This document shows positions 1 through 64,000 of a stretch of DNA of 64,000 bases, in pieces; the first letter of the stretch is position 1, and every line of letters begins with the position of its first letter. Made by a program: the position numbers and the translations under genes. The stretch is from Allacma fusca (Eukaryota; Arthropoda; Collembola; Symphypleona; Sminthuridae). Location: assembly GCA_947179485.1 (NCBI GenBank), contig OX359248.1, forward strand, positions 51,098,386 to 51,162,385, in the 5' to 3' direction. Under the pieces are notes generated by a model. The model was given only the letters and a program-made list of their open reading frames with translations, ran no database searches and was not told where the DNA came from.

Positions 1-304
1 ATTGCTCAAGAATTTAAGAGAGCAGGTATTTCTGGAAAATGGGGTTTCCAAAGTTCTATTTGATAGGTCTCTATATAGAGAATCGTAAATATGACCTGGC
101 AAGAAACCTGAGGATTTGTTAGAAATTGCTCTTCAGCAGGACAATTTTGAAATTCGCAATTGTTAAAGCAAACTGCAGTCATAAAAATTATTTAAAGAAA
201 CGGATTTGCAATTTTTATGGAAATTCATTTGCATCTAATATCATTAGCAGGGGGTAGAATATTTCAGCCTCAGCTGTAAAAACACAAACGAATGGTTATG
301 ATGT
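1..304. other. non-coding, nothing recognised
   Basis: AT-rich sequence without a convincing reading frame, RNA gene or repeat that I can identify. Confidence 0.5.
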
Positions 305-494
305 TACAGTAAAATCTGTTTATAACGGAATCGAAAGGGAGCTTGGATTTTTGTCCGGTATAAACAGTATTCCGTTATATGATTACAGCGGACATTATGT
401 GCTTACACAAGTACTTTTGGTGGGGATGAACAAATGTGTCCGGTATAATGAGAATTCCGTTTTAAAGCGGCCGTTATAAAGAGATTTTGCTGTA
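305..494. mobile_element. 186-bp MITE, Tc1/mariner-pogo type
   Basis: The element spans 307-492 and is flanked by TA on both sides (305-306 and 493-494). The left end starts CAGTAAAATCTGTTTATAACGG. The reverse complement of the right end reads CAGCAAAATCTCTTTATAACGG, so the terminal inverted repeats match at about 20 of 22 positions. There is no coding capacity. A TA duplication and termini starting CAG are typical of Tc1/mariner and pogo-like elements; the exact family is an inference. Confidence 0.75.
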
Positions 495-1339
495 TTAATG
501 ATTCCAAGAAGTTAGACATAGTCGACAGGTAAGTTTTACATTATTTAGACCTAGGGAAAATTCCAGATAGTATGCTTATTAGTTTGACCACTATAATATT
601 GACCACTATAATAATAATAATAATAATATAAAATATTGACGTTATAAATTGTTTTTTTCCGAAACCTTAGAAAGAAGTCATTAGTAAACCAGGGGAAATG
701 ACCACCAAAAAACCAGGATGTTGAAAATGCTTGTGCGTGTGACATTAGCAAAACCCCAAAGTAACATGTTAATCAAAATTGTAATGACTTGACCAGTCAC
801 ACTATCATTTAGTAGAAGGAGGATACTAGAAAAATATAAACAACGAGCTCTTTCACGTGTGACCATGTACGCAAATTGTAAAATAAGCCCACGTTAGTAC
901 TTATAATTACTACAATAACATTAACGTCGTTGATTAACTTTTCGAACGTTCACAGTCCGAATTTTGAGTACATTTTGCAGGCCTCAGGTATAAACAAATC
1001 CGGCCTGAACCCTCTCGCAGTCCCAAATATAAATACGTATGTACATATGTGTAAGGTGAATACGACCCGCTACAACCCGTCGCGGTATTGTATTTATAAC
1101 TACTTACAAAATCTGAACTTTTGTCAATTCACTAACACTAAAAGTCACTAACAATAAATGACTTATTTTTTATACCAGATTCCATATTCGGGCTAACGCG
1201 TGATTAACTTCATTAAACAAGTTCAATTATATGCAAGCTTTCGACATCTAACAGACTGTCATCTTCAGGCAAAGACAAGTCTTTTTTTATTTTTTATTTT
1301 AAGCCCTTTGAATTACATAGTTTCTATTTTCTAAGTATT
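495..1339. other. non-coding, ATA-repeat and unassigned sequence
   Basis: Contains a short ATA-type simple repeat near 605-632. Short open frames here have no recognisable domains and no splice context. Confidence 0.5.
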
Positions 1340-1344
1340 TAGGG
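1340..1344. repeat. target-site duplication, left copy (TAGGG)
   Basis: Five bases TAGGG directly precede the TGTTGAG start of the left LTR. The same five bases directly follow the inverted LTR at 7390-7394. BEL/Pao elements usually make duplications of about 4-6 bp. Confidence 0.8.
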
Positions 1345-1840
1345 TGTTGAGTTAAGCATTCTCTATAGACGTAGGTTTATATGTACCTGTTTGGAAGTAC
1401 ATATTCTGTATGGAAGTGATGTAATGTTACATAAGGTTATGAGACCTTCCAGCGCGCCTCGGCAGATCCGTCTGCTTATGAATCATGTACATAGGTCGCG
1501 GAGGAAGAGTCAGTGTGGAGAATTACTTGAGAGAGCGAGCATCATCTTGTTACATAATCATAGCACTAGCAACCTTTGCATTAATCGAGTGCAAGCAATC
1601 ATTGTCATTTCCAGCAGTGCTTTATCAACTAAAATAAAGTGATAAAACTATTTGTGTTGTGTGCCCTGTACCCTTAATCATTGTAAGGCTACCTTAAGTC
1701 AGTGTCTCAGTACATACCGCTCCATGAGCCAAGTCATACACACACATACATATGCCCATGCCAATTCCATGTTCTTCATCATTAATTGCCGTCAATAATC
1801 CCGTTCATACTATCATCAATAGCAAACTACACAAGTAACA
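1345..1840 (+). repeat. left LTR (496 bp), forward orientation
   Basis: Starts TGTTGAG and ends AACA, consistent with TG...CA LTR ends. A polyadenylation signal AATAAA lies at 1633-1638, followed by a GT-rich stretch, so the R/U5 boundary is probably just downstream. The arm is repeated as an exact-length reverse complement at 6894-7389. The 83-residue open frame inside it is a by-product of LTR sequence and not a gene. Confidence 0.9.
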
Positions 1841-1845
1841 TTTTT

Positions 1846-1864
1846 TGGTCCTTCGAACCGGATT
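1846..1864 (+). other. primer binding site, tRNA-Tyr type
   Basis: TGGTCCTTCGAACCGGATT lies five bases after the LTR. Its reverse complement ends in TCGAAGGACCA. This matches the acceptor end of eukaryotic tRNA-Tyr, whose 5' end is CCTTCGA. The assignment to Tyr rests on remembered tRNA consensus and would need a tRNA search of the genome. Confidence 0.75.
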
Positions 1865-2212
1865 AATACCATCGCAATCCGAAGTTAGTGTTAATTTGTG
1901 TGAAACTTCAGCTATTTGTGAACGGAAAACTTAGCAGCCACGCTGCGGCAGACCGACGCTCGCTTGTAACGGTAACTGTAGTATGCCTGCACATGGTGGT
2001 ACATACTTACCACGCCGTTCCACTTCACGCTCACTCGTATGAACAGTAGCATAATCAATTTATAGACCAGGCTTCTACGGCCATTTTGTTTAGTGACGTG
2101 TACATTAGCCACGCTAACTTGTGCCGCCACCTTGACTTTGATTGTCCCTAATCATTTTTATTCTGACTCCGAAAGTGCTACTTACTCTTAACATTGACTG
2201 TTTTTATGAACC

Positions 2213-5200
2213 ATGCTTTCTCTAAAGAACAGCCGCTCAGGCTACAAATCAGTTGCAACGAAACTTAAACAGTCCCTGGAAGCTCAAGATCCCGATGTGC
2301 TTACTAGAAGTACATACTCCATGTTCATGCTAAAGCTCCAGGACATATCTAAAAAGCTGGAGGAAAATCACGCTCAGATTTTGGACTCTTGCTCCGATGA
2401 AGATGAAGCCAATGCTCATATCGCTGACTATGAAACTTCTTTGGATGCTCTTATGGAAATGTCGTTGATGCTATCATCGTGGGATGACTTCCTGACTAGG
2501 AAAGAAACCGCTGATTTTTTGCACCAACAACCTCAACCTAGGTCTCCTATTCATGGCCAAGTAAAGGTTAATTTACCTAAACTTGAACTTCCAAGATTTT
2601 CCGGTAAGCTGGAAGACTGGATTACCTTCGCAGACCTCTTCACTCACGTAGTTCATGCCAATACTGATCTGTCGGGTGCCCAAAAGTTACAGTACCTCAA
2701 GTCTGCACTTCAAGGGGATGCGGCAAGACTTCTTGATGCAATAACAATTGCGGATGGTAACTACGATACGGCTTGGAAAATTGTTACTGATCGATATCAG
2801 CACACCCGCGAAATTTTGCACACTCATGTCAACAAATTTCTACAGCAGCCACAAGTCCAGTCTGAATCTGCCTCATCTCTACTCAACATGATTGACGCTA
2901 CCAATCAGTCCTTGAATGCTCTGCGTGTACTTCACTGCAAGCCTGAGGATTGGAATGTGATTCTGGTAACTGTTCTGATGAACAAATTAGACTCAGAAAC
3001 TCGGCGGGTATACGAACGCAGCTTAGATCACAACGAAATGCCGTTGTTTGAAGACCTCATGAGGTTCCTGGAGAAGCAAGCACGAGCCTTAAATTCTGGA
3101 GCAGGGTTAAGGCCAAGACAAAATGGGAATCATAATAAAACCCAAGATGCTCGTCCAGCTCACAATCAGAGACTTCCAGTTACGAATGGCAAGGGAAAAT
3201 GTTCCTTTTGCAAGGACGACCACTTTTCCTTTCAATGCAAGCAATTGCTTGACAAGACAGGTCAAGACCGCTTCAAGTTTGCCCAGAGTTCAGGAGTTTG
3301 TCTCAATTGCCTTCGCAAAGGCCATGTTGCTGTACAGTGTGAGAGCACTAATTGTAAGCGTTGCAACAAACGTCACCACACTCTCCTTCATCGTGAAGAT
3401 ATCAAGACTGATGCAAAACAGGGTCCAGTATCAGCGTTCACAACCAAATCCTCGAGTGTCAGTAACGTACTGCTGGGCACAGCTGTAATTAGGGTCATGG
3501 ATAATGTTGGCAACCTTCACGACTGTCGAGCGTTACTAGACTCAGGGTCTCAAGCCAGCTTTGTTTCCACCTCATGTGCCAATAGACTTAATCTACCCAG
3601 AACTGAAGCACCAACAGAAGTTTCGGGACTGGCAGCAACTGGAGTTGCTTACGCAAGCCATTCCATTGTACTATGTGTGACATCCAGAGTCTATGCTGGA
3701 AGTCAGGTGAATTTTGATGCATTTATTGTTCCTAAAGTCACAAGCGATCTACCCATTAATCATGGCACTGCTGATGGATGGAGTCACACCCAGGGTTTAA
3801 AGCTAGCTGATCCGGAGTATTATCGGCCCCGCGGTATTGACATTTTAATTGGAGCCAACATCCTCAACAAGGTTATGAAACCAGCAATTATTCATGGCAA
3901 AGATGGAACTCCATCTGCCCAGGACACTCTCTTTGGTTGGGCTCTTTATGGCCCAGCATCAGTTCCTACAGCACCAAAGGTAGTATCGCTCATAAATGTG
4001 ACCCCTTTAAATGATATTGATGCTACTCTCAGGAAATTTTGGGAAATCGAGTCAATTGCAACCAAGAGGGTTTTTACTCCCGAGGAGGAACAATTTGTTG
4101 CTCATTTCAACCAAACTACAGTCCGCCTTGATGACGGCTCTTACCAGGTATCATTACCATTCAAGAATAAGGAAAAGGCTCTTGGCGAATCTAAACAGCA
4201 TGCACTAAGAAGGTTTTATCAGGTTGAGAACCGGCTCAACAGAAATCCTCATCTCAAGGAGCAGTATGTAAATTTTATGCATGAGTACATACAACTTGGG
4301 CATATGAGTCTAATTCCCCAATCGCAGTTGAACATAAATTCAGATAGTAGCTACTACCTACCACATCATCCTGTCCTAAAGGAATCAAGTTCAACTACAA
4401 AACTCCGTGTAGTATTTGATGCTAGTTCCAGCACTTCAACAAATGTGTCTCTCAATGATAAGCTTATGGTCGGTCCGATTGTCCAAAATGACCTATTTAC
4501 AATCTTGGTTCGCTGGCGGTACTACCTTGTGCCTCTCTGTGCAGACATCAAGATGATGTACAGAAATATATGGATACATGAAGATGACTGGACGTTTTTA
4601 AGGATTTTTTGGAGAGAAAAGGCTACTCTACCTATTCAGGAGTACTGGCTTAAGACGGTCACATATGGGACATCTGCAGCTCCTTCGCAAGCGGTTCTTG
4701 TTCTTCAAGACATCGCTGAAAGGTATAAGGTTTCTCACCCCTTAGCTAGCGAGGCACTTCAGCGTGACTTTTACATGGATGACTGTATGACTGGTGCCAA
4801 TACAGTTGAAGAAGCACTCGAATTGCAACAGCAATTACTGGCAGTGTTGAAGTTGTGTAATTTCACACTTAGGAAATGGTCTTCATCGGTTCCGGCCATA
4901 CTCGAAGCTGTACCTGAAGACTTTCGCGAAACTCAGCTTCCTCTTACTCTTGATCAAGGTGGTACAGTCAAGACACTTGGTATGCACTGGAGCCCATCAG
5001 CAGATGAGTTTCGCTTTACTTTTGATGCAGAAACGAGCAAGAGGAAGATTACGAAGCGTAACGTCCTGTCGGACCTTGCCCGCATTTTTGATCCATTGGG
5101 CTTAATGTCCCCAATTACAGTCAAAGGCAAGATTATTATGCAACATCTATGGAAACTAAAGATTGGCTGGGACCAGCAGCTACCATCTGACCTGTCTCGC

Positions 5201-6907
5201 CGCTGGTCTGAGTTTTGCAATGACCTCCTTTATCTTACAAATCTGAGGGTCCCACGCTGCATGGCAGCACAGATTGCTCAAAGTTACGAACTACATGGGT
5301 TCAGTGATGCGTCAGAGCAAGCCTATGCCGGAGTTGTTTACTTACGGACTATTTCAGATACTGGAGATATTTTCGTTCGTCTCATTGCGTCCAAGAGTAA
5401 GGTTGCTCCTTTAAGTCAGATTTCCTTACCTCGGCTTGAGCTCTGTGGAGCAGAATTATTGGCCAACCTCGTATCAGCCATTACCACCTCTCTGCCTATT
5501 CCCAACCTGAAGACATACGGATGGACTTATTCAACAATAGTTAAACACTGGCTAAGTGCACCGCCGCAGCGATGGAAAACGTACGTAGCTAATCGTGTGA
5601 CCAGTATCACCAACGTTATTCCGTCCAATTTATGGAACCATGTGAACGGAAACCTTAACCCAGCTGATCTACCCACCCGTGGGTTGTCAGCAGAGGAGTT
5701 ATGTTCATCCAGCCTCTGGTGGAATCCCCCATTTTTACTTCAACTCAATTTTCCAATTGACCAGCCTCCGGAGTCAAAGGCAGCTGCTGATGAAGCCCGT
5801 AAGGAAGAAAGACACACGGTAGTTTCGCATATGATAAAATTGAACGTCTCAATGGTTGATAAGTATTCAAATCTACTTCACCTTCAGCGTCATTCAGCTT
5901 GGCTGGCAAGGTTTTGCATGTTTTTAAATAAAAACAAAAATCAACCGATTCTTAAAGGTCCTTTAACTGTAATTGAGCTACAGAGAGTATTACACTCTTG
6001 GATTGTGGTCATACAACAGATGGAGTTTGCTGAGGAAGTCACTGCGCTGAAAAATAATGTTCCCATCCACCGGACTTCAAAATTACACTCTCTCAGTCCC
6101 AGGTTGGATGACGCTGGACTTCTCAGGGTGGGCGGAAGGATTGACAAGGCTCCGTTGTCATATAATGAGAAACACCCTATTCTCCTTCCCCGCCAAAGTA
6201 GACTCACTCGCCTCATCATAGAGCACACGCACCGTACTCTCAAACATGCAGGGTGTCAGCTCGTACTGTACTTTCTCCAGCAGAACTACTGGATCATCCG
6301 AGGAAAGCCACTGGTTCGTCAGTACATTAATAAATGTATTATATGCGTCCTACAGAAAGCTAAGCCTATGAACCAAGTCATGGGAAGCCTTCCGCAGCAT
6401 CGAGTTACACCAAGTCGTCCATTTAGCTACGTTGGCATTGACTATGCCGGCCCAGTCCTGCTTCGTACTTGGCAAGGAAGGAAAGCTGCGTCCTTTAAAG
6501 CCTACATAGCACTATTTGTGTGCTTCAGCACCAAGGCCATGCACTTGGAGTTGGTATCAGATATGACGTCTGAGACTTTCCTCGCTGCTCTTCGGAGATT
6601 CACATCCCGCCGTGGTCGCCCCGTCCACATCTACTCCGACTGTGGGACCAATTTTGTCGGAGCAAATAGAGAGCTTCAAGAGTATGTGAAGTTCCTTAGG
6701 ACAAAAGAGCACAATGAAATTGTGTCGAAGAAGCTCGTCAATGAAGGAATTCAGTGGTCGTTCAACCCACCCGGTGCGCCTCACATGGGAGGACTGTGGG
6801 AGGCTGGAGTTAAATCCGCCAAATTTCATCTCCGAAGATGCCTGGGAGAAACGCCACTGACCTTTGAGGAATCCGGTTCGAAGGACCAAAAAATGTTACT
6901 TGTGTAG
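2213..6907 (+). CDS. BEL/Pao gag-pol polyprotein, 3'-truncated
   Basis: A single open frame of 1564 codons. Order of parts: a Gag region with the FSGKLEDW motif (DUF1759-like, about residue 125); paired zinc-knuckle Cys/His clusters (about 330-400); an aspartic protease with LLDSGSQ (about 443); reverse transcriptase with YMDD at 854-857; RNase H with FSDAS near 1030; and integrase with an HHCC region (about 1337-1380) and DDE residues D1410, D1476 and E1530. The RNase H motif usually written W-S/T-D-S-T reads WTYST here (codon TAT at 5528-5530), so a catalytic Asp is replaced by Tyr. Residues after E1553 are not pol: the frame runs into the inverted primer binding site and LTR and stops at 6905-6907. 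The element's normal C-terminal domain is absent. This is reverse-transcription and integration machinery of a retrotransposon, probably inactive on its own. Confidence 0.92.
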   Translation: MLSLKNSRSGYKSVATKLKQSLEAQDPDVLTRSTYSMFMLKLQDISKKLEENHAQILDSCSDEDEANAHIADYETSLDALMEMSLMLSSWDDFLTRKETADFLHQQPQPRSPIHGQVKVNLPKLELPRFSGKLEDWITFADLFTHVVHANTDLSGAQKLQYLKSALQGDAARLLDAITIADGNYDTAWKIVTDRYQHTREILHTHVNKFLQQPQVQSESASSLLNMIDATNQSLNALRVLHCKPEDWNVILVTVLMNKLDSETRRVYERSLDHNEMPLFEDLMRFLEKQARALNSGAGLRPRQNGNHNKTQDARPAHNQRLPVTNGKGKCSFCKDDHFSFQCKQLLDKTGQDRFKFAQSSGVCLNCLRKGHVAVQCESTNCKRCNKRHHTLLHREDIKTDAKQGPVSAFTTKSSSVSNVLLGTAVIRVMDNVGNLHDCRALLDSGSQASFVSTSCANRLNLPRTEAPTEVSGLAATGVAYASHSIVLCVTSRVYAGSQVNFDAFIVPKVTSDLPINHGTADGWSHTQGLKLADPEYYRPRGIDILIGANILNKVMKPAIIHGKDGTPSAQDTLFGWALYGPASVPTAPKVVSLINVTPLNDIDATLRKFWEIESIATKRVFTPEEEQFVAHFNQTTVRLDDGSYQVSLPFKNKEKALGESKQHALRRFYQVENRLNRNPHLKEQYVNFMHEYIQLGHMSLIPQSQLNINSDSSYYLPHHPVLKESSSTTKLRVVFDASSSTSTNVSLNDKLMVGPIVQNDLFTILVRWRYYLVPLCADIKMMYRNIWIHEDDWTFLRIFWREKATLPIQEYWLKTVTYGTSAAPSQAVLVLQDIAERYKVSHPLASEALQRDFYMDDCMTGANTVEEALELQQQLLAVLKLCNFTLRKWSSSVPAILEAVPEDFRETQLPLTLDQGGTVKTLGMHWSPSADEFRFTFDAETSKRKITKRNVLSDLARIFDPLGLMSPITVKGKIIMQHLWKLKIGWDQQLPSDLSRRWSEFCNDLLYLTNLRVPRCMAAQIAQSYELHGFSDASEQAYAGVVYLRTISDTGDIFVRLIASKSKVAPLSQISLPRLELCGAELLANLVSAITTSLPIPNLKTYGWTYSTIVKHWLSAPPQRWKTYVANRVTSITNVIPSNLWNHVNGNLNPADLPTRGLSAEELCSSSLWWNPPFLLQLNFPIDQPPESKAAADEARKEERHTVVSHMIKLNVSMVDKYSNLLHLQRHSAWLARFCMFLNKNKNQPILKGPLTVIELQRVLHSWIVVIQQMEFAEEVTALKNNVPIHRTSKLHSLSPRLDDAGLLRVGGRIDKAPLSYNEKHPILLPRQSRLTRLIIEHTHRTLKHAGCQLVLYFLQQNYWIIRGKPLVRQYINKCIICVLQKAKPMNQVMGSLPQHRVTPSRPFSYVGIDYAGPVLLRTWQGRKAASFKAYIALFVCFSTKAMHLELVSDMTSETFLAALRRFTSRRGRPVHIYSDCGTNFVGANRELQEYVKFLRTKEHNEIVSKKLVNEGIQWSFNPPGAPHMGGLWEAGVKSAKFHLRRCLGETPLTFEESGSKDQKMLLV
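6870..6888 (-). other. inverted primer binding site at the rearrangement junction
   Basis: The 19 bases are the exact reverse complement of 1846-1864. The base before (G6869) no longer matches, so the inverted arm stops at the end of the primer binding site. Eighteen bases is the length normally copied from the primer tRNA before the modified A58 stops synthesis; the extra A at 6870 could belong to pol. Confidence 0.85.
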
Positions 6908-7389
6908 TTTGCTATTGATGATAGTATGAACGGGATTATTGACGGCAATTAATGATGAAGAACATGGAATTGGCATGGGCATATGTATGTGTGTGTATGA
7001 CTTGGCTCATGGAGCGGTATGTACTGAGACACTGACTTAAGGTAGCCTTACAATGATTAAGGGTACAGGGCACACAACACAAATAGTTTTATCACTTTAT
7101 TTTAGTTGATAAAGCACTGCTGGAAATGACAATGATTGCTTGCACTCGATTAATGCAAAGGTTGCTAGTGCTATGATTATGTAACAAGATGATGCTCGCT
7201 CTCTCAAGTAATTCTCCACACTGACTCTTCCTCCGCGACCTATGTACATGATTCATAAGCAGACGGATCTGCCGAGGCGCGCTGGAAGGTCTCATAACCT
7301 TATGTAACATTACATCACTTCCATACAGAATATGTACTTCCAAACAGGTACATATAAACCTACGTCTATAGAGAATGCTTAACTCAACA
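6894..7389 (-). repeat. right LTR (496 bp), inverted
   Basis: Reverse complement of the left LTR, with its TGTTGAG end pointing outward at 7389. In a normal element this LTR would be a direct repeat with its U5 end outward. Its AATAAA and promoter region therefore face the left LTR, so transcription from the two LTRs would converge. Confidence 0.9.
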
Positions 7390-7394
7390 TAGGG
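7390..7394. repeat. target-site duplication, right copy (TAGGG)
   Basis: Perfect copy of 1340-1344, directly outside the U3 terminus of the inverted LTR. Confidence 0.8.
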
Positions 7395-8128
7395 AATTCC
7401 GTCTATACGTATGTAGCAAAAAAATTTCATTTTCTAATGAACGAATTCTATTATTTTGATAGTTTTATTTGTAGCAAACTCGCGAGGCCGGAAACGCTAT
7501 GCATGATATGAGCTTCCTAAAATATATTGTTTCGGGCATCAGTCAATGACTATTAAGATACAATTTGTAAATCAAGTATAATGAATTTAGGAATCATTAC
7601 CAGTGTGAAATGGAATCGATGAGGGTTCACCCTAAACAACAAGTTCATTGCTACACCGTAATACGAGAAAATAGGAAGTAGAATCGGGTGAGCAAAGTGA
7701 ATAGGTAGCACATGTGCCACTGTCCCATGATTTTGGGAGTACGGTACATCCCGGATTGATACATATGGGCCAAACCTGAGAAAGAAGTACCTACACGAGC
7801 ACCCTAATACATATGTGCTTCTGATTATGTACACAATCATAAGGACTGGAAAAAGCTGTAAATACAAATAATGGATCAGTTGGAAGTAGCCTCCTACCTA
7901 TCCAAAACTCCATGCAATACAAAATCATGTTCAATATGGGAACATCCTTATTTAAGTGAGAGCACACCTTTAATTCCCATCATTCAAGATCCATTAGTCG
8001 GCTAGTTGCTTTCATTCTGAAACGGTTATTCTCGCTCAGAATCCCCCAAAATACTTTCGAACTTCAAATTTTAGCAAGTAATTACAGATAAGAAGTGCCG
8101 TTGAGAGCCCACATAGCTAAAAGTAAAA
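7395..8128. other. presumed upstream region of the rough-like gene
   Basis: No gene recognised. The 3' part is expected to hold the promoter and 5' UTR of the homeobox gene that starts at 8129, but I see no clear TATA box. Confidence 0.4.
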
Positions 8129-11100
8129 ATGACAGAAGAATTCACAAGTCTGTCTTCTCATTACATTTGTAAAACTCCCTCAAATCCCCGAGATTTCTTT
8201 GCCCGTCTGTACGAAAATAATGACCGTGTGACAGCTTCCTCTTCTCAAGTGGATAAAGAGTCACCAAGCTCAACTACGTGTGTTATCCCGACGGGGAAAT
8301 CTAAAGGGATAAGTACTAGTGGAAGTCAAGCTGGTCTCCGTTCGCCCCAATGTAGCTCTCTGTCTCATTTACCTCCTTATCTGTCGTCAGCTGTAAGTCA
8401 ATCAACGGGTAGTAATGCCCAGTTAACAACCAATTTACTCAACTCCTTAAGGAGTATTGGGCATGGGGGTCCCGGCGGGACAATGGCTTCTCATCTTTGG
8501 TCATCTCCATTGGCACATTTGCAATGGAATTTTATCCAACAACTTTCCACCTGCACTGAGATTTCCATTCCTCCTGCTCTCAATGGGTTTCGTAAGTTCA
8601 TTAGTACATATTTGCTTTTAGTTTTTTTCCACTGATTGAATAAATACTTTGGTGTCTGGAGTTTGCCCCCACATGACAAAATATGGAGAGTAATTAATTG
8701 ATTCGCCTTGATACATTTTTTTTATTTACCTGCGTATGAAGTACATTCATTGGTAATCACGTAAATAAAATTTAGAAAAGTCGCATTTACAGATAGTACA
8801 TTCGTGGAAGGGTAAGTAAGCTAAATAAAAGTTTTAATCCATTATGAATTGTATTTAATATTGGAAATATTTTCAAGGGATTAAAAACCAGTAGTTAAAT
8901 ATCTCCGTATAAGAGGCAAGACATTAACACATGTTTAAAAAATTTTAAATCCAGAAGTAATCAATAATTTCGAAAATGGAAAAAGTACTTTTGTAGTTAC
9001 AAGTGAGCGATATTTCATAAAAGTTATAATATATTGATATTTACTTTCATGAAAAGTAACAATTATTTAGCCTACACGAGCAGTTTCTACGATTCTAGGA
9101 ATGTTTAAGGTATCGCTTAAGTAATTATATTTGCCTATATCAATAGTTTCCTCAAGCTATTGAGTAATTGCTGTGTGAAAATTGTCCCACTTGTTGTTAG
9201 CTTTACTGTTATTTTAATTATTTTGGAAATTCCGTGCCTCACGAGCACCTGGGAACATATCTAAAGCCAATAGTTTTTAATTGGAGAAATATGTGTATCT
9301 ATAATTTTACATGTGGAAACTGTAGTGTTCTCGTAGTTATTTATCTGTACAAAAGGTAACATGTGGAATTCATGAAGATGCAGAGAGCTCCATGCGGGTT
9401 AACGTATCCGAAAGTTATCCTGTGAGTTATTATCCCCATGGCACCTCCACTTGCAATAATAATAATTAAAATCATTAATAAGTTAATGACTAGTATTATT
9501 GCCCTACGAAAGGGAGAATCCTCACTAAATCGTTCCGTGTGCCGTATACATACATATGTAGTTTCATCACTAGAGATCAGCTAATTTGAGTTCATGGGGC
9601 GTTGTGACCACGCATAAAGGAAATATTATTTTTTGTACATTGTAACCACAACTTCAAAAATTATTTGAGAAGGCACCAGTTAGCCCCTAATAAAAATAAT
9701 CAGGATATAGAAAAAGAACTTACACTTCTTTAAACAGAAGCAAGTAAATTCATAGGATATTAATTGAGAGTGTACTTTCTGTGTATTGTCATGGCGATAT
9801 TCTCTTTGATGCTCAACTGTATTGTATACGACATCAACAAGAGCAGCTACAAGTGATAATGCCTCAACTTCCTGATGACCGGTAATAGGTCGGTATGGGG
9901 ATAAATAGCATGAAATAAAAAATAAATACTTTGTAGCTAAACCATTTAAAAGAGCACAGCATGTGTTCCCTTGTCAAAAGTGCAATGAACACGTGGGCGC
10001 ATCCGATAATTCCATAAATAATCTGTCAGGCTAAAAAGTAAGACTTAAACGACTATAGGGTGTTACCAGTTTACCTACCACTCGAACTTTTGTAGATGTA
10101 ATGGTATAACCAGTCTTAATTGTACAGATATCTGTATGCAGTAAAATAAATCTGTCATTAAAAATATCCAATATTTTTTTCATTTATTCTCCTCTTAGTA
10201 GTAGTCTTTGAATGTCTTTCTGCTACTGCTGTTCGAAGCCTTTTTTATAAATATCTACATTAGCCTGACAAACCTCCGTAAAAATTATTTTAATCAAAGG
10301 ATTATTTTTTTTAAAGTTGATGGAACGTTTAGCAATATTTAGCAACTTCCTAAGAAACGTGTGGTCTATTTGTGTAATGTGGGATTCCGTGACAAAAAAA
10401 CAAGTAACAAGATCAGGCACTTATTAGCAGATAAAAACTGTAACATGCAATAAGTAATTCAATAAAATGTTGTAAAGGAAGCGTTGAGGCCATGGGGAAA
10501 AAATAAACGGGAAATGAAATACCCATCATGTTGACTATTATCAGTCGTCCTACCCCATACTTACAGGGGTTTCATTTCATTCCTTCTGCATAGAGATATT
10601 TGCTATTAGGCAATCACGCAAACTTCTCATAACGGTACCATTACCGAATCTTTGGTTACCTACTAGCGGTGGTCGTGTGAGGGAAAATTGTTTCCAGAAT
10701 CATTTACTTTCTCAATCACAACCACGGCAAACTCACCTTCTGAGACCGAGTGTATATACAGTGGAGCCTCTCTGTAAGAGCACTCAAGAAGAGAAAAAAA
10801 TTGGGCACCGAAAGAGCTCTAAAAGAAAAATTATCCTTCTATGTTAAGCAAGTGAGAATCCACCCACAATTTTTTGCTCCCGTAGGGAAAATACTCCCAT
10901 GCCTGGGTCTTATATAGTGAGAGTACACTGTAAGTGTACTTATGTAAGCACAACAAAATAAATAACCACCATTAGCTGCTTCGGTTCGAATTCACTAGTT
11001 TTAAGTATTTACTTATGTACACACAAATTGGGGGGAAATATTAAAGTAAAATAGATTTTACTAAGAAAAAGCCCCGTCCCAGCACCCCAAACTTCCAATC

Positions 11101-14100
11101 ATTAGCAATATTCAATCAATAGCTATATGGTCCATGTGAGTTTATCGTCTGCTCAAGTGGTCCTAATTATATGACATATAGTAGAAAAGAATAGCTACAG
11201 ATGCCATTACGTGTTTACACAAATGGACCCACTTAAATACTTCTCAAACTAATTTCAACTTTCCGTTACCGGTTTTTGTATGATGAATGTTCACACATTA
11301 GTGTATAATCTGACATACAGAGAGTAGCCCTGTGAAAGGTGAAACCTGTAGTAGGCTCAATGCAGGCTGTTGGGATGCCGTGTGCGTGCTAAAGCATTAA
11401 GAAAAATGATTCAAAGGGATGTTCCACCGTTCCTGTTATATTATGGAGCAGTTAATGTTTACACGGTGACTCACTATACAGCTCCTAATCATTATACATA
11501 CACACAAGTTATAACAAACAACTGTAAATCGCTTTGCTATTGAGTACAAATTTTAATTATTTGCTTCATGGAAACTATTCCTCAAATATTAAATGATAAT
11601 TTTATAATTTATTATTTAAAGTTTTAGCAAAATCAGCAGTTGGATAAAGGGCTTCTTTTAAATCTTTGCTGTATTTCAAATATTTTAGTTATTTGAAACG
11701 ATTATTTTATGAGTTTTGTGTATACTGTATGAAATAACTGATATGACATGACTATACTCACACATACAGTGTATAATACATAGTCCTGTCAGTTATTGTA
11801 TATTATACAGAAAAAGAAAGCATGTGTAGTGGATTTTATTTTTCCGGTAGTAATTATCATTGGGGCGAAGGGTGTCCCGGCAGAACAATATCAGTAAAAA
11901 TAAGATGAGCACAGACATGACATGAGCGTAGATAGACTCATAAGTTCCCATTCAAGTCTCCCCCCTCAGAACCATACTTGAGTACATCTGGGTGCTTGGA
12001 GATGATGGTTTAGACCACTGAACCCTTCACACTTGATCAGAACCCTCTTTTCACCTTAGCAATTATCGAAACTCATTCACATGTCCATATCTCACACTCC
12101 AAACAGTCCCATCCCAGCAACACTCACATTCTCATAATACTTATCCAATTCTCCACGGACCAGACTCCCACCCCATCAATCACACGATGATGATGATGAA
12201 CCTACAGGAAATAACAAATTACACTAATTAATTACTTAGCCCCAGAGGAGATCCGCTATTTCACTGGAACTATCCCCATGGTTTCTCCCTGCTGTATTTG
12301 TAAAATTGTGATAATTGCATGTATATCTACGGGAGTTCACATTCAAAGCTTTCCTTTCCCCCATTACACATGCATTAGGCATGTACAGCTGTAAATTGTA
12401 ATTTTTTAAATATGCTTACAATATATAAAAAAAGAAATGCCATTCCTTTTGGAGCACATGCTTTTATATAGGAGATACTAAAACTTAAGAATATTGAGCT
12501 GAGAATTATGCTGTAACAACTAACGCTGCCTAATTTTTCCCTAATAAATAAACTACATTTGCTATTGCTGGAATCAAGTATAGCGTTATGATTGACGCTT
12601 CCGTGTGAGAAAAAATCAGTAGTAAAATATTAGGGTAGGTAAAAATATCAAGTAGGTCGAATTACATGAGATATCTGATTTAATTCACCTCAAAGTCAAA
12701 GCATGGACCGTTCTGGGGATTAAGTAATAAAACACAGGCATAACAAATAATATACATACAAGAAGAAAACAGGTGGCACGCGACAATCACTGCTCAAAGT
12801 AAAAAAAAACTTCTCCTGTCGGAAAGAAGCCTTTGCGAATGCTTGGTTATTTGTCGAACCTTTTTCTTTCCTGTTTTCCCCCTTGTTTTGATTAGTTTTT
12901 TAATGCTTCTAACTCAATACCTTACTTCGAAAAAATAGTGGCTCATCTACTTGTATATTAGGATCAAATTCTTGTATACACACGTGTGTGTTTGTATCAT
13001 TCATGTTACTGTTTACTTGCATTTTTAATAATACGTGCGTAACAATTTTGAAGCTTTGATTTAGATTAGACTATAACATTTATTTAAATTTTTAAAATCT
13101 AAAAATACTCACGGAAATAGATTTTAAGTTCGGTTTAGTAACAGAATATTATTAACTGCTTGGGATTAGACAATATGAGATGGACGAGGGACGTCGATAG
13201 ATGATAGCAGTATGTCAATACAGTATATATACTATGAGTAATTACTTACACTACTTATAGAGAGTACAGTATACTCTCTGTATTACAGTACACCCAAAAG
13301 CAACAGATTTTGGCTACTATTATAATAAATGTATAAGCTTTTATCAGGGGAAAAATTAACATGGTCACAAATGGGAATATGCATAAATATGTTTGCCCTT
13401 ATTGAGAACAAGCTCGTATAGGGGAAGAGGGTGTCTCATAGGAATAATGGACTGCAGCAAAAGCAACCCATCCATGCATGAATAATGGAATACGCCTAAC
13501 AAGTTTTCATTGCACGTTTAATTTAGCAAATACCTACTTAAGAACTACCTCTCCGAATAACTATCATACAAATCGGGAAAGGATTGGGAATGATGGACAA
13601 AACCCTGAAAGCTTGTACACTCTGAGCTATGAAAAACGGAAAAGATACGTATGAGGGAGATCCCAAATGTAGGGATACGAGGAAAACATGAGGGAAAGTC
13701 TTAGTCCGGTTGTGTGAGTCCATTGTCGAACATTTGCTGATTCATTGTGGGCGAGTATAGATTACTCCTATAAATGTAACAATTTACACGATCAAAGTAA
13801 GTTCAGTTGAGTAAGCAGAATTTTATTTGATACGATTATCACCTCCTTCATATGAATCACACATGATTCTCAGACTCACCATCAGCCATGTGTGACAATA
13901 ATATCAATACGACGATGATGGTGATACAATGATTCTCAAATCTGTAATGCTATAACAATATGCGGACTTTATTATTTGTTCACCGAAATCATGAGAGGCG
14001 CTTATTTATGTATTTCCTTGGGAAGTCGTACAATCATCCCCCGTTCTAAATTCAAAACATTCGCATTCATGCTCTGCTAATTTAACTCACTCGAGTAGTT

Positions 14101-15395
14101 TACGTGCGTGAAAGTACGGGATCAGGACTCACTGAGGGAGGGTGTGAATGCTTAGTGAGAAGAAATGAGTGTGTATTATGGTCTAAAACTATTTCCTGTT
14201 TTCCATTTTTTAGTCGTCCGCAGACGGAGACGTGATGGGCGGGTTCGACGTCAGAGAACAACTTTTAGCAACGAGCAGACTCTGTCTTTAGAAATGGAGT
14301 ACCAACGGGCTGAGTACATCTCACGATCGAGGAGATGCGAGTTGGCTCAGAGATTGTCACTCTCTGAAACTCAAGTACTAAATAATTGCATTTAACTAAA
14401 GCTAAGCCAATGCCTTACATCCATGCAATTGCAAGGCTATACTCATCCCGTTGCACTTGTCCCCATTGCTTTTGTACCAATGGTTACAATTGACATTTCT
14501 CACAATATACTCACACGTACATGTATTTAGTATTTATACCTACACATATTATTTTTACATGTCAAACTTTGCTCTTCTCCAATCCAGAAGATTAATTGCA
14601 GAATAATGTAATTAACACAATACTGTTAGTTCATAAAAAGATAACATCACACCTTTTACAAAAAAATAACTGTCATAAATGTACGTAGCATACAGTATTA
14701 AGCTGATCACGTTGGAAACTTGCGTTTGCAAACTGTCCTTATTACTACTTGCAGATAAAAATTTGGTTTCAAAACCGACGTGCAAAGGACAAGCGACTCG
14801 AAAAGGCTCAAGTAGATCAACATGTGAGGTAACAAATATCTACATAAATGTGTTAAACGAGGGATTAATTGACGAATCATTTCCTTTGAATATGAACCTT
14901 TCTATCAGTGTTTTTTTATCATTGAAGTAGTTTATTGGTTTTGATGTGTTTTTATATACTTATAATGCTGGAAATATGTATACATATGAGAACCTTGGGA
15001 CTGCTCGCACAGTAATCGAATTACGGGCTTCCTTGACTAAAGAGTACTTCCGTGTTCCTTGACTAATAATAGGATGGTATTTTGACCACAGATGTTTAGC
15101 TTCAACCCTTGCCCTGAATAGCAGCCCCTCCCTATCCTCCAATGCCCCAGCAACAAGCGTTCCTGCTTACCTGAACTATCTTCCCTTGCAAGGGTTTGGA
15201 TTGCACTCACCCGAGAGGAACAGCAATAACCTGAGTACGGAAGCCGGAGAAGAGTTCCCATGTTCTTCAACGGACAGTGTTAACACTAAGGGATGTGTCA
15301 ACAATAGATTCAGTCCAGCTATTGGGGCAAATCTGTCTGATTTCAACAAGGGATTTCGGAGTAACTCTCGGCAAGACTCGGACTGTAGTGATTAG
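8129..15395 (+). CDS. ro: rough-like homeodomain transcription factor
   Basis: Four exons in matching phase: 8129-8591, 14214-14374, 14755-14828, 15092-15395; 333 residues. The homeodomain spans about residues 165-224, with RQRTTF at its start, EYISRSRR in helix 2, and [14 protein letters not shown] in helix 3 (Trp212 and Asn215 at homeodomain positions 48 and 51). The downstream EKAQVDQH is close to Drosophila Rough, which has EKAQIDQH. An intron splits the homeodomain just before helix 3, between Gln208 and Ile209. Exon 1 encodes a Ser-rich N-terminus with the short motif PRDFFARLY; the last exon is Ser/Asn-rich and ends DCSD. In insects Rough acts in the nucleus in photoreceptor specification; the role in this animal is inferred. 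Intron 1 is 5.6 kb and contains a MITE. An AATAAA lies at 15760-15765. Confidence 0.9.
10757..10932. mobile_element. 172-bp TA-flanked MITE in rough intron 1
   Basis: Bounded by TA at 10757-10758 and 10931-10932. The left end starts CAGTGGAGCCTCTCTGTAAG; the reverse complement of the right end starts CAGTGTACTCTCACTATATA. The termini agree only partly, which suggests an old, diverged copy of a pogo/Tc1-like non-autonomous element. It has no coding content. Confidence 0.5.
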
Positions 15396-16132
15396 ATAAA
15401 CCTATGGTCTATATGCAAACAGAATACTGTATTGACGGCATAGTATAGATTCTTTAGAACTGACCTACTTTATTTATCGGTAGATAATGAATTATTAGCA
15501 ACTCATTTCCCTGTATGTGTATGTATGTATGTACCCATGTTTTTGTGTAGCGTACTAGAAGAGTAAGAAATGGCAAAGTTGTAGTAATACTGCATTAAGA
15601 ACTTACATAATTAATTATATTATAGTGTTGTAAGAGTACATGCTAAAAATGAACCCGGCGGATTTACCAAAATGCATGGTTGACTCAATTTAAAAAGGTA
15701 ATTCATGTCATGTGAATATATGACTTCTTCTATGTTATGTTCCAGTGAATTAATTCTGAAATAAATGTGTCATCAATTTTTTTAGCTGAATTTTATCTGC
15801 TCGTTATAAAATAATGTCAACATTCGCTTCGTTTTGTATTTGGAGAAGTAGAAAGAGTCGACTATCCCGGATATATGTACATAGTCCAAAACGTTGAGAT
15901 ATTATTATGAACTTGCGGTATTTGCTTAAGGAACCTAAATGACTTTTTGACTCATTCAACACACAAAATCAAGGTATCTGAGTAAAATGTAAACAAAGAT
16001 TTGTCGACCACCTTATAAAAGCCTCTGCTTTTACTGAACACTTCACAATATCTTTGACTACTTCGGAGTTAACTACAGGTGGTCTGACAATAAGGAGTAT
16101 AAGCAAAATAGCGTATTGTTTTCGTGTAGAAT
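15396..16132 (+). other. rough 3' UTR followed by the C2-gene promoter
   Basis: The first part is the likely 3' UTR of the homeobox gene, with a poly(A) signal at 15760-15765. The second part leads to the TATA box at 16014. No other gene is seen. Confidence 0.5.
16014..16020 (+). promoter_or_regulatory. TATA box of the secreted C2 gene
   Basis: TATAAAA lies about 113 bases upstream of the ATG at 16133. This leaves room for transcription to begin around 16045-16050 and a short 5' UTR. Position and sequence are canonical; function is inferred. Confidence 0.55.
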
Positions 16133-17179
16133 ATGTCGAATTTCCAAGTCTGTTTGAAAGATCCAAAATGGATCATTTGGATTCTTTGCTATGTTTTGGT
16201 AAGCTCTCAAGCGAGGGTTCAAGTTTTTCGGAAAGAAGCTAGTCCGGCTACCAAAATACCACCTTTTGTAGAAACTCCAGAGGACTTTCATTTTGGGGGA
16301 AATAAACCAGTTGGCATTCCCTTGGATAATCAGAATATCAGTCAGTCTATGGATCAAAACTCAAAAATTAGAATTCTGAGGGAAGGGAGCCGGGTTGATA
16401 GACAGGGGACCCACGGAGGCCATGTTCCTCCACAACAGGGGACCCACGGAGGTCATGTTCCTCCACAACAGGGACCAATATTGGAAACTATTTTATTTAA
16501 AGTGGCAGCGGTGTAAGTAAACAAGTTTGTTTTTATTTAATGTTTAGAATAGTTTACATTTAGACGTGTACTTTTTGATATTTTTTGGAACGGTCTCACA
16601 GTGCCCCAAAATATGCAAACGCGGAGAAAGTACTTACCTACAATAATGTTTACAGTATTTATATTATAAATCTCAAATGTATAGTTGTGCTGTTGTGCAG
16701 GTATATTTCATGTAGTGTCTTGTATTTTCAGTGGCCTCCCTAGCACTGATCCTTTCGGAAATGAGCCTGATCCGTTCATCCAAATTCATTATTCCAATGG
16801 AAATTCCTCAGACTGGGTTCATTTAGTTCGGACAACAACTTTAATGGACGTACATGAGGCAAGGTGGAACGATACCATTGCGTTTGAAAAATATGTGAAT
16901 GGAACGGGACAGGTAAGATTTTTATTGTATATAGTATTTATAAATTAGAAAAATGAGATAAAAGTAACACTGATTGCTGGTAACACATTATGTGTATTTC
17001 AGAAATTGCGGTTTGAAATTCGAGATCATGACGTCGCGGACTTCGACGACAGAATCGGCTTTGCTTACATTGATCTTGACCGTTGCGTAAAGGAGTCCAG
17101 AAATTATAGAACTGAAACAATGTCTTGCCATGCTCTTATAAGTAATGATAACGGCCTTTTGTACATTTCACTTTTATGA
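16133..17179 (+). CDS. secreted single-C2-domain protein
   Basis: Three exons: 16133-16512, 16732-16912, 17003-17179; 245 residues. The N-terminus has a hydrophobic stretch WIIWILCYVLVSS ending about residue 25, consistent with a signal peptide. A linker follows with two 11-residue GTHGGHVPPQQ-type repeats (residues 91-112). A C2 fold starts near residue 115: DPFIQIHY strand, then RFEIRDHDVADFDDRIGF, whose Asp cluster fits the calcium-binding loop 3, and a second Asp-rich loop around DPFGNEPD. The protein ends shortly after the C2 domain and has no transmembrane segment there. This suggests an extracellular calcium- or membrane-binding protein, but I do not recognise a specific named family and the substrate is unknown. 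It converges with the cysteine-rich gene at 17595-18420. Confidence 0.75.
16403..16468 (+). repeat. 33-bp tandem repeat, two copies, in frame
   Basis: Copies 16403-16435 and 16436-16468 differ at one position (C/T, silent) and encode QGTHGGHVPPQ twice. A third partial copy, starting CAGGGACCA, follows. The unit is a multiple of three, so copy number can vary without a frameshift. Confidence 0.9.
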
Positions 17180-17594
17180 AAATAACCATCCGTTTCTGTG
17201 AAGTAATAAGATAACAGTATTTTGTTTTTGATTTAACCAAAATTTATATTTATAGTCAATATTGGATAAGTAGATTTTTATATATTCGTTTTAATGTATA
17301 CGCATACTTACAAATTTAGAGTGCACATAAAATAATTCCTTTCATTTGCACAAAATTAGGAAAAGGGTCCGTTATTTTTATTTCAAAGCTTTGTTCCATC
17401 GCAATAATTGAAGTCATAAACTTCGTTTTTTTTCGAATTTACTTGAGTTTTGATTATAAATTAGTTGAAGTCAGTGCTTTAAGGCATCTAGTCGTCCTTC
17501 AATGGGTCTTTGAAAAGCAGGTCACAGCTCGTCACTTGCGACTCCCGAACAAACGTTATGGTTAAATAACAATTTTAGAAAAGCGTGGTTTACT
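17180..17594. other. shared 3' region of two converging genes
   Basis: Lies between the stop of the C2 gene and the stop of the minus-strand cysteine-rich gene. It presumably holds both 3' UTRs. AT-rich, with no other feature seen. Confidence 0.45.
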
Positions 17595-18420
17595 TTAACA
17601 ACAGCATCCTGCGAGGAAAAAATGAAATGCGTTTTTAATTTTGTCAATTTTTTCAATTTTTTCATGTTTGGATTTATGTATTTTTATTACAAAAAATAGA
17701 TTATTCAAAAAACTTACCTCCGCCACATTGCCCATAAACTTGGCACATCCATACGTTACGTTCGCAAAACCATCTCCTTTGATAGTCGTAGCCAAGGAGT
17801 TTGCCCATTTTAATTTCTTCATTGCACTATACAGTTTGAATGGAAATATATTACTAATTTGGCCTCACTTTTATTGGTGAACATCAGCGACTGATATAAT
17901 AAAACACTATGCTTACCCTATCGTAAGAAGGAATGAATGGCTTGTAGCAGACTGTACGACGTCGATTACAGCACAGCTTTTGGTAGCATGGGTCGCTGCA
18001 AAGACCGCAGCACTAAAAAGTTACAAAAATTACCAAATTACTTGAGAAATTGTTTTGACACTTTTTGGTTTAGAATAACATTCCTTCGTTGGCTGTACAC
18101 AAATTTCGTTGCTAAGGTAATAAAATTAATGGCACCTAGGCACAAGTGAACAGGATTAATGACAGGCTTCCTAATGTTATAGTTCTTAAATTGTATTTTC
18201 AATGTTAAATATAAAGTGAGTATAGAGCTTGGAGCTTTCATCAATACAGGATCGTATTAAACAAAACCAAGTGAAGCGAAAATATTTTTTTCTTCTAAAT
18301 TACCATTTTTTGAATCTATGTAAACCTATCCACAAACTCATGTAAGTTTTAAACCATGAGCTAAAATAAAAAAATGGTATTACTTACTCCGCAACCACAA
18401 CCGCCTCCACAACACGACAT
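17595..18420 (-). CDS. 83-aa cysteine-rich protein, four exons
   Basis: Exons on the minus strand: 18420-18388, 18012-17917, 17826-17718, 17608-17595. All donors are GTAAG-type and the phases agree. The product has 83 residues, of which I count 18 cysteines. It starts MSCCGGGCGCGCCGLC and ends QCGGGCCC; the middle contains CNRRRTVCY and several Tyr, Trp and Phe residues. There is no signal peptide or membrane segment, so it is probably cytosolic. The glycine/cysteine ends recall metal-binding proteins, but the aromatic residues and spacing do not fit classical metallothioneins. The last coding exon is only 14 bases, so ordinary gene finders could miss or mis-frame the gene. Function unknown. 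Consistent phases and the Cys pattern carried across all four exons make it a real gene with good probability. Confidence 0.75.
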
Positions 18421-19247
18421 GGTGACAAATCGAAATTAATTATTTACACTTGAAAATTTGGAAAATATGAAATGTGTTCACTGGAAAATTTTGAGAGACA
18501 ATGTTGGTAATGATGCTTCCTGGACGACTAGGTGGTGAATGAGATCGAGAAGAAGTAACTCATGCTTAATGCAATTCGTCGTGACAGTTTTACCAATCAC
18601 ACCTTTCCAAAGAGTGAAAGAAAAAATTATAATAATAGAAAGGGGAGCTACCATAAATACTCAGTAACTATGGTGTTTCACAAGTGAAAGACAATTTTTC
18701 TGCGAATCCAGATAAGTGGTACAGAATGCAACTTCCTTAAATAATTACCAAGAGGCAATAACACTTACACTCAAATTTGAAATATTATTTTGAAAAATGA
18801 TGTTACATTTAATTTAATGTTACTAAAACTATAAGATGCATTTAAGTAAGCAAAACTCAGCAAATACGTGAGTTAACGATAATAAAATTACAGGATATTC
18901 GTAACCCCAAGAAAATGGTTCTAATAATTTACACAGCGTACAGAAAGTAGTAAGTATACATCAAAGTACACACATTGGTATTGAAAAACAAAAATTACAT
19001 GAATACTAAATAGGTAACAGTTCTCACGTAGTATAAGAATTTCCAAGAATCTCATTATGACGGATACACATGCACACTACACGTAACAATAATAGTTTAG
19101 TTCTATGATTCTGATCTATAACAAACAAACGATTAAATGCTTGAGAAAATGACATTGTACTCGAACCGTGTGGTGATAACTATATGTATATGTATATGTG
19201 GTAACATTTTTGATGATAGCATTGGAAAAGTATATCTACGATTACAT
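18421..19247. other. non-coding between two minus-strand genes
   Basis: Likely promoter/5' UTR of the cysteine-rich gene and 3' UTR of JMJD4. No gene or repeat recognised. Confidence 0.45.
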
Positions 19248-21021
19248 CTACAGTTCATTTACATCACTATCATTGCACAGGGTCATCTGCATTAGATTCA
19301 AAATATATAGGTCGAAATTCCGGTGGACAGGTCCGAGCGAAGGACAGTTCTTGGTTTTCCGATTTTCTTCAATAGACTGCAAAAGGCTCAAAAATAGAGG
19401 GTAATCCATCCCATGATTGGATTTCAAGATCTGCTGACAATTCTCCGCAAAATCATCGCAGTTCTTTAAGTCAGCGATTTCAAGTTTCACCTCCTGCAGA
19501 GCTTCCTTCAGTTTCGCCCAGATATGAAGCACATTGGCACCATTCATCCAATTGTGATTAATTGAGATTGTATCCTCCTAAAAAATCACATGAATTTTAT
19601 AAAAGCTACTTTCCCCACCAATGTCGTACAACGTCGCACAAGTGTCTCACCAAATTCCAAACAACATGATGCCAACCAGAGGGAATAAAGATGACCTCCC
19701 CGGCCTGCTGGATAACTTCATAGTAATCCACATCCTTTACTCCGGGGTGGGCGTAATCATACTTGACATCCTTTGTTTTCGCGTTTTTAAATCGGTTCTC
19801 GCCTCCTGGAGGGTAAATGTGCCACTTTTTAGTGCCAATGACATTTGCTGACCAACTGAATGATTCATATACGTCACTGTGGAAGGGCGTCCTGAAAATA
19901 TCCCACAGAAGCATTCTAGTCTTATATCACCCACATTCAAATGTCCTCCCAAAATAAAAATATTAAAAATCAAACCCACCATGTGCCTTTTGGTCCCATG
20001 TAACAGAAGATGAAGTCGTCCCCGTCGTCAAATAATCCCCAAACCTCATTTAACCAGTCGGACCGGAAGTACGGTGGGGTCACATACGGCCGATAGTTGT
20101 TCGAGTCTCTTAGAATGTGCCAATCCTACACAACAATATCAATAATTCAAAAAACAATCATTTCTAAACTCCGCAGCAGTACCGGGTACTGCCCTCCCCT
20201 TCCCCCAAATTGATTTCCCCTTACCCACAAAATTCTACTTTTACTTACAGACTTCACCCCTTAAAAATCATCCCACTCCCGAGTACCCTAAAGTACTACA
20301 GTCCAGATCCACAAAATTTGTCTACCTTCAAATATTGGAGCTTCATTGAATCCGGGTAACCATTGTTGATATAGTCTTTCCAGTAACTGATGAATTCTGT
20401 CAACGGCATGCAATTCTCACTGTCCTTATTCATATTATAAGTCTGCTGCGGGGTGAATTCAGGGGTAAACCTCTCGCAGTCCACCACACCAACATTACTT
20501 TTCCCTACAAGAAAAAAAATAAACTTCAATCAAACCTTGAATAATATTCCATCCAACAACCACCAATATACAAAACCACAAATTCATACACAATAATTAC
20601 TAAAACAACGCCACAAAGCACAATTTAACGGCCAACGTTCATTCCCTCCACAATTTCCTCTACTATTCTCACAATCACACCCAACAACTACTTCAACGTC
20701 TGTACACAAGAACAAACAAACAAATGATATACCGTAGGTTCTCTCCAAAAAGTCAAAGTTGATCCTGGGAAAGACCTCGGTCTTGTCAATCCAATCATTT
20801 CGACAGTTCCAGTCATCAGTCAAGGAGCTGATGAACAAACATGGACGGTTTGTGATTAAAAATTGTTCATAAAAAGTGCCGTAGTCAATGTCATTGGCGT
20901 TGAGAACGGGGAACGGCTCAGTAATCCTACAAGTCTGCGTTTGACTGTTCTTCTTCCTCTGCTCTTCAAATCGTAAAAATACATTATTTCCTAATTCTAT
21001 TCTTTGTGGTTGATCTGTCAT
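19248..21021 (-). CDS. JMJD4: JmjC-domain 2-oxoglutarate oxygenase, JMJD4
   Basis: Five exons on the minus strand: 21021-20733, 20504-20326, 20125-19980, 19891-19651, 19577-19248; 394 residues, close to the length of animal JMJD4. Recognisable segments in order: FYEQFLITNRPCLF near residue 55, SDWLNEVWGLFDDGDDF, the iron-binding HSD (His209, Asp211) in TPFHSDVY, FSWSANVIGTKKWHIYPPG, and SGWHHVVWNL with the distal His (279/280), then DTISINHNWMNG. Human JMJD4 is an Fe(II)/2-oxoglutarate lysyl hydroxylase acting on translation termination factor eRF1; the same role is inferred here. The start at 21021 is the first ATG in the frame and is preceded by a CAG/CAA-type triplet run in the 5' UTR. All introns are short. 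Confidence 0.93.
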
Positions 21022-21711
21022 GTTGCTGTTGTTGTTGTTCCTGCTGCTCCTTCTATATAGCTGCTAATGTCCTGGGAGGTCTCCGAATATCCTTCTATTA
21101 AATTCTTGATTTTTGAATATATTGACTCTCACACAAACACACAAGCACAATTCCCAATTCCCCAACTATACAGCCTATATTCACCTGCCGTATACAGATA
21201 AATTATTATTATTATTGATAACTGTACTGACACGGCAGTGAGGGATTGAACTTTGTAAACAACAACCAGGTTTTAGCTGGAATCGTATTCTATATTCATG
21301 ATTTGCTTCTGATGATCTCCGTGAAGAAAAATGTCCAGTAATGGAAGGATGTATGTGGAAGGAAACCTTCTTTGTAAAGTAAATCCTTCGTTATGCTCCT
21401 GTGTATCATTTTTATTATAACTCTTTATACATGCTGTATAACATTATACTTTTGTCAGTATATATGCAGAGTAGCAGCAGAAGGCCCGAGCGAACCAACG
21501 AGACACACACACAAAACTACACACTGTGTGTGTGAGTAGTGATGTGAGTTGAGCACGTACAACAAATTGATTGCTTCATGTGTATGTGTATACATATGTA
21601 CGTGGATGGATGCATGCATGTAATAATGTGTGCATGCATATGTGAGTATGGTAAAATTGTAAAAGTGAAGCTTCACTTCTTCTCCTGCCTCTCTACTGCT
21701 GCCTGCCTGCA

Positions 21712-21736
21712 CTCTCTCTCTCTCTCTCTCTCTCTC
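21712..21736. repeat. (CT)n microsatellite
   Basis: Uninterrupted CT dinucleotide run of about 25 bases, ending before CCGTCTCC. Confidence 0.9.
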
Positions 21737-22359
21737 CGTCTCCTCTCTCCCTGCATGCTTTCCTTTTGCTTGTATTTATTTCATTGTGGCTAATATACTA
21801 ATTCATACATGTTTCTTTATATTATATGTAGCCAGGAGCTAGAGAAGCACTTAGCACATAGCACAGCACATTTCAACATACGGGTTTTAAGCACTAGCTG
21901 CGGAGCACCAGCAAAGTGCACCACACAGACACAAGCACACACACACACACACTCTCAAAACAGCATTTTACAGTAAACATTGAGCCCGGGACGGGATTAA
22001 TGCACAGGGGAGTCTGCCTACCCTTCTTTTACATTTTATGTTTCACATGGTTTTGGAATCTTTATTAGGTGAGAAGTGATTATTATTCCAGTATTTTTTG
22101 TCTTGATGTTCCTTCGAACGGGAAATCAATGGAATTATCAGACAAAATAAATTTTTCTGTATTTTAGAGAACTCCAATGTTGAATGATGTGTCCTTGTGG
22201 CCGAGCAATAGCGTTGAGAGCAATTCTCAAGCAAATCCTCAAAATAAATTAATCAAATTGTAAAGGTTGAAATCGTAATAATTTTTTAAAAATCGAAATC
22301 GAAAATGAAATCTCAAACTCTGCAAGCAGTTACTAAATTCTGAAATTAAATCATATTAT

Positions 22360-22490
22360 GGATTTGAATTCTGAACACTACATGGGCTGTGGATTTGAAT
22401 TCTGAGCACTACATGGGCTGTGGATTTGAATTCTGAGCACTACATGGGCTGTGGATTTGAATTCTGAGCACTACATGGGCCGTGGATTTG
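22360..22490. repeat. 31-bp minisatellite, 4.2 copies
   Basis: Copies start at 22360, 22391, 22422 and 22453, with a 7-base partial copy from 22484. Each contains GGATTTGAATTC and CACTACATGGG; copy differences are single bases (A/G in the first copy, T/C in the last full copy). There are no spacers, so it is a simple tandem array. Confidence 0.95.
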
Positions 22491-24360
22491 CTTAATTCTT
22501 AGGATTTTAGACTTTGTTCAATTCTGAATGGGAAACGGAATGCAAATCGATACTTTAAATGCAGATTCTCACAGATTATTATGCAAATCTAAATCCAAAT
22601 CCGATTCGCGCGACTTTACATTTACAATTTACAACTAGCATTACTTGTAAGACTTATCTGTACTTTCATAAGTCTTACACGGGGTTCTCTTATTTTGTGC
22701 TGTTATCAGAATCTTTATTTCCAAAAATATCCAAAGCTCAAAAATAATAAGCCCTGCGTTCCTTTCACAGTTCCTTCAAATATGCTCATTGGCCAACATT
22801 GGCTATTCATATTTTTTTGAAATCCCGGTGATGATTTTTGAATACTGTTGTTAAACATTGTAAATTATTATTGTTTTGTATTTTTTTGACTAGAACTAGT
22901 CATTTTATGAGGACCTAAGATGTTACGTTAAAGGGTAGTTCAAAATTGTATGTGGTTTTAGAATATCTTGAGCTACGGACAAAATTAACATGAATTATGC
23001 CAACTCATGCTGCGGACAGGTTCGTGGATTTTTTCAACTCTTGGATCGGAAATTCTCAATATCTTCAAAGATTGTAGTTTTAGTGATTAAATTAATTGAT
23101 GGAATTGCATTTCAGAACTATTTGTCTTTACATACAGTGTTCAGGGTGATGGGTAACCATGCTCACTTGTCGCCCACTCTATCTCACATATAAGGGAGCA
23201 ACCCATAGAATATTTGATTCACCCAGCTTGTAGCAAGTTAAACTTCCAGATTTTCAAAAATTTATTTCATGGACCTGGGTCAATATTTGACGTCACAGGG
23301 TTGAGAAACGTCAAACACAGTCGTTTTTTCGGAATATTTTCCCCAGACAATGTTTTGATCATTGTTTGTAGAACATTTTATGAGCATTCCAAGGAACTAT
23401 AACATAGGTTGTTACGATAAGAAATGTGGATATAACTGGAAAAAACCGGAGCAAGGTTGAAGAAATTTAGCTTCAAGAGCAAAACTGACAAAATTGCGAA
23501 AAAAACGAATTTCTGATCTTACAATTTTTTATAGACGGTCCAGCGTTCTTTAAATGTTTTCGAAGAGCTCCGTTTGTAACGAATTTCATGAGGATTCATA
23601 GATTCTAATGTTAACTTTCTGTGATAAAAATGGTGATCTCAGATTCTAAAAATGCGAGACAAGGTTGAAGTAAATAAAAATAATACAAAATTTATGGCCA
23701 CTCTTCAAAGCAACTCACAAATCTGGATGTTTCTTTATTTTAATCTGTGATAGTTTAACAATACGCCACAGAACTTTGTAGTGTCGGGTAGGCGGCCAGG
23801 TTTGGGTAGAACAATAAAAGGAGCTTGAGTGCAGTTGCAATAAGAATCCAAACTCAAACTACAAAAGCTATACACGTTCAACATTTTCCGCCGTGTATGA
23901 TCCCCGTATCTGGATTGGTTGGCTGTCCATAATTTCCAGATATTTTTATTTTTGCGCCAATTTGAAATATACGACGAGTCATTTTCTCTCAACTTCAAAA
24001 CCGCAATTGTAACATTGTGAGTAAGACTTTGTCTCTTGTGCAGATGCGAAATTCCTATTCTGCATCCGGAGTCATTACATATTCCTTCACTGCGTTGGCG
24101 CTGCGTTCTTGACTTTGAAATAATCATTGTCATCAATAATTTTCGATTTTATTCACTTTATTCAAAACAGGTAAAAACAAACTAGTCCTTTCATTTCTAT
24201 TGGTTTCTTTATTACTGTGAGCCGTGAGCTTTATTCTAATTTATTAGTGCGTTGGGGGTGTAAAGGAATTGGAGTGGTGTTTGATTTTGCTTCCAATTAC
24301 AAGTTTGCTATATTATTTAAAAATACTTAAATTGTGTGTCATTATTTTTTTTGCTACACC

Positions 24361-26043
24361 ATGAGTAGACCGGGTCGCAAAATGACGGCGGAACCAAAAG
24401 CCAAGATCGATCTGGGGCTTCTGGAGGAGGATGACGAGTTTGAGGAGTTTCCAGCTGAAAGTAATAAAATACATCATGATTTTTTAAATTTTATAGAAGA
24501 CATATTTTTTTTAAGCTGAGGACGTTAGGATGAAGCAAATATCGAATTATTTTGGTAGTTGGGAAATATTATGTTGTGTATGTACTATTGAACTGAATTA
24601 TTGAATTGATTGTGTCTTGATCTTGATCTTGCAGGTTGGACCGGGAATACTGAAGAAGAGGAAGAGGTCAAAGTTTGGGAGGATAATTGGGATGATGATA
24701 ATATTGAAGATGATTTTGGGAAGCAGCTGAGGTAACAATAGGATTTTGAATTTATTTGAAATGTGTAGAACTGTGTTACGATTATTGTCAGTACTAAGAT
24801 GTTCAGGGTGTAATATTAAATTCGTTCTTACCCAGCCCATATATGCAGTTTTAAGATCTGAGTGTCGAAAATTGGAAAAACTAGATGGGTTTCAATTTCA
24901 GTGTATGGGGTCCTACGGAAAAGTTTTCATCCGTAGCTTTTACGAACGAGGAATAATGTTTTTTTATTTCCCCAGTATGTGTATGTATTTAATTTTCTTT
25001 CAGATTTGCGAGCAGTAATTTGAGGAAAGAATAGAGTAAACTTATAATTAAAGTCTATTTGATCACGTTTTTTGGAAGAAGTCTATTTCAGCATATTTAC
25101 GGGTTGGTGGAAAACTTGCTTTCCAAGCATTTCCAAGATTTTAAGTTCTCGCGATGCAGTTTCTCTTTAAGTAAATTCCCTTTTTGTATGTGGCCTAGGT
25201 TTGCCACAAACGGCATATTTTAACTTTGAGACTATCAGTATAGCTTTAATAAGTTATTTTTCGAGGTATGGGATGTAACTCTCCCACTGGAGTAAATGAA
25301 GAGGGCACAAATTCCATAGGACTGGTTTTATCTAAATACATACTAACAAATGGACTTCTCAAGTTGCCTCCAAGTTATTGTGCTGACACGATGCTGTAGG
25401 GAAAATTTTTGTTAGATTCACTCATTCTTTATTATCGTTTAATCATTTTAACATATCGAAAGACATTTGGATATATTTTGCAAAACCTTGAGAACGCCCT
25501 GCTTTAAATTATTTTTTTTACCTACCATACATTTTTCGAATAAAATTATGTTCTGTGTGATTGTGTTAGTTTCGGCCGGATTTACTTAAATGTGTTTTCT
25601 TAAAAAATCGCGAATGTTAGTGAAAATAAGTGTAGTCAGTAATAACAAATGGTGGTGATATGCGTATGTACAAATCAAGTCCAATGTTAAAGTTACAAAT
25701 GTGGGTGTAGTTGGCATTACGAGTGTCTTCGTAGTTATGCAGACTTATTTATTTCTTTTTGAGTTCTTCCACGAACATAATATGCAGTTTAGATATATTC
25801 GCGTTGAGATTTTAAATCCTAAGGTTTTCTTACTTGTGGTCGCGTAGTTTTGTACTCTCAGTCAGTATCGATACAATGAATGTATTTTAAGTTCGTGATT
25901 TTAGTTTAAACGTCTGTAATAAATCTATGTATTGTTATATTTTAAATCCAACCTAACTCATTGAATCTTTATTGAATTTTAGGGAAGAGCTGGAGAAGCA
26001 AGGTAAATTGCCGAAAGATCCTCAACAAGAATCTACGGATTGA
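24361..26043 (+). CDS. SEM1: 26S proteasome subunit SEM1/DSS1
   Basis: Three exons: 24361-24460, 24635-24731, 25983-26043; 85 residues. The signature [16 protein letters not shown] is followed, after the first intron, by [21 protein letters not shown] and [10 protein letters not shown], then EELEKQGK. This acidic, Trp-containing protein is a small subunit of the 19S proteasome lid and also binds BRCA2 and the TREX-2 complex in other animals. The usual family length is about 70 residues. The extra length is an N-terminal MSRPGRK before a second Met (codon 8) and a slightly longer tail, so translation could start at either Met. A poly(A) signal lies 73 bases after the stop. Confidence 0.93.
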
Positions 26044-27320
26044 CGTGTTTTGTAAAAGTTTTTACTACTCCCAAAATAGAAGCAATTGTCATTAAAAAAT
26101 TTTCTCAAGTCTTTGAATAAACACTCAAGTTGTTCAAGTAATCTTTAGTCTTTATCGATTTTATTTCCTTCCATAGTAGTTACAGCCAACGACAAAATTG
26201 ACGGATTCCAGGAGCATTTATGTACACTGAGGTGGGAAATCCTTACTCAAACAAACTAATGCTACATTTCATTGGAAATGAAATGAGCTCACATTCCATG
26301 TAGACTCTTGTGTAAACCACATGTTTTTTTCTCACAAGCCACAGACATTGCTGAAGCGTTATGTCAATTTTCATCGTTTCACACCACCATACTCCTCCAG
26401 CGTATGTCATGAACGACATTGTTCAGCACTCTACTTCCATTTCTGCTCCTGGTGTGAAATGTAAAATCCATCCAGACATCTACTATATACTACAGAGAAT
26501 GTTTCTTCAGCAGCAATAATTTCACAAAAGTACCAACCCAGTGTAAACAGCTGACAATGGGCTTTTCACCCAGCGGCATTTAATTAGCTGAAACTGTTCT
26601 GCATTGCTCCACAGTGCAACGTTTTTTTTCCTACCAGTCCTCAGAACCTAAATGCCTGATGAGATTCCATCTCATCAACCCCTCCAGGTCGTAATTATTC
26701 GTACAATTTTTTCCCATAGAAAATAAACACCATACTAATCTCTCCATAATTTAAATAGGAATAAGACAACTTCAGAAGCATATAAGCAGTTGAGCCTCGT
26801 CAACTTCCTCTCTTGAGAGAAAAGCGACAGGAAATTATTCTGGTAATATAATACATACGAAAAAAATAATCTAACAGAGAGTGAGATACATTAATACATT
26901 CTACCGAATTCGAATTCCCTTTCTGTATACCAAAAGTGAGCTCTACATCTACACATAATCAAATTGCATATGTTTTGAGCGGCTAAAAACACATCTACCA
27001 TTTCAGCCAGACAATGTATGCTCATATGCCTATAACTAACATACTGACGACGAGGGCTTTATTTTAAGAATAGACTAATTTAATTTCTTCTCTTGTGCTC
27101 ATTCTCATTGTGTATGGAACACACAGTGACACTGTGCCTATTGAGAGGAATGGCTCTGCCTTCTTTCACATTATAAAATTAAAATTTGAGTGGAAGGAGC
27201 ACCTTCATAAAATAACATAATATTTTTTCCTCCGTCGGACTTTGTATCTCCTTTTAAGAGATAACATTCATTTTTATCACTTGAAATGATTTAAGTCCAG
27301 TTGGCCGTGATAAAAGCTGA
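26044..27320. other. SEM1 3' UTR and presumed Gpdh upstream region
   Basis: No gene recognised apart from the SEM1 poly(A) signal. The right part probably includes the promoter of the dehydrogenase gene. Confidence 0.45.
26116..26121 (+). promoter_or_regulatory. poly(A) signal AATAAA of SEM1
   Basis: Canonical AATAAA 73 bases downstream of the stop codon, with T- and GT-containing sequence after it. Confidence 0.6.
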
Positions 27321-27668
27321 ATGGTTATTTTAGTAGGAGCGGTCCTCTTATCTCGTCCTGTGTGTAGAACCTATTACTCAAGCAGTAGCACTATTTGTAA
27401 TGTCTTATTTGTAGTCACTTGTTTTCCTAGTACTCATCGTCCCAGTAGCAGCAGCTTGCTCTTCCAGCAGTCTCCAACTCTCACTCAAGCAAGGAGGACG
27501 TCCAGGTTCCAGTCTTCGCAGAATCTCTCCCAAAGCCGCAATAGTAATACAAATAATTGTAATCCTAATTCCTGGAAGCCCAGTCTTTTCTCCACAAATA
27601 TTTTTACTCACTCTCCTTTCTCGAGTCAATCGTGTTTAAGTACAATTGAGTCCCTCAACAACAACGAC

Positions 27669-30600
27669 ATGTGTGATTGTTCCAAGAAACGTGTTTGTAT
27701 TGTGGGCTCGGGCAACTGGTAAATATTTACAATTTATTATTTTATTTATAGCCTCAATTTATTTTTATTTTATGGTTATGATGACTTGTTTTTGTAATTG
27801 TTAGTACGTGTACAATTCAGTAATTGATTATTCCAATGCACAACTGTCATAAATTATTTCCTTCAAAATAATGTCAATTATCTTTGATGATTCGATAAGC
27901 CTTGTAACGATGAGATAATTAATCATTTATCCTGGAGTTAAATGATAATATTACATTGAATAATTATTCCGTTTCTTGGGATTTATAGGGGCTCGGCAAT
28001 TGCCAAAATCGTCGGTGCTAATACCCGGAACCATGCCTCACTTTTTGAGGAGGAAGTCCGAATGTATGTTTATGAGGAGCTGGTGGAGGGACGGAAACTA
28101 ACGGAAATTATTAATGAGGATCATGAAAATGTCAAATACTTGCCAGGCCACAAACTGCCAACTAATGTGGTAGGTTCTTCATGTTGAAAGATTATTAATA
28201 TTAAAATTCTCCATAAAGATATGTATTTGAGGGATTTGTAAACCTGGGATTACATACAGCGGCCCAGCCCGCTGCATTAACAATTGACCTTGAAAGATGA
28301 GATGATTAAGGATATTGAATGCAGTTGTCAGAATATCTTAAAGGGATGGATTTTCTGTAAGTGTAGCTGGAGTTGGGTTCCGGTGGAGCTGTAACTTTAT
28401 GGGGATTGGTACAATGTTGGGAAATAAAATAATTACAAGTTTTGTTATACTTTTGATTAGTTCATGAGGATTGGTTGGAATGTGAGGATGGATCTTGGTA
28501 GTGCCTGGTAATTTACTAGTGGTAATGTTATGTAGACGTGGTTTCGTCACTTAGTTCTTTTTATGGACGTGGACTGTGGAGTATATATAGTCAAGCAATA
28601 ATTTATTTACAATTGTGTGAGAAAGACCTTGAACATCATCGGCATCAGCAGATACGTCGACTGTGACTGAATAACCCAGTGGGAAACAATGAGACAAAGA
28701 TTTTTACTGTAGTTGGAGCCGTTCTAGGGGAGAGTAGAGAGTATACAAGAATAATGACTCCGTTAATTTATAGTTTGTCTACGTTGGGAAGCAGATCCAG
28801 TTTTTATGGCACGAGTCATTAATAAAGAGCGTCATGGATGGAGCTATTTATGAAGTCGAATTTGAGATATTTTTATTGCAAAGTCAAGTGCCGTGCAGCG
28901 ACACGGGTATTTACTTCTATTACAAAACAAAGAGAATCAAGCGTAATAATTTTAATACGCAACTCTTATGATTTATACTGTGGTTCAGAACCAGTATAGA
29001 TGTGTGTAATTAGTTATCAGGTTCTACAAATATTGTAGCACATGTTATGTGGGAACTGAACTTGTTATTGACTGAGTTTATTGAAGTAGTTGGTGCTCTT
29101 TGTAAATGAATGTACCGTTGAAATTCTAATGTATACTTATACAGAAGTTTGGGGTTGGAACCACTTTAATGCATTGCATTTTTCAGCAGTGAGTCCAGCT
29201 GATAAGATAAAAAAGATTGAATTCAAGCCTTATTTACATTTTGGGGGTGTGTTCAGGTTTGTCTGTTGATTGCTACATACTTGCTACCTGCACACGTGTG
29301 TTATTCGAGTACAAACGAGAAGCTCTTGGCATGGGATGATCATTCAAGGTCATGCAATTATTTCCGGTAAAATGTATCAGTTACTGTTCGATCATGGCAA
29401 GTTCTCTAATAAAAAACAATGTATCGCTAACGGGAATATTGAATGATTAAGAAAGTTCGGCTCATCACATTACAGATAAATGGTTTGGGATTCTAACCTG
29501 GAGCTACTTATCTGTGTTGAGCTCGTATATAAAAGCTTTAAATAAATTATGTTGACATTTGATGCACGCTTTTACAAGAAATCAATAGCTGACATTCAAT
29601 ACATAAGTAGTATATGTTCGGAATATCCATATGATACATATCATTAATGTAATCCGTATTATCGTTTAGTACAAATAAATGACTTGGTAAGTTTTAGTTA
29701 AGTAGGAGTGCTTGTGTGCATTTGACTGATCTATAACTTCAAAAGGTCAGCTGCACTTCTTTACAAAAACAGTTTCAAGTACGAGACAAACAGTTCAAAG
29801 ACCACTCTACACAACCTGCAGTCCAGCGGTTATGAAATAAATGATTCTAATGATAAACTTTAATGCCTGCGCTTAAAAGATCAAAGTATAGTGCATAATG
29901 TAGAATTTCCAGTCACACGCGTACCTAATGAAGCTAGCTACTTACGTGCAGGAATAAGTGATAATGGTTTAATTCATTAGCATAATAAATTAATGAGATT
30001 TTGTAAAGAAATGTGGAATGAACTCATATTTGCAATCAATTTTAATTTTTTAGGTTGCTATACCCGATATCGTTGATGCCGCCAGCGAGGCGGATATTAT
30101 CATATTCGTTCTACCTCATCAATTTATCAAGGCAACGTGCAAACCCCTCGTTGGGAAGACCAAGGCCGGTGCTTTCGGTCTGTCGCTAATCAAAGTATGT
30201 TTTTGGATCCTCAAGTTGCAGGAATTGATTAAATGTTAAACGCGCTTAGAGTATTTTAGGTTGTTTCATTGGCTATTTTTTTAATTTCTTAGGGATTCGA
30301 TATTGCTGACGGAGGTGGGATCGATCTGATTTCACACATTATCACTAGATTTTTGTCCATTCCGTGTAGTGTCCTCATGGGAGCTAACCTTGCCAATGAG
30401 ATCGCTAATGAGAAGTTCAGCGAGACAACCATAGGTGTTTAATTGGAATGTTTAACTGAGTATGGTGAAGATTATATTTATGGGAAACGCGATTTACAGT
30501 TATGTGATTGTTGTAGGCACTCATGATGTGGAGCAGGGGCAGGTTCTCCACACGCTATTTCAAACAGACTTTTTCCGAGTAGTTGTTGTAGCTGATGTGG

Positions 30601-31423
30601 AGACGGTGGAAATATGTGGAGCCCTTAAGGTTAGCATTGATTTTGCAACTCCAGGTTGTTGTTTCCAGTTATAGATTTTACAAGCATTCATTGATATTAA
30701 TGAACACAATTTCAGAATATTGTGGCTGTTGGAGCAGGATTCATCGATGGATTGCAATATGGTGATAATACTAAAGCTGCGGTGATTAGGTTGGGGTTGA
30801 TGGAAATGGTTCGGTTTTCACAGGTAATCGATTTTAGCATCTCTGTATCAGTTTCTTAATCTCTCTCTAAGTTTTGGTCGGAAGAAATTTTCTGGGATTA
30901 TACTTAATGTATGAATATTTTCTAGGAATTTTATGGTGGGAAGAATCTTTCAACCTTTTTAGAAAGTTGTGGCGTTGCTGATTTAATAACTACATGTTAC
31001 GGTGGTAGAAATAGAAAAGTTTCTGAAGCGTTTGTACGTACAGGAAAGGTAAGCACGGAAGGAATTGTTTTATTTGATAAGCAAGGGAATAAGAAAATAC
31101 AAAATATTGATTTCCACATTTTTATAACAGACGCTTGCCCAACTGGAAGAAGAAATGTTAAATGGCCAGCGTTTACAAGGTCCAATGACAGCCGCAGAAG
31201 TTCATCATATGCTAGAAATCAGGGGACTTAAAGAGAAGTACGCATATAATGCTATTTTAAAACTATTAATCATGTATAGTGTTACTTATTTACTAAAATT
31301 CGTAACAATGAATTTTGAAAATGAAGGTTTCCGCTGTTCACTGCCGTACACAGAATCTGTATTGGAGAGTTGAAGCCAGCAGACCTAATAGACTGCATCC
31401 GCAACCATCCTGAGCACATGTAA
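27669..31423 (+). CDS. Gpdh1: glycerol-3-phosphate dehydrogenase [NAD+], cytosolic
   Basis: Nine exons: 27669-27718, 27989-28169, 30054-30194, 30293-30434, 30517-30629, 30716-30823, 30926-31048, 31131-31237, 31327-31423; 353 residues, the normal family length. The NAD-binding loop VGSGNWGSA begins near residue 10. Further signatures are [48 protein letters not shown] and TCYGGRN. The enzyme interconverts dihydroxyacetone phosphate and glycerol-3-phosphate with NADH in the cytosol, linking glycolysis to lipid synthesis. The chosen Met at 27669 gives the family-standard N-terminus. An in-frame ATG at 27321 would add 116 residues (see findings). Intron 2 is 1.9 kb; the others are short. Confidence 0.95.
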
Positions 31424-34400
31424 TACTATTCGATTCTTTAATAGTCATTGTCTGTATGTAACTATTTTGAGCAGAGGACTAGTTTAGATCAAATAACATA
31501 GTTTACAGTATGACATTCAGCCGATTTATGAATGTACCACATATATGAAATTAGTTTCGTAAAATTTCAGGGTAGCGTAGAGTTGCTCTGAACGTATGAT
31601 TCAACTGCGCTAGAAAGGTTCGGCTATCGAGGAAATCTTTACACGATTTCGATTAATAGTAATTATTGTCTTGTCAGTTTAAACTAACTGTACCTGCACA
31701 ATGTATCAGATCAGTGATCACACGTGATGGAAATTTTAATATTATTTGTTGAACAGTTGTTTGCGTCCGTCAGTAGTCACATTGGCGCTAGTCTCAATGG
31801 TACAATAATGTTATATATGTGGTTTTAGGAACTGTCTCAAATTACGAGTACCGAATTTCAATTCCACTAACGTTTTAAATTGCAGTACTTTGAGACTTTC
31901 AAGATGATAGCTCATCACACAATATGTATTGCTCTGTAAAGAATAATGGCTAATGATGAGTGATGTTTGGAAATCGCTTCTTAATTAATTGCTCGCGTAA
32001 ATCTTTTTGCCATGTTTTCTTGATCTGAACGGATTTTTAGAAACTTATTTTATACTTTTTGCTTGCAGTGTTCATTATATGCGTTCTAGTTAATACAGAA
32101 CCAGTTGTGCTTTCGAAGTTGCAATTAAACATGTAGTGAGTTTTAGAAGTAGCCTTAAAAATAGCACAACCTTAGATAGTTAAGCATGCAAAAGTATAAC
32201 AATCATTTGTGTATTGACTAATATTTTGTTTGCTTAATTTTTTGTAGTGCGTCCACATTGAGTAAGTCCTCTTTGTAAAATTGGAAAAGAACTACTAAAT
32301 TCTTTTCCAATGCTTCTTTGAGAGATTCACTTGATTCTCATCGCTGACCCATTATTGATGGTACTTACACAAGATTATATACATACTTGCAAGCAATCAG
32401 AAATATTTCACAAATGTCTTCAAGATTTTAGAGCAGAAACACTATCAACTAAATTTGTACAGCCGTGTGATTTTTGGGGTGCGTTTGACAAACTCAGATT
32501 GTGATTATCAAGACGTGTGTGAACCAGGTTTTACCTGAGAGCTTCTGGTATATTATAATCAAATAATTATTGAAAAGTGTTTTCCAATATTCTGCTATTC
32601 AAAAGTTGTTATTTCCACGGATGTAACCGCATCTAGTGTTCTTTCTTGTGTTCACAAAAATTCAGTTTATTTTTGTTGCTTCATTTCTGCCATACGTTTT
32701 TGCCTGCAAAATTTGGTCACTAAAAATTGTCAAACTCAAAGAAAATTATGATTATATGTATTTTGATTTTAATAACTAATTGTACGAATAATATTTTTAG
32801 TTGCTAATTTTGACAAACCAGTGTGTATCTATATATATATATGTACTAAGAATCAAATAATCCTATTTCTGAACAGATTTTCCTGTTAGATTACTGCTCA
32901 GTTTGTTAATTTTATTCAAGTGCAATTAATTTGTTAGTCTAGTGGTATAGAAGATTTAAACTTGTAGGGTGTATTTATACCCACGTTTGAATAGATTACA
33001 CATACTTATGCTTTCGTGTTACATTGCTCATATTCGTAATACCTACTACTTGCATGGGTACCAAGTTTCATCAATTAAGGCATGTTATATTAGCTTTATA
33101 GCAACCTTAGCAATTAGAGGAAGTGGACGGTTAATCTTGTAGCGCATTGTTAATTGTGAACTCAATAAAAAATAACTCTCCAGTCTGTATGGCGTTTAGA
33201 ATAAATAAGAATTATGCCGTGTATCGTCTTTGCTAGCATTTACGTTAGATAATTGTGAGACATGTTTACATAACCCTGAAGAGTAGTAGTGGCACATATA
33301 TGGGGTTAGGCAGTAACGCCTTTTTGGTACATTCCAATCGAAATTGTATGCTTAAATTCAACAGGAAATTACCTATTTTTGTTATATCTTTGTTTTAAAT
33401 TTTGGCAGAGCACGAAGCATCATTTTCAGTTCTCGTCTTTAGATCAGTACCTCCTCACAATCAGATTCCTACTTTGACTTAAAGCCTCCACCTTGACTTC
33501 ATTTTAGGATTAAAAGGCTGGAGGCTCCAACGACCTAGAAAATACCACCATGCAAGAATCTCTACAGATGTCTGGTTGAATTACAAAGGTAGACAAATTT
33601 TCCTTCCGGAATTATTCAACAGAAGGACAAAGCCGTTTCCATTTTTTGATCTTTTCTTGTACATCAGTTGCTTCATCACTCATCACTGAAAATAATGTGG
33701 GCGTTCAAAATGGTGAAAAATAAACTTACTGAAAAAATAAATGAAAGATACACATAAAGTAATTGGAAACTTAGTATGTTTGAATAAATTACAACAGAAA
33801 GTAACTTAATCTATAAACAGTGACTTCAAGAATAAGACCTTGAATAAATAATTTTATTTTTACGAGGGGTACACATTCTATGCACAATCACCATCATGAC
33901 GATGTAGGCGACTAACAATATGCTCCAGGTTCATTAAAACACCATATCGCACCGGCAACTACAAGGAAAAGCAACGAATGAAAATTAACGTAAGCAAGTT
34001 GCTATGTGAATAATAACATACATTATCCAAATGTAAGTTACATTATGTAACACAGTACATATGTACATAGAAGGTCTTCTATTGTATTACATTTCGTCGT
34101 TGGCGGATTATAAGTTTAGTTTCTATTAGCTTCCTTATTCAGCCATGTTTCCAATCGAATGGAAAACCAGACTTGAATGAAATTAAACCAACGGCCATTT
34201 ATAAAACAAACAAATATTCGTCTTAAATCTGTAAATCACTTATATATACACAAGATTTTTCATACCTACAATTAGTTTTTAATGTGTACTATATTTAATA
34301 CAATAGCAATTCAGACTTTTAATACTTAAAATACTATTTGACTACAAATTGTTCATATAGTTTTTTTGGGTAGAAACTCCGTTGGGGTACAAATATCCGT

Positions 34401-34884
34401 TCACTGCAAACAATTTCGGTGAGGCCTCCAAACAGGAGAATTAAGATTGTCCATATTCAACAAAGAATAATAATTTACTTGACGCTACCACCAAGTTACC
34501 ACTCGTTACTTCAAATACGAATACTAATAACTAGTACAGTAAATAAAATTCAATAAAAAACCCTCCACGATGTAAGCAATGTGTGTATAAGCTAACAAAA
34601 TCAACACGAAATTTATGTTGTCAGACCTGCAGGAAAATTGCATTTACGAAATATTGAAAGCTCCTTTGTGCCAGCTAAGCTTTATCCCATCAGCTGCTGA
34701 AAATATTAGAGCTATACAACACTCACAAATGACGACTTACTAAATATCAAATATTTAAGTTTCGTATGGATTACGCCATAGATTACATATTAACAACCAA
34801 TATCATCCCCCCCTTCATAGCTGTTCTGCTCTTACACCAATTTGTATTTAGCCCAGAGAATCAACACAGGTATTTAATTTCAGA
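31424..34884. other. 3.5 kb gene-free, AT-rich
   Basis: Begins as the 3' UTR of the dehydrogenase gene; AATAAA-like motifs occur, for example near 33166. It ends at the 3' side of the minus-strand F-box gene. No coding region, RNA gene or clear transposon was seen. Confidence 0.5.
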
Positions 34885-36958
34885 TCAATGATCGATACAC
34901 AAGGAATTAACACGAAGCTTCCTCATTTTTGGCATCTGGCTGAGTTTGTCCACACATTTTTCGGACATCTGAAACATTACAATGCTTATTAAGGACAAGG
35001 CTATATCAATGTAATACATTAAAATTATTAATCACAAATATTTAAGTTACCCGACTGCTGCTTATCTGCAGGTCCTCAAGATTTGGCAGCTGAAATAAAA
35101 TAAAATAACCTAGTATGTCTGAGATTTCCTGGTAGGGCTCAGATAAACATGATCCGTCTGATTTAATGAAGATGCAAAGTCTCCTCAGGTCTGAAAAAGA
35201 ACATGAAGTTTTAGATTATCAGGTACCAAGTAAAATTTCAAGAATTCACTGACAGATACGCACACATCCTTGAAAGTTTAAAAAACAATTTATGAACCAA
35301 TAGCAAAAACGAATTTCATACTTGGAAGTTTTGCCAGTCCATTGGGAGGGACCTGGTCAATAAAAGGCTGGACATGTCCCAGAAGATCACAAGGGAGATG
35401 GGACAAAATTTCTTGCACGGCTCCAGCGCTAAATCCAGTGAAAGCTACGTCCGGAAGAGCACATCTTCTTGTCAAATGAATCTCCAAATCTTCAAGAGTC
35501 GTCCAGAAGGTCCAAAATACATGAAGCGTTCGAATATCATTGATATCAATACATATTCTGGTTACAGATGGAAACATGAGGTACAACTTCCAAATGTTGA
35601 TTTGGTTTTCCGTGCTTTGATGTTCATCCAAATACACGATTGTAGAAACTGTTCCACATCTGTTCTCTGGATGAATGTTTCTAGCGTCCGGTAAAGGCAC
35701 TGTCCAATTATGGAACGACTTATATGCTCTTACAATAATCTTTTGCAATCGAGGTAACTGTCTAGAGTAGTGAATCCCGCCCCACTCCAACGAATGCGTC
35801 CAGAAGTCCAACTTATTCAAATAGGGCATCACGAAAGGGAATGTGAAATTAATAAACACAGATCGGCAAGCGGAGGGCCGTCCAATTAGTAAGGATTTTA
35901 AGGTTGGAGCATGTCGTGATAATAATTCGAACACAGTTGTGTGCGTCACTTCTTGCGATAAACTCTCCAGTGATAATTTTTCCAGCCTCATCCCATTATT
36001 CAGCGCAAAGTGATTCAATATATGTAGATTCTGCTCATTTAGTTGCGATATTTTCAGACTTGTGATTGTCCTAGATCGAGGTCCTAATGTTCGAAGAATC
36101 AAATCCACCAGCTCGAAATTGGAATTAGTTTCTCGCAAGGCAATGCTGTGAAGAGACGGAGCGGCAGCAGTAAACAAACCGTCGAAAAAGTTGTGCGTGT
36201 AACTAACCGATGTTAAATGAAATCGAATTTTTGAAAGTTTAGGAAATGTGAAGTCCACGTTCTCCGAAATAGGTACAAACAGCCTCTCTGTAAATTTCAA
36301 AAATTACAATTACTCTACAATCACAAGTTAAGACACCCTCATTCTTAACCAGGTGATCCATCAAGCAAACCACCAATCAGTACAATCCCTTACGTGAGCA
36401 CGCAGAAATCTCTTCAGGTAATGTTCCAAGGCAAAGGGACGTTAGGTTCTTCATAAAGGATAACAAGTGTCTAAAATTCTCTAATGTGATATTTTCCGGG
36501 TTGCTGTTTATCAACGTCAAATGAGAGATCCGCTGACCATAATTCTTGAACATGTTTCGAGGGTACATCTGCTTGAGTGGGACCCCATGTAAAATTATTT
36601 TGGTCCAGAAAAACACTCCATCCCTAGTGTCAAAAGTACGGACAAAGTCAATCCAATTCTCACTGTCCAGATGAACCACCTTGCTGGATTTCATAAGTCT
36701 CCTTTGAAAATACGGCGAGGCAATCCCGTTCCACTGACGACACACAAGTCGGGCAGTCGCTAACGCATCCAAAGACATCTTCTCGAACATCGCTATCAGA
36801 ACCTGCAAATTATCAGAAAATCACATCAAACCCCATAATTCATCCATCTCACCCCTCCTTCTTCCCCAACATCTCCATAACCCACTCATCCACCAAAATA
36901 TTCCTCAACTTACCACATCGATCACAAAAGGGTTACGTTCCGGAGAAAGTGGAGCCAT
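34885..36958 (-). CDS. F-box protein with leucine-rich C-terminal part
   Basis: Five exons on the minus strand: 36958-36914, 36802-36394, 36287-35322, 35190-35051, 34968-34885; 547 residues. The N-terminus has an F-box (about residues 9-50): NPFVIDVVLIAMFEKM, then LATARLVCRQWN. The rest has irregular Leu-rich segments typical of diverged LRRs, for example LPNLEDLQISSS and MPKMRKLRV near the end. F-box proteins recruit substrates to SCF ubiquitin ligases through Skp1; the substrate is unknown. The fourth exon is one uninterrupted exon: an apparent 20-base GT...AG segment inside it is too short to be an intron and reads through in frame. Families of similar F-box/LRR genes are expanded in some arthropods. 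Confidence 0.85.
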
Positions 36959-38617
36959 ATTTCCCGTTCAAATACCCCAACGGCCTGGTTCCTCAAATAT
37001 GCCCAATGATAAAGAAATTAAATTCCAATTGTATTATCCTCCGTCATTCGACAACTCCCCACTTCCCTATCACCATCAATGTAAATTGACAGTCCCTTTC
37101 TTTCTCAGCTAAAAAAAAGCACGGCTTTTTTTATCCCCAGAAGACTGTTCTTTTACTTCATCAAAAATTTTTGAAACTCACAGAGATTGCAACATTTAAT
37201 GTCAAGAGTCTTCTGGTTCTGGCTCTACAGGTAAAAATGACTGGCACGGAATTTAAGTACTTATAATTATACAAATAAGCATTTATTTCTATTTCAATTC
37301 AACTTACAGTACTTCAAACTTACACAAGAACTTTTATATATGAGTCTTTATTTATACACATTATTATTCTTAATTAACAACTTTAGTTTCAGAAACAAAT
37401 CCAAGTATCTGTCAGTCTTTATTTTGTAATTGTTTATAGAAATTATTTAATCTTTAAAAAAAAAGTGCTGTTGCAAGTTCAAATGATGTCGCTGCAACTA
37501 CTTCAACTGGCAATGGCAACCTTATACGTTCAATGTGGGAATTGATAAATTGAATTTGAGTATTGATCGAGATCGCAAACTCTCTGAGGCTAAGGGCATA
37601 CAAAACGAGTAATATAACTTGACTCTGTGGATATACTTATTATTATTTATAAGTATAAGTAGTAGAATAGTAATTATAGGAGACGAGAAGTGAGAGGTGA
37701 GATGAGAGCCGACTGATGAGGATGATGAGAGCTGAGAAACCTTCAGATTTGGACGTCCCGGTGCATGGGAAAGGATTGTCGCAATCGTCTTTACAGAACT
37801 CCGCAGCTCCAACATTTCATATGAGCACAGCTTCCGTCCTTTCCTCATCTTGCCCCGAATCACAGAGTCAAAGTTAATTGCTAATTGTTGTTGAACTCTG
37901 GTATGAGATCAAAATCGGGTATAACTCCCAATTCCGCTTTAAATAAGCCTTAAAGACATGAGACACGTCTGACCATCCATCATCCAAATCTATGTATGTA
38001 TGAAATGGGGCCAAGGTTAATTATTGCTTCAAAAGTTGTCTTCAGAAACGAATTTTGTCTTTATTTCCACCTTGCGTCGCATTATTGGGCCCTGCAGTCT
38101 AAATTTTTGACTTGGACTTCTTTATGAAATGTAAATAAATTGCAATGAAATTTTGTATAAGGCCGGTGTTTTCACATGTTTTTAATATTATGGCCAGATC
38201 TGCCATGGAAAAATAATGAGATCAATTTCACTCCTCAGAGTGAATGTCTCTCAACATTGGTCTTTATGATGAAGGCTCATGCTCAGAATTGTCAACGTGG
38301 AGACCTATTGCTCCTCGGAAAGGCCACAGATTTTACTATGAAAGTCAAACGGATTTTTGTGGAAATTTTGCGTGGACATAAATAATAATTTTAATTAGTT
38401 AACCATGTGTAACCATTTTGAATTCAAAAGCCGTACAAAAGCCTAACTGTCACTGAGCGTACCAGCCCTGGAAGATAAATATTTGAAAATGCCAAAATAC
38501 AGATTGATGGACTCTTGAGGTGAATTGGAAAACAAATATCTGCAGCTGCTGAATCCACTGGATTCATGTATTTTAATATTAGTATCAATTTAGATTTCAT
38601 TGTTTCGAAAATCTACC
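36959..38617. other. non-coding region between F-box gene and trypsin relics
   Basis: Includes the presumed F-box promoter. Serine-rich open frames (minus strand 37522-37863, plus strand 38176-38385) have no recognised domain or splice context. Confidence 0.4.
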
Positions 38618-39680
38618 ATGAAGGGAGTATTCATACTCGCTCTGATCGTCGTGGCTTCTGGTAATTTTGTAAAAATAAATTTTACAATGGTACCTCATTT
38701 TGGAATGTATGAAATAAACAGTGGATTTATTATTGAATGGTAAATATAATTTTCCACAGATGCTGTTCCTTCCAGACCCATCATTGGCATTTTTTTAGCG
38801 GGGCCTGATTGGTTGGTTGTTGGTGGAGAGGACGCTGGAGACGTGTGGTTAGTATCCAAGTCACCTGTGGATCACAACAATGTCAGTCTTGTGACGGTGT
38901 CATTTATAATGAAAGGAGGATCAGCACTGCTGGATACTGCTTGACAAACCAAGATGCGTCAAGATTGAGCGTTATTGCTGGGGATACTGATCTCTCAAAT
39001 CTTCGGGGAGATGAGCAAATCATCCGAGCTCCATCAAAATCCATGAAAGCTACAACCGGTAATACCTATAGTGTTCAATAATTTTTGAACCTTCCTATAT
39101 GTGTATATTTCAGGTTTATTAATTAAATACATACATATATGTATATGTATGGTTAAGTATTTCAAAGACATATTGAGCATTTAAATGCAATAATTGTTAC
39201 AGTCCTGAGCGTGATTGAAAATTCCGACAATTGAAGATTCCGGAGAAGTACAGGTCGTGGCCTGGGGGATGTCCCAAATAACCTGCATAAAGTTAACGTG
39301 AATGTGATTAACAGGGAAGTTTGTTAATCAGATTTTTTTGTAATTTATTAATTTCGATAATGTGACTGAAAACATGATTTGCGCTTCTGTCCAGAGACGG
39401 TCTACCTGCACAGTAAGCAGATTTTTCAGTAGAATTAGCAGAGTTGAAATTTGTAGGGCCATTACATGGAAACGGCAAAGGTTTTGTTTTTTCTAACTAA
39501 CTGTTTATGCTTAAAAAAATAGGGTGATGGTGGCGGCGCTTTAATTTCCAAGGGTGAAGCCAGACGCCGCTACTGCCCTACTTGGCTGGTGTGGTCAGCT
39601 GGATTTTAGATAGTGCGCTCTTGACGGTTTCCATAGTTTATTTACCAACATCGCTGTTCTCAGACCCTGGCTGGACAGTA
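38618..39680 (+). pseudogene. trypsin-like serine protease relic, copy 1
   Basis: Exon 1 (38618-38660) encodes a signal peptide, MKGVFILALIVVASG, with a good donor. Exon 2 starts at 38760 and contains VVGGEDAG, the mature N-terminus region of trypsins. A frameshift just after 38850 moves the reading frame before SCDGVIYNERR and TAGYCLTNQDASRL. The catalytic motif TAxHC reads TAGYC, so the active-site His is Tyr. Downstream fragments include VVAWGMS (about 39250), TENMICAS (about 39365), an intron with intact ends, GDGGGALISKG in place of GDSGGP (catalytic Ser lost, about 39524), and TNIAVLRPWL (about 39643). Frameshift plus loss of two catalytic residues show a dead gene. Confidence 0.85.
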
Positions 39681-40315
39681 ATCTGAACTAAAATAAGGAG
39701 ATAACTAAAGTAGATAAGCATGAGTCGGTTATTAAGAAACAGTGTGACAAATATGTAAATTCAGTTGCCACAAATAAAAAATACAGCGATTTCAGATATT
39801 GTCCAGATTGAAATGTGAAATTCAGAGTATATTAGTCAAATGCGTCAATCGTGTTTTATCTTCAAGGTACTAATTCACTCAGGGACAATGTGTCACGTTT
39901 TTGTTAGGGGGAGTTACTGTTGTGAACTGCCTGTGTGCTTTCAATTCATCAAATTCTATTATGCATAAATAATTACATTCAGACTGTATTTAATTACTTG
40001 TAAAGAAAAGGCGCAAAACGAACGTGTAAATTACAGGAGTCATAATTACTGTGACATCTAGCGCCTGCTAACATCTGCAAAAAAATTAAATCTCAGCAAA
40101 CAACCTGGCGCTAGGTGGCTCTTAATGTATGTCTCACTTTTGCTTATTGTTAGATGCAATTGTACTTGCCCATATGGACCGTATTTTAATTTTCAAAGGG
40201 GTAGAATTGTGTAACCACTTGGGAATATCAAAAACAAATTGACAGACGCTGGAGGTTTTCTTGAAATAAAAAACCTAGAGCAGTTGTATGTATGCACCAG
40301 TTTAAATTTAACTAT
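39681..40315. other. spacer between the two protease relics
   Basis: No recognisable coding fragment. Presumably duplicated flank of the protease unit that has decayed. Confidence 0.35.
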
Positions 40316-41075
40316 TTCAAGAATCCACCACGAAGGTATACATAGCAGTCCTACTCGCTGTGACTTCTGATCATTTTATAAATTATGCACAACTTTGGCG
40401 TTTTTGGATTCCTAACGTCTCAACACATTTCGGACGCCTTGGAAAATTGGTTTTTATCAGCCAGGCAAGTGATACGATTTCGGGGAAAAAATTGGGAACA
40501 TCTTTTCATTTCATCATGGATTTATAATTTGCCTTAAACAATCAGGGAATGATCAGCTAAAATACGGAGCAAGGTTGGTGGCAAATCTAGTACAAGGACA
40601 GAAGTGGTAAAAATGCAGATCGAGGATCTGGGAGTTCTGTGGATGTTGTAATTTTACATGCTCCGCCTGGACGTGAAAAGGCATTGGCGTGAGGAAGAAC
40701 GTGAGATCTGGGTGTTGAGTAATTTTGACAAGAAAACGTTGACAGCTTTATTTCATCTGAACTAGTCTTATGAAAAATAAAGTTGTTTGAATCAAAGAGC
40801 AACATAATTGATAAATCGAATTGAAAATAATCGGGACAGGATCACTTTTTTTTGTTCCTGTTTGTAAAGGTAAGGTACGTGTAAACATTTTGGAAGTAGG
40901 ATTAAAAAGGTGTACGTTCAGGTAGTCCCCTAAATCGTTTGGACACACTAAAAAATCACTTCCCCGGTCATGCTCATACTTGTACTCTTTTACATACCCG
41001 AATAAAACCTGAAGGATACCTGAATGGTGTTCACAGTTTATTTAGCAACATCGCCGTTTCCAGATTATGGCTCTT
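40316..41075 (+). pseudogene. trypsin-like serine protease relic, copy 2
   Basis: The segment 40330-40372 aligns with the signal-peptide exon of copy 1 (AAGGTATACATAGCAGTCCT against AAGGGAGTATTCATACTCGC), but the start codon is ACG and the donor region is altered. Near 41035-41070 a C-terminal fragment reads SNIAVSRLWL, matching TNIAVLRPWL of copy 1. The middle is unrecognisable. Same strand and order as copy 1, so this is an older or faster-decaying tandem duplicate. Confidence 0.65.
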
Positions 41076-43089
41076 TAGCTCAGAGAGAGTCATTGTAATT
41101 GTATCAAGACATTTCAGACCAGATGGAAGTTTTTATTTCAGCTTTCTCCCGCATAGGCAATCAATAAATAATGTGTTGACAAGATTTATTATATGATTTC
41201 TTGTCCATCCTGATTATGAAATAAAGTAATTAGCCATAAAAAGGAGTTTTGACTCATTTTCGAAGATATTGAGTTTTGTCAGGTGACAGATTTTCTTGTC
41301 ACACAATTGGGGATGCCAAATCGTTTCTAAGATAAATGGCATCTAGTACAGTAAATTAATTGTTGTCAAGCTGGTTTTGCCTCTATTAAATCCTTCTGAA
41401 TAGAGACTTTGCTGTCCTTCAATGCTAATGAGCCTGTGTAATTATTATTCCATATGGAGAGGTGAAGAAATGCTGTAGTCAGCAAAGCTTTCTCTTGACT
41501 CTTGTCTTTCATTTCCCTTCATTTTATTTTCTGTGATAATTTTCCCGTGTGAATAAATCTCAATACCATCGTCGGTAGCCACGTAATCCACTGGTTGTGA
41601 TAAAATGACAATTAATAACGAGCACAGCATTGCTAAATGACATTATGGAATATGAGTACTCCAGTGTTACTTGGGTCGTCTGATGCGTAATGATTTCCTG
41701 CTTAAAATATCATATTTTGTTTTGCACAAAATTTACGCGAAATTTAATAGAACCACACATAATAATTATACATATTTGGCAATTCTACGGAACAAATTAT
41801 TGCACACATAAAGAGTTGAAATGTATAAAGTGGCACGTCTACTAATACTGACTAGATTTAACGTTAGCACGCTAATAACGTCGGATCTCCAGATATAGGA
41901 ACATATATGTCGTAATTACATTGAGTAATAGGGATCAATGTGGAATGAAACCAGCACCAATGAAAACACGAATTAATTAGTTTGTCAAAATGTCATTCTG
42001 GTAAATTACACTCAATTGTATCTACAACTTACTCAAAATGTAATTAATTTTAAAGCATATACGCGGATAGTCTCTGGAATGGAAATTGTTTTCATTGCAT
42101 TTTTTCACAGCCAACTTTGACGATGGTGCGCTTCATATTAAACTTGCTAATGTCTTACTTTATATTTATATTGAAAATCATGTATGTACATGCACACAAA
42201 CCATAAAGGAATTTCCTATGTATGCAATTCATGCTCTGGAAAATTACAAACCAACAACATTATTTGTCAAAAATAACATTTGATAGGCTGTCAGCCCAAA
42301 ATAGAACTATTTTTTATAGTTTCCTACGTCAGCTATATACCTTCATATGCTCATTCATAAATATACATACATACTTGTAACAAAGTCAACGTTTAACTTT
42401 CCAAACAATTTTTTAAACTGTATACATAGGGTATGTACTTTATGTATACTTATCCATGTACTAGTAACTTTTATTGACTTACTATGTGCGCTGTCCAAAC
42501 AACATAATATTTTAATCTCTCATGTTCTAATCTGCAAACCTCATAAACTTTGAAGCAAACATTTAAATACAGCATGCAAACACTTCTTAACTGATCCAAG
42601 GGCATTATCATAACATAACTGTCAATATTTCCATTTCAAGTATGTAAGTTGAATATTTGTTTATTTTTCAGTATAATTTAGTACGGAGACCCCCGCAAGT
42701 GTCTAAAGTTATTCTTTCCAAAGTTTGTTTTCCATACATTTTTGATTATGTTCGTGCCTCCTTCATTCTAAATATATTCTGCATTGTAATACTGCCCTAT
42801 GAATAGTAACTAAAGCGGAACGACAGGACAACATTTATGAATTTAGTTCCCAGAAGTTATACTGTTGCGTCCAGTTTTGAAAGGTCTTCCCTTTGAAATC
42901 CTTGTCGGCTCCTACTATACTATTTACACATGTCCATCCTAATCTGCCATAATATTTTTGATGGTAAAAATTGAACCATGAAATCCCTATCCTTTACATT
43001 TTGAAGCCGGGTTTGCACTAACAATCAACGATAAAATATAAATTTTCAGCAAGAAATATCCCCGAAACAACTATGTATGTATCTCTTGT
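41076..43089. other. 2-kb non-coding region
   Basis: Short open frames only, none with recognised motifs. The right end contains the 3' UTR of the minus-strand four-TM gene. Confidence 0.45.
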
Positions 43090-46000
43090 TCAAAGGCTTT
43101 CAATCTCTTCATCCGTAGATGTGAAACATTTTTTCCTATCCTCACTTGAGTAATGCCGTTGAAAATTCATGCCGTCTGCACTCTGATGAGAATACACTCC
43201 CGGATTTAATTCCTCCCCTTGTACACTGGACACGAGGCAGTTTAATTTTGCAGTAGAGTTAAATATTTTGGCATGCTTCTGATCCCCTAGTCTAAAGCTA
43301 CAAAATTTCCTCACATTCTTTAAAATTGGACTATTAGGGAGGGAGCTAATTTTATGTAGGCTGAAGTTCCGTGAGATTCGATTCTTTCCCCCATCGACGT
43401 CTTCAAGATTAGATCCGGATGCGGCAGAGTAGGTTTCAGTGCTGGGATTCCTATCACAACTGCACATCTCTCGTTGTTCTCTTCCGTCAATTCCGGAGGG
43501 AGACATAACAGTTTCACAGTTGCTACTCCTAGCATGAGTTAGATTGGGCGGCGTCAGTTGGATTTGCAACAGATGCGACGCATTCTCCTCATTCACTGCC
43601 GTAGTGTCATTCTGATTGTTACTGAAATTGTGGGACTCCGGCGGAAGATGGTTCAGCTGATCGAAGTGTGGACCCATGGAAGTGATGGTAGGGCTAAAGG
43701 GATGAGCGCTGATGATGGGGAAGTCCGCAGTACTATCGGAAGGTTTACTATTATTGTTGTTTGATAGGGGCTGAGGTGGGACTGCTACGAATGTTGCAGA
43801 GGAGGGTAAATTAGCACTCCCGGAATTCGCTGGCAGGTGCAAGTCTTCGTCCTCTGGGCATAAATCCTCATAGGGTGGAGGAGGTCCCCAGCCGTAGAGT
43901 CCTTGAGGTGATAGCATGGGTGGACCGGTCATGGACACGGGTAGAGAGATGGTTGTCGGTGACATAACTAATGGCAGCATGCTTGAGCGCTCTCGGGGAA
44001 CAGGTCTGTAAAGTGTACATAAGAGCATACATCCAGTGCATACAAATCCATAAGTTAAAACAAGACAAGTTCCACGTTCCATTAATTTTCATTGTCAAAT
44101 GACTTCATCCCTTAACATGTCATTTTGATTTCCCCACATCACCATTATTGGCTCCTGTGCTGGCCGCCGTTTGGAGTTATGAGTCCCTTCCTTTTTATAC
44201 CTCACAAACTATATGTACTCTCATATGTAAAGTATTTATAATCTCACCCACTTGAAAAAAAAATCCAATTCACCCAACATTCGTCAATGTCATTTGATAT
44301 TGAGAAGGATTCCGGGACACTATACCAGCCGTTATCAATACTCTCCAGAAATACCATAATTTTAGCCATTAGTAGTGAAAGACCCATAAGTTATCCCATA
44401 AGGGAAGTTCCTTGCATTTATAGATTTTCACATAACATTATCCTTATTTGAGGAGATATCAGTCGGGGTCCCCCGCAAAATCCTCATGGATAGACCTCTA
44501 TTGAGGTTTCCGTATTGAGTAAGCACATATGAAAGATTTGGCGAAGGCTTGTGAGTTTTGTGAGAGCACATTTTATTCCAGGTTTAGCTTCCGTATGCAC
44601 ACACAGGATAGGATCTAAAAGTAGTACAGGCATTAATATTGGATGTACCTTGCGAGACAAGCAATGAAGTCTGTACTCCAGTCTGAATTGATGCGTCGGA
44701 TCCGAGACCAGTAAGCCTTCTTCCGCTCATGGCTGCAATAGAATTTCCCCAGAGAAAACTCACGTTAGAAAATCTCTTTTTCATTTGCTGCAATTTCTTT
44801 TTATCAATCCTTCTTTCCCACAGAAGGAATCACAATTGCTAGATTACACGCTCACATAAACTGAAATATTACCCACTCCATATATCATGGGACGGTGCAT
44901 TTCCCTTCAAATAATGTACCATATGGGGAGTGTTCAAGATCCAGCTGGATGTATGTATGTCTGTATATGTATGTATATGCCATGCCTATACTATTACAAG
45001 AATGCGAAATTGCCCTCTCACGAAAGATTACCAAGCTTTTGATTTTGCAATGTATTGGATGGACCTCCTGCAATCCGGAACACGGGGTTGGACAACATTA
45101 CGAAATTGTTTTCAGTGGAAGTTCAACTTTCGACGCATCCATTTGATAATCGGAACACCCAGACATAATCTACTTATTTGAGACAATATAAACCTCTGTT
45201 TGGGCACTAATTCAGGGATTTCTGCAGAATGCTCCATTATGTTCTAGGATTTCCAATAAATCCCCTCAACCAGGAAGCAAAATCTTTTGTAGGATATTAA
45301 AAGCATCAATTTATTGTCTGGGAGATTCACAGAGAAAGATTGTAAAGGTGACTTTTTTTTTGAGATGTAAGCATTTACAGTAGCTACTACTTTCAGATAT
45401 ACTTTCAAAGTTTCTTACTATGTCTATAACTACATATACATACATTTGGACATGTATTGAGAGTAATACTGGAAAAAATATATAGAATTACCAAATCAGC
45501 TGGTACAGGAGCATGGTGAGGAAAATGGAGAGAAGAACAGCAACGACGGAGATAGCAAAAACAGCTCGAAGACATGAATACAATGTTCCATGGATGACAT
45601 CGCAGTCCGGAGTATTTTCGAAAACGTAGTGAACAGCTGTAGGGGAAAATAAATTGTCGCTTTATGGCTTATCATATATATTCTTGTAACTCTAAACTCA
45701 ACCTCCCAAAATCCGCTCAACACATAAATATTTTTTATGCCTTTGTTTTAAAACTTTCCCGAATCTGAATTCAAAGAGGAGCTTTCCTCAACTTTTCCCT
45801 TTCATCTTGACTAGTCAAAGTGTACATACATACAGGAAACCACCCTTAAATAAATATGCTTACACATCAGTCCGGATTAGTGCTGTCCATGGGAACAGGA
45901 GACACCCAGGTTTTTAGGAACAGGAACAGGAATGGGTGCGTACGGGAACACAAATTTTGTTCCCAAAACACTTTGGGAACGTTTGGGAACATAGAAATTG

Positions 46001-49000
46001 TTCCCGAAATATGGGAACAAAAGCGGGTTTGGGAACAGGAACAAAACTTGTACCTACCTGGTATTTACATGAAGTTTATAATATAAAAATACCTCACAAA
46101 CAAAATATAATTTTAAAAGTACGTCATAACATATTAAATAAGTCACTCTTTCACACGTCATTATTTAACAAAATAATAAATTATAAGAATAATTCTTTAA
46201 CACATGGCAAAAATGGAATTCTCTGGAACTTAAACCCAAAATTGTAGCCCATAAAACTCCAGCGTGCTCTTTTCCTTATTAGTTCAGCAAAAGTATAATG
46301 AAGGTGCTACTTGTCATAGCTAATTTCAATCACTACTGTACTTTGCGCTGCGACAATTAATTTAGTGACTGTTACTGAATTATTGTTTAAATTCGAATAA
46401 CTACAAGTATTGGAGATGGCGTGCTGTTATATATTTTTAATAGCGTCGATTTGATATTTGGTGTTTCAAAGCGATGCATAAATTGAGTTACCTGGGGCAT
46501 ACATGTGTAAGTTAATTATTGTACTTTCATTTTTCTGCTAGTCTTTAAGTAGGTACTTTTGGGAACAGGAACAGGAACATTTCTGTTCCTGCAGGAACAG
46601 GTCCAGGAACTTTGAATTGGCACCCATTTTTATGGGAACAGGAACAGGACTATTGCTTTAGTTCCTGAAAAAATGGGTATAGGTACATGAACAGGTATGG
46701 GTACCAAATTTCCGTTCCCATGGACAGCACTAGTCCGGATTTTGGAAACTGTTTTTCATGCTATGCTGGGAGACTCAGGGAGTAGCTCCGAATGAATATT
46801 ACACGCTTGTCACAATTGTCACTCGAGTGCAGCCCTGTAATTATTGTGGCTTAAACACATTATGCATTTTGATGCATGTACATACTTGGGAAAAGTTTTC
46901 AACAGAAAATGAAAGTCATAACTTTGTTTTGTCGGGGACGGGAAAAACCATAAAGTTTGGGGAGAGATAGCTACTGACATTACTAATGTAATAAGGGCTG
47001 TCGTCCAGAGTGGAGACCAAATCTGTCTCAAGATTTTGCCATTTTGGCATTTCAAGAACATATAAAGATTTAATCTTATTCAATCTGGTCTTTAAGGTCC
47101 TAAATTCCGGTTTATGGACCATTAAAATTGGCATCACAACAAGAAAATATAAATTTGCAAATATCTTGACAGCTGCTGTCATTTGCGAACTACCAAATGT
47201 CACTTGCAACGCCGATGTTATCATAAGTACAATATTGATTCCCATTTCAGATGCATGCATGTATCTTAAGTACATTACCTTACTACACTTATGCTCGTGT
47301 ATGCATAAGTAGATACAGTCATAAACATAGGTACATACACTTGTAATACTTCCAATGTTAAATGACACCCTGCAGATCGTAGAGTAGGACAGATACATAA
47401 GTACTTCCATCCTTACGTACATGCGTCCATATTCTTACAAAGCGAGATACTTGAAATAGTTGGGGCTCAATTTGGAAAGCAATTTGTAAAACTCACGTTC
47501 ATAGCCGATGCTGTCAATGTTGAGCGTGTGAGCAATACATGTACAACTTGGTGGATTTGGTTTCCCGTTGTAGACACACTCCCTCAGAGTTTGGAGACGA
47601 TTCATATGTATCAAGCTTGTAGTGATTGTGATGACGGATGAAAGGGCTGCACTCACCAGCGACCAGCAGACTGTGATTCGTAACTATTTCCGTAACCAAA
47701 TAAATAGAATCATCAAGCTTCCATCTCACATCTTGCGTGCACACAAGTCATTACGTGGGAACATATTGGCGATTATATTGACTTAACCTATCCACACCCA
47801 GATTTACATAATTTCTGCATATGCTCCTAAACCTCCTGCATACATATAAAGTAATTATCTTCCAGTCCATCTCCATAAACCTAATTTCGTCCTGAAAGAG
47901 AAGCATGTATGCAGATACATATGGCTACAGATGCATACATTCCACCTAATTTCATTGCTAATTTCCTCTTATCTCGTTCTCACTCCAAAATACCATTTAC
48001 TTAGATATTTTGCTAATGATTAACATACATGCACTTTTGTGCCCCCCCCCCTTGCAGCTATAATTAATTGCCTTTTACAATCTCAACAGGATCTCATCCC
48101 TCGTTGACTTTCAAGTTTATTTTATAAAATGTGACGCGCACTTCACTTCAAAAGTAAATACGGGTGGGAAAAAACACTTGAGTGTAGTGTTTTCGGATTT
48201 AAACTGATGTGGTTGGTTCCCTACCCCGTTATTTATAGTATATTGCCCGAAGTGCACACAAGGTACTTTGAATTAACAATGAATAGGGACTTGAGCCAGG
48301 ACGGAGAGGAAACAAACGGGTAGAGAAAAAAAAAAGTTTGGCCACAAAACTAAAAAGTGTGATCCAACGGTTGTGAGAAGTTTTGTCCTTTACATGCATG
48401 GTATCCAACTCAATGCAGATATGCACGCCTACCCTCATTATGCCACGAGAGTTGAAAGAGTACTTCTAAACTCACGGTTCATTTACTTACACTTAAAGTC
48501 AGGAATTTTCTCTATAGTATGTACTTTTTCCGCATTGAGAACCGTCAGTGCGTAACGGCATGGTGGAAATCCTTCAAGCCTTTACCAGTTGCTACAAAAG
48601 GTATTATTACACCCAATCCTGACTGAGCGGAGTGTGAGAGAGATGAAAAGGAAAGATGGGCTTTCACTCTCAAACTATGTAACTATAGATATAAACAGAT
48701 ATAGTAGGTACACACTACGTGATGGGTTCCCCAAAACCTTAATTTTGCCAGCTAACTTCGTACACACACGCAACAATGCCTCACTTTCACCTCACGCCCT
48801 CCAATTCCTCCTCAATTTTTCCATTAATTTTCCCGATCAAACGCAAACTGCACTTACGCCATGAATGATTTGCATTTTAAAATCATTATACCTCCCTGCA
48901 GAGAATCAAGTCTCGTTAGACGGGATGCGTTTGTAAGGACCTTCTCGTTATAAGGGCTGCATTTAATTAGTTGAACTTGCTAACCACACTGATTGATACA

Positions 49001-49662
49001 CAATGCTTATAAGGTACTGCTTATACAAGGGATGGCTTTTGCACGGGACAGTAGTCTACAATACCTTTGGATCCTTTTTCTAAAGTAATTTCCGAAATTT
49101 AGAAAGAGCTCACTTACAAGTATAATATTCCGATTACGCTTGCAAGAGAAGGCGATCGTGCTGACCCCGCATATTGATAACTGGAATTTAAAATAATTAA
49201 AGGAGTCTTTTGTACAAATGGAGAACATAATTATATAGATAAGTCAGCTTAAATGAGTAGCCATGAATCTCCCTGGAATCATTCCCACCGCACCGGAATC
49301 GAGAGTAATAAATTGAGTAACGAATAGCTCTAATAATTACACGAGAGAATTCAAGAACTTACAAGAATAGCCGGAATATATGTGGGGACCGTCTCGAAAT
49401 AATTAATGGAGGTAGTATAATAGCGGAAAAGAGCAGCAACCACAAGGAAGATCCCGGCTAGGATAGTTGCTGCCGAGCCACAAATTGTACAAAGTAAGCA
49501 GTATTTAGTCCAGAAAGACCTCGAAGAGACAGAGAAGAATCTCCAGCGATGATGGGGATGATGATGGTGAAGATTGTGGGGGTATGGATGAGCATTCATG
49601 AGCGTGTGAAAGAACCGAGAGTAGTCTGGTACTGGTTGTGTCTCACTTACAGATGTTGCCAT
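43090..49662 (-). CDS. four-transmembrane protein with PPPPY cytoplasmic tail
   Basis: Six exons on the minus strand: 49662-49363, 49180-49118, 47683-47497, 45636-45492, 44732-44649, 44005-43090; 564 residues. A His-rich N-terminus is followed by TM1 (about 54-79), TM2 (about 94-113), TM3 (about 122-148), a Cys-containing loop with PPSCTCI, TPDCD and LYSCL, TM4 (about 206-230), then HERKKAYW at the membrane edge. A long Ser/Pro-rich tail (260-564) contains WGPPPPYED (PPxY at 302-305), a binding motif for WW domains such as those of Nedd4-type ligases. The layout is like TMEM255 and CD20-like tetraspan proteins, but I cannot name an ortholog. The acceptor of exon 3 has a weak pyrimidine tract; phase and continuity support it. 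Confidence 0.72.
45870..46740. mobile_element. 855-bp non-autonomous hAT element
   Basis: The element spans 45878-46732 with TIRs TAGTGCTGTCCATGGGAAC (left) and its reverse complement at the right end. It is flanked by a perfect 8-bp duplication GTCCGGAT (45870-45877 and 46733-46740). An 8-bp duplication is the hallmark of hAT insertions. Subterminal regions on both sides are packed with GGGAAC/GGAACAGGAAC-type repeats. It has no transposase. It sits in the intron between exons 3 and 4 of the four-TM gene. Confidence 0.88.
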
Positions 49663-52209
49663 TACTACTAATTTTTATTACTAGCGAATATGATTACTAT
49701 ATGTTTTTTTTATGTGTGGTGTGTAACTTACTATAATACTTGGAACAATTTCAATTTTAAATTTCCGTCGGACTCAAAATCCCAAGAAAGGATCACAATA
49801 ATTATTATTATTCTTCCCGACGACTGTACACACGGTCAACTTTACAGGTCACTGTCGAGAGAGCGGATCTCTATATACTCGTACACAGGGAAAGTAGGTG
49901 AAAATAATCCTGTATCCGGAGGGCTACATGTGTTTTTGATTGGATTACAGGAAGTAATACTAATTTCCTCACTTGTCAACAAGAACCAATGCGGAGCTGG
50001 ACTTCCTCTCAGATGAAGAGGACGGCTGAGACCCAAACATGGCAATGTATTATGCTAATCAGGTTAAAAAGTTAGGAGCAGAGAGCGGGTTGCTGCCCTA
50101 AGTTTGGCCAACTGAGAGGAAGTGCTGGAAGAACTCTTGTTTTTTAAGAGATTGTCTCTACTCTCACTCTGTATGTATGAGTGTACAAGGAGCATGTAGC
50201 GGTTGGGGGAAACAAGCTGTACTTTCACAGTTGAGTATTGATTTTTTTACCGAGTAAATTCTGATGGTGATGGGCTTACGCTCATCCGGGTTTCCTTCTA
50301 ACGTAATGTCAGTGCTAAGCCCGAGCCGCGCCATGCTTTTATCGATCTCAATCTTCCATCCGGATTCGGTCCCAGTCGGATTTGGATTCAACCAGCCAGC
50401 CAACAGTCATGCGAATTTTATAACTTATGCATGCTTCTTTCCCACTTTACTACCTACTTACATCCTTTGTGTCCCTTGAAGTAGCTCTCCTCTGTGGTCT
50501 CACTCTGATTCGCATCTTCTCTGGGTAAACTTTCCATGCTTCATCAGGGATGAATATGCATTAGCATTTTGGGGTTTACACTTGGCATCGAAAGGCAGTC
50601 CGAATAATTCCAATGTCTTTTCAACGTTGCTTTCAAACTTTACCCTGCTTGACGTCTTGGAAATTCCAGTCAGAAGCTAAATTGAGCCACAAACCTCACA
50701 ATTACTATTGTTTCTAGTCCTCTTTGTCATTTTAAGCTGCATCGACCAATTTTTTATGGGCCATAAACCAATAATTGATGCTGACATTTTTATCCTCTTG
50801 AATTTTTATTGACGGGCTGTGCCTAATTATTACTGGTAACTATTTTCTTGCACGCTAGATTATATATATCTATTTATAGCTAATGTTTGTTTGTTTGTTT
50901 GTGGGTCAGTGAAAACTCTATTGTTATTAGGTTATTGTGCGGAGATATTTGGTCAATTGTTTCAATGTTATCCATTTTAGCAGACAAAATCTTTCTTAAG
51001 CTAATTGTAAGTTTAACCCTGAATATTATTATGAATAATATGTTTGTAATAACTGTATAACCATTTTTTTGTTATAATTATAACAATCATATACTGACAT
51101 AATTGACAAGTAATATTAATATTATAAAATATTTTTTTATCGACCTGAAAAAAGCATTAGAGCTGAAGTCGTGTATTCAAAATTTATCATCAAATACGAA
51201 ATAAAATGACTGAATTAGATTGCATAACAATATGTATGTAATTGGGTTGTAACTTATGTCTCCGTGTTTTTAAAATGATCGCTTCAGGATGTTTTCTTAT
51301 TTTTAAGAGTTGATACTCAGACACAATACTTATTTAGTACCTTATAGAGAGTACTGAGATATTTACTACTAATGCTGGGAGAATCTATCTATAGTTTGCA
51401 ATTTAGGATAAACTTCGAACCGTTCAAAAAAACCAATAGCCAGATGGCTTACTTAGAGAGTTGATTTAAAGTTAAACCACACCTAAATAATGTTTCCCTG
51501 TCCATGACCTCAAATTTCATATGAAATACTGAGCTGAACAAATATTTCAGCGTGAGGCTAAAACAAATGTTCTCTACCAAAATGAGAGCTTGGGAAAATA
51601 TCTTGTCAAAAACTTTTTTTGCTAACACAAGTATACGGGGATAAAGTTCATTGTATGATTGTCAATATCTACTGTTTCAAGGCTTGGGACGATGAATCAT
51701 ACATTGGGGGCATGTAATATTTATGATGGTATCTATCCGCTGGGATCAATTTTTACCCAACACCCATTTCAAATTTCCTCATGTTTTCTGATTCTCTGTG
51801 ACATAGTACAGTAAATATTACAGATATGATTGGAGAGCAGTACTGTAAAATCCAGTTGAGTATACTGAGCAAGGACACAGTGAATTTTATTACTCCGATG
51901 AAAACGGGAGTATGTACAACACCTTTAAATCAGTCAATGAAATGTGCAATCTACAAGGTACGATTGAAGTGTAAGTTTTATTTACACTCACATTTTTTCA
52001 CGCTGGAATAAAATTCAAACGCTTCTTTCGTACTTTGCAGGGGTGAGTAGCAGAATTTGCAGCTTCACATTTACCTCACGTAAATAATACATACGTGTAA
52101 CATTATTAGCATCAGAGCTACTATAATTACATGTATGAGGTTATAGGTATATTTATTTCATACGTAATGTAACCAAGGTCTATATCTATTCCTACATATG
52201 TGCAGTTAT
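49663..52209. other. 2.5-kb intergenic region
   Basis: Presumed promoter of the four-TM gene at the left. A TTTG run lies near 50887 and very AT-rich sequence at 51050-51140. No gene recognised. Confidence 0.45.
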
Positions 52210-52211
52210 TA

Positions 52212-52230
52212 CCCAGCCAGCAGAATGTTA
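52212..52230 (+). repeat. left terminal inverted repeat of the two-gene transposon
   Basis: CCCAGCCAGCAGAATGTTA; matches the reverse complement of 57654-57669 at 13 of the first 16 positions, perfect for the first six. Confidence 0.7.
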
Positions 52231-52730
52231 CTTTCTGATATCCCAAACACTTCGTTAAAATGCCTTTTTAAGTTGTCTTTCATTCTGATATCACTTTGAC
52301 TTCCTTGCTGTTACATAAATATGAGATATTTGCGAAAGGATTCAGAATTATTACATTTTGCGGAGCTATTTCGCAAAAGCATCGTAAAATTGCTCCGAAT
52401 AGGTGAAAAAGACTACTGTAGAAATCTTACGCTAATAAATCATAAGTTTCTCACATCCAAGGATTGGACGGCGAAGATTGACCGTTAAATAACTTGGCGG
52501 TCAAACGAAATCGGTCATTTATGAAAGTGTGGACGCATTCGTTATTACCGTCGAACTTTTCTGCAGCTGGCATTACAGTAGTAATTGCGAAGAACATTTT
52601 AAAGGTAACATAATAAATCATTTCATTCCTTATTGAATAATTTTATTGAGGATTGTTATAAGTTAGTATATATTTATTATATTGCCGTGAAGAAATAAAT
52701 AGCGATTCCAGTAGTGTTAGTGAATATAAA

Positions 52731-54743
52731 ATGCACAGACTTAAGCCATACAGCTCAAGGCATAGACGGCGGCTGGTTAAAGCCAAGGCTGACCTCGAGT
52801 TGGAAATTGCCAATAGCGATGACATCCCATTAACATACGAACCACAAAATGTTTCTCAAAATCAAGTTCAAGATGTAATTATACAACCAATTGACCTACA
52901 AAAGTCAGCCGATAATTCAATTGCTTTTGAAAATTCAACAGGAATTGAAAATTACAGTCCCGAAATTAATGAAGAATGTTTTAGCGAAGGTGAATTTACC
53001 GAAACAAGTGCCGAGAGTGACGATGAGGAATATTCAGTAAGCCGCCTAATATCCCAGTGGGCACTTACTCACCGTGTTACACAGTCCGCACTGACTGAAT
53101 TGCTGCGCATTTTAGGAAGACATAATTGTTTTCAAAATCTTCCAAGAGATTCTCGAACACTTTTAAAAACCCCCAAAACAACTGAAATTGATGTGGTTTC
53201 CCCGGGTAACTATGTACACTTCGGGCTTGAAAATGCAATCAAAATTTGTTTAGATGGGATGAAAGCAGTTCCAGAAATAATCCAAATTCAAGTAGGAATC
53301 GATGGAATTCCCATTCAGAGAAGCAACAGTGTCCAGTTTTGGCCCATTTTAGTGTCTGTAAACTCCCATTCGTCAGTTGTGGAACCAGTGGGAATATATT
53401 GTGGCAGAGCCAAACCTGATGGTCCTAATGTCTACTTATACAAATTTGTAGACGAACTTCGAAAAATTTTAGTTGATGGGGTGTGCTATCGGAATAAAAT
53501 GATCACAGTGCAATTCGGTGCTTTTATATGTGACGCTCCTGCTAGGTCTTTTATAACAGCAATTAAAAACCATTCTGGCTATCGGGGTTGCGGGAAATGT
53601 TATGAACATGGATCATGGGAAGGGAAAGTTGTATTTACAGGAACAGATGCAAAATTACGAACGGATGAACTTTTCAGATGCCGTGACGATCCGAAACATC
53701 ACACAGGGACTTCCATTATTGAGTCTTTGCAGATTGATATGGTTAAATGTGTGCCTTTTGACTACATGCACTTGATTTGCCTCGGTGTAGTGCGGAAACT
53801 TATTTATTTGTGGGTACGAGGACCAGTTTCTTCTTATAAAATAAGTGCTAGCCTTCAAGAGCAAATTTCGGGAAAATTAGTCGATTTGGCAAAACATTTT
53901 GGTACAGATTTTGTTAGAAAGCCCAGAAGTTTAAAAGAAATTGATCATTGGAAAGCGACAGAACTGAGAAGCTTTCTTCTGTATAGTGGACCAGTTGCAT
54001 TGCGGAATATGCTGAGAAAAGAATTATATGACCATTTTTTGTGTCTTCATGTGGCTGTAAGGATTTTATGCTGCCCAGTGAAGATAAAAGACCATTTGCA
54101 ATATGCCAGAGAATTACTTGCTTATTTTGTTAATAAATTTATCCAACTATACGGAAAACAGCATGCTACTTACAATATTCATGGATTGATACATATTGCT
54201 GATGACGCAGAACTATTCGGAGTACTAGATTCTTTTTCTGCCTTTCGGTTTGAAAATAAGTTGGGAGCCATTAAGAAATTATTGAAAAAGCCAAACTCCT
54301 TGCTTCAACAGGTTCACCGAAGATTGTCTGAGCAAACCTCCAGAAGGAAATACAGCAGCACAACAAAGAAACAATTTAAATGGTCAGGAATTGAAACAAC
54401 TGATATTACGAACGAGCAATATAAAAACGTGTTCTGCAAAAATTTTGAAATTCGGTGTCAAACGGGTGATAACATTTGTATGGTGAATGATGGGTCAATT
54501 GTGATAGTGCTAACAGTTACACATGACGCTGTTGGTGATGCAGTTATAGTTGGGAAGAAGTTTATCGACCAAACAAGTTTTTATAGTTCTCCCTGTGATT
54601 CAAGTTTGTGTGGTATTTCAGCAGGGAAACGAACCAGTTGCATTAAAATATACAAGCTAGCAGACGTATTTCAGAAATGTCTTGCACTACCGTTCGAAAA
54701 TCGTTTTATAATTTTTCCTATTTTGCACACAGGGTCATCATGA
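52731..54743 (+). CDS. transposase-like protein, CMC/EnSpm (tnp2-like)
   Basis: One exon, 670 residues, uninterrupted. An N-terminal basic, acidic and helical part is followed by VGIDGIPIQ (D191), FWPILVSV, an ICDAPARSF segment (D268), GYRGCGKCYEHG with a Cys pair, and FDYMHLICLGVVRKL near residue 344. The pattern of a D-containing strand, CDAPA and a D-Y-M-H-L-x-CLGV block is what I know from CACTA/EnSpm-type tnp2 transposases and related animal genes. The assignment is therefore by family memory, and the third catalytic acid was not located. A presumed leader exon ending at 52604 could splice to the AG at 52710 just upstream of the ATG. The intact frame suggests a recently active element. 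Confidence 0.7.
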   Translation: MHRLKPYSSRHRRRLVKAKADLELEIANSDDIPLTYEPQNVSQNQVQDVIIQPIDLQKSADNSIAFENSTGIENYSPEINEECFSEGEFTETSAESDDEEYSVSRLISQWALTHRVTQSALTELLRILGRHNCFQNLPRDSRTLLKTPKTTEIDVVSPGNYVHFGLENAIKICLDGMKAVPEIIQIQVGIDGIPIQRSNSVQFWPILVSVNSHSSVVEPVGIYCGRAKPDGPNVYLYKFVDELRKILVDGVCYRNKMITVQFGAFICDAPARSFITAIKNHSGYRGCGKCYEHGSWEGKVVFTGTDAKLRTDELFRCRDDPKHHTGTSIIESLQIDMVKCVPFDYMHLICLGVVRKLIYLWVRGPVSSYKISASLQEQISGKLVDLAKHFGTDFVRKPRSLKEIDHWKATELRSFLLYSGPVALRNMLRKELYDHFLCLHVAVRILCCPVKIKDHLQYARELLAYFVNKFIQLYGKQHATYNIHGLIHIADDAELFGVLDSFSAFRFENKLGAIKKLLKKPNSLLQQVHRRLSEQTSRRKYSSTTKKQFKWSGIETTDITNEQYKNVFCKNFEIRCQTGDNICMVNDGSIVIVLTVTHDAVGDAVIVGKKFIDQTSFYSSPCDSSLCGISAGKRTSCIKIYKLADVFQKCLALPFENRFIIFPILHTGSS

Positions 54744-57138
54744 CTAAGCCGTTCTTAATGACATTGTTTTTAAAAACAAGAGAGGTTGAAGTGGTTCCTC
54801 GTTGCTGGACACAAGATGAAGCTGGGAGAAAAAAATGTTACTGGCCTCAGTACACCGAGTTAGAGCAGATTTATACTTCAGCCCGAACCAGGATCCTCCA
54901 AACCGGAAAATGTGGAAAAAGTTTAATGTCCAAATTTATCATGAGTTCGGTAAGTATTTCAATCAATAAGTACAATTTTTACTTGTACTTTACCCAAATA
55001 TACAATTGTAGTATAATTGCTGTGTTTGAACTTATGGCATCAAACCTGCAGATGATTACGAGGAAGCGGTGTCGCAAATCCCACATTTCCTAAATTATTC
55101 GGATTACGAAGATGTTGGAACTACTTCAAATCGTCAATCAAGTAGCCACGTGCCATCTACTTCAAGAAAGAAATCAATCAGGGGTGCCCATCAAAGTTCG
55201 GATAGTGAAGACGATTCACCCTCCTCTGTGCATAAAAATTACAGTCTAGGACCCGTTCTTCCAGATCCTCCAATTGCGAAACGGAACCCACACTACTTTG
55301 AATCCGGTTCCCAAACAGCTTTGCAACCTCTAAAGCTTTTTGACGCAACAAATTCAAATTACTCATCGTCAAATGTTACCAGGAATTTTCCACTCCCACC
55401 TGTCGAACGTACAGCCGATTTTATCGAAATCAGCGAGGACCCTAATGCCAGTATTCTGAGGAAAATTGAAGGTACGGTAATTCTGAAATTGTGTTCGTTA
55501 AATTATTATTATCTGTGCAGTTTAATAGTTACAATATGCAGGATATGATCTGTATAACCCTCACGCATCATATATGTTCCGAGATTTTATGTGCAATATA
55601 TGTATGTATGTGCAGGATGACCTCTTGCTGACATAATTGAGTCATAAAATATTTGATTCCTACTTTGGAGAAAATTTGTTAATGGAGCTTTCGCATTTTT
55701 TTTATTTTCCTGTTCTATTTTTTTGTGGTCCCAGAGGTCCATAATGTGAAGCAAAATTATTTTCTGAACCGTGGCGCTCATTTAGAAAATTTCACGGAAT
55801 TTTCAAGACAATATCGCAACATGCTTTCCGTCATGATGCCATATTGATTACTGTGGGCATGACCCACAGAGAAAGGGGACGAATTATGCGTATGGAGCAA
55901 CAATGATATTTTAAATTTGGCATTTATTATTTCTTTGTTGCCGTTATAAAAATATTTCGGATCAATTGAGTGCCAGTAAGTTTTTAAGGATTCATTTGAG
56001 CCTGATATCATTTTTATAGATCGACTACTAGTTATAACAAAAACCGTAGGGTAAAGTTTATGAATTGTTTCAATATTTGCGTATCAGGTTTATGCTTTCA
56101 TTATGGCTCAATTAATCGCAATTTTAGACTTTTGGAAGATGATATTAGACCCATATGAATCCATGTGGGCTGGTACTAAAACATTGCTACAAACGGGGGA
56201 CTCTCGTACGCTAATCTGACTTTGTGAGACTAAACTGTAATACCTTTAACATTTTTGGCATATAACTTCATAAATACCAATGTTAATCACTTCAAATGCC
56301 TTTTTGATTGATTTGCCAGAGCTAAAAATTATGTGCGCCCGAAATTTTGCTTCCGTAAAACTTCAACAGGATTCAATAGTAGCTGCTATTGAAGATATTC
56401 GTCTGAAAATGCCCCCGGAAATATATACCAGAAGCGTGGAGCCTAGTGTGCATTTCGGATTTCCCTTTAAATGCATGGCGAAGTTTCTGGAATTCGACAG
56501 CAAATTGAAAGTGGACCAAAGTTTTCGTGAAAGTGCAGTAAGCCTGAAACTTATTTAGTTGTCAATTTATTCAATAATTGTTTAATAAATTCTAAAACTA
56601 AGATTTTTTCGTGCATTATTCAGATGATTTAATGATTTTATTGCTTCCACTTTGTAGAAATTGAGTTTGTCGAAGGTCGGTGGGAAGGACCTGACTGATG
56701 TTACTAATTGCATTTTCAAGAAACTCATGACGGATGACGTTACTAGCAATTTTACAATGTATGGAACCTCTGCAAAGTCCAGATTCGTGGATCTTGAGAC
56801 TTATAACCTTATGTGGGGTATTAAAGACATTTCCAATACGAAACTAATTATAATATTCATTTGAATTGGTTCTTGCATATTTATTACATATTACACTATG
56901 TGCACTTAGATTCGATTCGGTCGGTGCTTATTACGTCAGAAGCAACTGAAGCAGCAATGAAAACGACCATTATGTCGTGGTTGTTACACACTGCTGATCG
57001 TATCAAAGCTGCTCAAAGATCCGCTGCCAAAAAAGTAAGTAGTTTTATTTTATAGAAGTTAGCTATATGTTATAATAATTTTCCTGACAATTATTCAGTT
57101 CATTATTTTGTTGAATGCAGGGCCAAGCTATGCTGTAA
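54740..57138 (+). CDS. DUF4806-like protein, second gene of the transposon
   Basis: Exons: 54740-54949, 55063-55471, 56320-56537, 56658-56817, 56910-57034, 57121-57138; 379 residues. The N-terminal block VEVVPRCWTQDE with KCYWPQY is the pattern I associate with the start of DUF4806 proteins. A Ser-rich linker follows. The C-terminal part FDSKLKVDQSFRESA, LSKVGGKDLTDVTNCIFKKLMTD and SWLLHTADRIKAA resembles the DUF4806 domain. The second exon start is uncertain: the better-looking acceptor (exon from 55052) breaks the frame, and the weaker one at 55063 keeps it. The first ATG overlaps the transposase stop (ATGA) and sits 7 bases behind a strong acceptor (exon from 54733), so the mRNA is probably made by splicing out the transposase. 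Function unknown. Confidence 0.65.
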
Positions 57139-57653
57139 GGATGCACAAATATGCAGTTGGATTTCGGGATCTTCATTTCTTTAATTACCTAATCATTTGA
57201 TTGACTTATGAAATGTGTGTCTGTGATGATTTGATTCTTCTAATTTCAACAATATTAAAATTTCACTGACTGCTTTATGAGCGACCTATGTAATTACTGC
57301 ATATCTATTTAGTAATTGTAAATTTTATACATTTTAGCGTGTGTTGCTGAATTAATAAAGTCGTGTATTTAAAAAATAAAAATAGACTTACACTTCAATT
57401 CGTAACCGTCCCACTAAAATAAATATGTATGCACCGATAACAAAAGCAGTAGATGGCGCGTTTCGGAAACGTATCGTTGTTATATCGCAAATCGGGAATA
57501 ATGCGATGTCGCTACGAGACCAAAACGAAAGGAAAAAGCGGACATTTCCCAATCATTAAGATATCGTTTTGGCAATTTTACGTTACATAATCTGTATCAG
57601 AATGATATCAGACGTATCATTCAACTGTTTTCGTTTAGATATCAAACTTATAT

Positions 57654-57669
57654 CAGTGTGCTAGCTGGG
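57654..57669 (-). repeat. right terminal inverted repeat of the two-gene transposon
   Basis: Reverse complement reads CCCAGCTAGCACACTG, matching the left end. It is followed immediately by TA. Confidence 0.7.
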
Positions 57670-57671
57670 TA

Positions 57672-59036
57672 CGAATTGTAAGCCCGTACACATGCTAAAG
57701 GGGATAGATAGACATAAAACCAGCTAAGAAGCAAAAGTGAAAGCATGGAGGAATTGAATAGTAATTAATTAGCGAAAGGACTGGTGCAAAGGGGAATGAA
57801 TGACTGCAATAATTCACAAAGTACGCTCACCTTTTCGGATCCTTGAAATTCAGGAGAGGTTCATTTGTGCTACTAAAGACACTTGGAGAGGTTCATACTT
57901 ACTTCTTAGGGGGGGTAATGTATGTACAGGGTGGAATTGCAATACAATCCAGGTTAGGATGTGTTTGAGTAAGAAGTGCCAAAGTCAATGTTTTTTTTTA
58001 TATTTTAGGCGTTCCTTTAAAACTGGAGTTAAACATCTGCAAAGTTAATGCCAAGGTGCCATAAGGATGAAATTGTCAAGGATTTTACTGATTTACAACG
58101 CAGATTCTTCCCGTGAGTTTGACATTCAAGTTTATTTGCTTTCTACTCCGTTTACGCTTTCAGTCACTATTTACTACTGGTTTCTTTATACTGATAGCCT
58201 GCGAGTGAGGCTGCCTGACGTGAGCAGGTCTTGTATTTTATAACAATGCACTAATCTACGCTTGAGGGAATTCATACACAATTCCCATAATAAAGAATGA
58301 AGAAAGTCAAGCTAGTTGGACAGATTTTGGGGCTCAAAGTTACACAAGCTGTACTATTACGTACGTAACATCAATCTACGAACGTCTATCTCTACATACT
58401 ATGGGGATTGCGCTTGCAATTATTTTTGACTTGTGACAGTAGTACACACATTGTGAAACCCTGACATTCTGAACATTAAAAGTATTGTAGGTGCGCATAC
58501 ATGAACTAAAGCTTTACTTGAATACGCTGTGCAATATTGAGCCTATCTAGGAATTTGTGAGTAAATCCTGAGAAAGTCCATGACTGAAAAATAGTAGGTG
58601 AACGGAACTTGTTCTTGGGGCAAGGTAACATTTCTCGGGGCAAGGTAGTAAGTAAAATATTACATAATAAAAAACGAGTGCTTTCTTCATTCCATGTTTT
58701 TGATCTCGTTCCGGAACAAAAACAATCATGATTTGATAGTTCTTATTTTTCTTGCCAAATGGAACACTTTTAATTCTCTTGGGAACAATTCTGTTAGAAA
58801 ATATTGGAACAATACCCGGACAAAAACTAGTCTTACAGTAGTAAAAATCCAAACGAGGACTAAACTTTCCCAGACAATTCTTCCTACAGAGCACACGTAC
58901 TGTATGTACTGTAAGTATGATGATCGAAGTTACGCTTAATTTCTGGGAGAGGAGTGGCAGAAAAAAACTTTTGACTCAAGTCAGAATATGTATAAAATTA
59001 GTCGGAAATAAAATCAGGAATTGGAGCGACTTCACA
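57672..59036. other. non-coding region right of the transposon
   Basis: No gene recognised. A 115-codon minus-strand frame at 58547-58894 has no known motif. The right end is the 3' UTR of the trissin gene. Confidence 0.4.
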
Positions 59037-59664
59037 TCATTTTAATGATGAGAGAAAAAACTTTCTGGATGATAGTGGCTGCTGATGATGAGCAGTATTT
59101 CCGCGAAATGGAATTTCAGCTAGGAGAAGTAGACGATGATTTGCAGCCTCCAAAGTTTCCGAAGGGAAACCTTTTCCATTGGCTACAGATGAAATCGGAA
59201 TGACAGGCAAAAGTTGATCTTCGTTTGCCATTTCCCTCCTGTAGCTAGCATTGGCTTGGCCAGGTCCGGAGTCATTATTTATTCCAATACTTGGCTGGGC
59301 AGGACTCTCGCTTCGCTTTTTTATGTAATTAAAGCAACAACTTCGGAATTGCCTCGAACCGCAAACAGCACTGCAGTCCCTCCCGCATGAATCACACCCT
59401 AAATTTTCATTGAAATCCTCCGGTCTCACCGAACCTACAATCAGAGAACCTGTGGAAAGAAGGAAAGTTGCAGTGATAAGGCTTCAAATGACAATTTTTT
59501 AAATAATTTTTTCAAGATGTCACCACAAGATACAAATATGACATTCTGGCAAAAACTATGGGCAAAGAATTTCCAATATGGACAACGAATAATCTTAGAA
59601 AGAAATGTAGTGAAAGCTTACAGACAGCAAAGAAGATTGCAAAATTATTGATCCCTTGTCTCAT
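59037..59664 (-). CDS. Trissin: trissin neuropeptide precursor
   Basis: Two exons on the minus strand: 59664-59622 and 59449-59037; 151 residues. The intron splits the signal peptide (MRQGINNFAIFFAVCSLIVG) in matching phase. The predicted mature peptide begins near residue 23-31 and contains LGCDSCGRDCSAVC followed by FRSCCFNY, six cysteines in the spacing of Drosophila trissin, whose peptide has CDTCGKECASAC and CCFNYL. A KKR dibasic site ends the peptide. The remaining 90 residues are a spacer/propeptide with one further Arg-Arg and no second Cys peptide. Trissin is a secreted disulfide-bonded neuropeptide acting on a GPCR (TrissinR) and linked to feeding in flies; its role here is inferred. 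Confidence 0.9.
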
Positions 59665-62600
59665 GGTTAGGACAGACTTTTTTTAAACTTTTTTGTAAAA
59701 ACTTCTTAAAAATCAACTGGAATTTTGGAAAGTTATAAAAATTTTCCTTCGCAGTGGCTGTGAACAACTTTTAGCGACTAGTTCCAACCACTGCTAACTT
59801 GAACTACTTTGGAACCAATTGGTCCTCAAGGGCTTTTATATAGCAGTAAGATAATTGGTAATTTGTATGTATGAGATTTTCATGCTACAGTTATCTGTAA
59901 TCTTTCATCTTCGATGAGTTTTTCTTTGAGGACTCATTCTCTTAAGAAATTAATGTAATGTCATCCAGTTGTGTCAAAAAAACACCTCGTTTGAACTTCA
60001 AAGGGGATATTTGACTCTTCTACGTATGAGACCTGGTCACCTTACCTTAATAATTTGAAAAGTAATCTATCTCGTGATCCATGTAATGGAAAAAGGCACA
60101 AATGTGTTAGCCTAGTCTGCTGAGATGATAAAATTCCCTCAACCATCTTCAATCTGAAAAAAGTAAACAGTTGTTGCTGCCAAGTACAAACGTTCTATAA
60201 ATATTTACAAAAATCGTGTCGCAAAACTTTTAGATTTTAGTATGCTTTTCTGCGTAGGAGAAAAACATGGGAGGGAATTGCTTAGGTGTGTATAATTCTA
60301 ATAAATAAAAAATAAGGACATAATTACGATCTCCATCTACAGTTTAATTAGATTGTGTGCTCTCACCAAACTCCAACTCTTTGCACTACTACACATTAGT
60401 TTGTAATTCTGTATACTCCAGAGGAATCTAGAGCAAAGTTCTAATTTAGATAATTATTATGTGTATACTTCTGCTTTAGAAGAAGATTCATTTGAAAAAA
60501 AAACATTCTTTTGAATTTCCTCTCTTTTACTTTTCACTGTGAACATTCATATTGAGGGCACGAGTGAGCATGAACATTTAACTTGCAAAACTTTCCTTAA
60601 CAGAATCAAGTTAAATGGCTACTAGTCTCCTACAAAACAAACAATTATTTTTGTTGCAAAATATTCTTTACAAATTCAAAAATTCTTTATTCTTTTATAC
60701 GTACAGTTGCTAACAATTCTAAAGTTTTTTTCCCTACAGGGATTAACGCGTAGATTTTTTCAGCAGTGACTAGTCATGTGTGACTATACATATGAAAGCG
60801 AATACCTTTGTGTACAAAGAAAGCGAGACAGCATTTCTTTGATGTATTATATCCCGTATGAAATTAGGCAAGTGTCCATGATGCTTAATTATACTAATTA
60901 ATTGAGTAAATATCATAAGGAACGTTACTTCATGCAAAACTGCTGTTTGCCCAGCTTTCTACGTCGTTGCTTTCATCTGCCGAAGGTTTGGCAGTTCGTT
61001 CCTTCAGGTTAGAAAAGTTAGTTATTTTCTTAGCTTAGAAAAATGCTTTTGGAAAAACGCATGAGCTGTCGAAACCAAGGAAATTCAGATACTTGTTATA
61101 TCACACTCGCAGTTAGCATACTTTGATTTTGGTGATTTGAAACGTGTAGAAGTAAAATATTGTAAGGTAGCTAAAAAAATGTTCTGAAACAAGAAAAGAC
61201 GAGAGTGCCATGAAAATAAAACACGACAGAATACATTTTGAGAAATATTCTGATTACTAGTACTCATTTAATTATGACAACAATGAATGAGCATCCATAC
61301 ATGATTTTTCAAAAACATGGGTATCCTCCAATAGGAATCATTCATTTATCTCGTTTTTTAAAATGTACTTATTCTTACATGGAAATGTTTCAATCTGAGA
61401 ATACTTAAACTTACACGTTAAAATTTTCATTTCAAAAATATAATTTCATGCCAAATGCACCTTCGGGATAGAAAACCACCAAAATCCAATTGACGACAAA
61501 AGTTTCCTTAATATATCACATCCATATTCTTAAACCTTCTGACTTTTTTTGTGGCTTTACTCATTTAGTACACAGTACGCATAAATATGTGCGTATATTA
61601 GTTTTAAATACAGGCTAACAAAATTTGATGATACAACCAAATGCACACACTGCAGTTACTCATACAAATGAAATAGTTTTACATAAGTGATAACTAATCC
61701 ACATTTACCCACTAATTGACAAGCATCTTAAAAACCTTTACTTCTTTTTACAACCGTCATCAATTCATTTGATTCATCATGCACTCAAAATATCTAAGTG
61801 CTGCAGTAAATAAATGATTCAAGATTTACCAACACAAGATCAATCTTTACAATAATAATAGTACTAAAATAAATTACAGCAAGGGTAATAAATAAAAGCT
61901 TGCACACATAGACTTATATTTCATATTGATAACAACCTTGACATATGTAATAAAAATAGACAAGTTGCATATATGACTGCAGTGAAAATATATTAAATTA
62001 TGAATTCCAGTAATACAGAGACTGACGTCAACTAGATGTAATTACATTACTCAAAGCAGTACAAATATAACTTAATATTTAATTTCTCCACAAAAGTAAC
62101 CCATATCTCTTGTCGCACACACAACCCAGGTATAATTAAATTAAGTGACTTACATGATAACTATGACAAATTATAAATCCCAGCACCAAAAACTCTGTAT
62201 ATTTGGAACACTAATGAAACTAAACTGTAATACAGAAATTTAAATTTTCAAAATGAAGTAAGACACATAATGTTTATGTCTCTTGGCTTGTCCACAATTA
62301 AACGCACAAACACATTTTCATTTGGTCTCTTCAGCACTCGTAATCACATTATCGTTATTTTAAAAGAAGGAGAATCAACTAAGACAGACATGGTTGCAGA
62401 CCTTCTTAAAAGAAAGAATTGAATTATAAAACATACACCCATGATGAAAAGTACTAAATTCTGATAAACTTGTTGGGATTTGTATTAAGTACCTTTACAC
62501 ACGTTTTCACGAGTATATTGCACACAAATTGGAGAATGACATGAGTTAAAACTTCAGACTTTTTCATCAACTGGTATGTTCCGATTATAGGAATTTCTTT

Positions 62601-63304
62601 GAGAATAGGGTACAAATGAAAAGCCAATTAAAGCTATCATTTTTATACCTATTATCTACTTAGTTGGGACTCCCTCCTCACATTGAACAAAATGTCATGC
62701 GTTATGTACAAGCTTGTAGCATTTATTTAATAAGTTACATATTAAATAAATCTGATTGGCATTGATGCAATCATTTAAAGTGATCCACTTCAATTATGTT
62801 AAAAAATCATGAAGTTTTGGAATCATAAGTAATTAAAAGTACAAAGACAATATAAACTTTTTACCCTTCAACATGTAGTTAGAGTGCTTGTTTTGCTTAG
62901 CCAATACACACATACCCCAGTGAGTTCGACAAGTCGTAAGCAATGTGTTGGACAACAACCATTCCTCATTTTCAAAACGTACACAAAATCAGAGAATCGA
63001 TTGGCACTTGCGAATCGTAGTAGTTACTGACAATAAAGCCACAAAATAAAGAAGCTCTCCGCTAACAGTGGAAAGTAATAATATGAATACTTCCTTAATA
63101 CCTTCAACTTTGAACCTAATGAACATCCTCGAACTATCTTCTAGACAATATTTGAAAAACAATATCTTCAATTTCCTGATGTGTTTGATTAGTTTTAAAA
63201 CTTGAATGATAATTATAATGAATAGAACTGATTTTTATGGTGCACAAATGGCATCCTTCAAAGTTTAGACGCTTTTTTAGATTTAACTGCTTAAAAACGA
63301 GACT
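59665..63304. other. 3.6-kb AT-rich region
   Basis: Contains the presumed trissin promoter at the left and the 3' UTR of the cargo-receptor gene at the right; several TTTATT motifs could be minus-strand poly(A) signals. No other gene or repeat recognised. Confidence 0.45.
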
Positions 63305-63526
63305 TTAGTAAAACTTCTTCGATTGACTTTCCTTGCTGTTCTTGTAGATGGAATATCCCAAAAATGCTGCAATCTGGACGACTGCAACGGCAATGAACAT
63401 GGTTGTGCTGACACAACTGACAGATGGGCAAGCAACTTGACCTCCAGTTTGAGTGATTGGTATCGAATGAACACGTTGTGACACAACAGTCATATCGCGC
63501 TTCACTGCATTGATGCCTTCTTTCAA
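63305..63526 (-). CDS. ergic53: ERGIC-53/LMAN1-type cargo receptor, last exon only
   Basis: The final exon (63526-63305, phase 0, preceded by a TTTTCAG acceptor) encodes 73 residues. LKEGINAVKRD, then ACPSVSCVSTTMF, lead into a transmembrane helix (about 40-60) with IAVAVVQIAAFLGYSIY and a short tail ending SQSKKFY. ERGIC-53 is a lectin that cycles between ER and ERGIC and carries glycoproteins. The di-lysine plus terminal aromatic residue is its ER retrieval/export signal, usually KKFF in vertebrates. Upstream exons with the lectin domain lie beyond the right edge or in unrecognised sequence. Confidence 0.85.
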   Translation of the reverse strand: MKEGINAVKRDMTVVSQRVHSIPITQTGGQVACPSVSCVSTTMFIAVAVVQIAAFLGYSIYKNSKESQSKKFY

Positions 63527-64000
63527 CTGAAAATCAAAATACATTTTATTTGCTTACTCCCAGTTTATGAATCTTACTAATGTCAAAAGACCTTAGGTCT
63601 TTATGCTATGGATCAACAATAATTATACAATAAATAATATTTTACCATAATCATTCAGTAGTATTACTTATTTAAAAAAATATTTCTATATACTTATTTT
63701 TACTAAATAAGTTGGGGCTAGCAGTCGGAATGAGCTATACATAAACAATTATTTGGAGAGCTGGAGAGATATAAAGAAGAAAACCTGAGGAACAGTGTAA
63801 AACTTATCGCAAGTAATCAAATCGGCAGACAGTGAAAAGTTCACAATTGATGGTGCAAAAATTGTTGAAGTGATCAATTGATTATGACTCATTTTCTCTC
63901 ACTAAAAATTATCACTAACATAAAGAAGTTAAAAACTTCAAGCTACACGAGTAGGTGATCTGGTAATGGGTAAATTTTTGTCGGGATAACTGAAGGATTG
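63527..64000. other. intron of the cargo-receptor gene
   Basis: Upstream (minus-strand) intron sequence of the ERGIC-53-type gene. No further exon could be identified before the edge of the window. Confidence 0.5.

Follow-up and report, generated by a model that had tools for sequence, protein, structure and literature searches.

How can an LTR retrotransposon lie in a genome with the U3 end of its LTR facing outward on both sides and still be flanked by a perfect target duplication? This question is raised by an element in the window, the whole stretch of 64,000 nucleotides of Allacma fusca DNA that was analysed (contig C12, positions 51098386-51162385, in an assembly of 392.7 Mb and 91 contigs). 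The element spans positions 1345-7389 of the window and is bordered by two copies of the 5-bp target duplication TAGGG, the left one at 1340-1344 and the right one at 7390-7394; taken alone, a perfect 5-nt flanking repeat has an arithmetical chance of 1 in 1024. It has two inverted arms of 520 nt each (1345-1864 and 6870-7389), which are 100% complementary and lie 5005 nt apart. Reading from the outside inward, both outer ends begin with TGTTGAG, the U3 terminus, and the TG/CA termini are intact. The inverted arms, the TGTTGAG ends and the TAGGG repeat had all been described in the earlier note and are borne out, and its proposal that the insertion occurred through two U3 ends is well supported by the two U3 termini, the intact TG/CA and the perfect duplication. 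As for its 520-bp arms, their length and inversion stood, but the arms proved to be more than the LTR alone.

Between the arms lies one long gag-pol open frame (2210-6870 up to the inner junction, plus strand), which runs on into the right arm and stays open to 6907. It carries matches to Pao peptidase A17, DUF1759, reverse transcriptase, H2C2 and the integrase core: in Pfam, Peptidase_A17 (8.3e-53), DUF1759 (7.7e-37) and Integrase_H2C2 score above the cut-offs, while rve (integrase core) and RVT_1 (reverse transcriptase) score below them. Given this single frame with Pao-type domain matches, the element is assigned to BEL/Pao. Inverted terminal repeats are also a feature of DIRS elements, which have inverted LTRs and a tyrosine recombinase and are not known to produce a target duplication. 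Unlike these, the window element has an integrase (H2C2 match) and the 5-bp duplication TAGGG, and no recombinase family is present among its 8 Pfam matches.

The composition of the arms emerged from the comparison with related copies. When the assembly was searched with the arm, 38 matches were obtained. In close copies, the match of 3' and solo LTRs ends at position 496 or 497 of the arm, which makes the LTR 496 bp long (TGTTGAG...AACA, 1345-1840, plus strand, U3 outward). Arm positions 1-520 are matched at six places, all PBS-bearing and two of them the window's own. The 24 nt by which the arms exceed the LTR consist of the spacer TTTTT (1841-1845, plus strand; also present in eight control elements, which were chosen for it), the 18-nt primer-binding site (PBS) TGGTCCTTCGAACCGGAT (1846-1863, plus strand), complementary to the 3' end of tRNA-Tyr as judged from tRNA-Tyr-like genes of the assembly, and one T of ambiguous assignment at the junction. 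On the right the same units lie on the minus strand, as an inverted PBS of 18 nt (6871-6888), which we read below as the tRNA-copied tail of a plus-strand strong-stop DNA (+sssDNA), an inverted TTTTT spacer (6889-6893) and an inverted LTR of 496 bp, U3 outward and identical to 1345-1840 (6894-7389).

The tRNA-Tyr-like genes of the assembly end in AAATCCGGTTCGAAGGA, their gene ends reading TTCAAATCCGGTTCGAAGGA or the same with C replacing one T, and the PBS is exactly complementary to the 18 nt with which such a tRNA ends, CCA included. We take this match to cover positions 59-76 of tRNA-Tyr, the next base of the tRNA being presumably A58. In retroviruses, plus-strand copying halts at methylated A58. 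The tRNA-Tyr genes are intron-bearing and were identified by eye; ARAGORN reported a tRNA-like gene in 1/20 loci, with the anticodon unresolved. Among 13 of 20 contexts viewed, five had a tRNA-Tyr-like gene and eight were PBS sites; these five contexts represent three distinct genes, because L025 and L026 show the same one, as do L027 and L028. Here a PBS copied from the tRNA and one copied from the element would consist of identical letters. A PBS variant with an extra T occurs at three places in the assembly, none of them a tRNA gene, and two of the three are copies of this family (L011 and L012). Its occurrence in both copies hints that in this family, too, the PBS passed on to new copies may not be the one copied from the tRNA, which would be a Ty-like behaviour, the alternative being a repeated slip within the T run.

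That normal insertions have one U3 and one U5 outer end, as had been assumed when the locus was first noted, was found in 14/14 other copies whose two ends were both read (11 with two LTRs and 3 solo), all with 5-bp duplications. The window element departs from this standard arrangement of direct LTRs with one U3 and one U5 outer end. The 14 controls are L009-L011, the solo LTRs L013-L015, and L039-L046. The last group comprises 8 of the 26 sites with the same PBS and spacer, a set to which L009, L010 and both sites of the window also belong; all 8 have direct LTRs and are flanked by a perfect 5-bp duplication. Among the 26 sites, the window provides the only (-,+) pair within 10 kb. Two further copies were not counted, namely L012, to which the match stops inside the element, and L016, which is more distantly related, shows direct LTR matches and lies outside the set of duplications compared.

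The inner junction was defined with three relatives from the same assembly that have direct LTRs (L009, L010 and L011). Within each of them the two LTRs are identical, and their duplications are ACATG, CCTTT and TGAAC, respectively. These BEL/Pao copies share with the window element the LTR, the tRNA-Tyr PBS, the internal sequence, a 5-bp duplication and TG...CA ends; the window copy differs in its inverted LTRs, in having U3 at both outer ends and in lacking the last 571 internal nucleotides and the 3' LTR. It is colinear with the relatives from the 5' LTR into the integrase/pol region, up to 6870. At this site all three relatives read ...CTTTGAGGAGTACGC where the window has pol ...CTTTGAGGA followed by ATCCGGTTCGAAGGACCA (6870-6871), and the window copy therefore departs at 6870 directly into the inverted PBS end, with an overlap of 1 nt (the A at 6870). 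The inverted PBS is exactly 18 nt long at the junction, or 19 nt counting the shared A, and is followed by TTTTT and the LTR. In L010, 571 nt separate the junction point from the 3' LTR, a piece that must hold the remaining part of pol and the polypurine tract and that has no match in the window. The 3' LTR is likewise absent from its normal place in the window copy, and with the missing 571-nt region the polypurine tract beside it would be lost as well. The right arm thus extends from the U3 terminus to the PBS end, with one ambiguous nucleotide, and these are the two natural ends of a +sssDNA.

The reading that we prefer, with a probability of about 0.72, is that a complete, tRNA-tailed +sssDNA, joined to an incomplete cDNA (or to the genomic RNA), supplied the second end of this BEL/Pao insertion, and that the product was then integrated by its two U3 ends. 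The captured molecule would have the structure U3-R-U5-spacer followed by 18 nt templated by the primer tRNA-Tyr. While the element was being reverse-transcribed, this molecule would have been displaced with its tRNA-copied tail rather than used normally, and its 3' end would have been joined to the incomplete cDNA (or genomic RNA) within integrase/pol. Two routes can be envisaged: a second plus strand may have run out of template in pol and switched to the 3' end of the +sssDNA, or this 3' end may have primed on a plus-sense template at the pol site. Fill-in would then give a linear duplex with U3 at both ends, which integrase would insert with the usual 5-bp duplication. By these routes through reverse transcription, a linear duplex would probably require more than one +sssDNA. 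We infer the origin of the right arm, as well as the order and the enzyme of the joining step, from the structure of the product; the arm is taken as a captured +sssDNA because inversion of a 3' LTR, autointegration and a random break all fit poorly. A random break in a leader of several hundred bases would fall on the base at the PBS end or its neighbour in roughly 2 of 500 cases, as a rough estimate. The TAGGG duplication, in turn, indicates that integrase handled the U3-U3 DNA as a normal substrate.

Molecules of the kind required by +sssDNA capture have been described in other systems. For Ty1 and Ty3, repeated priming at the polypurine tract is reported: the first +sssDNA, which bears a 12-nt tRNA-copied tail, gets displaced, and in Ty3 particles dead-end +sssDNA is reported to accumulate to high levels (PMC5371799). 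The likeness to the right arm lies in the order U3-R-U5 followed by a tRNA-copied tail and in the release within the particle; the difference is that the Ty1/Ty3 molecule is described as a linear by-product with a tail of 12 nt (PMC5371799), whereas here the unit forms the end of an insertion in the genome and has a tail of 18-19 nt, a discrepancy in length that speaks against the preferred reading. For HIV-1, it has been proposed that +sssDNA can pass from one packaged genome to the other, and this inter-genome movement is the explanation given for proviruses with asymmetric LTRs, which, like the window element, are integrated products of irregular reverse transcription; however, the asymmetric proviruses are described as having an intact 5' LTR and a deleted 3' LTR (PMC9278108). 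HIV-1 proviruses with inversions are also reported in the same work (PMC9278108).

Pairing of the +sssDNA 3' end with the pol site gave results that varied with the length scored. For the 18-nt tail, 57 of 5581 sites were equal or better over 10 nt, 346 over 8 nt and 1067 over 18 nt; for the 19-nt tail the corresponding counts were 21 over 11 nt, 72 over 8 nt and 710 over 18 nt. Priming by partial pairing is therefore not used as support, being weak and dependent on that length.

A second way of making the same join, fairly improbable in our judgement, is that host repair ligated a duplex with the shape of the +sssDNA to a cDNA that was broken or incomplete in pol, integration following afterwards. 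The overlap at the junction is a single nucleotide, with no longer homology, and such a short overlap is typical of end joining. For this, not only would a cDNA have to end in pol, but a double-stranded end would also have to coincide exactly with the end of the PBS; between ligation and a template jump, the sequence favours neither.

Further cases of this structure were sought by screening for PBS 18-mers in (-,+) order and 1-15 kb apart among 282 of the 446 tRNA-Tyr PBS sites (234/247 of those with T at the variable position and 48/199 of the others, all 48 on contig C1). Three such pairs were obtained, consisting of the window, one pair on contig C8 and one on contig C5. The C8 pair (14344316/14348402) belongs to a large inverted duplication, whose arms pass the PBS inward and extend far outward, and the surroundings of the two members of the C5 pair (54303650/54316199) do not match; both were rejected as second cases. 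The genome search suggested in the earlier note for other copies with inverted LTRs thus revealed no second U3-U3 element among these 282 of 446 exact PBS sites, and in this part of the assembly the window element is a single event, which counts against the preferred reading. Nor was an empty site seen: a query in which the left and right host flanks met at a single TAGGG revealed none among the 40 of 385 candidates scored. Overall, the interpretation put forward in that note is partly supported.

The C8 locus, with its 100%-identity stretches, shows that large inverted duplications exist in this assembly, and the window structure might accordingly be ascribed to a rearrangement after a normal insertion, through inversion, gene conversion or a nearby second element in reverse orientation that was later trimmed. 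We regard this as very unlikely. On its inner side a 3' LTR adjoins the polypurine tract and on its outer side host DNA, so that inverting it gains no PBS and cannot yield an LTR joined to a PBS. The presence of a PBS in the right arm disfavours a later inversion even more strongly than had been argued from the outer ends. The outer 5-bp repeat is consistent with one insertion event, the inner end coincides with the end of the PBS, and the C8 arms, running beyond the PBS inward and far outward, are unlike those of the window. A nested insertion was down-weighted together with this explanation.

The chance that the structure is a misassembly or stems from a chimeric read is slight. Exact inverted repeats can mislead assemblers, and the locus is known from the assembly sequence alone. 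Against an artefact stand the matching TAGGG at both outer ends, the different left and right flanks, which therefore indicate no fold-back, and the position of the inner break at a biologically special base. Moreover, among the 40 of 385 scored candidates of the empty-site search, the left and right flank pieces are matched in full at the window locus alone; in the other 38 the match is confined to a part within the distal 102 nt of the left flank, a repeat.

Autointegration is documented for retroelement cDNA (PMC2644782). Its products can be inverted arrangements and are joined at the LTR terminus. An attack on pol by an LTR end of the same element, prior to insertion, is scarcely credible here, given that integrase joins the LTR terminus and in the window TTTTT and the PBS stand between the LTR and pol.

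To our knowledge, plus-strand transfer has been little studied in BEL/Pao elements. No description of LTR retrotransposons with U3 at both ends was found in the literature covered, in which subscription journals were represented to a limited extent. Tentatively, and with more doubt than confidence, it may be proposed that BEL/Pao reverse transcription regularly yields tRNA-tailed +sssDNA as a by-product, the polypurine tract being recycled in a Ty-like manner, and that its capture would generate a recurrent class of U3-U3 insertions with the junction always at the PBS end. The LTR-PBS unit occurring in inverted pairs, with its inner end at the PBS end, provides a signature for screening other genomes. 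Binding of two identical U5 ends by HIV-1 integrase with LEDGF has been reported in vitro (PMC3623958); the window element indicates that a pair of U3 ends can serve as integrase substrate in vivo and yield a normal target duplication. If the capture of a +sssDNA is the true origin of this insertion, it would represent the genomic trace of a reverse-transcription intermediate reported from particles.

The nearest to the BEL/Pao element of the window (1345-7389) among the four relatives compared is L009, a copy at C9:11163991-11170008, which differs from it at 7 of 4951 positions compared, while the LTRs are identical. L009 also lacks 573 nt of internal region, but this gap lies in a different place in the element from the loss in the window copy. 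On the left flank of the window element, the segment 1200-1301 matches 38 other places in the assembly, among the matches listed, and the element thus adjoins another repeat.

The variant of the primer-binding site (PBS) carrying one extra T was found at three places in the assembly (L011, L012 and L053), none of them in a tRNA gene and two of them copies of the window element's BEL/Pao family. Outside the window, eleven PBS 18-mers lie on one strand of C12:48648832-48672512 at a spacing of exactly 2368 bases, and so this region reads as a tandem array including PBS-like sequence. A large inverted duplication is present on contig C8 (L038:351-9586), with arms of about 3.8 kb, each containing one PBS, that flank a centre of 1.6 kb and show 100% identity over stretches of 2384 and 1439 nt.

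In the whole assembly, 446 exact tRNA-Tyr PBS 18-mers were counted, with one position left free in the search. The LTR pairs of the eight control elements, which have direct LTRs, are 99.7-100% identical, and this near-identity suggests that several young families with a tRNA-Tyr PBS are present in the assembly.
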